A DNA stretch of 64,000 nt from NCBI GenBank assembly GCA_025786725.1, contig JAHLTZ010000008.1, positions 496,001 through 560,000 of the forward strand, read 5' to 3'. Of the stretch, positions 1 through 64,000 are shown in pieces. Source of the stretch: Syncephalis fuscata (lineage: Eukaryota; Zoopagomycota; Zoopagomycetes; Zoopagales; Piptocephalidaceae). The notes below the pieces were generated by a model. The model worked only from the letters and a program-made list of their open reading frames with translations, ran no database searches and had not been told where the DNA came from. A program made the translations under genes and the position numbers. Each line of letters starts with the position of its first letter. The first letter of the stretch is position 1.

Positions 1-341
1 TGGCGATGCTTTTATCGTATTGCCAAGTAGCAAGCAATTAAACTAAATGGTTTGATTTGAATTTAAAACCGCTGTTTCAGTTAGTACTGAAAGACTGTAA
101 TGATTGGAACAAATTATTCAATACGGTAAAACCAGTGAGAATTAAGCCACTTTGAGTTAGCTTGTGAGACATGTGGCTGTTTTTCACGATGATTGCTGGC
201 CACACAGCCATATCCAGTTTTCATGGCTACAATAAGTTATTACGTAAGTTATCAATTTTCAAATGTGAGAGTCAAAGCAAAGTTCAATCCAGAGTTGTAA
301 TGATTATTTTAATTAATATGCGTAATTCAGCATACTGCCTG
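1..341. other. 3' flank of the DHA2 transporter gene, no gene seen
   Basis: AT-rich sequence beyond the stop codon of the minus-strand transporter. A 67-codon open frame at 171-374 overlaps the end of that gene and has no family resemblance, so I do not call it. Confidence 0.5.
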
Positions 342-2268
342 CTATACGAAATCAATTTCCAACGATCGCAATGAGACATTAATTGTTGTCATGTTGTCTT
401 TAGATTCGTTACTATTCTCTGGCATTCTGTTTTCTACAGATTCTACGCGTTTCCAGTCTAGAAATATGCATAATAAAAATGATATTCCTCCCATAATAGT
501 TCCTGAATAAAATACCATGCTTAAAGCATCGGCGAATGCATGCTGTCCTTTGGCTATTATTGCTTTATCTTGCTTGTATAGTGCATAAATATTGCTGTGA
601 ATACTGGAAACAAGCTAAATTCATGTTAGAAAATAATTAGATATGTTATTACAACGTATTTACTTCTTCGGTAATATCAGGAATATATTTGTAAAGCCGA
701 CTTGTTAATACACCATTGAAAATGGTACCACAGGTTGCAACACCAATTACACTTCCAATGACACGGAAAAAGAACAACATAGAGGTTGCAGTTGCAAGAT
801 CTATTGCTTGTAAGTCATTATCACCAGCATAATACAACCGCCTACCTGACTTTCTTGCTGTAGCTTGAGCTGCAAACAAAATTGGCTGCATACTGATACC
901 AACACCAAGGCCAGCTAAAACCATATAGCCAATTTCACTTGATAATAGGCTACTTTGTGTCATACTACCCATAAGTGCGGTACCAACGGTTATGCAAATG
1001 CTACCAAGCATAATGAATGGTACGGTATATCCCGTAGCACTGATCAAAAAGCCTATAGCAATTTCGGCCATTGCTCCGCCCAATACCATTGGCAATGTTT
1101 TTAATCCTGAAATTGTTGCACTTTCTCCTCTTACTGCCTGTCGATCAGCGATGTATTAGATAGTGATTAAACATTGCATATCCACTACTTGCCTGATACC
1201 ATAGTGGCACATAGAATAATCCCACCATAAAAGCCATACCCAAAAAGAAATAAAGTATGAAGGGAATAAATACATTGCGATGATGAAATAGTTGGCGTGG
1301 CATAATAGGCTGACTTGCTAGGTAAAACTCTACAACTACAAACAGAATAGATAGTACGGCTGATACTACTAGCAAACTAATGATTATTGGCGATGACCAG
1401 GCATAAGATTGACCACCCCAGCTTAATGCCAGTAGTAGACATACAGTTGCTGCACTGACCAAAAGCGTGCCTACGTAGTCTATTTTTTTCAACTTATCGA
1501 CCATCGAGCCTTTTGGAGGCGGAAGTTTAAGCCATAGCATAATGATCAACATCGAGGCTGCTCCCAGTGGCAAATTAATGTAAAATACCCAACGCCATGA
1601 AATATGGTCGGTAAAAGCACCGCCCAAAAGCGGCCCAATCACCGAGGATATAGCAAATGTTGTTATTAAAATACCTTGGTATTTGCCACGATCTCTTAAA
1701 GACACAATTTCTATATGAGTATATTAGCATTAATGTGGTGTCTTGGTGTGAATTAAAGGCAGCTCATTAACGTACCAGATACAATAATCACACCTAACGA
1801 ATTGATGGCTCCACCACCAATTCCTGCAACGGCTCTTCCAATAATCAACATAGGCATAGATGATGCGCCACCACATATTGCACTGCCACCAAGAAAAAAG
1901 ATTACAGCAAGTAACAACAAGGATCGTCGGCCGAAAATATCCGACAGCCAACCAAATAGCGGCGAAAATATGGTACTGGTAAGTAGATAGGCTGTTGCTA
2001 TCCAAGACACTTTGTCCAGACCACCTAAGGATGATGCTACCGCTGGTGTTGCCGTTACCACAATAGTTGCGTCTAGCGAGGCCAAAAAGTATACCATGCT
2101 TACTCTAGTATGCAATATTAATATTAAGAGTGAGCCATAACCGGTTTCTTACCCTATAAATATTACTATGACTTGTTTAAATGGCAGTGGCGTTGTTTCT
2201 GTGTCATCATAACGTAAAGTAGGCGTGACTGGAGTGCTATTTCCATTATTAGTACTTATCGATGTCAT
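342..2268 (-). CDS. DHA2-type major facilitator drug:H+ antiporter (14 TM)
   Basis: Predicted plasma- or vacuolar-membrane drug/proton antiporter of the DHA2 branch of the major facilitator superfamily. Exons on the minus strand: 2268-2153, 2098-1776, 1710-1193, 1137-656 and 603-342; total 1701 nt, 566 aa, about the usual length for 14-TM members. Visible family motifs are LDATIV in TM1, GWLSDIFGRR (motif A), GRAVAGIGGGAINSL in TM4-5 and the loop LRDRGKYQGI. The intron 1192-1138 (55 nt) starts CAG|GCAAGT and ends CAG, a GC-AG intron; it restores YQAVRGES, the expected sequence after TM8. The donor at 655 (GTTGTA) is weak, but it is the choice that keeps frame into a convincing last helix (HAFADALSMVFYSG). 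Substrate unknown. The family call is firm; the last exon junction is less sure. Confidence 0.88.
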
Positions 2269-2906
2269 TATTTTGCTAGTATAAAAGGTAAAGAAATAAA
2301 TAGCGCTAGTAGGGGAGTACATAGATTATTTTTTGCTATAAAAGCAGGCCTTGTGTTTAGCAACACGTGGAAAACAATCAAATTGAAAACAAAGGCTGCG
2401 TATATTTGAGCAACACTTGGTGTTTATATCATGCTTTAATATGATCATCATTAGAAATATGGCCCAATATGAATTGCATATCTGAGTCAATATTATTTTG
2501 TGCTATTTCTCTAGTATCATTAAAATTTATTTATAAACTAATAGGATTTGTAGTAAAGTGTAGTCGCAGTGCAGTAGTTGTTAAAATATACATGATGTCG
2601 TTAGATTCAAGTCGAAACATAGTAATAAACAGTTCATTGAAATTAACGGCTAAGGAATCATTCTTTTGAGCTCATTTCACCATATCATTTACCTTTTAAA
2701 TGTCAGTATATAATGTAGCTATTGTAAAGTCCAAAAGGAGATGCTGCAAACTTGAAATGGTTTTGTTTATTTATGCCATAGCGTTTGTCAACTATTAATG
2801 CCAATTTTTATCAAGTTCTAATATTTGTTTATTATCAAATCTAATAAAAATGTCTACTGCGGAGCAATATTGTAGATAGCCTGTTGCAACCACGAAATTG
2901 ACAAAT
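2269..2906. other. intergenic spacer, nothing recognised
   Basis: Lies between the transporter start and the end of the minus-strand pseudokinase gene. Small open frames here are short and without resemblance to known proteins. It presumably holds the transporter promoter. Confidence 0.4.
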
Positions 2907-4418
2907 TCAATCGTGTTTAGACTGACAATCTTTAACGAGAAACTTTTCCAAATATTGTTGTGGTGTAGGCCGTTGTTGAGGATCACGTTTAAGTATGAAT
3001 TAAGTCGTTCTAGCATTGGTGAAAACTTATATCCATTGTATTCAACGTCCTTTGTAAATACACTCCATACATTTAGGTTAAAGTATCCGTTAGCTATCTC
3101 CTTAAGGTCGCCCTGATAGGCAGGATCGTCCAGTGGAATAGAAACGCAGCCATTAGTAGATCAGCCAAATTAGGTGTAAAGTAGAAATCTGGATGACGGG
3201 GAATATATTGAACATCTCTAAAGTACATTCTGGGTAGAACTTTTTCTGCACCTAACAAGATGGCCGGAGCTTTGTTGCGATCGCTTGAATTGTCAGCGTA
3301 CTCGCTCGAGAAAAAGCCCATAAATTTACTAAGCATAGGTGATACACGATCTCGAGGTTCGTTAGACCTATAGCCTAGTTTGTTAATTTGGCCAATTAAT
3401 TCGGCGATCTTTGCTTTAGCCTGCGCTATGGCCACTTGATTTGTGGGGATTGTACGCGATACGCCATAGAACAGCGCTGCTGCATCCCAAGTATCCTCTA
3501 GACGCGGATCCACAGCTGTTTTCTGGACCCATTCAGTCGAGTAGAGTAGGAATGGAGCTCGAGGTAGTTGTGGAACAACATTGTTTCCTCTGGATATTAA
3601 TGGTGCTGCTTGATCCGTAATACGAACAAAAATACTTGGATTATTTTTTGGCGAATTGACACAAAGCGCTGTAAAATCAATTAATATATGAATAATTGCT
3701 GACTTGTAACAACTTACTGCTAGGATTTATGCCTTTGTGAATCCATCCCGACTGATGCATAATGCTTAGACCTGAAATTTACAACTGATTAATGGTATAT
3801 ACAAAATATACAAAATTATTTACCCACCTTTCATTGTTTGATCCATAAAATTGGGCATTATTTCCGCAAGTTCTAGTCGAGACTTTTGCTTTGCGTATTC
3901 TACCAAAGTTACAGCACACTTTGCTGGTAAAGCATAGCAGAGCATTCCGTTTAATTCAAACGCATACTGAGGCCCTATTAAAGAAATACTTTTAGCCGAA
4001 CCAACGGGAGTAGAGCTCAAACGATAAAGATTCTGCAAAATAAAGATTTACAATTAGTAAACATAGCTCAATAGTATTCCAAGTTTACAAACCTGGTACA
4101 ACTTGAGTTTATCGTTTAATTTTTCGGCCCGGCTACATTCAATGCTAAACTGCTGGTCATTGATATGTCCAGTTGTAACTTGAACACCATTAACAAGCTT
4201 AAACTGCGTGTCAACTACAAGACCAGAAGGGATGGCCATTCTTGATACACCAGCAGCTATTGTTTAATTGATATCAGTTATATGCATTAGTCTCACTATT
4301 ATAACATACCATGTTGGTCATTAGATTTCTCTATACTAGCACCAGTACCATATACGGCCAAGCCAAGTACTAGGACGCCAACAATGGCAGTAAACTGGAA
4401 CTGTTTCATAAAAGTCAT
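2907..4418 (-). CDS. secreted pseudokinase-like protein, two frame breaks
   Basis: Signal peptide at the start (MTFMKQFQF followed by a hydrophobic stretch), then a degenerate protein-kinase fold. Exons: 4418-4310, 4256-4093, 4033-3838, 3771-3718 and 3668-2907. The catalytic-loop equivalent reads GWIHKGINPST, so the HRD aspartate is a glycine; the DFG equivalent reads TDQA. It should therefore be catalytically dead. The C-lobe ends with DPQQRPTPQQYLEKF, a typical kinase subdomain XI, but it is reached only after two -1 shifts, near 3130 and near 2990. Adding one base at each gives 1287 nt (428 aa). A paralogue at 56315-57802 has exons 2 and 4 of identical length (164 and 54 nt), which supports the model. 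Either a decaying gene or one with two consensus deletions. Function unknown; secretion is inferred from the N-terminus. Confidence 0.7.
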
Positions 4419-5270
4419 GATTGGTGTTTCTTTACGATGATGCGAAATAAAGCTTCGTTTTTAAGAAAAATCAAATTAATGTAGAGTAGTTGAAAAGACA
4501 CGACGATAAGCCATTAAATAGCTTTACTGTACACTGTGACATTATTCCAGACTGTATTGCCGAATAGTTGAAAGTTGAAAGTCCGAATTTTTATTGCTTT
4601 ACTGTCTGTTCTATATTTATTTGGTCAATAATGGCTATTTAATGACTATTACTAGATAATTTCATGTGGCAAAGAAGCTATAAAATCTTTAATTGGTCAC
4701 CGAGCTTTTTAGCGATTTTACTTCGTGGTCCCTGCCAAATTTGTAGTATGCCAGATTTGATTGGGATAAACGCCGACCATCCAAAAAAATAGCATAGTTC
4801 GATCATGGGTATTTGCCAAACTTGTACCATGACGAAAATGCCTTCCTACAAAAGATGTGATTTAAACTGGCTTTCAAAACAAAGCTTCAGGAGTTACACT
4901 GATGCCATTGCTCGTTTACAGATTGAATGCTTTGCTGCAATGGTTTCACTTGTTTAGAATTTTTTCAGCATTGGGCTGATACCACATTCCCGCGTCACAC
5001 TCGTGACAATGACTTGTTTCAAATATAACCATCATCCTTGTTTAATTGCTTGAACGAATGCAAAACGTGCGGAGCTACAACTATTGAATAAATAACGTTT
5101 TGATGAGTTCAATTTCCATTTATGAAAGCTACTTGTTTCTGCTTGGTTTCCATATATGGATTTATTCTCAATTTATAATTATATATCTGAAGGACGATAG
5201 GCATTTAGTACAACTCTTTCCGTAAAGCCCATAAACTGCATTTTTTTGTCCTCTACTACTGCATCAATTC
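4419..5270. promoter_or_regulatory. divergent intergenic region between pseudokinase and Anp1-family gene
   Basis: The genes on either side start outward from here, so both promoters should lie in this 850-bp stretch. I see no convincing specific element. Confidence 0.4.
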
Positions 5271-6367
5271 ATGAAGTATTCGTCTCAAAGCCGCCGGCTA
5301 AAGCAGCCACTGACACTGGTAGTCTTCTTTGGCCTTTTCCTGTTTCTAGGTATGTGGCTGGAATAATAGGTAACGTTGCTCTTATTTACACATCGACAGC
5401 AACCCAGCTGTTTAGAACACAGTACCAGAATACAAATGAAAGCGATAAAATCTTTATTGAGCCAGAACGGCCACTAAGACTACTAGACTTTGACAAGCTG
5501 CATAATGAAAACACCACGCTGATCCTTACACCATTGAAGAATGCTGCACGTCATTTGGATGCTTATTTTGAAAATCTCAATCGGCTTGATTTCCCAAAAC
5601 AGAAATTGTCATTGGGTTTTTTGGTGGGCGATTCAAACGATGGCACCTATGAAAAGTTGATGGCACATGTAGAACCAATTAAACACATGTATCAGCGCAT
5701 AACTGTGCTGCGCAAAGATTTCCCTGAAGATCCTTCTGCCCCGCGAAGCGGCATAGAACGCCATGCCTTTGAGGCGCAGGGTCCAAGACGTAAATTAATG
5801 GCCAAAAGTCGGAACTTTCTTCTTTCTGCGCTCGAGGACGAACAATGGATAGTGTGGTGGGATGTGGATGTTATTCAGTTTCCTACCAACATTATTCAAC
5901 AGCTGATTCGACATGACAAAGACGTGCTGGCCACCAATTGCTATTGTAAAATGCCAAATGGCTCGGAAATGGCCTATGATAACAATGCTTGGCATGAAAC
6001 ACCTCAAAGCAGAGAATGGATGGCCACTCGTGATCCAAACGAACTTTTTGTAGAAGGTAAGAACTTAACGGCATGCATTGTTGATGATGCTAATTAAACG
6101 ACATTTTTAGGTTATTATGACAAAATATGGACGAGGCGTATGCCACTAGCATCTTATCGAGACTATCCCAACTTTCCAATTGTCGAGTTGGACGGAGTAG
6201 GTGCCACGTTTCTCATGGTGAAAGCGGATGTTCATCGTGCAGGCGTCAATTTTCCTGCCTTTGTACTCGATCATCAAGTGGAAACAGAAGGACTTGCCAA
6301 AATGGCAAAGAAGGTTGGATTTAAAGTATGGGGGCTTCCTCAGCTTATCGTCTACCACCCTTGTTGA
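5271..6367 (+). CDS. Anp1/Mnn9/Van1-family Golgi glycosyltransferase (copy 1)
   Basis: Type II membrane glycosyltransferase of the Anp1/Mnn9/Van1 family, which in yeast extends alpha-1,6-mannan chains in the Golgi. Exons 5271-5349, 5400-6056 and 6111-6367; 993 nt, 330 aa. The start is the ATG at 5271, because it gives a short basic tail plus a hydrophobic anchor (LTLVVFFGLFLFL) and splices in frame; upstream frame without ATG is ignored. Family marks: ILTPLKNAARHLDAYF, FLVGDSNDGTYE, the metal-binding DXD in WWDVDV, NCYCKMPNG, and VELDGVGATFLMVKADVHR in the last exon with HQVETEGLA. Two more family members lie at 13354-14574 and 14752-15912; all three have a first intron just after the anchor and a last exon of 257 nt. 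Donor sugar and acceptor are inferred from yeast members only. Confidence 0.9.
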
Positions 6368-8099
6368 TTTGCAGTGTATTTTACTTATTTGAACAACTTA
6401 ATATAAAGCGTTTTTTCTTTTTCTAGGTAATCTTTATTTAATTATTCCAAAATTGCAGGCAATAAAGAATTATTAACATAATCCATGTGTGCTATAGCAT
6501 TTTTGCCATTGTTCTATTTCGATATCATTTCTTTATAGCATTATAAGCGTTTATTTAAGGTGAATTACCAAATATATCGTTTATTGGCTTTCTTTTTTCT
6601 TTTTTTGATAGCCATTCCATTAGTAGTTTGTATTTGCTTTTCAATAAAAACCTTTATTTTAACATTATTAATACTAATTTTACATAGCATATTCTTGTAA
6701 TGTATTTTTTATTAAATTAATATTAAAGCATTTAATTAAACTACTTCTATTTTCTTCTTTAGTTACTTGGTTAAAACTACATCATTTTTTTTATTAAATC
6801 AAAACCAGACCAAGTTTTGTAATAAAATAATAGCATCTGTTGAGCTATTACAATTATTAATGTGTATTAAATAATTAAATACGTACTTTTACTTGTACAT
6901 TTGAGGATTTTACATTTGAGGATTTAGTAACATTATTTACAATTGTCAACAAGCCTAGACTTATCAACGGCAATCCTAAGTTCTTTGATACTGATAAACA
7001 TGGCTCCTTCAAATAATTTTAAAAACAACAATTAAATAGAATTTAACGCCTTATTATTTACTAAAATAATCAATGGTTAGAATAAAGTGCTTAAAATCTA
7101 GATTTTATATGAAATAAATAAACTGTAAAGCGCTGTTGTGTTGATTACACCTAAACGTCATAGTAACTGCATTAATACTTATGTGCATCATTCCTCAATA
7201 GTAATGAATAGAACGTAAGCTAAAATATAAATTGGCTATTCAATTCAGTTTTATACAGAGCTAATTTTTATATATTGACATACATAGAATAATTAGCAAA
7301 CCGGGTAAGTTGTAGCTGTAGTTATTATTCCAGTATATTTAGGTGTACATTCGGTAGACGACAAGATTGTTTGACAACTACATCGTATAGTTTATCATAC
7401 ATCAAGATTCAGCTATTGTTTCCGGTCATTCTGCTTTCAAATCGATGGTGTGTTATACTAGCAATAAGACAATGTTCATTGCCGATCCTATTAACAGACA
7501 CGCTTATGATAATAAATACATTACACCGCTCTATAAACGCTGAATAGTACTTTAGACTTGTTTTGTTTATATCTACTATGTTATATGGATGTCATGATAA
7601 TTGCATTATATGGTGAAATGAAATGAGGGCAATGCAGCCACTGACAAGTGATTCAAGGGAGTTGTATCAATTGTATGAATCATTAAAGTATTTATTACGA
7701 TTATTCAGTGTGTGAAGATTTAGATAATTTATATTTACCAAATATGGCAATAGCAGATATTGACTACCACATTTTTCCAGCCACTGTGGTGTGATGACAA
7801 TCTATGTGGGTGCTGTTTAGTATTAGTAATCATATGCACTTTTTGGACCGAAGCATGGTATAATTAGTAACAAAGGGTTACGTAGTGCTTAGCGCCAACT
7901 ATGTAGTGCCAATGCAAAAGCGTTATGATGCTGTATTTTTGGGTATCTATTTACGAGCAGGTTTAAAGATTTCGGCATAATTACTCCGGGCCGATACAAA
8001 GTATGTGTCATAGGGCCAGAACCGTCTCACTCTTGGCAATCGATTCACGCCCACGCTAATATTTATAATGCCAATACGAAACAAAATTATTTACGATAC
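6368..8099. other. intergenic, with a decayed transposon tail
   Basis: AT-rich spacer after copy 1 of the Anp1 family. Apart from the repeat at about 6590-7060 (separate entry) I see no genes. The last few hundred bases should contain the promoter of the hydrolase at 8100. Confidence 0.4.
6590..7060 (-). mobile_element. decayed Mutator-like transposase 3' fragment (copy 1)
   Basis: The stretch around 6600-6680 (TAGTAGTTTGTATTTGC, then TTTTCAATAAA) and further blocks to about 7060 match the sequences at 30630-31300 and 63470-63530. In the 63.5-kb copy this region is the end of a transposase reading frame on the minus strand. Stops interrupt the frame here, so this is a dead relic. Confidence 0.55.
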
Positions 8100-9727
8100 A
8101 TGTCAGTTTTATTCTCGTTTCTACTACTACAGTCGCCTCGGCTATTATACACGCCAGCCACAGTACTACGCACAGCACACGTAACTGCCGTTATTCCTAC
8201 TTGTCAGCCTCGTTTCTACGCCTCTTTAGCCAGCGTTCGTCGTTTTCCTACACCACTATCTGCCACTATGTCTACTGCACCGGCTGTCGATGCTTCTGCA
8301 CTTGTAGAAGATGTTCATAAGCAACAAACACAAGATACAGTTAAATGTCGCTCCTATTTAGGACTCGACCGTTTATCTTACTGGTTTCGCCCCACATCCG
8401 AAGAAGAGTCGCGACAAGCAGAGGCACGGCTACTATTGCGAACACCCGGTTTTGTAGCGGCCGACGATACCAGCAATGCTACAGTAGCAACAGACTCACC
8501 TCCTGCCGCTCACATTCGCTGGGTGGATATTGGAAAAGGTCAATATATTAACACACTGACCTTGGAGCCACCAAATAAGACTGAAGCGGGTGCAACAACT
8601 GAGGATACAAAAGTTTTGGTGTTGGCACACGGTTTTGGTGCAGGCTTGGCTTATTTCTACCGCAATTTTAGCGGTTTAATAAGACCAGGTTGGCGCGTTT
8701 ATGCCATCGATTGGCTAGGCATGGGTCGTAGTGCGCGTGTTGAATTTCCTAGTCATGCAGGTAAAAAATCAAAGGAAGAATACACAGACATGGTAATTAT
8801 CAGTATGTTAATGTGTATCATTAACTAATCAAACCATTAAATTATTAGGCAGAAGAGTTTTTTATTGATTCGTTAGAAAGATGGCGAAAGACTCAAGGTA
8901 TCGAAAAGATGACACTGGCGGGCCATAGTATGGGTGGATATATGTCTACCGTATACTCGCTTCGATATCCGGAACGAGTTGAACGTCTTGTTCTGATATC
9001 ACCTGGTAAATTATATACTATTGCTGCTTATTGCACCAATGCTAATATAAATTGTGTTTAATTAGTTGGCATTCCAGAACAACCATCTGAAACTGAACAA
9101 GCGGGTGCTGCTGCCGAGGCTACTGCCGGCATGGCCAATGAAGTGTCAAAAACAGTAGATCTAGTGGATGACGACACGGCCAATTCAACGAATCAACTCG
9201 ACGATCTACCACCGCCAAAACACGAGTTCCAGGGTCGTCATCCCAATGGACCGCCTCGTAAAATTCCTGGATGGGTTAGCACAATGTGGGATCGTAATTT
9301 CACACCTCAATGGTTTGTAAGAGCCATGGGCCCGTTCGGTCCTCGTCTTGTAAGCACTTATGTTCAAAATCGAATGGCACATCTTTCGGAAGAAGATCGT
9401 GCTGATCTGCAGGCCTATACCTACCATATTTCATCGGCACCCGGCAGTGGCGAATACTCATTAGCTGCAGTTCTGGCACCTGGTGCACATGCTAGACGGC
9501 CACTAAAAGACCGTCTGCCTAATATCTGCATGCCGACGACATTCATCTATGGCGACAAAGATTGGATGGATTATCGCCATGCTGTACGGGCTCAACCTCA
9601 CATGAAGGTTGAAACGGAAGTGGTGCGTATTCCTAATGGCGGTCATCATATGTATATGGAAAATCCTGAAGTATTTGCTGAAACAATGCAAACAGAAATG
9701 GAGAAAGCGGAACTAGGAACCAAATAG
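8100..9727 (+). CDS. alpha/beta hydrolase, ABHD4/5-CLD1-like lipid (de)acylase
   Basis: Exons 8100-8792, 8849-9005 and 9066-9727; 1512 nt, 503 aa. The fold is visible as [18 protein letters not shown] (oxyanion region), [13 protein letters not shown], the nucleophile elbow GHSMGG, GDKDWMD (acid) and [13 protein letters not shown] (catalytic His). Members include human ABHD5/ABHD4 and yeast Cld1, a mitochondrial cardiolipin deacylase. The serine is kept here, unlike ABHD5, so an active hydrolase is likely. The HX4D motif of the family is altered (Glu or Asn at the D position). The first 60 residues are Arg/Ser-rich with few acids, compatible with a mitochondrial presequence; an internal ATG at 8270 could give a form without it. 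Exact substrate not determinable. Confidence 0.87.
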
Positions 9728-10306
9728 CTAAATGAACTACTTGTATAACAAATAAATAAATTATATCATAATGACTGATGTTATATTATTGAATATTGGT
9801 ATCGATCATCATGCTACATAAATATCATAAGATGAATATGGTTTAGGATGCGTTATATAGCAAGGTACGCATATTGTTTATTGTAGAAAAATAATTACGT
9901 TTTACAATTAATTGAGCATAAGGACCAAGTATAATGTTAGTTATTTATTTAGTTATTTATTTATTTCATTCTTATTACAGTAATATCAAATCATTAGATT
10001 ATAGTATGATTTGGGTGCCAAATGACTTTTGTTGATAACATTCGCGTAATTGAACTACACATTCAATCTATTGAACATGATGGTAAGTGGTGAGGTAACA
10101 TCAGTCATCAAAATAATTAACATATTCTATTCTGTATTTTATGACAAAGTTTTTATTACAAAATAATGCCGTACATATCATATTTAATACCTTTTAAACT
10201 AGTACTATTATATACATCAACATTAATTAATCTAGTTTATACAACAACATTATTTATTTTTCAACATTGAAAATTAAACGGCCACTTGTAACATGAACAC
10301 AATAGA
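9728..10306. other. convergent spacer between hydrolase and ABC transporter
   Basis: Holds the 3' ends of two convergent genes and one copy of a dispersed repeat at about 9998-10110 (separate entry). No other gene. Confidence 0.45.
9998..10110 (+). repeat. dispersed repeat family, copy A
   Basis: Contains GGGTGCCAAATGACTTTT and, about 70 bases on, CTATTGAACATGATGG followed by a GGTGAGGTAACATCA-like end. The same pair of blocks at similar spacing recurs near 29110-29200 and, reversed, near 20150-20225, 40535-40630 and 46870-46995. Confidence 0.5.
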
Positions 10307-12904
10307 TTATTTCTTTTTGCCCTGGCGTTTGTTAGCAGTTGCAGTCTTGGCACTACTAGAGGTGGTATCGGCTGTCTTTAGTGCCGCAGCTTCTTCAGCC
10401 GTTAGCTCGTGCTCCTCAATGATTTCCTCAGTGGTAATGGTTTCCACAGTAATCGTTTTACCATCTTGTGTTTTGGTCGTTGTTGTTGATACTGATGAAG
10501 ATGAGTGGCTATTGTCGCTAGTGCCGCTCTTCTCTTTGCTGTCATCGCTGCTATCCTTTTTTGCTGCCGATGCACCTTCTTCATCAGCTAAACGGCCACC
10601 GCCACCACGAGCACCACTATGAATACCGCTATTCTCACCAAGTTCCAGCTCATGATTGATATCAGCAATTCGATCACGCAATGAGGAAACATCGGCCAAT
10701 TGACGTTCCAGTTCTTCAATCTCATGTTCAACCGACATTAATTCTTGCTTAGTACCAATCTGTTCGTATGTCCAGCTGCCATCGGTATCGCCTGTAAGAC
10801 GTAACAAATACTTGTGATATTTGAATAGAGATGGTCGATGCGAAATAGTCACCAATGTGATGCCACGGTCCTTGGCGTCGTTATACATTAGGCCCTCAAC
10901 ATCAGCTGATACAGCTGAAGTACACTCATCTAAAATGGCAAATTTTGGATGGTGGTAGAAGACACGCGCCATATTCATGCGCTGTTTCTCACCGCCTGAA
11001 AACACATCCTTCCAGTCTTTAATTGTTTCCCATCCACCTTCACGTGATGGAATGTAGGCTAGATGGACAATTCGAAGAATATCCAATAATCCTCATCAGT
11101 TCGACCAGCGCTAATCATATCTTGATGTGTATGTGGATAGATAACCTGATCACGCAATGAGCCCAATGAAAGGTATGGTCGTTGCGGTACATAGAAGATA
11201 TCATTGGCGGCTGGTCGTTCAAGTATACCGCGATAGGCTGGCCATAAACCGCTAATAATACGTGCAATACCTGTCTTGCCAACACCATTAGGGCCGGTAA
11301 TTAGCAAGTGATCACCTGGATGGACTTCAAATGTCATGTCCGATACAAGTAAATCACCATCTCGTGCAGTTGGTGCAATGACTGGTACTTGATCAAATCG
11401 TAGCAAATCATTGCCAGAAAGAACTTGTCCATTGGCACGTCCATCAACGTACGATGATTCACCGCGACGAAGAGCATGCAATACGGATATTAAGTTGTAC
11501 ACACGAGATGTACGACCGGCCAATTCGGCCAATTCTTTGTACGAATAAAGAATGCGACCACCAGCATCGGCCAATGATGTCATTAGACTAATAAAAATAT
11601 CATTAATTTAATTGTCATATTGCATGCTAGTCTACTAATTACCGTTTGTTTGTAATAAAGCCTTGGGTACGACTGCCTGCTCGCTTGCCATCATCTTCGG
11701 TGGTGGCACCGGCACCACGTGCTGATACTTCACTCTTACCACCACGACCTGCCCATTCCGGATAGAAGACGGGCAGCGCATTGATACATAGGCCAAAGGC
11801 CGACCAGCAGTATTTAATAACGAAATCTTCAAACATATTATAGGCAATACGAATTTTGAATACATGATTGATATGACGAATAAGTCGAGTATAAGTGCGT
11901 TTAAGAATAGACTTTTCAAGATCGGCTCCGTTATAAAAAGCAATCTCTTCAGCATTGGTGATAAGGCGCGAGTGAGCTGATCGATAATCTCCCTAATATA
12001 ATACTATAATTAGTCAACTATTCAGTATTAATGTGTAGTAAATTACCTCTAGTTTTGCCTCAATAGCCGCCAATTTACCAAAAGGTGGAGTGGCAGCTCG
12101 AATAATACGAGCTGTAATGAGGTAATTAATAAACATACCAACCGTACCGTAGAAACCAATGCCTTGGATCAGTTGGTAGTTAAAGATTAGCATATCCAAT
12201 ATGGGCTTGCCCATATTCGAGTAAAGTGATGCTAAATTATCGCAAAATCGTGCTACATCCGTTGTAATATACTGATCGGCATCTTCGACACGGCCATCAA
12301 GATTGCCGATGCGGTAGTATGAAATCGACTTATCGAGGTAAAGATCATGTGCGTAGCGCGTTAAGCGAGTTCGGAAAGCAATGGATAACTTTGATTGCAA
12401 GTAGCGAATCATGCTATTTGTATAGACGGCCGGGACAGCAATAGCAAACCACCAGCCGAGACCACGCATGAAACTCTTACCGTCGGCCGATACAATACTG
12501 CGCACAATCGAGCCGTCTAGCTTGGCTACAACGACCGATAACCAGGTACGCAACACCAAGAATGCCGAGTGCAGTAGAATGATTAGTACTTCTTTCGAGC
12601 GAATACGCGGCACGAGAATAAGGAAGAGCGCCTTAAGCTGGCGGAAGAATTCACGATCGACCGCGACGCGTTGTTTGGCCGCCGGCACTGGAATCGTTGG
12701 AAAGGCCGAGGCATGTGTATCAAATACTCGATCTGGAATACGTGCAGGCGGTGTAAATGTCTTTGACTGGACGGAGCGTTTACGTTGGAACCGGCCTGCT
12801 TGTCGGACGAGTAGCGCAGCAACAACGCTAATAAGGACGCTAGACGACCCGACCGTCAATGCATTACGATGGGAGGATGCGGCCAGCTTTGATAGAACCG
12901 TCAT
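10307..12904 (-). CDS. peroxisomal ABCD-family half-transporter, one frame break
   Basis: Half-size ABC transporter of the ABCD (ALDP/PMP70/Pxa) family that imports very-long-chain acyl-CoA into peroxisomes. Exons 12904-12047, 11992-11643 and 11587-10307. Basic N-terminus, then TM domain with DADQYITTDVARFCDNLASL and the ABCD hallmark EEIAFYNG. Nucleotide-binding domain: Walker A GPNGVGKTG, FSGGEKQRMNMAR (signature), Walker B AILDECTSAVS, and HRPSLFKYHKYLLRL. The Walker A ends GKTG rather than the usual GKSS/GKST. Frame breaks near 11088 within DEDLLDILRIVHL: one T appears missing; restoring the count gives 2490 nt, 829 aa. The C-terminal about 100 residues are an acidic, Ser/Thr-rich tail ending in a Lys-rich patch. 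Whether it pairs as homo- or heterodimer is unknown. Confidence 0.9.
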
Positions 12905-13353
12905 GCTGGACTAATGCACAAGGTGCTGGCGACGTCGACAGTGTCGCAGAGCAATAAACAAGGTAGCGCCTCGTATGTATCAAAGAGGCAAAGGTAGGCA
13001 CTGCAAGAATATGTTGGCCACTGTCCACAGTAAGATAACAATAGCTAGAGAAGACAAAAGGCCGTGTAGAGGTAAAAGGAAGCGTAGAAAAAATGGTAAA
13101 GGATACTAAACGACAATAGTATTGAATTAGAACATCAATCAGTAATAAACAATGATTTTTATTAATACGCTACTGGTATTATTACTATTTACTATAACAC
13201 CTTCATTGATAGCTAATTAGTTTATAATGGCGTGGTGCGTGTATGTGAAATTCATTCTGCGGCTGAAATAGCCGAATCTGAAACATCGGCTTGCTTGATT
13301 GCCGGCCAGGAAGTAAGTAGAATCATAAGGGAGCACGTGATTTTATTAAGGAA
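12905..13353. promoter_or_regulatory. 5' region of the ABCD transporter gene
   Basis: Lies between the ABC transporter start and the 3' end of the next minus-strand gene, so it should hold the transporter promoter. No specific element recognised. Confidence 0.35.
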
Positions 13354-14574
13354 TTAGGCATTTAAGTGCAGTATTTTTAGATGTGGCATACCAAAGACGC
13401 CATAGCCAGCATCATTGGCCATTAGACCAAATCCTTCCGTTTCAACCTGATGTTTATACAGCAGTGGAGGAAAAAGTATACCTGATCTATGTACCTCAGC
13501 CTTGACTAAAAGCAATGTACCGCCTACAGCATCGAGATGAACGAGTGATTGCATTGGATCATCGGCATATTCAAATAGATATTTACGCCGTGTCCATAAA
13601 TCAGAGTAGCCTTTAAATTATTTAACATTTAATTAAATTAGTAACACTTAACGATAATAAATTATTATTATTATGCTACCTTCAAGAAATAGCTCATTCG
13701 GATCACGTGTTTTTGCCCAAGCTCTACTGGCATCCGTCTCGTGCCAGGCGTTTAAATCGTACGGTTGACGGGTACCATCGACCCATGTCCAGTAACAATT
13801 AGCTGTAACAATATCACGGTCTTGTTGCAGCATTGTTTCGATAGCATCGTTAGGTACTTCGACAAGATCAACATCCCACCATAGCACCCAATTTTCATCT
13901 TTTAAGGCACCCGTCACTAAGTGATTTCGTGCGCGGGCCATAATGGACCGACGTGCTAATTGGGCGGTAAATTCTTTGCGTTTATTGTTGGGCAATTCGT
14001 AGTTGAAATCACGACGTAGTACAGTGATACGTCGGTACAAATGTTGCACTGGTTGTAGTTTGTCCAATAATCGGTCGTATGTATCATCGGTACTATCACC
14101 GACGAGAAAGGCGAGTGATATGCTTTTTTTCGGATAGCTCATGGTCGCCAATAGTTCAAAGTAGCGTTCAAGTAGTTGATCAGCATTTTTAAGTGGTGTT
14201 AATAGTAATAGCTTTGGCATGGCATGCGTGTCGTTTAGATTGACCGGCGTTAATGGTGGATTTAAGCTACGCTCCACGACGTTATTTAATAAACCGAGAC
14301 CAGCACTAGAACTGCTTTTATTTTGCATTAAACAGTCAAGCCAGGTCTCTGCATTGCTACTATCCATCCAGCGTGCCAAATGGGCTGGTGACCATTCATC
14401 AAGCGGAACACAGCCGGGCGATAATAGCAGTGTGGTCAATGCTTTAAATAAATGTATATCAGCTAAATACGATCAATATACTACACTCGTCGTATACTCA
14501 CCCACAAGTGACACCATCGTCATACTAGCCGAGTATAATAAAAGAAGTCGCAAATTTTGTCGTCCTAGAGCCAT
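13354..14574 (-). CDS. Anp1/Mnn9/Van1-family Golgi glycosyltransferase (copy 2)
   Basis: Exons 14574-14502, 14441-13680 and 13610-13354; 1092 nt, 363 aa. Starts MALGRQNLRLLLLYSASM, a short basic tail plus hydrophobic signal anchor split by the first intron. Family marks: LLLTPLKNADQLLERYFE, LAFLVGDSTDDTYD, RARNHLV, DXD in WWDVDLVEVP, DLNAWHETDASR, and in the last exon LDAVGGTLLLVKAEVHRSG and HQVETEGFG. Same intron phases as copies 1 and 3. It has a longer stem between anchor and catalytic domain than copy 1. Likely a Golgi mannosyltransferase subunit; exact role inferred. Confidence 0.9.
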
Positions 14575-14751
14575 TTTTTACAAATCGAACAAGTTACACT
14601 AAAGTGTCGTTAAGTCGACTACCACAGTATATGAATGTAGTGACCATGGCTATTAAGCTCCTTTTACACATCTAAATTCAACCCCCCTGCATTCTACAAT
14701 TAACAGAATTTTATTTAACAATAGAAACTGTTATATCCAGATGTGTATATT

Positions 14752-15912
14752 TTATGAGTTTCCGTGGTAGATGATATAATTGGGTAGGCCATAAATACCA
14801 AAGCCCATAAGTTTGGCCATTTTGCAAATCCTTCCGTTTCAAGCTGGTGCTTAACGGGGAAAGCAGGGAAATTGGCGCCGGCACGATGGACATCAGCACG
14901 AACCATTAAAAAAGTGCCGCCCACACCGTCAAGTTCAACAAGATTTTCACTTCTGCCACGATAGTCGTTGAGATAAAGACGATGGGTCCACATAACGTCG
15001 GGATAGCCTAATAAATTGTGTTAATAAATATTATTGGCTGTTATGGAATGCATTGTATTGCTAGTACAACATACCTTCAAGCAAAATATCATCCTCTTTC
15101 TTGTCTTCTTGAAATTTTCTACTATCTGACGTTTCTTGCCAGGTGTTCAAATCGTATGGATAGTCTTTTCCATTAGACATTTTGTAATAGCAGTTGGGCT
15201 GTATAACATCCTTGTTCCATCTAATTAAATCTTCAATAATAGTATGAGGGAATGTTGTGACATCAACATCCCACCAAACGACCCAGTCTTCGTCTTTAAT
15301 TGCGGTAATCAAAAAGTTACGAGACATGGACATCACTTTACGACGCGGAATCTGTGCCTGCCAGCCGTGGCGTTCTTCGTTACTAAGTTCATAGTGGAAA
15401 TTCTTTACAAAGTGAGTAACATGTCGGTATTTGTGTTTAACCTCTTCCAGTTTTGCTTGTAGCTTTTCATAAGTGCCATCGTCCGAGTCGCTGGTAAGAA
15501 AAGCCAATGATGTAAGATGTTTTGGGTAGGCCATGCGCTCTAAGTTCTCAAAATATTTTTCAATATGTTTGGCAGCATTCTTGACCGGTGTTAAAATGAT
15601 AACACGAGGTGCTTTATCGCCAATCTCGCTTTTTAATTCAGAAGGGGGCATGTCGTAATTGTACATACGAATCTTCTTTTCAAAACTTGTAGAATTCACA
15701 TTCTCACCGGAGGTCAATGCAGATTTTTGCGATGGATTTGAATCAACAATGCATTTTTGATTAGCGTTTGGCAATGCTAGATAGAATATAAAATATATTT
15801 AAATAAGTACATTTATATAGACTATTAATACCGTATTTAACGTACCGAAAAAGAAAAGCGCAGTAATAAAAACTGCGCAAATGCCAATAGCTGGTAGATT
15901 GCGACGTAGCAT
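14752..15912 (-). CDS. Anp1/Mnn9/Van1-family Golgi glycosyltransferase (copy 3), one frame break
   Basis: Exons 15912-15846, 15776-15075 and 15007-14752. N-terminal anchor MLRRNLPAIGICAVFITALF. Catalytic domain shows IILTPVKNAAKHIEKYFE, FLTSDSDDGTYE, SMSRNFL, DXD in WWDVDVTTFP, NCYYKMSNG and LDGVGGTFLMVRADVHR. After ETEGFAK the straight frame turns into nonsense. A -1 shift at the T-run 14820-14823 (plus strand) restores MAKLMGFGIYGLPNYIIYH and a stop at 14754-14752. The last exon is 256 nt here but 257 nt in both paralogues, so one base is missing from the sequence. Corrected length 341 aa. Adjacent to copy 2 on the same strand, probably a local duplication. Confidence 0.88.
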
Positions 15913-17766
15913 TTTAAATACCAGACAATTACTTGTCAAAACCAGGACACTAGTAGTTGCAACAATACAATTAGTGCCAAGTGATTATATCCACTTTACC
16001 AAATATTACATAAAATAAAAATCACTTGAATGTTGCATAGTATTATTAATATCTTAAATATGCTACATTTTCTAGTACTAGTACTAGTACTACCATTGCT
16101 ACTACTTACATTACTATCAAAAAACACAAGTAACCAAGGTAGTTACGATTATATAAAATGCTAGCAGGAAATAAAGAAAGGAATAGTTAAATTAATAAAA
16201 GGGATGTTTTATCAGCTGTCATAAAAAACTAATTAAATATCTCTCATCAGTGATAAGATTTGTGGTCTGTGGTGATGCATAGTAATGTAAGGATGTAATA
16301 TGTGCGTGTGTGTGAAAAGGGGCGTGTAACCTTTCTGCCAATCCTTGCCAAATACGGTCATTAAGGATCCCATAAATCACTAATAAGTATCGATGGATGG
16401 ACCTGTGGCAGTAGGACGGGCCCAACTTGTTATCATCGATCAAAAACGCACCTCGTCACGCCACGATACCTCGTCCGGTGTTTAATTACGCCGAATGATG
16501 GGAGTATTGCCAGAAGGAGTAGGCACGCCTACTCACTCATGTCGACGAGCAGATAAAATGATGGTTATCATAGGAAGCTGCTACTTAGTTCAAAATTGCG
16601 TAGCCGCGTCGAACGCCACCAAAATACCACTTATCTTTTTCCTTTACACGTCATTGGTCAATAAAAATAAAATAAAATCTGAAAAAGTAAACAGTTGCTA
16701 TTTTGGTCCGTACAAGTTATGTTACATTTCAGTTAATTCCCACCATTGTAAAACATTCATGTTCCGGTGATAAGACATAATGTTCCTGCCAAATGCTTAA
16801 TACTTGGCAACATATTGCAAGGTAAGTGTAAAGTATTGTTGAAAAAACCTTGATTATACAAATAATGATAGATAGAAGCAGCTAACTTATTAAATTGAAT
16901 AAGTTTTGATATTATTGAACAAAGCGATTTAGTGTTAAAGTAACACATATTATGCCACAACTATTGCTGAGTTGATCATCCTGTACCATTAAGGCCAGCT
17001 ATTTTTAAATGTGCGATAGTTATATTGAACCACCACTATCAACTGTATAATAATATAGCAATGATGAGTGTACCTATGCTATTTTCTCATCATTTAAATA
17101 AAATCTAAATAAAGCATGGCTAAAATAGAAATCACATTTCTAGCTGTAATATATACTAAAATGGCTGCGAGAGTAACAGTAGAGCAAAGAGTAGAAGGAC
17201 TTGGGCAGCAAAAAGAGAAAATAAAGCGTATAGCAATTCCAGTTACACAACGATGGCATGACATCAGTAGCAATAACAATCACGTTATAGCCAAAGTTCA
17301 CATGACTGCACTTGGTAGTATTTGTGCAACTGAACTAAACATTTGTTTTATTAATTACGATGTCATATAATGATTATGCGCATTTTAAAACTAGTGTAAA
17401 TTTGACTATAGCTTTATCGTTAAAAAAACAATGTGTTTGTAATTGTATTGGATATAACTGCTATAATAGCACATCTACAGCATATATATGGCCAATAAAG
17501 AGATTGCATGTATACTAATGTTATACTACAAAATAGCATCATCATGGTAGATTATATGAGTATGGTGCTCGTATTGCAAGTGAGTCATCGTTCCAAAATT
17601 TCAAGGCCTTTGAAGATTGCACAGTCACCATATTATTCAAAATACGTTTTGCGCATGTTCACTATAACCACGTGTTATGATTGTCTATCTTTAATAAAGC
17701 GTATTGACATGAATAGGCTTAGCAATCCTGCTCATATTCCTTTTCTTATTTATTTAATCATGTACA
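15913..17766. other. divergent intergenic region, no gene recognised
   Basis: Between the minus-strand Anp1-family gene and the plus-strand F-box gene, so it includes two promoters. A short CTAGTA tandem lies at about 16070-16090. Open frames at 16495-16770 and 17116-17370 have no recognisable content and I do not call them. Confidence 0.4.
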
Positions 17767-19412
17767 ATGAATCATATTCCTATACTTGTTGTTGAACGTA
17801 TTGTCGCATTTGCTGACAGCAGCTCGCTTGCCATGCTCTCGTGCTGCAGTAAATGGCTGTGGTATTGTGTTAGCCAGCAAAATAGTCTTTGGTATCAGCG
17901 ATACGAGCAGTGTTATAACCTTGCTGATGTCAACGAGATAAAGTGGCTGGCCTGGTATGTGAAGACAGTATGTGCATCAAAGCTAATGGTACCACAAGCC
18001 GAAACAGTAATCAACAGTGCTCAGCTAAATAATCTGCATATTGAATGGTTTCATACATTTTGCTATCGACGTGCCACTGATGCAAACTGGCTTAGAGATA
18101 CACCATATCCAATTAAGGATGTAGTGAAAGAAGAAACAGTTAAAATCCAATCCGTTGTATTGCAGCGAATTGCTTATTATCGTATTGGCATGCGGGGATG
18201 TTTTATTGTTGAGCAATGCCAACCAATAGGAGAAATGTTTACCAAACGATTTTGGCGCTTGCGTAAATCATTTCAAGACGATGTAAACTATGAATCTTAC
18301 GTGGAAGAATGCCTGATGTCAGACAGATTTGTGGTAACTATTAGTAAACATAAAAATAGCGCAGGATTTATTGTAGAGCCATGTATTATTTCCATCTGGC
18401 CAGTGCATCAAGTGTCATCTATGCGACCACGTCAATTTCCCTGTTTATGCGATAATGCAAGCATTCGTGGTCGTTGGATGCTGATCAATCATTTAAAACC
18501 ACCGGGCGAAGAAAAAGATAGATCTAATTTACCAACAATCACCCGCATTTTTGATCTTGCTAACGGTCAAAGATGCATGGGTACTATTACAAATCATCAA
18601 GGAGAAACTTTTTTATTAAAAGCTACTGAAGAAGCAGCGACTGTATTTAGTAGAACATTGCATCACTCAGATACCACTACCACATTCAAATGGAATGTAT
18701 GGGAGTTTTCAAATCATCATCTAGGGTATGGTCCACGCTGCTTGATGCAAGGAGAAATCCGCTTTAACAAATTCAAAGACTCTGTAATTATTGTCAAAAA
18801 ACTGGATGATAATCGAGTTTTGATTGAAAATCATCTATCACTTATTTCTAATATGGCGAGAGATGCTAAAGCAGATGAAATACGTTTGGCCATGATTTCA
18901 ACAGAGTGCGGCCTTTCAAACGATTGCATTAAAGATGCAAAGCCCAATTGGACACGTAGCGATGGTCTTTTTGGCACAGTACCACTAGTTGGTTCAACCG
19001 CATCATTGTTATATCTGAGAGAGGATGGACGATTCACAGCATAATCGATGGTGTTACACTGGCACACATCAATGTAGAAACTTTAAGTTCAATGCTTGAG
19101 CCTCATTCCTTTTTAGATATGGATATATATACCAATCGTTTCTCATTACATATTGGAAAATTTGTTCTTTATAGTTCCAAATACAATAGCACATTTGTAG
19201 CATTAGATTTGATTAATTCAAATCGTACTAGAAATCTGGGCATAGAAAACTCAAAGTATTTGCATGAAAAATCATTTGAACACCCATATATTATTACAAG
19301 ATTTAACTACATGATTAAAGATCATTTATTATTAAATGATTCATTTAAAACAAGAAACGCGATGCTAATGGTAAACGGCGAAGATTATAAAATAATAGAT
19401 ATGTCATTTTAA
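17767..19412 (+). CDS. F-box protein with beta-rich C-terminal domain, one frame break
   Basis: The N-terminal about 48 residues form an F-box (IPILVVERIVAFADSSSLAMLS, then WLWYCVSQQNSLWYQRY), which in this family binds Skp1 in SCF ubiquitin ligases. The rest is about 500 residues of alternating beta-type sequence, possibly a propeller-like substrate domain; I do not recognise a specific family. The frame breaks near 19021-19027: one frame stops at 19044, but -1 gives WTIHSIIDGVTLAHINVE and stays open to a stop at 19412. A missing G in the GG at 19023-19024 would explain it; corrected length 548 aa. Apparently intronless, unlike its neighbours. Start ATG at 17767. Confidence 0.72.
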
Positions 19413-20355
19413 TTGCTATCGATTTGTTTCATTTTTTATTTTTGTTAAACAACTTGTACAATTATTAATTAATTTGAAAAATAAAGAATAAATATTTTAA
19501 CTACAAAGATAAATAACAAAATGGCATATTATGGCAATAGAATAGACATGTATCTAATATACTACCCTGTATTATGAGCGTGATATGCTGTCGTATACTA
19601 AACATAGATGTGGTTATTGCTATTTATTCTAGCATAAAATGAAATTTAAAGGCAAAATAATATATCTTAATAACATTTGAATATTAGAAATATTTCGCTT
19701 AATCAACATGAAACACTTTATATATGATTATTGTGCACTGAATTAGTACGCGATTGTATATGCTTATCCGACCTGATGTAGCACACTATTTGTGCAATTC
19801 TACAACTTTTTGTTATTAAATAAAAAATCGTTTACGTAACTTATTTATTACAGGATAATTAGTAATTGTAATGAATGCAGCTAAAACATACGTAGCAGCA
19901 AATTAATCAATATTTATGATAAATGTAGTTGGCAATAGCAAAAACAGCTTTTATCAATAGTGCGTAAGCAGTAAACAATAAATGGCGTATGATAAAGCAA
20001 ATATATAATGGTAAAGGTATGAATAGAATGTGTTTAGTATATCCTAAAATAATACATATTAGAGCGTCTATAAAATATGGAAGTAATAAACAGATAAAGA
20101 ATATACGCATACTGGATAATAAATTTACAATAATGAGTATTTTAAACTTTAATGTCATTCATCATCCGCCATCATGTTCAATAAATTGGATGTTATTAAA
20201 TACTGGCCATTTAATCACCAAATAATATTAAAAAATTAATAAGTTACTAATAATATTATTAACAATATAAACGAAATTTTATTATGCTATTTAACGATAT
20301 TCATGACAAAGTATGAATAATTACCAATAAGTAGTGTATAGTGATATCCTTTGGT
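19413..20355. other. convergent spacer with one dispersed-repeat copy
   Basis: Between the F-box gene and the bestrophin-like gene, which converge. AT-rich, without gene-like frames. A reversed copy of the dispersed repeat lies at about 20150-20225 (GTCATTCATCATCCGCCATCATG, then GGCCATTTAATCACCAAA). Confidence 0.4.
20150..20225 (-). repeat. dispersed repeat family, copy B
   Basis: Reverse orientation of copy A: GTCATTC near 20154, ATCATGTTCAATA near 20171, then GGCCATTTAATCACCAAA near 20205. These are the same two blocks that flank the other copies. Confidence 0.45.
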
Positions 20356-21711
20356 TTAATCGCCATCGGCGCCACCTGCAGCGCCTGCACCGCTTGCACC
20401 GACACCAACGCCAGCATAGCCGCCAGCATGATTGTAGTTAGTAAATGCAATATTGCCAGTGGCATCATTTGCTTTTGGGTCGACAACCGACGCTGCTGTT
20501 GGACGATTTTGATTAACGTTGTTATGACGCTGACTTTCTCTAAATTCACGTTGGAACGTATCGTAATCAACATGATTCGGTATATGCTCAGGATCCATAT
20601 CGTGCAATGCCCATTCATCGAGTGACGGCGGCTGAACGCGCGTAATCACCTCGACTTCATTTCGAACGACGCGGCAAAACTCATCAAGGGGCAGATCGTT
20701 GGCATCATAGCCAAATGGATTTTCAATTTCTTCACCGATCGACTGGATGCCCAAGAAAATAAAGGCTGTCGCTGCGCATACAGGAATTGTAACCCAACCA
20801 AGTGTTCCTACAAGCTGGAAAGGCAAGGCAAGGCAAAAGAGCCAGACACATTGCGCAAGATGCACACTATAAGCTAGTGGGATTGGTGTACGTAAAATAC
20901 GCTCAAAGCCAGTCAAACAATCAACGAGCGAGTTAAGAGCATTTTCCATCGCGGTAGCATACGGCGCCTCAATATCATTACGCTTTCGTAACAAGCGAAT
21001 ATAGGACTGGATGTAAATAGTAATTTCAAGTGGCAAATTTGAATTAATTGCTTGATTCAAATCGGTTTTAGCGGTAATTGAGGCGCGACGCCTATGCTCC
21101 TTGTCCAATGTTGGATCATGTGTCGGCTCTACCGAAGTAGGAGTGTTATACTTTGGAATATGATTTAAATATTCGTAAAGATCACGGTAATTTGAGCCAT
21201 ATTCTGCACGCAGATAATGTTTAGAAGCGACGGCAAATGCAATAAGCAAGTTAATAGCACTGCGCTTTTCAATCAAGTCTTCAGGACGTGTTGTTGGCGT
21301 CAAGACCCAGAAGAACCGAGTCAAATGGCGAATACTGTGCACAGCTTGCGCCCAAATGCGTCGTCCTTCCCAGAAACGATCGTAGGCCGTATTGGTACGA
21401 AAGATAAGTAGCAACGATGTTACCACACCAATAAGCGTAATTACATTTGTAGGTATTGCTAGGTAAACGGTTGAAGTGCTAAACACATCATATTAGCCTA
21501 CTGATACGCCAGATAGAGTTGCTACTTACTTGTGAAGCACTGTGAATAAAGTAGCCCATAGTGTAAGTCCAAGTACATGGAAAGATACGCGCGTTATAAC
21601 AGAGCCACGCCAGCGAAGTGCATGAGGATAGTGAATATTGTAAGGCGTAAGCTCTACGTGGTGTTCTACCTGTGTAGGAACATAATGCATTCGCCTGCTG
21701 TCAGACGACAT
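20356..21711 (-). CDS. bestrophin-like (RFP-TM/UPF0187) chloride channel, copy 1
   Basis: Bestrophin-family (PF01062-type) membrane protein, a likely anion channel. Exons 21711-21530 and 21478-20356; 1305 nt, 434 aa. Marks: LRWRGSVITRVSFHVLGL, LLLIFRTNTAYDRFWEGRR, EKRSAINLLIAFAVASKHYLR, CLTGFERILRTPIPLAYS, and FGIQSIGEEIENPFGYD-type sequence (here LGIQSIGEEIENPFGYD) followed by DLPLDEFC. The acceptor is the AG at 21480-21479; earlier AGs would leave a stop in frame. The C-terminal tail is Gly/Ala-rich. Divergently paired with a paralogue at 22635-23834. The family call is firm; ion and membrane location are inferred. Confidence 0.9.
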
Positions 21712-22634
21712 TGTTCAATAAATAAAGCACAAAAACTAAACTGTTATATGCGAAAGCTAAAGGTAATGCCATAGAATGCCAAAATATGGCGAATCCTTTT
21801 AAGTCAAAAGATGATACCCGACAACAGCCAATAATAGACGTAGTACGAATAACAGGCACAAATGGTCAAGCTAAAGAAAAAGGATATTCGGGGTGCTAAA
21901 CATCAAAAAAGGTAGCATGTCCGTTTCACTTTACCGATGATAGAATTCTAGACGACAAAAAAATGCTGTCCGTTGCAGTTTGAACACAACAAAGGCATAA
22001 GGCATAAGGCATAAGGCAACATAAATGTGTCATCAATAGTAACGCCGTCGTTAGCGTCATACCATGTCGTAGTTAGTACCATATTATGTTGTCGTTAGTA
22101 CCATGCCATGCCATCGGCTATCTTCCAAATATTACGGATCGTAAGTTAAAAGTGATGAAAAGGAGATTCATTCCATAATAAATGTGTATTAATTTCATGG
22201 GTGCCTTGTGCTGTTAATCGACATTATCAGAATAGTTGACTAGTTGGGACTGTTCTACAATCATTTTGTAAGGCAAATGTGCACGGAGTTAGGTATGCCA
22301 GACTACTTTTCTACCATGCATCCAATCAGTCTTTGTCGGTAGTACAAGTAGTGTCGCCTTTTTAGCTGATGCCTTTTTCTCGTAACTCTGTGTACCACAC
22401 GCAGATGTTAAGTACTCCTTACTACACAGACATTGCCGCGCCTATTTTTAACGCATCGTTCTGCCGTTTTTTCGCTTGCTTTCGTTTCATTATTTTGACG
22501 TGCTCTTTGCGACTTAATCTATTCCAGATATTTATTATTGTGTGTGTGTGTGTGTCTTTAAACGCACATAGTTTATTTATTTTATTGGTATAGTCTTGAC
22601 TATTGGACTGGTTCCGCTAATAACATAGCCAGTC
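21712..22634. promoter_or_regulatory. shared divergent promoter region of the bestrophin pair
   Basis: The two bestrophin-like genes start outward from this 0.9-kb region. It contains a short direct repeat of GCATAAG at about 21990-22016 and a TG microsatellite at about 22538-22553, 80 bases before the plus-strand start. No defined binding site recognised. Confidence 0.4.
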
Positions 22635-23834
22635 ATGGATTCGCACACAACAATACCAACTTCTGGCAATTCAAGCCGTTCGCAATTACCTAAAGCGCCA
22701 GAGCATGAATTTCACGTCGATGTGCCGCTCTATAACAACAACTGGCCGTTTGCTCTACGCTGGCAAGGCTCGGTACTGCGTCAAATTTGGTGGAAAGTTA
22801 CCGGCTTTGCTTTATGGGCTGCACTTTGGACCGTTCTCTACCAAGTAGTACCGGTCAAGCTCAATATTCCTACTCTTGTTGTACAACTTATCGGTATGGT
22901 GCTGTCGCTTCTGTTGGTCTTCCGTACGAATACCGCCTACGATCGGTTCTGGGAAGGACGTCGTCTTTGGGGCAATGCTGTTTGTGGCATCCGTAATCTT
23001 GCACGATTCATTTGGGTCGGTGTACGTGAAGATACAGTGCGCGATACAATCGAAAAGCGTAGTGCGATCAATCTACTTATTGCATATGCCGTTTCAACCA
23101 AACATTATTTGCGTGCGGAATATGGTAGCGATTATCCAGACTTACGTAGCTATTTGAATCACATTCCAAAATACAATACACCTACGTCGGTTGAACCAAG
23201 TAAAACGGCCACATCGTCACTGTTGCGCCACTACAAAGACGGTACTAAGGTCCGCCCTTCCAATCTGCCATTGGAGATCACCATCTATCTTACATCTTAT
23301 ATCCATCAACAAAAGGTTAAGACAAGCATTGATCCTGGCCAGTTTACTGTCATGACAAATACACTATCTGGCCTGGTTGAGTGTCTTACTGGCTTTGAGC
23401 GTATTCTGCGTACACCAATCCCACTTGCCTACAGTATTCACTTGGCTCAATCAGTATGGCTCTACTGTCTTGCACTTCCTTTCCAGTTGGTCAAGGATCT
23501 CGGCTGGGTGACTATTCCAGTTGTGGCGGTCACAGCATTCACCATGTTTGGCATCCAGTCAATTGGCGAAGAAATTGAGAATCCATTTGGCTATGACGCC
23601 AACGATCTGCCACTTGATGAGTTTTGCAAGGTTATTAAGAGCGAGGTTAATATCATTACATCGGTACCACCGCCCAATCCAGAAGAATGGATATTCTCGG
23701 ATGCTAATCCGGAACAGCATCGTAAACAAGAGGATGCTGATGAGGTGGCAAGTAATAGCGAATCGATTTTAGAGAGCAACAGCATCAAACAGCAGCGTGA
23801 ACAAGGCCACGACGTCTCTATTTCTATCGATTAA
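22635..23834 (+). CDS. bestrophin-like (RFP-TM/UPF0187) chloride channel, copy 2
   Basis: Single-exon gene of 399 aa, paralogue of the gene at 20356-21711. Same core: LRWQGSVLRQIWWKVTGFAL, LLLVFRTNTAYDRFWEGRR, EKRSAINLLIAYAVSTKHYLR, LVECLTGFERILRTPIPLAYS, GIQSIGEEIENPFGYD and DLPLDEFCKVI. It lacks the intron of copy 1, so one copy lost (or gained) it after duplication. The tail is acidic and Ser-rich instead of Gly/Ala-rich. Four hydrophobic segments are visible. Likely anion channel. Confidence 0.9.
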   Translation: MDSHTTIPTSGNSSRSQLPKAPEHEFHVDVPLYNNNWPFALRWQGSVLRQIWWKVTGFALWAALWTVLYQVVPVKLNIPTLVVQLIGMVLSLLLVFRTNTAYDRFWEGRRLWGNAVCGIRNLARFIWVGVREDTVRDTIEKRSAINLLIAYAVSTKHYLRAEYGSDYPDLRSYLNHIPKYNTPTSVEPSKTATSSLLRHYKDGTKVRPSNLPLEITIYLTSYIHQQKVKTSIDPGQFTVMTNTLSGLVECLTGFERILRTPIPLAYSIHLAQSVWLYCLALPFQLVKDLGWVTIPVVAVTAFTMFGIQSIGEEIENPFGYDANDLPLDEFCKVIKSEVNIITSVPPPNPEEWIFSDANPEQHRKQEDADEVASNSESILESNSIKQQREQGHDVSISID

Positions 23835-24104
23835 TAGTAAAAGCACATCAACCAGATCATAAAACTATGATATCCGATGAAGCAATGCCTTGTTTCCTTA
23901 CATTTGTTTCTTTCGCTTGCTTCATCATTGTTATCAATAATAAAAGTAGCATTAAAACATAAATATTAGCTATTTTATCAGCTATATATCTAAATGACAA
24001 TTAAAAGCATTTGGCCAGTGTTACTATTCATTTATCATCATTCATAATAATTGTTATGCGGTTTGTTAATGGTAATAAAAAGTTTATTGCTTAGTTTAAC
24101 GTCT

Positions 24105-24898
24105 TTAGCTATCCGCTTGCTCCTTTGTCGTTTTCTTATCACGGCCATTTCCATTGTTGTTTTGAATGTATTCAAATTTACGTGTGTCTAATTGTAGTGT
24201 AACTGGTCCGTCGTTGACTAGTGCCACCTGCATCATTGCTCCAAACTTGCCATCTACACGTTTAAATTTGTTAACAATTTATTAATTTGCTTTGTATTCT
24301 ACAATACATGCTTTGAATACGATCTGGATGGTACGCATCGCGCATCTTTTGTAAAAACAAATTATACATCTCATTAGCCGGCTGAGTAGACATAGCTTTG
24401 TGAAAATCGGGCTTTTTTCCTATAATACACAGCCCATTAATACTGACATAAAACCAAAACAATCGCCTACCTTTAACAACTGTGCCGTATAGCGTAAACT
24501 GCGAAACTAAGTTTGCATAATTGTGTTTACTAAACAATATCATTTACCATTAATCTAATAGCTTACCACATAACACGCTGTAGTCTAGTTCAACTACACT
24601 TTTGCCCCACATACGTCCGGTCTCTTCGTGGTCGAATAAACGGACATTCAGTATCTTCTTGACCCTTTTAAAATTGTTATTGTTGCAACTTGTATTAAAC
24701 TACTACCTACATGCTATCCAAGTCTTCGGTCGTGTCGTCGGTTGTCAGTCCTACCAAAATGCACAAGCCCCGGTCAATAGCACCGACAATCTGACCCTCA
24801 ACTGAATGGCCATGGTCATTACTATTATCTCATTACTTGTTGTTCTACTTCTTACCCGTGACACTGGCATTAAGCACTCGCTGTATAACGGCACGCAT
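24105..24898 (-). CDS. DTD1: D-aminoacyl-tRNA deacylase (DTD)
   Basis: Removes D-amino acids mischarged onto tRNA. Exons 24898-24856, 24801-24711, 24664-24567, 24506-24471, 24419-24312 (or 24303) and 24253-24105; about 174 aa, near the family's usual 150 plus a hydrophilic tail. Marks: MRAVIQRVLNASVT at the start, GLCILVGL, KILNVRLFDHEETGRMWGKS, SQFTLYGT (the conserved SQFTL active-site motif), KGKKPDFHKAM and VALVNDGPVTLQLDT (the NxGPVT motif). The fifth intron is ambiguous: a GC donor (24311) gives RIQ-NGKFGAMM, which fits the family; a GT donor at 24302 adds three residues; both keep frame. Six small exons in 0.8 kb. Confidence 0.88.
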
Positions 24899-27003
24899 GT
24901 TTATAGCTACTATGGTGTTGAGAAAAAGAAAACAGGAAATGAAGTAAAACGAGTATCGGTGTTATTATTTGCATTAGCAAATTGACTAATGCTACTTACT
25001 ATAATTACTACAATAGTAGCTAAAACTGATGATACTAACTTATTAGTAATAACTATGTTTATTTCATTAATGTCGAATAATCAAAACATAGAAAAATATT
25101 GTACATATATGACGTATTTATTTAATATAATTATTTACCTACTCGATTTGTTTTAATATTATTTAAAGTTGCTTGCAATACTTTAATATCATCATTTGGT
25201 TAATATTAGTGATAATCAATATCATTATTTATCAGTTTCAGTAAATAACTAAATGTTAAACTACCATGTCTATCGTTATACTCGCTAGTCATAAAGTTAC
25301 TTGGATTTTAATACCGCTATTTAATACTCTATTGTTTGTTGGTAAAAGCGCAAGTAGGTAATTACCAAGTATACTCTAGTGCAGCTATTTGCTTTGTTGT
25401 TTTTCGCATTATTCTGCACTCTTTACTTATTTAACAACAGCAGCACTAAAATTAACCTTATTACAGTTAGTTACTGTGTTTTTAATTAATAAGATACATT
25501 ATAAAAAGAACGACATAGCAGTATCGATAGTGAATAAACTGCAAAATATCGAATGTGGCGCGTTTAGTGTGAGAGTGGTGGCAGTTTGGATATTAATTTA
25601 TGCTAATGTGCTAGTTGTACTGCTCATCATTATTAAATTATTATTGAACGTCGTTTACATTGCATTATCTGTTACAAATGTATATGTTGATTTTTGGTTG
25701 TACTGTCACAGAGACATAATACTTGTGGCTAGATTTATTACTGCCTAAAAACAGTAGATCTGACCAAATTCCAAGGTTAGGACGATTAGCAGTCCCGTAA
25801 CATCATGGTGATACTTTGTTATAGATTGTTAAAAGTAGCGTAAGTGTTACATTGCTATCACTCAGCATTTCAACACAACCGACTTTATTAGCTTGATGCA
25901 TCCACCGCTGCCCACACATTGGCTTTCGTCCACGTTGCAGTTATATCAGCCGTACACGTGACCAATGGCGAACATCAAAGTATGGTAGCGAAAAACAAAA
26001 CAAGCAGTATGAGTACGCGTTTACGCGGAAAAGACTGCGTGTAAACGTAATTACTTACTGTATATACCTGTGTATATTGCAGTCTATACTTTACACAACA
26101 TTCATACTTTTTCTAAAAATATAGGTCATTATGATTGATATTCTAATTTCTACTGGCTGTCTTTATCTAAAATCATAGCAATTTATTGTTTATTCAAATT
26201 AAACTAATATTAATGTCGGACTTTGAATTTTTGCCTGACTAAATTACACACCACTCCACCCAGCACCAAATATTCACCATATGACTAGTCATATGAATTA
26301 TCTATTCATATGATCAATCCGATGACTAGCCATATGAACTCACTCCTGACTAACCCATGATCTTATGACGATGTTGATTGATCGCCGACGTCATAGTATC
26401 ATTATTACTATTATTATTACTATTATCACACGGTTATACTAATTATTTAGTATATAAACCAACTCATTTTATTAACCAATAAACAATATCTTACATCCAA
26501 TTGTTGAACTGTCTTATCTAACACACACATTCTATTGATCAAATCCTACGATAGTCAGAAAGTAGTGACTTTGACGACAATTAACATTAGTACAGCTTAC
26601 AACATCAGAAAAGTAAATAGCTAGTAATCAAAATCTATTACACTGTAAACGAGAACATTAAATCCGAGACACTTGGTAAGAATGTGAATCAAAGAGCCGT
26701 CAGAGATGATAACTGATTTGATCAATAATATATATTGTGCTGGGATTGGTTCGGACATTGCAAGCAGGTTTCAGCGGTTGTTTTGTTTCTCTATCTACAT
26801 AAATAGCTGTACTCTTCCTACAATCGTATTACTGTTACGCTTTGTATGTAATAACGCTACCACTTGATGCTGAAGACTTTATAGCTATAAAATGCTCATT
26901 TCTCGATTATTAACTTGTTTATATTATTCTTGTCTACTTGTGGAATAGTTATTCCTTGCTAACACACAGTTATTTTTATCGTGTTTGTTGCTGTAGAAAA
27001 ACA
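24899..27003. other. divergent intergenic region, no gene supported
   Basis: Between the deacylase and the dioxygenase, which start outward. A 119-codon hydrophobic open frame at 25389-25748 begins at TTG and contains no ATG, so I do not call it. Around 26275-26345 the motif GACTAGTCATATGAA recurs in near-palindromic form, followed by a TATATAAACC box at 26450-26459; this could be a worn solo LTR, but I cannot find matching termini. Confidence 0.35.
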
Positions 27004-28652
27004 ATGCCACGTTTTGTATTTACACATACCAAGTTGTTGGTAAAACCAATTAAGACTTGTAAATTACCTGTGCCATTTGCCTGTCATTTCTCTACTGTCA
27101 GTAGTTCTGCCACAACGAGAGAAAGTTGCGAAAAAACGGCCATATATGCCTCTTGCTGGAAAAATCCATATCCAGATGATCAATTTGTAGTTAATGATTA
27201 TAATGGATTTCTTCCGCGCCAAGACCCATTAGTACGTCTTCCAAAAGAGTATGTTTCTTTAGAAAATTTACTGCAGCGTATGAGTATAAAACAACCGGAT
27301 GGCTCCCCAGGCTTACTAGAAGACAATGGATTTGGCAATGCCGTTTTGAAAGAATTCCCAGAATACGATGTTACTCGTGTAACCGATACTCGGATTTTAT
27401 CCGGTTAGTAAATCAGTAAATGATTGATAATAGTAAATTTAGCAACTTGATAATGTTTAGCACTTTATCGAGACCTGACTTTTGCCGCCAGTGCCTACTT
27501 ATTAGAGCCATGTGATGTGCAATTCCGCAAAACTGGCGAGTATGGTCTAGGCCGAGACGTACTTCCCCGTCAAATTGCTGTTCCATTGAGTGCTGTTGCT
27601 CAAAAAATAGGTGCACGCCCTTTTATGGAATATGCATTATCCTATGCTTTGTATAACTACCGTCGAGTGGACCCACTACGCCCACTAGACTACAAAAACC
27701 TTAAGCTTATACGCACATTCTCTGGCAATCAAGATGAACATGGCTTTATTCTTGTACACGTGGCAATGGTGCGATATTCCAACGCTCTCGTCGCAGCCTG
27801 TATTCGCAGCCTTGATGCGGTAGAAACTAAGGATCGCAAAGCATTTGATTCTGCCATGAAGGATGTTCGATCGATATACAATGAGATTATTGGAACTTTA
27901 GTTACTATGTGGAATCGAAGCGCACCCGAGAAATATTTAAGCTATCGCACTTTTATTATGGGAATTAAAAATCAAGTAAGTTTATCGATAAACTTTATAA
28001 ACATATCTAACATGACTGCTTTTAGCCTATGTTTCCAAATGGCATCATTTACGAAGGTGTATCCACCGAACGATTCAAGTTGCGTGGCGAATCTGGCGCC
28101 AACGACTCGATGATACCGCTTGGTGATAACCTTCTAGAACTTACAGCAGGCCATCCTAATAATCCATTGACCGAAGTGCTAAAAGACTTTCGCACGTACC
28201 GTCCACGTAATCACCGACTATTTCTTGAGCATATAAATTATCGCGCAACCTCACTTGGTTTACGTAAATTTGCCACGGCTGACGCTAATTCTGCTGCACT
28301 CTACCTTGCCAATCTTGATTTAATTCGATCATTTCGGCACCACCACTGGATGATGACAAAAGAATACATTATTAAACGTAGCAAACATCCAGTGGCCACT
28401 GGTGGATCACCCATTGTGACTTGGCTTCCAAACCAATTAATCTCTGTATTGGATACAATGAAAGAAGTAACCGACAACATTCAAATGAATCGGCTAACCG
28501 TGGATAATCATACTTTAGTAGCCGATATTAATCATCGCGCTTCGGCCGAAAAAAGAACACTTGCTCGTGAAGTGGCACAACTAGCTAAGCAAAGAGGTCG
28601 CAAAGCCACCCAAGTGGATGCTGTAGAAACGATTTCTACCAGGACGCAATAA
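27004..28652 (+). CDS. BNA2: indoleamine 2,3-dioxygenase (tryptophan to N-formylkynurenine)
   Basis: Haem enzyme that opens the indole ring of tryptophan, the first step of kynurenine/NAD biosynthesis in fungi. Exons 27004-27403, 27461-27975 and 28026-28652; 1542 nt, 513 aa. Family marks: ALYRDLTFAASAYLLEP, RPFMEYALSYALYNYRR, GVSTERFKLRGESGANDS (IDO signature region), RNHRLFLEH and SFRHHHWMMTKEYI, which includes the proximal haem histidine, then ATGGSPIVTWLPNQL. Exon 2 starts at 27461, because that keeps ALYRD. The first 45 residues are basic and Ser/Thr-rich, possibly a mitochondrial presequence; the ATG at 27004 is the first in frame. The name BNA2 follows the yeast orthologue. Confidence 0.9.
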
Positions 28653-29722
28653 TAAAGTTGTAATAAATTATAAAACCGCTATGAAAATACAGTAATAGTT
28701 ACAGGTATATAAGGTGCGTAAAAATGTAAATTAGTTTTTATTAATAATAATACATAACCAATTATGTAGCTATTTTTTAGATTGCAGAAGATCGCATCGT
28801 TTGAATGTAAGATTAAAATAAATTACAGTTACTAAATATAGAGGTAGTAAAGTCATTGTATTGGCTAAATTCTACTTTAGCTTCTACATTTTGAGTTTAC
28901 AAAGCAAAATCCACTCCAATTGAAGTCATGCTGTTATGCATAACATAATTGTATTATTTTATATTAAATACTGTTAATAAACTGATTTAAATAAATAATT
29001 TAGCATGCTATTTGATTTCTTTGAAACATTTAGGGCCAATTATTGTTGTTATTGCCATGTGTAGAAAGATTGGTCAAATATTGACATTATTATATAATTT
29101 AATTTAAGCTATTAGCCATTTAATATGGTTTGTGGTCAAATGACTACATTTAATAAATTCAATCTATTGAACATGCTAATGGATGGTGAATGACATTAAA
29201 TATTAAATCAAAAGGCGCTGAAGATTAATAAATATAGTGTGAATGGATTGTTGCTTATTAAATTTGTGTTATTAAGTGGTCATTATATAATTAGTATATA
29301 ATGATTAGTTACGCGGTAAATTGTAGTGTATCATATTATCACGTGTTTATATTAAGCGTGGTTTACCATAAAAGGAAATGTATTCAAGGTGAATATCTGA
29401 CGGCCAAGCCTTGAAATGTTGCAAGTGAATGTGGTATGATTTACGTTATTTTTAACAAAATTAAACGAAGTCGACATAGCACCGCTTCAATAAACAACAC
29501 TGTTTAGCATTAAAAACTGATTCATGGTTTATTGTTAAATTAAGCCATTAATCCCTTTGTTTCCAGTTTAACGTTAGGGGCTCAAAGTACAATGGCTCTA
29601 TTAAATCCAATAAAATGCGTGACTAAACACGCAGCTAGCACGCACACATCCATTCTATTCACCAATTGTTTCACTAATTATCTTTTACCTTTTACTTTAC
29701 CGTTATCATACTTAGTTGAGTC
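28653..29722. other. intergenic spacer with one dispersed-repeat copy
   Basis: About 1.1 kb between two plus-strand genes. AT-rich, no gene-like frame. The dispersed repeat copy lies at about 29110-29200. Confidence 0.4.
29110..29200 (+). repeat. dispersed repeat family, copy C
   Basis: GTGGTCAAATGACTAC near 29131 is followed by CTATTGAACATGCTAATGG near 29163 and GTGAATGACATT near 29186, the same blocks and order as copy A at 9998-10110. Confidence 0.5.
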
Positions 29723-30505
29723 ATGGGATTTGACGCTGGCGGTAGCGCTTTAATGGGACCACTGAAGCAGGTCTATTCAGTGGCTCTGGCTTTCCGTCGT
29801 CCTTTTGCAGTAGTTGCCAAAGCTGTGAATGAGTTTTTAAAAGCGCCCGTCTCGGTCAACTTGACTAATAAAAGCGACCTTGTTCTGCTTAATGTCGCTT
29901 ATCATACAATTACTGGAAGCTGTATCTACCCAGGCCGACATCCTGTGCTTCGGCCAGGCAAAAAAGACGTCTATAAGTTCTCCAGTCCGGGGAAAAAGCC
30001 ATCCAACTGTGGCTATATTGTATTTGAACTGCGCGAAAGCCAAAATCAGCTATCAACGGCATTGCGGCACTATGTTGTGGTAGGCTGGCGCACTGGCCGA
30101 TTCCAGCGTAAACCGCGAGTTATTGTTCACATCTATAGCGTTGAAAAGAAGTATTCAATATGCACAACGCACGAACTGCTACAAGCAAGATGCCGTGACC
30201 AAAGGTGCTACTTATCAAGTGCATGTTCAACAGAGGCCTATTGCACCACCGAAATTGGCCCCAGAAACTATTACACAGTTAATGTGGCCATCAACGATGT
30301 ATTGCCGGCCACTCTTAACATTGAAATGACCAATGCCAGCAATCCAGGCTATATTACACGAGGCTACCATCCTACATGTCGTGGGTAAGTACCATTATTA
30401 TTATTATTCTACAATTCTATAGCACTTATACAATGTTGTTTTAGACACACACGATATGGAGATATGGACTCGAGACTTTCTAAACCATATACAAAGCGAC
30501 CCTGA
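29723..30505 (+). CDS. unrecognised beta-rich protein, paralogue 1 of a tandem pair
   Basis: Exons 29723-30384 and 30445-30505; 723 nt, 240 aa. No known family recognised with confidence. An amphipathic N-terminal helix (residues about 12-42) leads into a beta-rich body: VNLTNKSDLVLLNV, GSCIYPGRHPVLRPG, CGYIVFELRES, HYVVVGWRTGRF, and a second half rich in Cys and Tyr. The gene at 31702-32824 has the same order of blocks (VSN or LTN start, TG-C-PP/PG, CVIYEVRD or CGYIVFELRE, VAGAW or VVGWR), so they are tandem paralogues. The layout of helix plus beta-sandwich resembles actinoporin-type membrane-binding proteins, but that is a weak, eye-level impression and no activity should be assumed. No signal peptide. 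Confidence 0.7.
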
Positions 30506-31701
30506 CTGTAACTCCGTTTTTATCATTTTTATATTTTTAAATACAATACTCTTACTATTTGGAGGAATTTGCCAAAAGGCTTTGTTTTTCTGTAATGATG
30601 TTCATTGCAAACTAAATACTCTTTAAAAACATGTTTTCTTTTTGATAGCCATTTCATTAGTAGTTTGTATTTGTTTTTCAATAAAAACTTTTATTTTAAT
30701 ATTAACTACTGTTTCAACATTATTAGTGCTAATTCTTAAAAGCATATTTTCGTATTGTATTTTTGAGTTATATTTACTACAAATATATCGCTGGAAGTCT
30801 TTCAACAGGTAGAACATGGTTGGCATTACTGTTAATATTGGTATAATCAACTAAACTACGTAAATAAACAAAGTTTTAAATTAAAATTCATTGCATTTAT
30901 TGTAATTAGCTTTTTTCTGTCAGGTAATTTGAGCTATTAGTATAAGTTAAAGCTATTTGATACTAAACATTTAAGCTATTTTTTCCATTTCTTTCCTTCT
31001 TTGGTTACTTGGTCAAAGCTACATCATTCTTTTTTATTGAATCAAAAGCATATTAGATTTTGTAATAAGAAATAACCACACTTGTTAAGCTATTACAGTT
31101 GTTAGTGTGTATTAAATAGTCAAATATGTATTTAATGCTTTTACTTGTACATTTTTAACTTTACATTTAAAAATGTAGCAATATCATTTACAATTGCCAA
31201 CAAGCTTAAACTTGTCAGTGGCAATCCTCGGTTTTTTGATACTGGTAAACATAATCTTTTCAAATAATTTATTAGACATCGCATGTAATTGAAAAATACA
31301 GTTGGGCTATTGCAGTTACTTCTGGCACACAATACAATACTTTTATTACTTGATATACACAATCATATAATTATTTGCACAATTGTAGCATAACATTAAG
31401 CTATCCAACCAGTTATTCAAGTTACATGATTAACACTTTACTAGCACATATTTAGTATCTTTGCCTTGACACTTGCTATTGTTGTATAGCCATGCGCCAC
31501 TAACACGTGACTCTTTGTTCTATGCGCAGATACGCATGATAAGCACATGTTTTCTTCAAACAACTCGCCTATTTACACACAATCCTTATTGCTATTCACC
31601 TGTCCTTAGTATCTCGTTTCATATTCCACACGCTGAGCGTGCCATTCCGTTAACTTAATTACTCTATTCTGCTTCTATTTGCCGCAAAACAACAACTAAT
31701 C
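30506..31701. other. intergenic spacer holding a transposon relic
   Basis: Between the tandem paralogues. Most of 30630-31330 is a decayed transposon (separate entry). No other gene seen. Confidence 0.45.
30623..31362 (-). mobile_element. decayed Mutator-like transposase 3' fragment (copy 2)
   Basis: On the minus strand a partial frame reads STNNVET, then EKQIQTTNEMAIKK, matching the corrected end of the transposase at 63.5 kb (STNNVET, EKQIQTTNET). Upstream parts match the 6.6-7.06-kb copy at the DNA level (TTACTTGGTCAAAGCTACATC near 31010; CAATTGCCAACAAGC near 31190). Frames are broken, so it is inactive. Confidence 0.55.
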
Positions 31702-32824
31702 ATGGGTGACAATACTGCCGACGCAGCCAATTTGGTGCTGAACAATATGGCAAGCGTAGCGAAAGTGTTTAGTGGCGCACGCACTGTATTATCTGAGTTT
31801 CAGCAAACAGTACAACAAATGCAAGAAACAGACAAAATGCATCGTACGTCCACTGCAATTACTGTATCAAATCAACATCAGCACCTTCAGCTTATTGACG
31901 GTGCCTATGTGACATCAACCGGCCTATGTGACCCGCCAATTAATCTATTTATTAATACTGGAGAAACGCAGCGATGGGTATTCAATTCAAGTGTTCTGAA
32001 GTTCTCAACAAAAGGATGTGTTATATATGAAGTGCGTGACTTGAAAAACGGTCTAGGCTCCGACTTTGAGGAGCTAGTGAACTCAGATAGCGACGATTAT
32101 GATACCGCAAAAACAGCTGCTAATGACGAAAAAAGATTACCCACTCAAAAAGAGCGTGTTTTTATTGTAGCTGGTGCATGGGCTGGCCTATGGAAGCGCA
32201 GTCGTATGATGCTCGGCGTATTTAGAACAACTGACAACTTTGCTTTGACGTCAGATCCTGGGCGACAAGGAGCCTATAAAGCCATAAAAGGCGAATTTTA
32301 TCCTCCAGGTGCCCGTTTGCGTGTAGGTGGTCGTCTAGGCAGTGAAGGATTTTCAGTAACTGCACAAATGAACGAAAATAATCCAGCACGTATGACGGTG
32401 GTTCTTGAGCATTGGGATTGTTGCGATACAGAGGAAGGTGGCTATGTAGCTACAAGGTAATTAACAGCAGTTTTTAATTAATACGAATTAAGTAATAGCT
32501 AAATTGTATTGATATAGAGCCAGAGGTGAAAATGATGTCACTTTTGCAAAATACACGCCACCAACTTTGCAAACACCGCTATTTGTAAGACCACGTAACT
32601 ATATTTCCAAGGAAGACGACGAAGAGGAAGAGGAAGAGAAAGAAGAAGAAGAAGAAGTAGTAGAGAAAGTAGAGAAAGAAGAAAAGAAAGATGCTGCTCC
32701 TACTGGTGATGCTGAACCAACATTTAGTAGCATAGGTGATGCTACACAAGCTATTCTAGATGTAGTGGGTGGTCTTGGTGATAATAACAAGCCAGAAGAC
32801 GAAAAAGCTGAACAAAAGGAATAA
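31702..32824 (+). CDS. unrecognised beta-rich protein with acidic tail, paralogue 2 of a tandem pair
   Basis: Exons 31702-32456 and 32518-32824; 1062 nt, 353 aa. Shares block order with the gene at 29723-30505: a helix-forming N-terminus (residues 10-45), then ITVSNQHQHLQLIDGAYV, CDPPINLFINTGE, STKGCVIYEVRDL, VFIVAGAWAGLWKRS. It carries an inserted acidic stretch (residues about 125-150, DFEELVNSDSDDYD) and a long Glu/Lys-rich tail coded by a GAA/GAG-rich tract at 32610-32690. No signal peptide or membrane segment. Function unknown. Confidence 0.7.
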
Positions 32825-33522
32825 CATCACTTTAAAATACTAAAAGATTATCAGTCAAGTGTTATTATCTAAGAAGGCTGGTGTGGTATTTTTCAACTTT
32901 TCCTTTATATTATTACAAGCAATATGATTTATTTTATTAAACTATTTTACATATTAAACTACAGTGAACATCACAGTAAAAACAGCAATAGTTTTGTTTA
33001 GTTGGTCATTAATATATATATATATATATAATATGTATCAAAAACTACGCTATTCAACATAGTTGAATACTAATAATAGCCTTTTAATCTATACAAGAAC
33101 TGAGCACAATAGCATTGTAACCTATTATTTCTTGTATACAAACATCATCAATATACCAATTGAATCATTTCCATCTCAACGCACGTCACAATAAGGCGTT
33201 GTTGTCTTTATTTACAATTAGAATGAAACGAAATAAGTCATCAAACACACGCACACGCATGTTATATTGATTGTGTGCCATATGACTGTAACACATCAAT
33301 AAAATCTGCTACAATTATAAACATACGTATTTACATACGCAACTGTGTCGCACTTTCAATATATATACACCATCATTCCATTAAATCGACAATGAACAAC
33401 TTCTTTCCCTTCTTTCGTGCCATTACATATTACACCCTCTAACCGACGATTAGCGTAGAACGGATTGCTTGTTCAGGTCCAGTACTGGCTGTTGTATCTA
33501 TACAGCGACAGAAATAAGCACA
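32825..33522. promoter_or_regulatory. 5' region of ATG13
   Basis: About 700 bp before the ATG13 start. It contains a TA dinucleotide run at about 33012-33030. No other feature. Confidence 0.4.
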
Positions 33523-36500
33523 ATGTATCGCTCGGTATCCTCTTCTTCTCGATACTCTGCTTCGCCTCCTACATCAACACTTAGCACTAGTCAGGCTAGT
33601 CAGTCAGGCGGCGGATTAAGCGCAGGAGCAGTTCAAACAGGCGGTAGTGGCAGTAACGGTGGCGCTAGCGGTGGCGGCAACTTTGGTTCTAATAGCCGAT
33701 CAAGTCTTTCGGGAGCTGGCGCCCATCGACTAGAGCAAATCTTGCAGAATTTCTACTTGAAAACCGCACAGATCATCACGCAGTCTAGACAATCGGGCGT
33801 CAATGCGTCTAGTCATTCTAAAGATCCATTGCGGCAACCGTCGTTGGATACGCTCAACAGCACCTCTACAGGACGACCGAGCGGCCAGCCACGCAAAACA
33901 AACAAATGGGTAGGTAGTAGTGTAGCTAACGAACGGAGATGAACGAATGAATATACTGACCGGGGTTTATAGTTTAACATGGAGCTAGAAGATACAGACG
34001 AGTTACGAGACGAGTTAAAATTATGGAAAGCGACGGCTGTACTTTCGGTAACGCCACCACCACCCATGATTATCGAAGTGTTTGTCGATTGTAGTGATTT
34101 GGCACCTTCACAAATACCTGTGTTAATGGACGGCGATCAAGGTAGAAAGGCCAAAATTGAAGGCATTTCAACAAATAGTGGTGGCCATCTGGGATTTGGA
34201 AGCCATCGTCGAAGTACCATTTTGCTAGAATCATGGCAATTAACACTTGAGTAAGTATTATTTACGAGTAATATCGATCAATATTAACGTGAAATTAATA
34301 GTACACAAGCCTCTTCATCGCTACCCGAGCTGCCCACACTTTATAAGCGATGTATTATGTTCTTTCGTGCTCTGTTCACCTACACTCGCCTGTTGCCATC
34401 ATATCGATTATGTCGACGTTTACGCCGATCACTAGGCCAATCGATACCGTTGCATATTGGTTATCGATTTACAACGGTGACTAGTGCACGACCCGATGAA
34501 ATCCAGCTTGAAATGCCTCTAACTGATCTTGAGCCACGTCCTATTACAAATACACATCGTTTTGAAACGGTAGATACACCCGCCGGCTTGTTTACACTAC
34601 AAGTGACCTATCGACAATACTGTGAATTAACGGTCAATGATCCAGAACAGCTGCTTAGTTCGAGCCTAGTTGATATGGAAGAAAACTATTTCTCACCATC
34701 ATTGGTACAAGAATCTAGAATGCGCAGCTTACTTCAACGAGACCTTAAAAGAGATGGCGAACTAAGCATGCCTTCTTCTCCTGTCAATACAGTAAGTAGT
34801 AATAATAATAGCGATAGCAATAATAATACTCTGATTTAATTTATTAATTATATAATAATAATATAGTCGGCTTTACATGCTCAATCGTGGCGAACTGGCT
34901 CATCACTTCGGCCTATGCCTGCTTCATTTCCCAATCCAGCACCAAGTGCTTTTTTTTCTTTAGGCGAAGGTACGCCCACTTCTACCATCAGCAACGGACC
35001 TGAAGAAGATCCAAATCACGCGGCCACATTGCCATTGGACGGATCACCGATATTTAGTCCGCCTCTCTTTTCAACGACTGGTCATGCACCGACTGAATCG
35101 AGAATGCGTTCATTATTGTCGCAAACATCAGCCTATAGTACAACTGATTCACTACCACCATTCTCTAATCCTATAGACATGGTAAGTATTATTATAGCAA
35201 TAATAGCAATAATAATAACAATAGTATTGACTCATGATGATGATTATAGCATAGGCTAGCCCATCGATCATCACGTGGATCAATGAAATCGGTAGCTTCA
35301 CGTTCCAGTTCTCGTCCACCATCAATTGTATCTTCGTCGCCACGTGATACTACTCATTTCATAGCAGGTGGTCATCGGGCATCAACATCTATTGGGTCAG
35401 CAGTCATTGCCACCACACCATCACATATTAATAATAACACTACAAATGTGAATACACATACAAATATTAATACAATCACACCACCCTCTGTATCTAACAT
35501 TTATGCCGGCATGGTCATGGATCGATCATCTTCAGGAAGGCCACCGTCATTCACTTCAATGTCGCCCCATGATATATTTCCACCCCGTAGTTCTCCTGCC
35601 TCTAAAGGATCACCTTCATTGTACGCAATGCATCAAGCAGGCCATAGCTATAGCAATAGCGGTAATATGGATGCTGGTACAGTACCGTCACCTCAAACAT
35701 CTGGCGGTATTCTACCGTCATTTACATTGCCTTTTGCTGTAGCCATTCCATCTCAACGACTATCGGGTGCATCTATTTCATCGCAAGATGTAGTGCCACC
35801 CCGAACATTACCTGTTCATTCAGGATCAAGTAACTTGGCCAGACGTACTTCTAACTCACAATCAGGTAATAATAATAATAATAATAATAATAAGTATTTA
35901 TATAACAAGTAATTAACACCAGTAAATCAAATAGTCAGAAGGGGTCGTAGCAATACAAGACAAAGTGATGAAAGTATTACTAGTGAGCGGCGTCTTTCAC
36001 GTGGATCTGTACGCTCGGTAAGTTTATTAGTACTAAACAGTTAAATGTATATTTATTATGATATATAGTTTACAGCAACTGCATCGCAAAAGGATGTTGA
36101 CGATGTGGCCTCATTTGTGCATATGATTGATACGCATATGTCGATGCAATTAAGTGGAGGCAATGGTGGAGAAGCTAGCAGTGGGCCAAATGCATCATCA
36201 CGTAGACAATCCTCAGATAGACGTCTATCAATTGGTATAGGCCATACGAGTAATACTTCATTACTACTTCATGATACTGATCATGCCTTATCAAGATTTC
36301 AACAACTGCGTGATGAAACAAATCTACTTACTGAATCGATGCAACTAGGCCATGCCTTGTCATCATCACAGCATCCATCTCAGTTAGTGGGTGCATCTGG
36401 TCTACCACCACCATCCACATCAACTATATCGTCGATCTCCTCAATGGCCACTACAGGACGTGGTCGACCTACTTCACGCCATTCATTCACTAATCTTATA

Positions 36501-37055
36501 CTGCCTCATCGACGTACACCGAGCAATGGCAGCATTAATAGTGAACGAACACCAGGGCCTATAATACGTCATTCAAGAGCCAATACATTAGAGGGTGATA
36601 GCGATCAGCCCAGTTCATCGTTACCATTTGCTTCATCGATACCACCAGCCTCTGAGCCAGTATCTAATGAACCACTGTCGACGGCACCAGACTCGCCTTC
36701 AATGGCATGTGCACCATTATTGGCCATTGCTGATCGGCCATTCTTAGCGGATGACTTGCCTGTCCCACTGGCCGATGAAGCAATGAATGATTCGCCTATG
36801 AATCCCAATACACATGTAAGACGTATGTCATTAGTGACACGTGTTCCTAATACTGGTCTATCATTGGAGGATGCATCAATAACGAATACGGATGAGCAAC
36901 CAGATAACTCGTTGTTATCACAGCCATCAAGAGAATTTGGCGGCAATAGTCTAGAAGATGATGGTATGATATTCGGCTTGGCTGATTTATCATTCGGCGA
37001 ACGAAGTGCCGGTAGTGGAGGTGCTGTAGGACCTCATCGACCGCCTCATTGGTAA
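33523..37055 (+). CDS. ATG13: autophagy protein Atg13 (HORMA domain)
   Basis: Regulatory subunit of the Atg1 kinase complex that starts autophagosome formation. Exons 33523-33909, 33973-34250, 34302-34791, 34867-35181, 35250-35865, 35935-36017 and 36069-37055; 3156 nt, 1051 aa. A Ser/Gly-rich lead (residues 1-68) precedes the HORMA domain: RLEQILQNFYLKTAQIITQSR, then NKW-FNMELEDTDELRDELKLWK across the first junction, IIEVFVDCSDL, LLESWQLTLD, LPTLYKRCIMFFRALFTYTRLLP and HIGYRFTTV. The remaining 650 residues are a low-complexity Ser/Pro-rich tail, as in other Atg13 proteins, where phosphorylation and Atg1/Atg17 binding occur. Intron 5 (35866-35934) begins with an AAT microsatellite directly after the donor. 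The start ATG at 33523 is the first in frame. Confidence 0.9.
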
Positions 37056-37356
37056 AAAGAGTGGAAATTAGTATATATGTATGTATCTATGTGGATATGT
37101 ATCCAAGTATCTATGTGCGTGTATTTAGAAAGAAAGAAAAGAAGAAAATGGCTGGTAAAAAGAAACTAGATTCAATGTTATTTGTTAGTTGTTTCTTTTG
37201 TATATTATTTTAATTCTCTATCCAATATTATCTATCATAATCATTATACGATAATAAATAATTATATATTATTATTAAAGTAATAATATAGGAATAATTA
37301 GTTAATTAATTACATTTAATATAATAATCACACATCTTATAACCAAGCAATATATC
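37056..37356. other. 3' flank of ATG13
   Basis: AT-rich sequence with ATAATAAT runs. Nothing gene-like. Confidence 0.4.
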
Positions 37357-40138
37357 TGTATTCTAGCATTATTATATGATGTTGGACTTTGCTACTTGTT
37401 AACGATTACCTTAATGTTCAGAATAAAACGTGTTGGTGAGTCAATATTGATTTAGTAATAATAATTTAGATATAATAAACGGAATAGCTTGCATGATACT
37501 ATGAGTAATAAAGTAAAACTAGAAATCGAGTATATTTTATTGATACTAAATAAGGTTGCTGCTTTGTAGTAGGCATAACTAATAGTAAAACCAAATGCTT
37601 TAGTATTACACCATCAATGCAATGTTATTAGTTCGTAAAAACAAGTATTTACTAGTTATATTATTGTAATACTTTCTTATTGTTAGTAGTCGGTGCTGAT
37701 ATCCAATAGTGTATTGTTCTTGTGACCAATATGTAATCTTAACAGCCATTCGATAACACAGTGTAATGCTTGGCTGTGCTTCATAACAATACAATCATCA
37801 TATGATTGTAATACTTTATTTTTAATAGCTATCACCGCAGTAAAATGACGACATGGCACTAGTTTATAAATTTAAATATAAAAATTATTGCACTAATGCT
37901 ACGATAGTATGCAGCAATATCGAAAGAGTACTTTTAATGTAATTAGATGGCATGACTTAATGCATGTAAGTTAAAAAACAATAGTAGTTGTTTGATTGAT
38001 GAACTGTTGACCATAATATGTATAACTTTACGTAAAATAAAGTAAATCGCCTGATATTTTGTACAAATATGCTTATGGCATATAGGTAGCTATTGGCAAA
38101 GTATACCGTTATTAAGTTGTGTGGTAATGTAATGATTTTAATAATACGCTAATAAATGTGTAAAAATAGCAGTTTTTTACTGTTCATAACTTATATACTT
38201 AAAATACAGCAAAATGATTGCTGGATTCGAGTTCTTCGTGCTTAGTTATACAGATTAGTACAAGAATTGGAACAAAAGTTTTGCAAAAAAATGTTAGTCA
38301 AAAATCCAATTTACGTATTTTTAATTTATTTGGTAAAGCGCTAATGATATTACGTATAACTTTACGTATAATCAAGTAAATTGTCTGATATTTTGCACAA
38401 GTATGCACATAACATATAGATAGCCATTGGCAAAGTATACCGTTATTGTATTGCATAATAGTGCAATGGTAGCGATAATACGCCAATAAATGTGCAAAAA
38501 TAGCAGTTTTTTACCATTCATGACTTGTATAACTAAAATACAGCAAAATGATTGCTGGATTCGAGTTCCCCGTGCTTAGTTATACAGATCAGTATAAGAA
38601 TTAAAGCAATGATTTTTGCAACAAAAGTTGGTCGAAAATGCAATTTGAGTATTTGTTAACTAGAATTACGTTATACGTATACACATAGCATAACTCGCTG
38701 CTGTGCATTGCTATTTTAACATAATGACTTGCTATCATGTTTGTTTTAGCACTGTAGAGCGCTGTAGATTTACTTTAGATTTACTTTTATTTTTGTTATT
38801 AAATCTTTAAATTCGTGGGATTTGCATAATTTCTTGTCAACTAATAACACGTAAATTGCATTTTCGACCAACTTTTGTTGCAAAAATCATTGCTTTAATT
38901 CTTATACTGATCTGTATAACTAAGCACGGAGAACTCGAATCCAGCAATCATTTTGCTGTATTTTAAGTATACAAGTCATGAATGGTAAAAAACTGTTATT
39001 TTTGCACATTTATTAGCGTATTATCGCTACCATTGCACTATTATGCAATACAATAACGGTATACTTTGCCAATGGCTATCTATATGTTATGTGCATACTT
39101 GTGCAAAATATCAGACAATTTACTTGATTATACGTAAAGTTATACGTAATATCATTAGCGCTTTACCAAATAAATTAAAAATACGTAAATTGGATTTTTG
39201 ACTAACATTTTTTTGCAAAACTTTTGTTCCAATTCTTGTACTAATCTGTATAACTAAGCACGAAGAACTCGAATCCAGCAATCATTTTGCTGTATTTTAA
39301 GTATATAAGTTATGAACAGTAAAAAACTGCTATTTTTACACATTTATTAGCGTATTATTAAAATCATTACATTACCACACAACTTAATAACGGTATACTT
39401 TGCCAATAGCTACCTATATGCCATAAGCATATTTGTACAAAATATCAGGCGATTTACTTTATTTTACGTAAAGTTATACATATTATGGTCAACAGTTCAT
39501 CAATCAAACAACTACTATTGTTTTTTAACTTACATGCATTAAGTCATGCCATCTAATTACATTAAAAGTACTCTTTCAATATTGCTGCATACTATCGTAG
39601 CATTAGTGCAATAATTTTTATATTTAAATTTATAAACTAGTGTCATGTCGTCATTTTACTGCGGTGATAGCTATTAAAAATAAAGTATTACAATCATATG
39701 ATGATTGTATTGTTATGAAGCACAGCCAAGCATTACACTGTGTTATCGAATGGCTGTTAAGATTACATATTGGTCACAAGAACAATACACTATTGGATAT
39801 CAGCACCGACTACTAACAATAAGAAAGTATTACAATAATATAACTAGTAAATACTTGTTTTTACGAACTAATAACATTGCATTGATGGTGTAATACTAAA
39901 GCATTTGGTTTTACTATTAGTTATGCCTACTACAAAGCAGCAACCTTATTTAGTATCAATAAAATATACTCGATTTCTAGTTTTACTTTATTACTCATAG
40001 TATCATGCAAGCTATTCCGTTTATTATATCTAAATTATTATTACTAAATCAATATTGACTCACCAACACGTTTTATTTGAACATTAGGTGATCGTTAACA
40101 AGTATCAAAGTCTAACACCATGCAATAATGCTAGAATA
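37357..40138. repeat. 2.8-kb near-perfect inverted repeat (foldback element)
   Basis: The left arm 37357-38646 and right arm 38853-40138 are reverse complements around a centre at 38749.5, with a spacer of about 206 bp. Pairing is so regular that 37606-37794 and 39705-39893 encode the same 62 residues, and the position sum stays 77499 over more than a kilobase. Each arm holds two direct copies of a roughly 300-bp unit (about 38025-38340 and 38345-38646; mirrored at about 38853-39155 and 39160-39475), recognisable by GGCAAAGTATACCGTTATT and AATACAGCAAAATGATTGC. A related, older element lies at 58495-59545. No transposase frame; a non-autonomous foldback transposon is the best guess. Confidence 0.88.
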
Positions 40139-40534
40139 TGGTGCTGCTTGGCCATTAAGTTAAACTCTTAAAAGTAAAATTGCAACGTAATTTAACATGA
40201 TTTGGGAATCAAATGAGTATAGGCAATATTTGTGCAACTAAACTAACCACCCGTTTTATTGAAGATAAAATGGAATAGTGAGTTTGCTAATTTAAGTTAA
40301 TAAATAAAATAAGTATAAATCTCCAATGTATAGAGCTATTACTAAACAAACAATAGTTTGAATTAAAGCAATTTCAATTAGTCATTAAATAGTATATAGT
40401 AGAATAAATAAATAATAAGAGTGTGTGATTACAATGAATAAAGTGTGCTCAAGTCTATAAAAATAAAATATGATCGACATATAATATTTATATAAATAGA
40501 TAGAGATATATGAATACAGGATAGTGATAGTGAT

Positions 40535-40630
40535 TATTTTGATCATTGATGTCACTCACCACCCAGTTCTATGTTCAATAAATAATGCTATCGATTATAG
40601 CCATTTGACTATCAAATCATATTAAATTGT
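40535..40630 (-). repeat. dispersed repeat family, copy D
   Basis: Reverse orientation: GATGTCACTCACC near 40549, CTATGTTCAATAAA near 40568 and GCCATTTGACTATCAAA near 40600, corresponding to the two blocks of the family. Confidence 0.5.
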
Positions 40631-40907
40631 TAATAAATTGTTTAAATAAACAGTGTAGTGATAGTCGTATCTAGTGTATTGTATTCTAGTTATCTACATG
40701 CCAATAGCTTTTTAATTAAGCAAATATAATGCAACTCGAATTTCAAAAGTACGATAAACTATAAACAACAGTAACAGAGTTAACACTAAATATTATGTCG
40801 TCTCACTAAACACATTATACACTTTATTGGGATTATTTTAGTTTAATATACATAACTTCCTCTTTGCCACCACTGCCACTTTGTTTATTTAACTAACACA
40901 ATTAAAG

Positions 40908-41141
40908 TGCGCAATAATACCAGCTAACACTTGGCTGGATAAAAAACCAAATGAATACATATTCCCACCAGTTGGAAAACCACGTCAAGTGATAGCATTA
41001 ACAGCAATACATAGTACTACTATTGATACTTGTACCAATGAAGGCGATAATTGGTATTGTAAACCACATGCAAAAATGATGGCGAATGATGAAAAGTGCA
41101 ATCCAAATATATTTGTCGTCCCGATACCAATGTTTGAATGA
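40908..41141 (+). other. orphan open frame, possible terminal exon of an unknown gene
   Basis: Directly after an AG acceptor-like site, 77 codons stay open to a TGA at 41139-41141, with balanced composition: PANTWLDKKPNEYIFPP, VIALTAIHSTT, CTNEGDNWYCKPH, KCNPNIFVVPIPMF. No upstream exon with a start could be found, and I recognise no family. It may be the 3' exon of a broken or unassembled gene, perhaps Cys-containing and secreted; that is a guess. Confidence 0.3.
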
Positions 41142-41699
41142 CTATAACAAATGTTTGTTAGTATTGTTTAGTATTTATAAAGTGCCTACACCTAATTGAT
41201 TGTTGTTTGTGTATAGTTTATAGTGTACATATAGCATGGTTGTTTTGTTGTTTGGATATTGTTATTAGTTGTTATACAATAAATAAATTAAAATGTTGTT
41301 GAAAGTTGCTAATCAAGATAGCATTTAATATAGAAACTATGCGTCCACCTGGAGTACCGACAGTACTACGACTTGGGCGTAAGTAACATTTGTCAGATGC
41401 ACATAGCTTATATTAATCACCATCAGGATGATGATGTTGTTTAATATTGTTATAATATAATGTAGTAATTCAAGTGGAGCAATAAGCAGCACTAAACTAC
41501 GGATTCACCCATTTGTAGTTAGTGTGTAAAGCCAACACATATGAGTACTACAACATACTACAACTAAACAACACATGTCATATGCTGATATGTCATTATG
41601 AGATCACAATATAGTGCAGTCTTTGCCACGTTGTAACCAGCCGCAGAATACCATTTAACGTTCGGTTGCTAAACCTATAGAGATTCACTACCTTTGCAC

Positions 41700-42260
41700 A
41701 CTTTACGACGGCGGTAGAGCATTAAAAGATATTTGAGACCGCTACTATACTGTGATTCATTCAACAACACCCACAAGTAAACAGTATAATATATGTCCAT
41801 CTATTACGGGCATTCACATATCACACCAATCTAGTGCGTGATGACAGTGTTCAGCAAGTTGAACACTACCAACACACCTCCAGCGCGCGTTACAAACAGG
41901 TGAGCACTAACATATGGCCACCCATCACAGGTCGCCGCATCCACATGAGGGAAACACACAGCAATAACTGGCTTGCTAAATACTGTTACTGCGCGCTCTA
42001 GCCTTTACAGGAGGGAGCATAGAGCAGTATTAATCTAATACTGTGCGCCCTAGCGTCCCCCGTGAGAGAGCGTGCAGCAACACCGACTTATGTCCTATTA
42101 CTGCACGCTCCAGCATCCCACATGTCTCCGCACTACACTAGTATACAGCCGCCTATTACGGGCAGCCATATAATTGTTGAGCCAGTATAATACAATAATC
42201 TGCAAATACTGTATTGCACATTCAACACAGCTCACAAGTAAGAACACAGTATATCGTGAT
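41700..42260. repeat. degenerate tandem repeat block, relatively GC-rich
   Basis: Several motifs recur at irregular roughly 75-110-bp spacing: CTATTACGGGCA (41810s, 42150s), CATTCAACA followed by CACAAGTAA (41757 and 42220), and TTACTGCGCGCTCTAGC with the variants ATACTGTGCGCCCTAGC and TTACTGCACGCTCCAGC (41986-42115). The block stands out from the AT-rich surroundings. Origin unknown. Confidence 0.45.
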
Positions 42261-43338
42261 CAACCAACAAGGGATCACACACCACTAGATGTGACTACTA
42301 GATTTAATGCTAACCATTAACAAGCGGTTTACAGCACATTAACAACTAGAAACAGAAGAAGGCGAGGTAATGAGCAAAAGTAATCTCAACACAGCCTTAT
42401 AAAATTGCCCCAAAACATATCTACCAATTAAAATGGACAATATTGGTAAATAGTATGTGGCAACTGTTCATTGGCGTATTGCAACTGACTGAAACCTTCT
42501 AATGTCAGATACCATCTTATCAGTAAATTGGATTATAATCCCTTCCTTATTTCCATATTTGATCACTTTTTGCCTTCCATTTGCCGGTCATTTCCGCGCA
42601 TAATCAGCATATCTACACTGGCTAGTTGAATCAATTGGCTAATACAACTGAAACATAGCCAAATGCGACCATTCTTAATCAGTTGTACCACTATAATAGC
42701 GGCTCTTTCCGATGCTATCAATATTTTCAGGGTCTAGCGGGTATTTTCACTTTCCCCAAGTATTCTTGCCATTCGCACACAATTAAATCAGTCGATCCAC
42801 ACAATTTATTACTGTATTAGTTAAATAAAAATGACTACTTTTCTTTAGAAATATGGTCTATAACATAATTCACCGATTGAGTTTCAATGCTACTAAATAG
42901 AAATAAAATACACGTTGTTCATATTACATTACAAAGTCCGTTAAAGTTATGAAGTAAAAACAGGAATAAACACGTAACCATATCGACTGCAAAGGCCAAC
43001 ATGAAAACTAGTATGATGTGGCACATGCATGCTTAGCCAAGTGACTATATAAAATACCGATATGCACAATAGTTTGCTATACAGCTTAGGACTGAGCTAT
43101 AGCATCAGTAAGCAGAACATACTACAAGTATAATGCTATTAATTGTAAAATAAAATATACTATCGTTATATTATCTTCAATACTGACTGATATTGTATTA
43201 TTGTGTGTCTTTAAATTTATTAATGAAATAACGCGTTGAATCTTTTCACTTTACTTTTATGCTATTACTCTACTTGAACCTTCACTTTCACTTGAAGAAT
43301 TGTTTATTTTCTCATTTGTATTAACGCCTTTATCCATC

Positions 43339-45639
43339 ATGACCTGTTCTAAGGACGAACAAGCTTTTAGTCCGCTACCTAACGCGATCATTTCTACGTC
43401 GCGTTCTGCCACTTCTGCTGCAACTGCAGCTTTTACTGAACTGGCGCCAAGTCTTCTACGTGATGAAGATTTGGCATACTCGAACGTTCCAGATTGCTGG
43501 AATGATTTGAGTACGGAACAGCACGAGTCCACTAAGGCCTGGGTTGAAATTTACGACCCAGACTATGAAGGTACGTCGAACTGATACTGAGTATATATGT
43601 TTAGCTAAATGGTTTTATTTAGGAATTAGATTGGTTGGCACTAAAAAATTCCTCGTTGGATCCATATACAGTGGTAACTATTTAGCGACAATATACATAT
43701 ATCAGAGAACTAAAATTGTGTATGTGTATGTTGCATAGCGACTATCAGTTTAATTCTAAGCTCATGTCTAAGTATTGCTTCCAATTTCTAGTGGTAGGTA
43801 AAATATAGATTTTAATAAGTAAATACTAAGTATGAATTAAAATAGCAATATAACACCATTAATTGCAAGGTAGGCAAATAACTAGTTAAAATTTTTATTA
43901 CTAATCATCAGTTTAGAACACTAAACTGTCAGTGCTAATAGGTTAGTTCAAATAAAGAGTAATGAGTAAACTGTTAACATTTAGTTTAGTCAATGGTGTT
44001 GAGCTGCGCGCTGGTGAATCCACGCGAGTTGCCGGGGATTGTCTTATTGAAATCCCTGGCAGTGACAGTAAGTAATAGTCATATAGTATTATCATTTCTA
44101 ACAATTTATAACAGCTGTATTTATCGTTTATTTAATTAAATACACTGCACCTGCCCTGATCGAGAATAGCTCTCTTTTTCGACAGGTAAGTTTACAAATA
44201 TAGTTAAATAGTGCTAACATACCACGTTTATTATTATTACAGAGAGTTGGTTCGCGCTATATGATTACTGCAGAAATCATTGGACGGTAAGTATTTGAAT
44301 TAAGCAAACTAGTTAAATAACTAATCAATTGTTTGCAATAGGGGCGCTTTTGGTACCGTTCGTTTGGGGCGGGACCGTAGGACGCGCGAGCGCGTCGCGG
44401 TCAAAATTTCGTCAGCTGTTGGTAGTATCCGCAGCTTTAAAAACGAAGTTGCCGCTATGAAACGTGTGGGCAACCACCCACGCGTTATAAAGATGTTGGG
44501 AAACGAAATTACCCCCACCAATACGTACTTAATTCTTCAGTACGTGGCGGGTGGTAATTTAGAACATTATATCCAGCATCACAAGTTGCTTCCAGAGATG
44601 GAAATAAAAAATATCTTTAAACAATTGCTTGAAGGAATTGAGGTAATATTATTACTATAAAATATTAATTAAACACTAACGCTTTATTAGTTCCTTCACA
44701 GTAAAAACATTATCCATCGAGGTAAGGCATTAATGTATTTATTAATGCAACTACTAATTGTCGTTATTATTGCTATTACTATTATTAATAGATATCAAAG
44801 TAAGCAGTTTATTTAATATTATAATCACTATTAACATCTAAATAGCCTAGCAACATTTTAATGCTAGAGGGTCGGGAGGACGTCAAAGTCGTTTACACCG
44901 ACTTTGGGCTAGCGCATATCTTGCGCTCGTCCTCAGCTGTGTACACTTGTGGTGGCACAGTTTCCTACATGGCACCAGAGGTGCTATTTGGGACCGACAA
45001 GCGCGAGTCTTTGCTTTCGATCATAAGCAAAGACCCACTTCTCAAAAGTCGGTTAACTCCAGCATTGCTGGGTGCCGATGGCTGTGGGAAGCCGGCCGAC
45101 ATGTGGAGTCTAGGGGCGACTCTATACGAAATGTTTTTCGGTAAGTGCAAACAAAACCAAAGCGCAATACTAACTATCATATACCAATCTTTAGACAATT
45201 GCCCCTACGGCTACACTGGCATTGTGGAGAGGTACATGAAGAAGGTACTTCAATCTTCGGTTACGTTTGGCTGCGGACAAGCAAACGAGCCAAGTGAACA
45301 AGGTAAGTTAAACATGTCTTTATTAACCATAACTAATATTTCGCAGCTGTTCACTTAATGAAGCAGTTGCTGGATGTCAACAGTGACATTCGGCCTACAG
45401 CCGAGCAGGCGCAGGTCTGTTCCTGGTTTACTGGCGAAGTAGCGCCAGTGGTGCCAGCAGCAACAGTGGCAACAGCCGTGGAGGCGGCACCAGTTGCGAA
45501 AAAGCAACGGCAGCTGGTACCAAAACCTTCACGACAACAACCAAATTGTCCGCGCCCTATCAAGCCGAAGGTGCAAGCTACGGCGAAGCGCGTGCAGCCT
45601 TTCCGACAGGCCCGCCTCAAAAAATATCCATTTTATTAA
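43339..45639 (+). CDS. FHA-domain Ser/Thr protein kinase (Chk2/Rad53/Mek1-like)
   Basis: Twelve exons: 43339-43570, 43623-43719, 43739-43797, 43990-44067, 44115-44185, 44243-44286, 44342-44642, 44691-44721, 44792-44799, 44846-45140, 45195-45302 and 45347-45639; 1617 nt, 538 aa. Residues about 75-190 look like a degenerate FHA (phosphothreonine-binding) domain ending VVNGVELRAGES and AGDCLIEI. The kinase domain is intact: GRGAFGTVRLG, VAVK, EVAAMKRV, HRDIKPSN, TDFGLAH, GTVSYMAPE, DMWSLGATLYE, DIRPTAEQ. The catalytic loop HRDIKPSN is split by an 8-nt micro-exon (44792-44799). Intron 2 as modelled is only 19 nt and may instead be a sequence error. The C-terminus is basic and Pro/Gln-rich. FHA plus kinase suggests a DNA-damage or meiotic checkpoint kinase; which one cannot be told. 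Confidence 0.82.
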
Positions 45640-45824
45640 AAGGTAAGTACTCATTAGCAATCAAACAAACCATTATACTAATCATTTTAAATATTTAGAC
45701 GGCTGTATATTTTCTGTTGGTCAATTACTTGTCTATTATGAATCAGTATTGTAATTCTTTTTTATTTAGTATATAAACCATTGTTCTACTTTATACAATG
45801 CAATAAAAATAACATGTTTCATTT

Positions 45825-46085
45825 TAATGGTTTTTGGTGTCAAATGACTTTTATTCTTTTAATACATTCGCCATTATACTGAATATATATTCTATAATAA
45901 TGAGTGTTTTTTGGGTGTAAATGACTTATTATATTTTATTATATTTGTTAGTATACTGAATATATGTTCTATGATAATGAGTAGTTTTGGTGTCAAATGA
46001 CTTTTATTCTTAATGCATTATTGCTTTACTTGTTGTTCTATGATGTACGACATGTTGGGTAGATTGACTTTTATTATTTCACACT
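45825..46085 (+). repeat. about 100-bp tandem repeat, three copies
   Basis: The unit holds GGTGTCAAATGACTTTTATT (45835), GGTGTAAATGACTTATTA (45915) and GGTGTCAAATGACTTTTATT (45989), each but the last followed by ATACTGAATATAT and TATAATAATGAGT-like blocks. The first block is shared with the dispersed repeat family, so the array may have grown from one such copy. Confidence 0.55.
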
Positions 46086-46869
46086 CCATTTATTAATGAA
46101 TTAAACTCGGCTGTTTATAAATATTGACTGACAGGCTCACATCTCACAATCTACGTCATCACATCTCTTTTTCTCTTTCTTCACACTTGATAGCATATAT
46201 CCATTGCATATACTTGTACACTCCATATATACCATCTAAATAGTGTCAGTAGTTGACTGACTACTAGTTATGTACAAACACTATTTACACTATGTACTTG
46301 CATTGCTCTTTTGTAATCTGACCTTCATTACTCCGATCATTGCTTTTGGCAACTTTATTGACACGATAAGTGCATTTCTGGTTTTGTTTTTACGTTATTC
46401 TGAATATATTCTGTAAAATCTCATTTTATGCTTTATTTTTGCTATGAATCGTCATTACAGATCATTTGGTAATAGCATATGTAATCTCAGCAGTAACAGT
46501 GTGATCTGTTACTACCGAGACGAACAAACTGCTGTTAGTACAACCTGCAGTGGTGATTTATAGCTGACCGGAATATAGATGAATTTGACAGCATATAGCC
46601 ATTACAGTAATTGTGTATAGCTGCTGTGCATATACAACAGTAGCAATACGAAAACACTGCTAGTATAGCCGTTGAACAAGTTTTTAGCGCCAATACAGCA
46701 GTGCGGTATACCACTATTACTACTGTTGTATGTGCAAAGTTACCGGCATGATAAATGCGCTGTCTATGTACTAGTGGCTTTCTAGCAATATAATAATATA
46801 TAATAATAAATATACAATTAAAATGATATAGGTGGATACTGGATATATGCATATTGGATAATGAATCTA

Positions 46870-46995
46870 TGATGATAAGTATTTGAGGATTGATGTCATT
46901 CACCGCCTATCGTCATGTTCAATAGAAAGAAAGTTTAACTTAAATCTATGAACTTTATTAAATTTAGCCATTTGACCATCAAATTATAATAAATG
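46870..46995 (-). repeat. dispersed repeat family, copy E
   Basis: Reverse orientation: GATGTCATTCACCGCC near 46891, CGTCATGTTCAATAG near 46911 and GCCATTTGACCATCAAA near 46967, the same blocks as the other copies. Confidence 0.5.
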
Positions 46996-47174
46996 GCTAG
47001 TAAATTGTTTTTATTTACATATTAAATATGTAGCATAGAATGCTTTAGAAGCAGTATGCTAAATAAACATTTCGTACAATAATAAGCATACATTAATTCG
47101 AATGTGTCTAAATAATTTATTTACAACCATCATCATTTTTAAACAACGCTATAAATGTACATATATCAAGCAAA

Positions 47175-48988
47175 CTAACTTAATCGAGCATAAGTACGAG
47201 GCAATGGATCAGCCATCATAGTTATTGGAGATGCGGAAGATGAAGAGATGGTTGTTGATGCGGTGAACAATCGAGAACGAGGACGAGACGATAGTGTAGG
47301 CAATCCCGATCGACGGTTCTCTAAACTGCGCTTCTTTATCATCGCTGCATTGACATCAGCACCGGTATTGAAACGAGATGGAGAGGATGATGGCGGTGCA
47401 ATAAAACGTGGTGTCTCTACAATAGGTGGGAGCACATTAGTGGTATTGGCCGTCATCATTTCTCTTGAATCTCTAGCCTGTAGTTGTCGACGGGCTGATT
47501 TAACCGGTAGTGTAGGTGGTGTCGTCGGTGTCCTTGGTGAAGCTGGTCCACTTGAAGAAGTATCGGATGACGATCAAACAATGTCATATTGACCGGCAGC
47601 GACACTGGTCTCTCCATGATAGCACTACTGCGTAGACGAGCAATATACAGTTGACGACCACTCTCATCCTCTTCCCATGACTTTTTAACCTGAGCCATAC
47701 GATGACGTATATTCTCCAACATATTAGTAAGTCGATCATGGCGAGCTCGAATACTAAATAAATAATGTTAATATTAGTAAATGTCTATTAATTACTCTAT
47801 TAATATCTTACCTGGTCAACAGTTGATTCGTGCTATCATCCTCCTCTTCCTCTTCAAGTATCAACTTTTCTGAGATCGATTGATTTGATTGGTGTCGTCG
47901 ATGTGACATAGATGGCCGAATAGGCGGCGATGTCATAGTTGACGTATAAGCATCAGCACTTGAGTAACGACGATTTAATACGGGCGCTACAGCACATGAA
48001 TGAATAATTTCTTCAGTCTTCTTCTCTTCGTCCATCGATGTAGCAACAGTTACTGGTGATGCACCAATGGATGCCATTGTTGGAATACGAGATGTGGATG
48101 ATTTGCGAGCAATTCTTGAAGTAGTTGAAGAAGAAGCAGATGAATCAGTCAATATCGCACTATTTCTATAACTCGGCAACGATCCAGCCGATCGGTTAGA
48201 CGATAATCGACGGGTAACTGGTATACTAGACGATGAAGATAGCGACGATGAAGATGAAGCCGATGAAACAAGCGATTCGCATGATCTACTGGAGGATGCC
48301 GATAAAGAAGGTGTACGCGACAATGAACTGGATAGAGCAGCTCCTGTTATATCATCAGTGACCACAGAGTTGTATGATTGGCGTATGCCAGAAATAGAGT
48401 GCGAATGATTACCGCCGAGCACCGTCACGCCATTGCTGTAACGTGCATTGACACGTTCATGTAACCGGATGCGGGATGCAGGTGCAGCAATATTTGTCGT
48501 CATGTGAGGTTTGACGGGAAAATTCCGCTGTTTCCCGTAGATCTTGCCCGTATGATTACGGCCTTGTCCTAATGCCAATTCTTTATCAGCAAAAATGGTA
48601 GGTGGCAGTGCTGGTGGTAATGGTGCCTGCTTTAATGGCTGTACATCATAGTTGACGGGTTTGAATAGTTCGTCCATTGAAGTAATGGCCTTTGGACGAT
48701 CTAATGATCCACTTGGTCTACGAATATGTGTGCTGGCGTAATTGAGTAATTTTGACGATAGCAGAATGGGCGAGGACTCTTCAGTATCTTCTGCATCATC
48801 CTCGTTGTCACTGGAAATGGCCGGCATTGGATCTTGTTCCAAATACTCTGATGCATCCACCATATCTATAAAGAGTTAATGGCTACTTAATAAAGACATA
48901 TAAATTACTTACCCGAGTAACGTTGTACAGGCGAAGGTTGTCGCAAGTTACTGAAAGATAATGCCCATTTCCTATCCGTACAGTCCAT
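47175..48988 (-). CDS. Ser-rich, mostly disordered protein of unknown function, one frame break
   Basis: Exons 48988-48913, 48865-47812 and 47753-47175. Starts MDCTDRKWALSFSNLRQPSP. Long Ser/Arg-rich low-complexity stretches (SSSSSLSSSSSIPVTRR and similar), an acidic patch near the start (SSDNEDDAEDTEE), and a possible short coiled coil (RHDRLTNMLENIRHRMAQVKK) with KSWEEDESGRQLYIARLR in the third exon. The frame breaks near 47573: after NMTLFD the straight frame drifts to a stop at about 47456, whereas -1 gives SSDTSSSGPASPRTPTTPP and continues to the stop at 47175. One T appears missing; corrected length 569 aa. No family recognised; possibly a cytoskeletal or signalling scaffold, a guess from composition only. 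Confidence 0.68.
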
Positions 48989-50619
48989 AATGGTGATGTT
49001 GATGATAATGAGACGTACAATAAAGTAAACACAAAAAGAAAACGGATAATTGACAATGGATCAAATAATATAAATGTTATGAATTTTTCGTATAATATCG
49101 GATAGATAGTAGTGGATAGAAGAATGTCGTAATATAAAATAACGGCTATTGAATAGCAACGCTTAACAAAGAGAAATGTGAATATTTAAATGCCCTTGGG
49201 TGATATGCCAAGGCCAACAGAGATAAAATAAAAAGTAACTGGCTACCAGTCTATAATAGAATAGAGCTGTGTATGTATAGATCGATGGGTAGATAAAAGA
49301 TAAAAAGGTATATGAGCGCAGTATATATATATATATAGAGTATGTGGAAGGTTAATACACCCAAAGTATAAGATGTACAATAACAGATGCACGAGCGCTT
49401 TCAAAAGTATCAAACAAGATAGTAACACAGTTCAGAGCAAAGTACTACTGGAAAGTAAACGGCAAAAATAACGCAATAATGAATAGAAGCGTCGATAATA
49501 ATGATATATGATAATGACGACGAGAATAACAATAAGCAAATAGATCAAATGTGGCAACAGGTCAACAGTTTCCAGAGCAAATAGTTGAAAATGAATATCG
49601 ACGCAAAAAAGCAAAGACGAAGACGAAGATAGAAGGCCGTGCTGGACTAGAATCAACGCAAGTATTTTAAAGAGAGGCAAGGAGAGGAATCGTCGTCGTA
49701 GTAATAGTGATGGTGGTGGAAATAGTGGAATCGTAGGCGTGGTAGCCAAGCATGGTACTGCTTTTATTAGTTTAGTTTTGCCCTGTCAATACTGGTTCTG
49801 GTTCTGGTTACAACGAGCAAATGAGCGAATGATGGGTTCCCGCGCCTTGTGGCGGAGCGTGCACTCGTTTATCAGTCACTAAAGTCCGACGCTACCCATT
49901 AGGTGGCTGGGTGGCTGGATGATTAAAAGAGCGACAACGGGTATTGAATTTGGAGGTCAACGTGGTCCAGTCCATGTGAGCACAATGATAAGTGTGCATG
50001 CCATTGTTGCTGTCGATAGCTAATAACGGCCAGCCAGTATTGCCACTAACACTGTATCACCATCACTTGGCTGACGATGTATTACTAGTTTGTGTAGTGT
50101 GTAGTGTGCGTATGTGTATGTGTATGTATGTATTGACGTGCATGGGGATTTGTTAATGATCATTTGTTCGTGGCATGCTATGGTTGTACATGCGAAGGCC
50201 TTGATGTTGACGTGGATTCATTGCCGTGTAACAGATTTGTATAATATTATTGAATTAAATAGTATTGAATTAAACATATAATAGATATAATAGGTATAAT
50301 ATATAATGTAATTTACATACTTTATTATTAATAAACAATTGGTTATTTTATTACGATAACATAGTAAAGAGCGTTTATTTATTTCTCCTCGTTTAACTAA
50401 ATAATACATCTAGTCTCTTGAACATCCCTCTAGTCGATCAGAGCAACCTTTGCTCCGGTACTAATTATTGTACGCAATATTACCTGTTATACCTATTGCT
50501 ACTACGAGAACAAGTACTAGGCCATGTGGGTTGAGGTGATCGTCGTACAATCGACTTGACCATTCTTTTTGTTCACATTTTTTCTCTCTCTCTCTCCCTT
50601 CCCTTTTAATTTCTATGCC
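48989..50619. promoter_or_regulatory. divergent 1.6-kb upstream region of the Ser-rich gene and TRM44
   Basis: Both neighbours start outward from here. The last 40 bases before the TRM44 start are a pure-looking pyrimidine tract with a CT repeat (about 50578-50606). An AT run lies at 49322-49336. The minus-strand frame 49432-49749 is composition-driven and sits in the presumed 5' UTR; I do not call it. Confidence 0.4.
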
Positions 50620-52794
50620 ATGATCCATTCAACACCACCACCATTGACACCTGAATGGACACGTGCTTGTTTGGCGAGTGTGACGGCCAATGCGGCAGTA
50701 TTTCGACAAGTAATAGTTAGTAACTGGCCTATTTGTTTGTTTGTTTGTTACTGAATGACTTTACTTGTTATGACCACGTCACGTATCCAATATTCGGAAA
50801 CGAATTATTGTTATTACCATTATTACCACTATTATTGAACATCTATAGGATCGATGGATTGCTGAACCTGAACTCATTATTCCTCCAGTACGGGGTTGTG
50901 AAATACTTTCCGATAATAATAATGAAAATGACGCATGTCAAATAACCGATGAAATGGATGCCACGCTTCGTAAACGTGTCCGACGGCGTTTACTTCCCAA
51001 ACGACTCGACAAAGATGCCCCCCTTATTGAATGTATCGAGATACGCGTGATAGGACCCGAGTATACAGGTAAGCATGCATCGCGGTAAAGCCAATTTATT
51101 TTTAATCCTAATCCTAATATTATATACTTGTAATTATTATTAGGCGGGCCGGTACAGACACGCGCTGAATTCAGACCTGAATTTGAATCCATAGTATCGG
51201 CCACCATGCTTCCCTTCTATTATCCGAAGGTAAATACCAAAAGGGTCAAGCGTGTGTATATGCTGTATGGACCCTCCTTGTACACGTGCCTAATTGAGTT
51301 GTAGGTTCGCGCATTCGCATTTGTATTAGAACAGCCACAGCATGAACCGCCAGACCGCGGAGTTACTAGTGGCAATAGCAACGATAATACTTATAAATTG
51401 GATGAGAACGTAATGCACCTGCTGAGTTTAACTGTAGCCAGTTGAAATAACTCAGCCATCGTTGGAAGATGGATGATCAACCAGTCAATTTGTGGATTGA
51501 ATATTTGCCATTGCCTGATGCAAATAGCGTGATTGATAAATCCGTAAGTTCTTTATTCATGCTACTTCTAATAGTAGCAATAATGATAACAGCGCTAATT
51601 ATAGTCGGTGAATGAATATCATGGAATATTGATAGGCAAGTGTATGGCCCCAGCTATTAACACGGCTCCGTAAATGGTGCCATAATACTATGATAGGCTA
51701 TCAGAAACGCTCGTGTCACGACCAGCTCGTATCTAAAGAAGTGTATTTGGCCATGTATGCCCAACTCAAGGCAAAGTATGCCAAGTATTGGGTTCAGCAC
51801 TGGCCGGAGAAAACGGACCCTCGGAAATTTGTATTTGAGGATATTGCTATTGCCGCGTGGCTACTATGTTTATGGCAAGAGGAAGAAAAATCATCTTTAG
51901 AAAACCGGTTAGCTAGCATCTGTTAAATAGTCTATATACTACATCTAATGCCTTTCATTGATTGATTATTAGACGACCTACGTTTATTGATCTAGGCTGT
52001 GGCAATGGATTGTTAACTCATTTGCTAACAAGTGAGGGATATTCGGGCATAGGTATTGACTTGGCAGATCGTGGTGTATGGCAACAGTATGGCAGTGCCA
52101 CACAATTAGCCACATGTGCACTATTACCAAACGAGGTGCGGTTTAATACAGCGGCAAAGGATGGACAAAGGATGGATCAGCAAGATCCGTGGTCTATGCT
52201 GGATCGCGTGGATTGGATTATCGGTAATCATGCGGATGAATTAGTGCCATGGCAAGTATGAATAGATATAGTGAACTATCAATTTACACATGGCCAATTA
52301 ATGTAGGATTCCTATTATTGCTGCTCGTTCAGGATATTCGCCAAAGTAAATGAGAATTGGTTATTCAATTATGATTGATGCTAATAAGAGTGTAGATTTG
52401 CTATTATTCCTTGTTGTTTCTATACGCTAGATGGTCAACGACGATTACCAAAATTACCTGGACTAAGCCGTTATTTATCCTATCAACGCTATTTAGAAGA
52501 CATTATAACTACTTGTGGCTATGTAATTGAAAGGGATCAGTTACGTATTCCATCCACCAAAAATATAGCTTATGTTGGACGGCGACGTACATTTACACCT
52601 GGTAAATACATGAATTGTTTAAATGGTTTATTTATTAATCCATATGTATAGGTGATCCATTGGCGACTACTATTCAAGATAATATTGATAGATTGGCTCA
52701 TCAAGGCGATACATTTAAAGTACGAGCTACAGATCGTGCCAAAGAAGCAATGCGTCGAGAGAAACAAGAAGAGCGTCGTTATCACAAAGAGTAG
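50620..52794 (+). CDS. TRM44: tRNA(Ser) Um44 2'-O-methyltransferase
   Basis: SAM-dependent 2'-O-methyltransferase for U44 of serine tRNA. Ten exons: 50620-50709, 50849-51068, 51144-51229, 51305-51409, 51469-51543, 51636-51907, 51970-52251, 52307-52345, 52396-52601 and 52652-52794; 1518 nt, 505 aa. The SAM motif is RPTFIDLGCGNGLLTHLL; downstream come GIGIDLADRGVWQQY, IIGNHADELVPW-IPIIAARS, PCCFYTLDGQR and GLSRYLSYQRYLEDI, all typical of the family. Intron 7 (52252-52306) starts TG|GCAAGT, a GC-AG intron required to keep VPWIPII. Intron 4 (51410-51468) is the least certain; it removes two in-frame stops. Start ATG at 50620 follows a pyrimidine tract. Confidence 0.87.
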
Positions 52795-53045
52795 ATTAAA
52801 ATCTTTAATTACAAAAATGTAATTATAATAATAATAATAATAATAATTAATATTGATCATAATTTACGATGAAATAGCAAACAAATCATTTAACCTTTTA
52901 CGGGAAACTGTTCTTTTTGACCCGAACACTTCCGAACAGATAAAAGACGTTCGTCATCCCTTAAATAACACTTTTACAACTACTACCTACTATCTATATT
53001 GCTTGCTCTACTTTGCGTTTATTCATTTTGGTTATACCGGTTAAC

Positions 53046-54344
53046 ATGTCGTTTTCACGAGCAGTAGTTAACTCACTTAGGACGGCACGTCCAAACACGC
53101 GTCTCTCCTCGATTACGGTACGTTATGTCATTTGATGTTTGAATAGACGATTGCTCGTATAACATACGATGATGTCTATTGGATGACGCAATTACCGACC
53201 AATATGGCCACTTGCTTACTATGGTCTTTATTTATTCTACAGATGCGTGGCATTCAAACATCGGTGCAAACATCGATGGCCAAGGAGGCCGATGCATCTA
53301 CTGGCAAACCAGTGTTACTAAAGAAATTTGAAATCTATCGCTGGGTAAGCAATTAATAACAAATACACCGTTACCATGTCACACTGATATACAGTAATAA
53401 CAATAACAACAACATTTATATTTGTGTTAATAATAGGATCCAGAACAGCCTAGTGAAAAGCCACATTTGCAAACTTATCAAGTAGATATCAATCAATGCG
53501 GTCCTATGGTATTGGATGCGCTTATTAAGATTAAGAATGAAATCGATCCATCATTGACCTTCCGTCGTTCTTGCCGTGAAGGTATCTATAGGCCTTATTA
53601 CTTGCTAGATAGATATACTAAATGTATTTGATGATAGGTATTTGTGGTTCATGTGCCATGAATATTGGTGGTGGCAATACACTGGCCTGTACTGCTCGTA
53701 TTGACCGTGATGCAGGCAAATCGCTAAAGATCTATCCATTGCCTCATATGTACGTCATTAAGGATTTGGTGCCAGATTTGACCAATTTCTATCGCCAATA
53801 TGCATTTATTGAGCCATATTTGCAACAACGAGACCCACCTAAGGATGGCAAAGAAAACCTGCAATCGATTGAAGAGCGAAAGAAGTTGGTAAGCGTTATT
53901 GATGAATAACAGCTAAAGAGAGGATAGCTAATGTAAATTGTTTATTAGGATGGTCTATATGAATGTATCTTGTGTGCGTGCTGTTCTACTTCATGTATGT
54001 CCTATTGGTGGAATCAGGACAAGTACCTTGGACCAGCTGCCTTGCTGCAAGCTTACCGCTGGCAGGCGGATAGTCGTGTATGTATATTTTAGATACAGTA
54101 AGCTGTATGCTTGAATCTAATGATTTCTTTACTATTAGGATCAATTTGGTCCTGAACGCCGTGCCAAATTGCAAGGTCCCTTCAGCGTATACCGTTGCCA
54201 TACCATCATGAGTAAGTATTAGCTAACAGATAGATAGATAGATATGATTATTAACTGCTATTAGACTGTACTCGTACTTGTCCAAAGGGTTTAAATCCTG
54301 GCTTGGCTATTGCCAAGATCAAGAAGGCCATGGCTTCGGAATAG
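53046..54344 (+). CDS. SDH2: succinate dehydrogenase iron-sulfur subunit
   Basis: Complex II subunit carrying three Fe-S clusters between the flavoprotein and quinone, in the mitochondrial inner membrane. Exons 53046-53117, 53243-53344, 53437-53581, 53638-53888, 53949-54077, 54139-54211 and 54265-54344; 852 nt, 283 aa. Arg/Ser-rich mitochondrial presequence in exon 1. 2Fe-2S ligands in [13 protein letters not shown] and NTLAC, 4Fe-4S in [11 protein letters not shown], 3Fe-4S in [18 protein letters not shown]. The residue after the 4Fe-4S cysteines is Met (CMSYWW) where Pro is usual. Begins 250 bp after TRM44 on the same strand. Confidence 0.95.
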
Positions 54345-56314
54345 GTATGAAGCTAACGATTAATGGTTTGCTTTGATATTTCCAGTATGTTGTTTTTGTT
54401 ATTTGAGCAATAAACAGACAAATAAATTTATTTTCGTAAAAACCCAATGACTGAACGTTGTGTTTATCATTGTAATGATAATTAATATTGGGAGCTACTG
54501 TACTTTGACTCTCACATTTTTATTTACTCATTTTACCGTCTTCTCCTATTGCTATCTTATTGTTTTATTCAGTAATATATTATACAATAATGTTGAATAT
54601 GACAATATAAATAGCATGCGTATTTGAATATCAATAAAGAACACTATTCAATCACTAGTCTTTATTTCTTTTATTTACATTAACACCTGTTCAAGTAGTC
54701 TCAACGGCATGCCATATATTCTGGCTACAACTGTCGCCACAAGATTTTCCTGATGAATACACTCAACCTATCATTATTGCATACAATGGAGGTTATTTGC
54801 TCCATCAATGGTTGGCAAATAAACTGCACCTACCAAGTTGATATAAAAAATGCTCAAAAAAATGGTGAACATCAGAAATGCTAATCATTCTACCTTTTTA
54901 TCACCATAAACAAGTATCTTACATCGCAGATATGCCCAAATGCAACAGTAGAAGATTGGAAAATAGAAGAAACCATTTAGATGTAAGGAATCACACTGTA
55001 TGTAGCAACAACAATAGCAACCGCAAAATGACATGGAATAGCAATCATATGGCTTTTATTAATATTTGATCAATCTTTCTACACATGGCCAGCAACAATA
55101 ATCAATTTCAAATGTTTCAATTAAATCAAATAGTATGTTACATTATTTATTTAAATGCATAATATCATTACTAATATAATGTTTTGTTACAATCAGTTCT
55201 ATTTTATGAAAATAATAATGTTATTATATCACGTTAATATTTATTGTGAATGATCATTTAAACACAATTTAATCGAATTAAACTATTACAATAGATTATG
55301 TAAAGTGATTTACTGCCTTGAGGGCGGGTTTAAAGTACTTATCAACATAAAATTCGCGCGTTTTATATTTGATATCAGTCTCGTTTCATTGTTAAAGACC
55401 ACTGAGGTCGAACTAATGAATGAATAAACGCAGAGTCCCTTGTGCATCACGTACATAGCTCTGTTACCTTAATTCGTGTGCGCAAGTGTACTCGCAAAAA
55501 GCATAGGCGAAGCCATGTGGATCTAGTATTGCCTGATAGGAAGAAAGGGGGTAAAAAGCAATCATGTGACACTATATCCATTGTTTGTAGAAATCATAAT
55601 GTATAGCCACAGTATTTTATTTATATTAAAGTTATTATACAGATTTAAAAAAAGGCTTTTGATGTCATAGTTTACAGTTGCATCTTAATTATCAACAAAT
55701 AAATAAATTTAAAAGAATTTAGAGTTGAACATGCAATTTACATTGGATTGATTTATCACTCACGATTATACTAAAGCATAACAGTGCTAATATTTCTACA
55801 TAATCACGAGGTTGTGCTTATTATAATAATACTCATATATAATGTATTTGATCCCTTAATGATAATACTAATACTAATATATATATGTATCACGTTTTTT
55901 AGACATAGTAAATTAATTGGCAATAGCAACATGGCTTATTTAAAACAAAAATATAAATAAGCAAAAGAATAAGAATGCAAACATAAGAAATAATTATATA
56001 CACACTTTATTTCAGAATATTTGGCACTCAGTCGCTTTTTGCTCAAATGGAAGGTGTTATCAAGGAGCAATATATATATTGCGGATATTTAAATATACCT
56101 TAACAGGCAAGGGTGGCATGGCCTGTTTTTAAATGGCAATATAAAGCATTGAAGAATAAAAGCAAAAAAGACATAAATATGCCGTCTGTTGAGCATTTTT
56201 TGTTCAATATTTTCCACGATAAGTACATTACGTTTTGCACTTACTTTTCTACACGTATTCTTAAAGTAACTAATTATAAACATGATGGCAATTTTGAAAT
56301 AAAATCAAGTTACA
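54345..56314. other. intergenic region, one orphan open frame
   Basis: AT-rich. Apart from the open stretch at 54659-54841 (separate entry) I see no gene. Just before 56315 lies the promoter of the second pseudokinase. Confidence 0.4.
54659..54841 (+). other. orphan open frame, possible decayed gene fragment
   Basis: About 60 codons without ATG, ending in TGA at 54839-54841, with protein-like content (ACHIFWLQLSPQDFPDEY, then IIIAYNGGYLLHQWLANKL). AYNGG within a hydrophobic strand recalls exonuclease-type AHNG motifs of family-B polymerases on mobile plasmids, but the fragment is too short to decide. Could be chance. Confidence 0.2.
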
Positions 56315-57802
56315 ATGATAAGCAGCGTCTTGGCACTGATATTTATTGTTCAGCCTATATTTGCTACACCGCGTAAAGCCAATTTACCCGAAGGTAGATT
56401 ATTATACCAGATAGTTTATGCGTCCATACTAATAGCATTGATATATAGATGTATTTGAACCTGATCCACCGCAAGTATACGATGGTATTGATATACCCGC
56501 TGGATTTGAACAAGGTGAAGAGACATCATGGGAGCAACAACTACAAGGCATGGATGTGAATGTCATGTGCCGCATACGAAACAATCTCAATGATAAATTT
56601 CGATTTCTTCAGGTATTTATTAAATATTGCGAATATTACAACTAGCTAAGCAATTATAAATCTAGGACCTTAGCCGCAAACGAGTGCTATTACAAAATGA
56701 TCCCGGACGCCAGTATGTTTTACACCCGCAACGCTCGTTCACTTTTCGAGGCAAGCGCTGTTTTGTTATGCCTCGCTCAGTTGATGAAAATTTGAATGAC
56801 TTTTATTTAAATTACATACCATCTTTGGCTGAAGCTAAATCGATTTTATCATTTTTCACTAAATTGATACAAGGTAGGCCTAGCCGATATGTTTACGTAT
56901 GCACAGTATCTCATAATGAAATATGATTAGGTATTAATTATATCCACAAAGTTGGATGGACCAACATTAGTTTAAATGAGTTCAGTAAGAAAATGTCGCA
57001 TTAACATTTAAGCCATTGCTAACTATAAATTATAGGCATTGTTGTTAAATCAAATCTCAGTAAATATCCTGTTATCAATGTAATGAAAATTGAACAGCTA
57101 AGACGCATCGAATTTAAAAACAATATTGTAGTACCGATAGATGCACCTCAAATGAAACTATTATATCTTCCTGAATGGATCAAAAATACTAAAATCGATC
57201 CACGTAAGGCTGATCTATGGAGAATCGGCGAACTTTTTTATGCTTTCCAATATGAATTCTACTTTAAGATGCCAAAAAAATCCACTAAGCAAATTTTAGA
57301 AGAAACTTTTTCCAAAATGCCAGACGTCAAGCCAGAACTCCACGACACACAACAGCAGTTCAAAAGATTTATGCCATACTTCAAGAAACTTATTGAAGAT
57401 AGCTATCAATCTGGATTAATAACAAAAAATAACGGTCGAGCTATTCTATTAAATACGAACAGCAGCCTTCCAAAGAACAGTATTGATATATCGTTGTCGC
57501 CAATCAAGCAAATTTATTTAACGACAGAAATGCTAGACTTATTTATTGCTGCGCAAAACTGTGTTTTTGGAAATAAGCCTTTGCGAGGATACTCACAGTT
57601 TTTGCTTAATGGGCTCTTCCAACTAGGAATATATAGCATGCTTCCTGATATGTATGTAGCACATCCAAATGAATATACTCCCGTATTAGACATGCTAAAT
57701 AGGCTGCTAACACTCAATCCCGAAGAGCGATTAACGCCGGACCAATACTTGAGACAATTTGATAGAAATACAAATGCCAACCGTTTGCATGTATCTGATT
57801 AA
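56315..57802 (+). CDS. secreted pseudokinase-like protein, intact paralogue
   Basis: Exons 56315-56393, 56449-56612, 56666-56873, 56931-56984 and 57036-57802; 1272 nt, 423 aa. Starts MISSVLALIFIVQPIFA, a clear signal peptide with cleavage after IFA likely. The body follows the kinase C-lobe plan: KRCFVMPRSVDENLNDF (hinge region), YIHKVGWTNISLNEF where HRDxxxxN should be, DPRKADLWRIGELFYAF (DxWxxG of subdomain IX), and NPEERLTPDQYLRQF (subdomain XI). The catalytic Asp and the DFG motif are absent, so it is a pseudokinase. Paralogue of the damaged gene at 2907-4418, with the same exon plan (exons 2 and 4 both 164 and 54 nt). Function unknown; a secreted effector or regulator is conceivable. Confidence 0.8.
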
Positions 57803-58494
57803 CAAAATTAACTATAAAACACCAGTATGATAGACGATTACTTTTAGTAATAAACATTAACATTTGCATCAAGTGTGGTTTATAGTGAAATAATCGACGC
57901 TAAATGGCTGGATGATGGCAGAAGCAAATAAATAAATACACCACAGTATTTGTATCACATTAATCGTTCATCAAACATGTTAGTATACTAATCAATGTTG
58001 ATAGCAAGCCAGATACACTGTCAAGCAGTAAGAGGCTAGGTGGGAAATTAGTACAAGCATAATTAGCTGAATACAAAGCCTCTTGATTTATATGTAATAT
58101 TTGATACTGCTTAGTGTACAAGCTGTCACACAGACGGCATCGCAGTTGAAGCTACAATAAGAGCAAAACTAAAATTGGTCACTAAGGCTGTCTGTATGGC
58201 TATCATAATTAAATCAATGACAATCAAGCGTATATTCGAACAGTGGGATATAACAAGGATTTAAATATGGATCAATCAACCGATGTAGGATTTACACATA
58301 TATAAAGAAGCACGTGTAATGTCTTTATCTGTACATCACAAGAACTGTACTGGCATATTGATAATGTAATAAGATATATTGTTTATAGAGATTGTAACAT
58401 ATAATTAAAAAATAATTGGATACAATGAAAAAAATAGATTTCATAATAACTTGAATATTGATAAAACGCTAGTCTACAAACTTAAATTTGAAAC
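57803..58494. other. 3' flank of the second pseudokinase
   Basis: AT-rich spacer with no gene-like frame before the foldback element. Confidence 0.4.
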
Positions 58495-59545
58495 TATTGG
58501 CCCAATGCTATAAAAATATGCAACAGTATTAGAAAAGCGATTTTAACGTAATTAGGTGTTAAAATGCAATGGCATATAAATTAGAAATATTAGTCATTTA
58601 ACTAATAGGGCGTTACTAATAATACGTATAATTTTACGTATAATGAAGCAAATTGTCTGATACTTCGCATAAGTGTGTGTATAACATATAGGTAGCTATT
58701 GACAAATTATACCGCAATTACATAGCGTGATAGTGTAATGGTAGTGATAATACATTAATAAATGTGCAAAAATAGCAGTTTTTTTTACTATTTATGGCTT
58801 GTATAATTAAAATACAGCAAAATAGTTGGCAGATTCAAGTTCCCCATGCTAAGCTTTACCGTTTGGTATAAAATTTAGAACAATGATTTTGCAACAAATT
58901 TTAGTCAAAAATACGATTTACATAAGTAGCTTAATGAAAATCTGCTATATGTAAATATATGGCATAACTTACTACTATATGTCGTTATTTATGCATAACA
59001 ACTTATTATGCTTGTTTTAGTGTTGTAGAACGCTTTGAATTTACTTTAAGCCAAATTTAATTATTAGTATTAAATTGCTTGAAATTATAAAGCCTAGTCA
59101 CTTTTTGTTAATTTATATGTAGACTGCATTTTTGACTAACATTTGTTGCAAAAACCATTGTTTTAAATCTTATACCAAACGGTACAGCTTAGCATGGGGA
59201 ACTCGAATCTGCCAACTATTTTGCTGTATTTTACTTATACAAGCCATAAATAGTAAAAAACTGCTATTTTTACACATTTATTAGCGTATTATCACTACTA
59301 TTGCACTATCACGCAATACAATCATGGTATACTTTGTCAATGACTATCTACATATTACATGAATATTTGTGCAAAATATTAAACAATTTGATTTATTCTA
59401 CGTAAAGTTATACGTATTATTAGTAACGCCCTATTAGTTAAATGACCAATATTTCTAATTTATATGCCATTGCATTTTACCACCTAAGTACGTTAAAATC
59501 GCTTTTCTAAAATATTGGCTTAAAATTGCATATTTACTATATATA
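58495..59545. repeat. 1.05-kb foldback element related to the 37-40-kb palindrome
   Basis: Inverted arms of roughly 430 bp around a centre at 59019.5: for example AGAAAAGCGATTTTAACGTA at 58531 is mirrored at 59489-59508. Arms carry diverged copies of the unit found four times at 38.0-39.5 kb (AATACAGCAAAATAGTTGGC; TGCAAAAATAGCAGTTTTTT), and the spacer is also homologous (CTTGTTTTAGTGTTGTAGAACGC). Arms differ from each other far more than those of the large palindrome, so this copy is older. Confidence 0.75.
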
Positions 59546-60359
59546 AAAAGAATAAAAACTTATATTCAAATGTGTAATCCACATTGAACCATTTAGTCAG
59601 TGATGCTTATATTAGATCATAATAAAAAGATTTAATTACACTATTTGATTCAAAGTGTCAGCTATTTTACATCATTTGCCTATTCCAATGCATTCATTGT
59701 TCGTTCTTAATTATATTGCTTCATTTTCAATCAGTTTCCTCTTTCATGGTATCCATTAATTGTCACTAGCATGATTATTTATTAGTGTATGCACTTAATT
59801 CGTTTAACACATAATTTGGTAATAGTTTTAACTAAACAGCACTATTCTCAGCATTGTAGACGTAATAATTGTACAATCCTCAATACTATAACGCCTGTTT
59901 TATAACAATATACATAGATTCAAAGCGAATAATGAAGTATTATTATACTTCTACCAATATTATAGCTCTTTGGCTGTATGGCATTTTTCAAATTAGTACA
60001 GCTGATTACATTGTTAGTAGATATTGTTACACTATTCAAATAAAATATTGCTATTTTAATATCAATATTGGAACAGCCGTGTATATATATTTGAAACAAA
60101 GTATATTTGTATAAATTTGCTGTTAATTTACTTAGTTAATTAATCACTGCTGATCATTGGATGTAAATAAACGCTGAACAAAATGTAACAGATTGCTAAA
60201 TACAATTAAAACAAACTTGTGTTTACTCAAACAAGTCTACATAGATGAATAAACCAGAGAGTTGGCTAAAATTTAATATTTGGATGGTCTAAATGGCATA
60301 GGTGTTAGTGGTTTTTGCTTTTCAAATATGTATTTAAAATAAATTAGGCTGCAGTCTAA
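59546..60359. other. spacer downstream of the micro-exon peptide gene
   Basis: Contains the presumed 3' UTR of the minus-strand peptide gene. The open frame 59869-60114 on the plus strand shows no recognisable content. Confidence 0.4.
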
Positions 60360-61350
60360 TTACGCTACTAATGTTAATGTCTTGCGTGTATCAGTTATTC
60401 TATGTTTATATATATATATAGCAAATAACATATAATTAGTTCATAAAACAATAATATGTAATTCTACTTACAACCTATTAATATTAAGTTTTTGATGCAA
60501 ATAGTGAGTATATATTTAGTAAATAATTAATTTCCATGTAAAACACTTACAATCTATCAAATCAATTTGTCAATAAACAAAATACATAACATATAATTAG
60601 TACATAGCTAGTTGACATATAATACAATTTACTAACTATTAACATTAAATTATTGACACGAATAATATACATGCAATATCACTTACTATCTATCAATGTT
60701 AATTTGCCAATATGCATAATAAACAAATTGTAATTAGCACATAGTTAATCAGTATGCAATACCACTTACAAGCTATCCATATTAAATTATTAATGCACAA
60801 AGTGTACAATATGCAATTAGTGCGTAACTAATTAATATACAATACAACTTACGACCTATTATATTAAGTTTTTAATACAAATATCATATAGTATTTATTT
60901 AATACGTGGTCAACTAATATACAGTATTACTTACAGCCTTTTAACATTAAATTGTTAATGAATACGATACATAGTTTGTGATTAGAGGATAAACAACCAA
61001 TATGCAATACTACTTACGTTCTGGTAATAGTAAATTATTGATACATAGAGGCAATATGAAATTAGTGTATATGTAACTAATGAAGTATGGTACTTACTTT
61101 CTATTGGTTTTAGTTTAATAAAAAGCAATGTTTAATTGAATTGCCAGTTAACATATAACCGGCGCTACATAGTTGCAACTTACCGCCTAACAACATCATT
61201 GGTTAATTATATACTATAAGCATAGCTCTATGGAATATATTGTAATTGTAACGTACCACGCCGGGTTAGAGTTGGAGTAGCATCTACTATGCTTGTATTA
61301 GCCACAAAAGCCACAAAAAGAACGCAGAAGATGGCAATAGAAAGTCGCAT
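60360..61350 (-). CDS. secreted cyclic-peptide precursor built from ten 3-nt exons
   Basis: Exon 1 (61350-61257) encodes a signal peptide, MRLSIAIFCVLFVAFVA, then a short pro-region ending TPTLTRR, and stops after one base of the next codon. Ten 3-nt exons follow: 61186-61184 gcg, 61100-61098 aaa, 61020-61018 aac, 60937-60935 gct, 60855-60853 gtc, 60772-60770 ctt, 60689-60687 ata, 60635-60633 tta, 60553-60551 att and 60474-60472 gtt. Each is preceded by AG and followed by GTAAGT, GTAAGC or GTAAAT-type donors. The last exon (60367-60360) ends in TAA. Every junction is phase 1. The spliced product adds GEKRCPYINCLA; total 132 nt, 43 aa. RR and KR are Kex2-type sites, leaving CPYINCLA with a six-residue Cys ring. 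The last acceptor is a NAGNAG (TAGTAG), so CPYINCS is an alternative. A secreted signal (pheromone-like) or cyclic RiPP is plausible; transcription and splicing are unproven. Confidence 0.7.
60471..61183 (-). repeat. tandem array of homologous introns, each unit intron plus 3-nt exon
   Basis: Introns 2-10 of the peptide gene measure 83, 77, 80, 79, 80, 80, 51, 79 and 76 nt and align with one another: a GTAAGT donor, a TATTGCATAT-like block, a TACTAAT/GCACTAATT block in the middle, then TTAATAATTTAATAT and ATAG. Intron 8 has an internal deletion. The triplets between the conserved splice sites all differ. The array therefore grew by duplication of an intron-plus-triplet unit, each step adding one in-frame residue. 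Introns 1 (61256-61187) and 11 (60471-60368) flank it and are less similar. Confidence 0.8.
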
Positions 61351-62751
61351 GATGATATTGTTTGTTAAAACAGAAAAGTAAAATGAATAGTGAATAGAAT
61401 TGATATAGAGTAGGTGAAAATGCTTATTTGCTGAAGATTAGAGTGTGATGGTAATATCGCTGACTATTTATGCATATTCTGTGCTCTATTTAAACCTATG
61501 ATTATGTTGTAGTATCAACAGAATGTTTATTGTATTGATTGTATTGTTAAAAAACAACGTGAATCAATGGAACAAGTCCAGATGGTGTTTTGGAACATAC
61601 ATATAAAAATAGAGTAATACTAGAATAGAATTCAAAAAGGCCTGTTGTTATAACTTGTTTGGCACAAACAAATAATGCGCATGCACTAATCGTCACGTAT
61701 GTGATATCAACAAGCGTGTCGATTTGTATTGTGTAATGACAGGTTTAACAATACCACGATAAAGGTTGTTTTGTCTTTTGAAAACAATGGCAATCACATT
61801 GCTGTGTCTTTGTTCGCTTTTTCTCTAAAAAACTTCAATGGCTAATATTTAAATACAATTTAAACAGGATATTTGAATATAATGCAATAGATTTAATACA
61901 ATAAGCTATTGCTTGATAAAAATGCACTATCCTGTGTAACTGCCTGCACCTATTGAATTATAAAATGCACTGATTATTTTACAAATATAGTTATTTTGAT
62001 GTTGTGAATAATAAGCTGTATAAATGATCCAATGATCAAAAGCTTTTATTTTCATTCAATTTAATAACATGGAGCTAATAATAAACACTGGCTTATAGTA
62101 TATGTTTATACAAATTTCCTTTTAAACTACCCAAACACTTATGAGTGAGCTCTTGCACAGCAATGTTATCCAATATTGACTGAGTCCCCCTCTTTGATCC
62201 TTTCTTTTGTTGAGTGTACCCGGCGGTGACGGTTAAAGTATAACAATTACAAAGATGAATGATTTACTAAATTTATACATACAATATATTTAAACATATT
62301 CTTGTACATGACATACCATTGACAATATTTAAGCGATATATTATAAAATCATTTATGACCTGTCTTACAATAAGCATTATTTGTAATGTGATGTCTTGCG
62401 ACATTTCAATAGTAAAACGTTGCTTTCAGCTACTGATACTATTAGTTGGTCGAACAAAGAATAGCTTTTATTGATCAAGTTATACACGACATGCTATAAT
62501 GCGTACTGCAACAAAACCAAAGTGAACATTTGCCATTGCTCAAGAATCAAGTTCCGAATGTTTCATTCTCGCTCTTTTCCTGTTCTAATGAGTCAATATC
62601 CGCCATATAGTGTCAACTTTGGACAAGGGTGTCAGTTTTCGCACATTTTTGGTACTGCAGCATTAGTTTTATGCTAAAACTATATTATGGACAGAGCGTT
62701 GGTTGGCAGTTTGCTCACTCACTCACTCTCTATTACTCACGATTATATATA
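61351..62751. promoter_or_regulatory. upstream region of the micro-exon peptide gene, otherwise empty
   Basis: AT-rich sequence with no supported gene. The peptide gene, transcribed leftward, should have its promoter in the first few hundred bases. The frame 62471-62677 is not gene-like. Confidence 0.35.
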
Positions 62752-62947
62752 ATGTTGCCAAGTTTTATAATAAAACAAAACGAAGTCTATAGAAAAAAGT
62801 TAGAAAAATATTTAAAAATAGCAGTACGTCCGGTAAACTTCGCAGGCTTATGAAGCTCATTTGAAAGAGGTTACCAATATCATCAAGAACCAAAAAAGAA
62901 AGGTAGTAGAAATAGAAGAGCAGTATCAAAGCATAAAAAGTATTTAA
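62752..62947 (+). other. possible small coiled-coil gene or fragment
   Basis: ATG at 62752 opens MLPSFIIKQNEVYRKKLEKY; removing a 22-nt GT-AG stretch (62824-62845) continues AYEAHLKEVTNIIKNQKRK and EIEEQYQSIKSI to a TAA at 62945-62947, a smooth heptad-rich 57-residue product. The intron is unusually short, so a base error is an alternative. Coding-like sequence resumes at 62960-63053 (MDEKETAYAWTTMIKDE) in another frame. It may be one damaged gene. Confidence 0.3.
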
Positions 62948-63447
62948 GGTAAATCTGATGGATGAAAAGGAGACTGCATATGCTTGGACGACGATGATAA
63001 AGGATGAAAGGGTAACTAACAGGTACTCATATAAATACTAAACACTACTTTATTTAATAAAGAACCATAATCTCTCAATAAATTCACTAACTTTAACATT
63101 AAGTGTTCTACCAATTGAATCTGTGTTGTTGAAATACACTTTTATTTGTATTTGCCAAACAATTCGGTAACAGTATTACTTACAATCTCCGGGACGGTCT
63201 CCGTTCCTCCACACCATATTCTTATGGACTCTAAAGGCCATTAATGACTGACACCTTATTCCTCTTGCCCTCGAGTCGCCATATGCACTTTTGAAACAAT
63301 TCTTTAGACAAACCCAAAATGCTTGCAATTTATTCATATGCAGTCTTTGCCATACATTATTTATTAAATTTATTAAATTTATTTATTAATAAAACTATTT
63401 TTTGTTTGCTCCACACTTCGTTTTCTTTTAATGACGTTTATTACAAA

Positions 63448-63900
63448 TTAAACATTCTTTAATAACGCTTTTCCTGATAGTTGTTTCATTAGTAGTTTGT
63501 ATTTGCTTTTCAATAAAGATGTTTGTTTCAACATTGTTAGTGCTAGTGTTTGCAGTGCATGTCCTTGTATTGTGTCTTTTAAGCTACAATTGCGACAATT
63601 ATATCGTTGAGAGGTTTGCAAAGCTTTACTATAACATCTAATTCTTTTAACTCTTGGTCTACCGGCTTTCTTCGTTATTATCGGTGGCAAACACAAAATA
63701 TCTGCAGTAATTGGCTCTATTTCAACCAGGCAAATTTCTAAAGCATATAATTTGTTTAAATAATCAATGGTGTAAGATTTATTAATAAACTCATTTAATA
63801 AAAAACCACAATTCTTCAAAATTAGTAGTTTTAATTTGAAATTTGGTATCAGAATAATCATCAACTATATAGTTATTGATGTCAGTTAATGTTGATTTAT
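63448..63900 (-). mobile_element. Mutator-like (MULE) transposase, C-terminal end, one frame break
   Basis: The minus-strand frame includes CLPPIITKKAGRPRVKRIR and RYNCRNCSLK; the order PP..GRP.KKRIR followed by a zinc knuckle is that of Mutator/MULE transposases. The straight frame loses the knuckle, but -1 at the T-run 63577-63580 gives RHNTRTC, completing CX2CX4HX4C, and then STNNVET and EKQIQTTNET, which match the relic at 30.6 kb. One base seems to be missing. The catalytic part would lie beyond the window or is lost. Two older relics are at 6590-7060 and 30623-31362. Confidence 0.65.
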
Positions 63901-64000
63901 ACAAAAAATAGCTATTATTAGTTAACAATCCTTGAGCTTGTGAATACTTAATTCAGGTACTGAATCTGATAATGTTTAAGAAAATAGACCCAGTTGTTTT

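Follow-up and report, generated by a model that had tools for sequence, protein, structure and literature searches.

A predicted secreted-peptide gene family with arrays of 3-nt exons in the fungus Syncephalis fuscata

Several systems in which proteins are encoded by very small exons have been described. The micro-exon genes (MEGs) of schistosomes encode secreted proteins of the parasite, with a coding sequence that is contained mostly in very small symmetrical exons (3-81 bp) and a mature part that evolves fast (PMC4350168; PMC10526429). The bicycle genes of aphids have about 17 exons per gene on average, their internal exons are almost all in phase 2, and one such gene has more than 100 microexons (PMC9168663). 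Isolated exons of extreme size are also on record, for instance the 1-nt exons of APC11 and VPS55 in plants and of CYP621A in fungi (PMC8831610; PMC4674806; PMC12940212) and the two 3-nt exons of a duplicated fungal lipS gene (PMC5639578). Exons of 3 bp have also been reported in fungal mitochondria. At recursive (ratchet) splice sites and in stwintrons the acceptor and the donor are directly adjacent or one is interrupted by the other, which leads to an ordered removal of introns. Neither a run of 3-nt exons, nor work on micro-exons in Syncephalis, nor any account of the family described below was found among the matches listed in the open-licence PMC literature, to which subscription journals are largely external.

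S. fuscata is placed in the Zoopagales (Piptocephalidaceae), and Syncephalis is called an obligate mycoparasite in the title of a reference in PMC6784888. A strain of S. fuscata, S228, is named in PMC7466969. Here we describe a locus of this fungus in a window of 64,000 nt (the whole stretch of DNA that was analysed). We read it as belonging to a large gene family for secreted, mostly cysteine-rich peptides, in which about one 3-nt exon encodes each mature residue and splicing is ordered; on the sequence evidence given below we put the probability of this reading at about 0.87.

Anatomy of the window gene

The locus lies on the minus strand (61350-60398) and was read as a leader exon, ten 3-nt exons and a terminal exon, as follows (a slash marks the place of an intron in a codon).

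61257..61350 (-): exon 1, MRLSIAIFCVLFVAFVANTSIVDATPTLTRR and base 1 of the codon that follows; donor GTACGT, phase 1
60400..61256 (-): array of introns and micro-exons, with ten 3-nt exons between eleven GT-AG introns (51-83 nt)
61184..61186 (-): 3-nt exon 1, GCG; completes Gly (G/GC)
61098..61100 (-): 3-nt exon 2, AAA; Glu (G/AA)
61018..61020 (-): 3-nt exon 3, AAC; Lys (A/AA)
60935..60937 (-): 3-nt exon 4, GCT; Arg (C/GC)
60853..60855 (-): 3-nt exon 5, GTC; Cys (T/GT)
60770..60772 (-): 3-nt exon 6, CTT; Pro (C/CT)
60687..60689 (-): 3-nt exon 7, ATA; Tyr (T/AT)
60633..60635 (-): 3-nt exon 8, TTA; Ile (A/TT); donor GTAAAT
60551..60553 (-): 3-nt exon 9, ATT; Asn (A/AT)
60472..60474 (-): 3-nt exon 10, GTT; Cys (T/GT); the final T opens the stop codon
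60398..60399 (-): first two bases (AA) of the terminal exon, completing the stop T/AA; 3'UTR next

The preliminary description of this locus had reported ten triplets between AG and a GTAAG or GTAAAT donor behind a leader exon, eleven introns that all run from GT to AG in phase 1, and a chain that ends in frame at TAA. All ten triplets are present on the minus strand, the coordinates bear out the introns (in order 70, 83, 77, 80, 79, 80, 80, 51, 79, 76 and 72 nt long), and the chain does end at TAA, a stop that the last intron divides into T (60472) and AA (60399-60398). The donor behind the triplets is GTAAGT nine times and GTAAAT once (after TTA), where both near-copies of the locus have GTAAGT; these two further copies are 98% identical to it over 1.1 kb and carry the identical ten triplets. 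The motif AG-NNN-GTAAGT is found 11 times in the window against 1.86 expected, a count that was reached in 0 of 100 shuffles, and nine of the 11 matches fall in the array. A conventional ORF through the array was rejected: in 60301-61350, none of the six frames stays open for more than 49 codons.

The peptide decoded from the locus is MRLSIAIFCVLFVAFVANTSIVDATPTLTRR-GEKRCPYINC-stop, and its leader is related to the family leader MKLSIAVVC...PALVRR. The Lys-Arg of 3-nt exons 3 and 4 is a possible Kex2-type site, and with its two cysteines the product might form a CPYINC ring behind KR.

Several other features were observed in the window. These include a bestrophin gene matching S. fuscata proteins, an indoleamine 2,3-dioxygenase-like gene (27454-28652 (+), with Pfam IDO on the second ORF) and, within about 11 kb, three Anp1-type glycosyltransferase-like genes (5201-6097 (+), 13648-14472 (-) and 15061-15798 (-)), two of them recognised by Pfam Anp1 and the third by resemblance. 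A degenerate protein-kinase-like ORF (57029-57802 (+); Pfam Pkinase E 2e-4, below the cut-off) is resembled by an ORF without a Pfam match at 3094-3726 (-), and the two perhaps represent a lineage-specific family. Repeats were seen at 38842-39486 (a 334-bp tandem repeat of 1.9 copies, in an AT-rich stretch) and at 45831-46011 (a 77-bp repeat).

The array family in the genome

When the window locus was searched as DNA against the genome that it belongs to, 205 matches were obtained. The pattern ATAG-NNN-GTAAGT occurs 3,714 times (1622+2092) in 28.95 Mb against 95 times (52+43) for the reversed control pattern, and ATTAG-N6-GTAAGT is enriched as well (145 vs 42 in the control, genome-wide); spacers of 4-5 nt (289 vs 285) and of 1-2 nt (259 vs 250) are at background over the same genome. 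Chance or satellite DNA was rejected as an explanation on these length-specific counts together with the reading phase. At about 81 nt each, the 3-nt units occupy roughly 0.3 Mb. The start of the first intron, GTATGTTNCAATAACAATA, has 161 occurrences with at most two mismatches against 16 in the control, and there may be about 145 genes with such a start, an estimate taken straight from these match counts. First-intron starts of the form GTATGTTGCAATTACAATA were observed in series on contig C223 (e.g. at 244740, 270710 and 321109), which suggests another subfamily.

The anatomy of the family was studied in 27 loci, namely the window gene, 20 array stretches taken from its strongest matches (not at random) and six stretches picked as likely duplicates. 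Exons were called by a chain search that permitted 1-15 nt and used a splice-site profile trained on 3- and 6-nt spacings, which biases the called lengths to 3 and 6 nt (the pattern counts are free of that bias); it yielded 682 exons, of which 636 are 3 nt, 36 are 6 nt, six are 2 nt and four are odd. As in a micro-exon gene architecture, 672 of the 682 are 3 or 6 nt long; phase 1 is the reading phase in the 21 loci tested below. Introns measure 76-80 nt in 577 of 655 cases. The donors behind the 3- and 6-nt exons are strong, as is typical of U2-type introns, with GTAAGT in 586 and GCAAGT in eight of 672 cases. The 3-nt exons mostly follow ATAG and the 6-nt exons follow ATTAG (35 of 36 cases); it was also observed that 6-nt exons often recur at about the third exon position. 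With regard to the general branch-point motifs, a yTnAy-type match is commonest at two distances from the end of the intron, 10 nt and 4 nt, with 437 matches at either distance in 646 introns, and CT[AT]A[CT] is present 8-30 nt before the end in 144 of 646 introns. For comparison, introns of the ordinary kind, five of which were picked out by eye in the window, are 51-69 nt long, with the donors GTAAGT, GTAGCA, GTATGT, GTAATT and GTAAAT and the acceptors TTAG (four) or AAAG.

The leader exons of the decoded genes end in phase 1 at 94 or 97 nt, mostly after RR (L047 has a leader without RR), and the runs that follow comprise about 10-40 micro-exons per gene. A hydrophobic N-terminal leader is seen directly in the family sequences, and the products appear to be secreted. 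We take the RR at the end of the leader to be a likely Kex2-type site; with cleavage at that point, the mature peptide would be encoded almost wholly by micro-exons.

A number of loci deviate from this scheme. L048, L054, L057 and L073 each have one frame-breaking 2-nt exon (4 of 27 arrays), the reading frame is also broken in the L048 leader, and L077 has AT in place of GT at its first donor, all of which point either to pseudogenes or decaying genes or to assembly errors; two of the six 2-nt calls (in L075 and L076) are readable as 6-nt exons with an upstream CAG. L042, L050 and L073 did not decode cleanly, L043, L051 and L074 retain one long gap, and in L040 and L057 the array extends beyond the best decoded chain, with the leaders lying 2-3.6 kb upstream of it. 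The leader finder, which demanded phase 1 and a GTA donor, missed L076, L077 and L078 (first donors GTGTGT, ATATGC and GTATGC, respectively).

Reading phase and intronless paralogues

The reading phase was tested on 21 loci, broken at odd exons and long gaps, with 5000 within-array shuffles of the triplets. Phase 1 contains one stop in 519 split codons against 31.9 +- 4.2 in the shuffled arrays (minimum 18), and that stop is the last called unit of L057, where it may be the natural end of the gene. Cysteine codons in phase 1 number 96 against 45.2 +- 4.7 (highest 63 of 5000). Phases 2 and 0 were rejected, with 48 stops in 519 and five stops in 549 codons, respectively. The information between the final base of an exon and the two that open the following one was 0.345 vs 0.07 bit. 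Among 21 decoded genes with a leader, ten encode at least six and 15 at least four cysteines. A spacing CxxCxxxC...CxxxCxxxC is illustrated by 20 hand-picked sequences (11 of 14 intronless and nine of 18 decoded proteins), which were chosen for showing this frame and give no frequency. None of eight proteins gave a Pfam match above the cut-off and the sequence matches in the PDB were insignificant. For alpha-hairpinin-like peptides (a helical hairpin with CxxxC...CxxxC), the matches were confined to vicilin peptides at E 0.7.

We also found 27 intronless paralogues with the family leader in the same genome, using one annotated S. fuscata protein as the query; the 14 + 15 stretches that were fetched consist of these 27 contiguous genes, L089 (a gene of the microexon type) and L090 (without an ORF). 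Most of the intronless paralogues have a Cys-rich mature part, and the terminal exon of the arrays has, as judged by eye, its counterpart in their stop region and 3'UTR (TAATCGATGG... vs CAG/AATAATCGATGG...). Twelve of the 27 array loci are clean genes (leader detected, 3- and 6-nt exons only, no long gap), and their decoded peptides gave a mean score of 46.7 against the first 14 intronless proteins, compared with 27.9 when the triplets were shuffled, 19.3 and 20.6 when a wrong phase was read, and 36.0 (highest 39.6) when the residues were permuted. The alignment between intronless L082 and decoded L055, for instance, extends from one end of the mature part to the other and takes in the NP that comes from the terminal exon; its score is 66 vs a highest of 50 in 500 permutations. 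A decoded stretch of L077 matched two places in the genome, both of them intronless paralogues, although weakly (E 0.046; PALVRR included). A near-identical intronless copy of a decoded peptide, which would amount to a natural cDNA, was not found among the 27 intronless loci, the best matches being diverged.

The preliminary description had taken the triplets for coding 3-nt exons, a proposal that gains support from their length specificity throughout the genome, the phase, the rarity of stops and the enrichment of cysteine, and also from the constraint on the splice sites and the leader, frame, stop and 3'UTR of the intronless paralogues; we regard the triplets as probable coding exons.

A profile of the family, run against 5.77 billion proteins, retrieved 12 proteins, all of S. 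fuscata; this search is word-based and reaches only relatives that share 5-residue words, and within that reach neither homologues of schistosome MEG proteins nor of bicycle genes were found. Three of the 12 (P0123, P0130 and P0131) are intronless paralogues of the set. P0123, which has the full Cys frame, was considered as a product of micro-exons and rejected when it proved to be such a paralogue. P0121, P0122, P0125 and P0127 have the family leader and tails without the Cys frame; P0121 has its tail within the L057 array, and the S. fuscata proteins at NCBI do not show micro-exon chains. The public annotation of this family is probably wrong.

Evolution, proposed splicing and comparison with known systems

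In six overlapping pairs of paralogues the splice sites differ by 0-1.9%, the flanking introns by 2-10% and the triplets by 3-50%; the splice sites are the most conserved bases of the units, and the triplets usually diverge faster than the introns around them. The statement in the preliminary description that the triplets are the sole non-conserved part of the unit is thus roughly right; in a comparison of seven pairs, two run in the opposite direction, namely L075/L076 (triplets 1.4%, introns 3.7%) and L046/L052 (0 and 0.8%). Young duplicates (72 unit pairs from nine gene pairs) show a 2.5-fold excess of changes in the triplets (9/216) over the flanks (185/11,269). Within genes, units with flanks 4-10% apart have triplets that are 58-67% different, compared with 72% for random pairs. 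In L057, for instance, units 2 and 4 have one difference in 156 intron bases and share no exon base (GAT vs CTC), and within-gene pairs with such near-identical introns come mostly from L049 and L057 (34 of the 39 listed). Changes at N1, N2 and N3 number 41, 28 and 37 over the six overlapping pairs, which is not decisive for hypermutation. Over ten aligned pairs, Cys positions were kept in 36 of 61 cases and other positions in 63 of 185. Whole units are gained or lost between paralogues, for instance eight between L046 and L052. Trees of the 5' region, exon 1 and the 3' region, in which the root is unsure and from which rows without a detected leader, L040, L057, L089 and L090 were omitted, give at least three changes of architecture with 35 rows and at least six with 48 rows, of which well-supported branches force three and two, respectively; L066 is nested with L054/L055 in the first tree, a nesting that is lost in the second. 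Micro-exon and intronless genes interleave in these trees, and the family has probably switched several times between the two architectures.

Anatomy, phase, coding constraint and intronless paralogues are observed in the sequence. In this anatomy, exon 1 encodes a hydrophobic leader, usually with a dibasic RR at its end; about 10-40 phase-1 exons follow, mostly 3 nt and in some cases 6 nt long, between introns of mostly 76-80 nt, and a short terminal exon holds the stop. The remainder of the explanation that we propose is inferred. The introns, most likely of the U2 type, would each be recognised through intron definition. With only 3 nt between an acceptor and the donor that follows it, simultaneous splicing of neighbouring introns is implausible, and their removal is therefore probably sequential: each splice would join NNN to the growing exon and expose the next GTAAGT, as at a recursive splice site except that one codon would be kept per step. 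The product would be cut after RR where this is present, would fold into a small disulfide-containing peptide and would probably act towards the fungal host, such a role being our guess from the leader, the cysteines and the fast evolution. Recombination between similar introns would add or remove whole codons in frame, and the residues between the cysteines would change fast.

The use to which the triplets are put could be different. They may be exons that are included combinatorially, so that the skipping of symmetrical 3-nt exons produces many peptides per locus, as was proposed for schistosome micro-exon genes. That nearly all units are in phase 1 and 3 or 6 nt long, so that a skip keeps the frame, and that all units have very similar splice sites without a visible order is in line with this; the Cys spacing of the better-conserved members and the co-linear intronless L082, however, suggest that full inclusion gives the functional product, and we consider widespread skipping possible but doubtful. 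It is very improbable that the arrays are a decayed or non-coding satellite, with exon 1 joined either to the terminal exon or to exons that arise by chance in the array, and the triplets never present in mRNA. Such a satellite would fit the position of the annotated P0121 tail and the frame-breaking 2-nt exons in 4 of 27 arrays, but it does not account for the avoidance of stops and the enrichment of cysteine in phase 1 only, for splice sites of single units that are the most conserved bases, or for decoded peptides that match the intronless paralogues better than the controls do.

The arrays might have originated from introners that entered a contiguous ancestral gene between its codons, and not by tandem duplication of an intron plus a codon. 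Near-identical introns that flank unrelated triplets (0/78 and 1/78 differences for L057 units 2 and 4) and the broadly similar lengths of decoded and contiguous peptides would agree with such an origin. We nevertheless think it rather unlikely, as paralogues differ by whole units, adjacent introns resemble each other slightly more than distant introns do, phase and spacing are nearly invariant, and triplets differ in 14 of 19 same-gene pairs with 4-6% flank divergence against 7 of 72 different-gene pairs with less than 6%. Introners are expected in many unrelated genes; the introns compared here, which are similar, come from one gene family. A targeted process that rewrites the triplets (hypermutation or intron-guided conversion) would explain why triplets within a gene are near saturation (0.58-0.67 vs 0.72 for random), often with all three bases changed. 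This we hold to be highly unlikely: the excess in young duplicates is only 2.5-fold, L075/L076 and L046/L052 show none, and diversifying selection with short-tract conversion of introns would suffice without new machinery. Since the triplets are saturated within genes and seldom so between genes, we favour duplication of units combined with short-tract homogenisation of introns and diversifying selection.

The preferred reading, a family of secreted peptides with about one codon per exon, has several implications if the arrays are spliced as read. They would take exon size, in large-scale use, to its extreme limit, challenge steric and exon-definition ideas of how splice sites are paired, and offer a natural test of ordered splicing, with dozens of introns 3 nt apart in each transcript; a single recombination event would add or remove exactly one residue in frame. 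There is no known precedent for a chain of about 40 introns with 3-nt intervals, and such a chain could be spliced poorly. Only tentatively do we go further and suggest a gene class of one residue per exon, with about 3,700 codon-sized exons in at least about 100 loci, obligately ordered ratchet splicing, editing by recombination of introns, a library of peptides made by exon skipping, and an arms race of fungus on fungus. The findings also suggest that a large putative effector family of an early-diverging fungus escapes standard gene finding and that other genomes may conceal families of this kind.

The S. fuscata arrays can be regarded, on their predicted structure, as an extreme variant of micro-exon gene architecture. 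Like the schistosome MEGs, the family belongs to a parasite, is predicted to be secreted and combines tiny symmetrical exons with a fast-evolving mature part; MEG exons, however, vary in length and lie between long introns of up to 5 kb, whereas the exons of S. fuscata are almost all 3 nt, separated by repetitive introns of about 80 nt in runs of up to about 40, and would encode small fungal peptides. With the bicycle genes they share the character of a putative secreted effector family with many small internal exons of one phase, but the S. fuscata arrays are in phase 1 and have one codon per exon. The single ultra-small exons show that exons of 1-3 nt can be retained, although these are isolated and do not form runs that encode a whole peptide. 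Finally, recursive splice sites keep 0 nt at each step, whereas the S. fuscata arrays would keep one codon.
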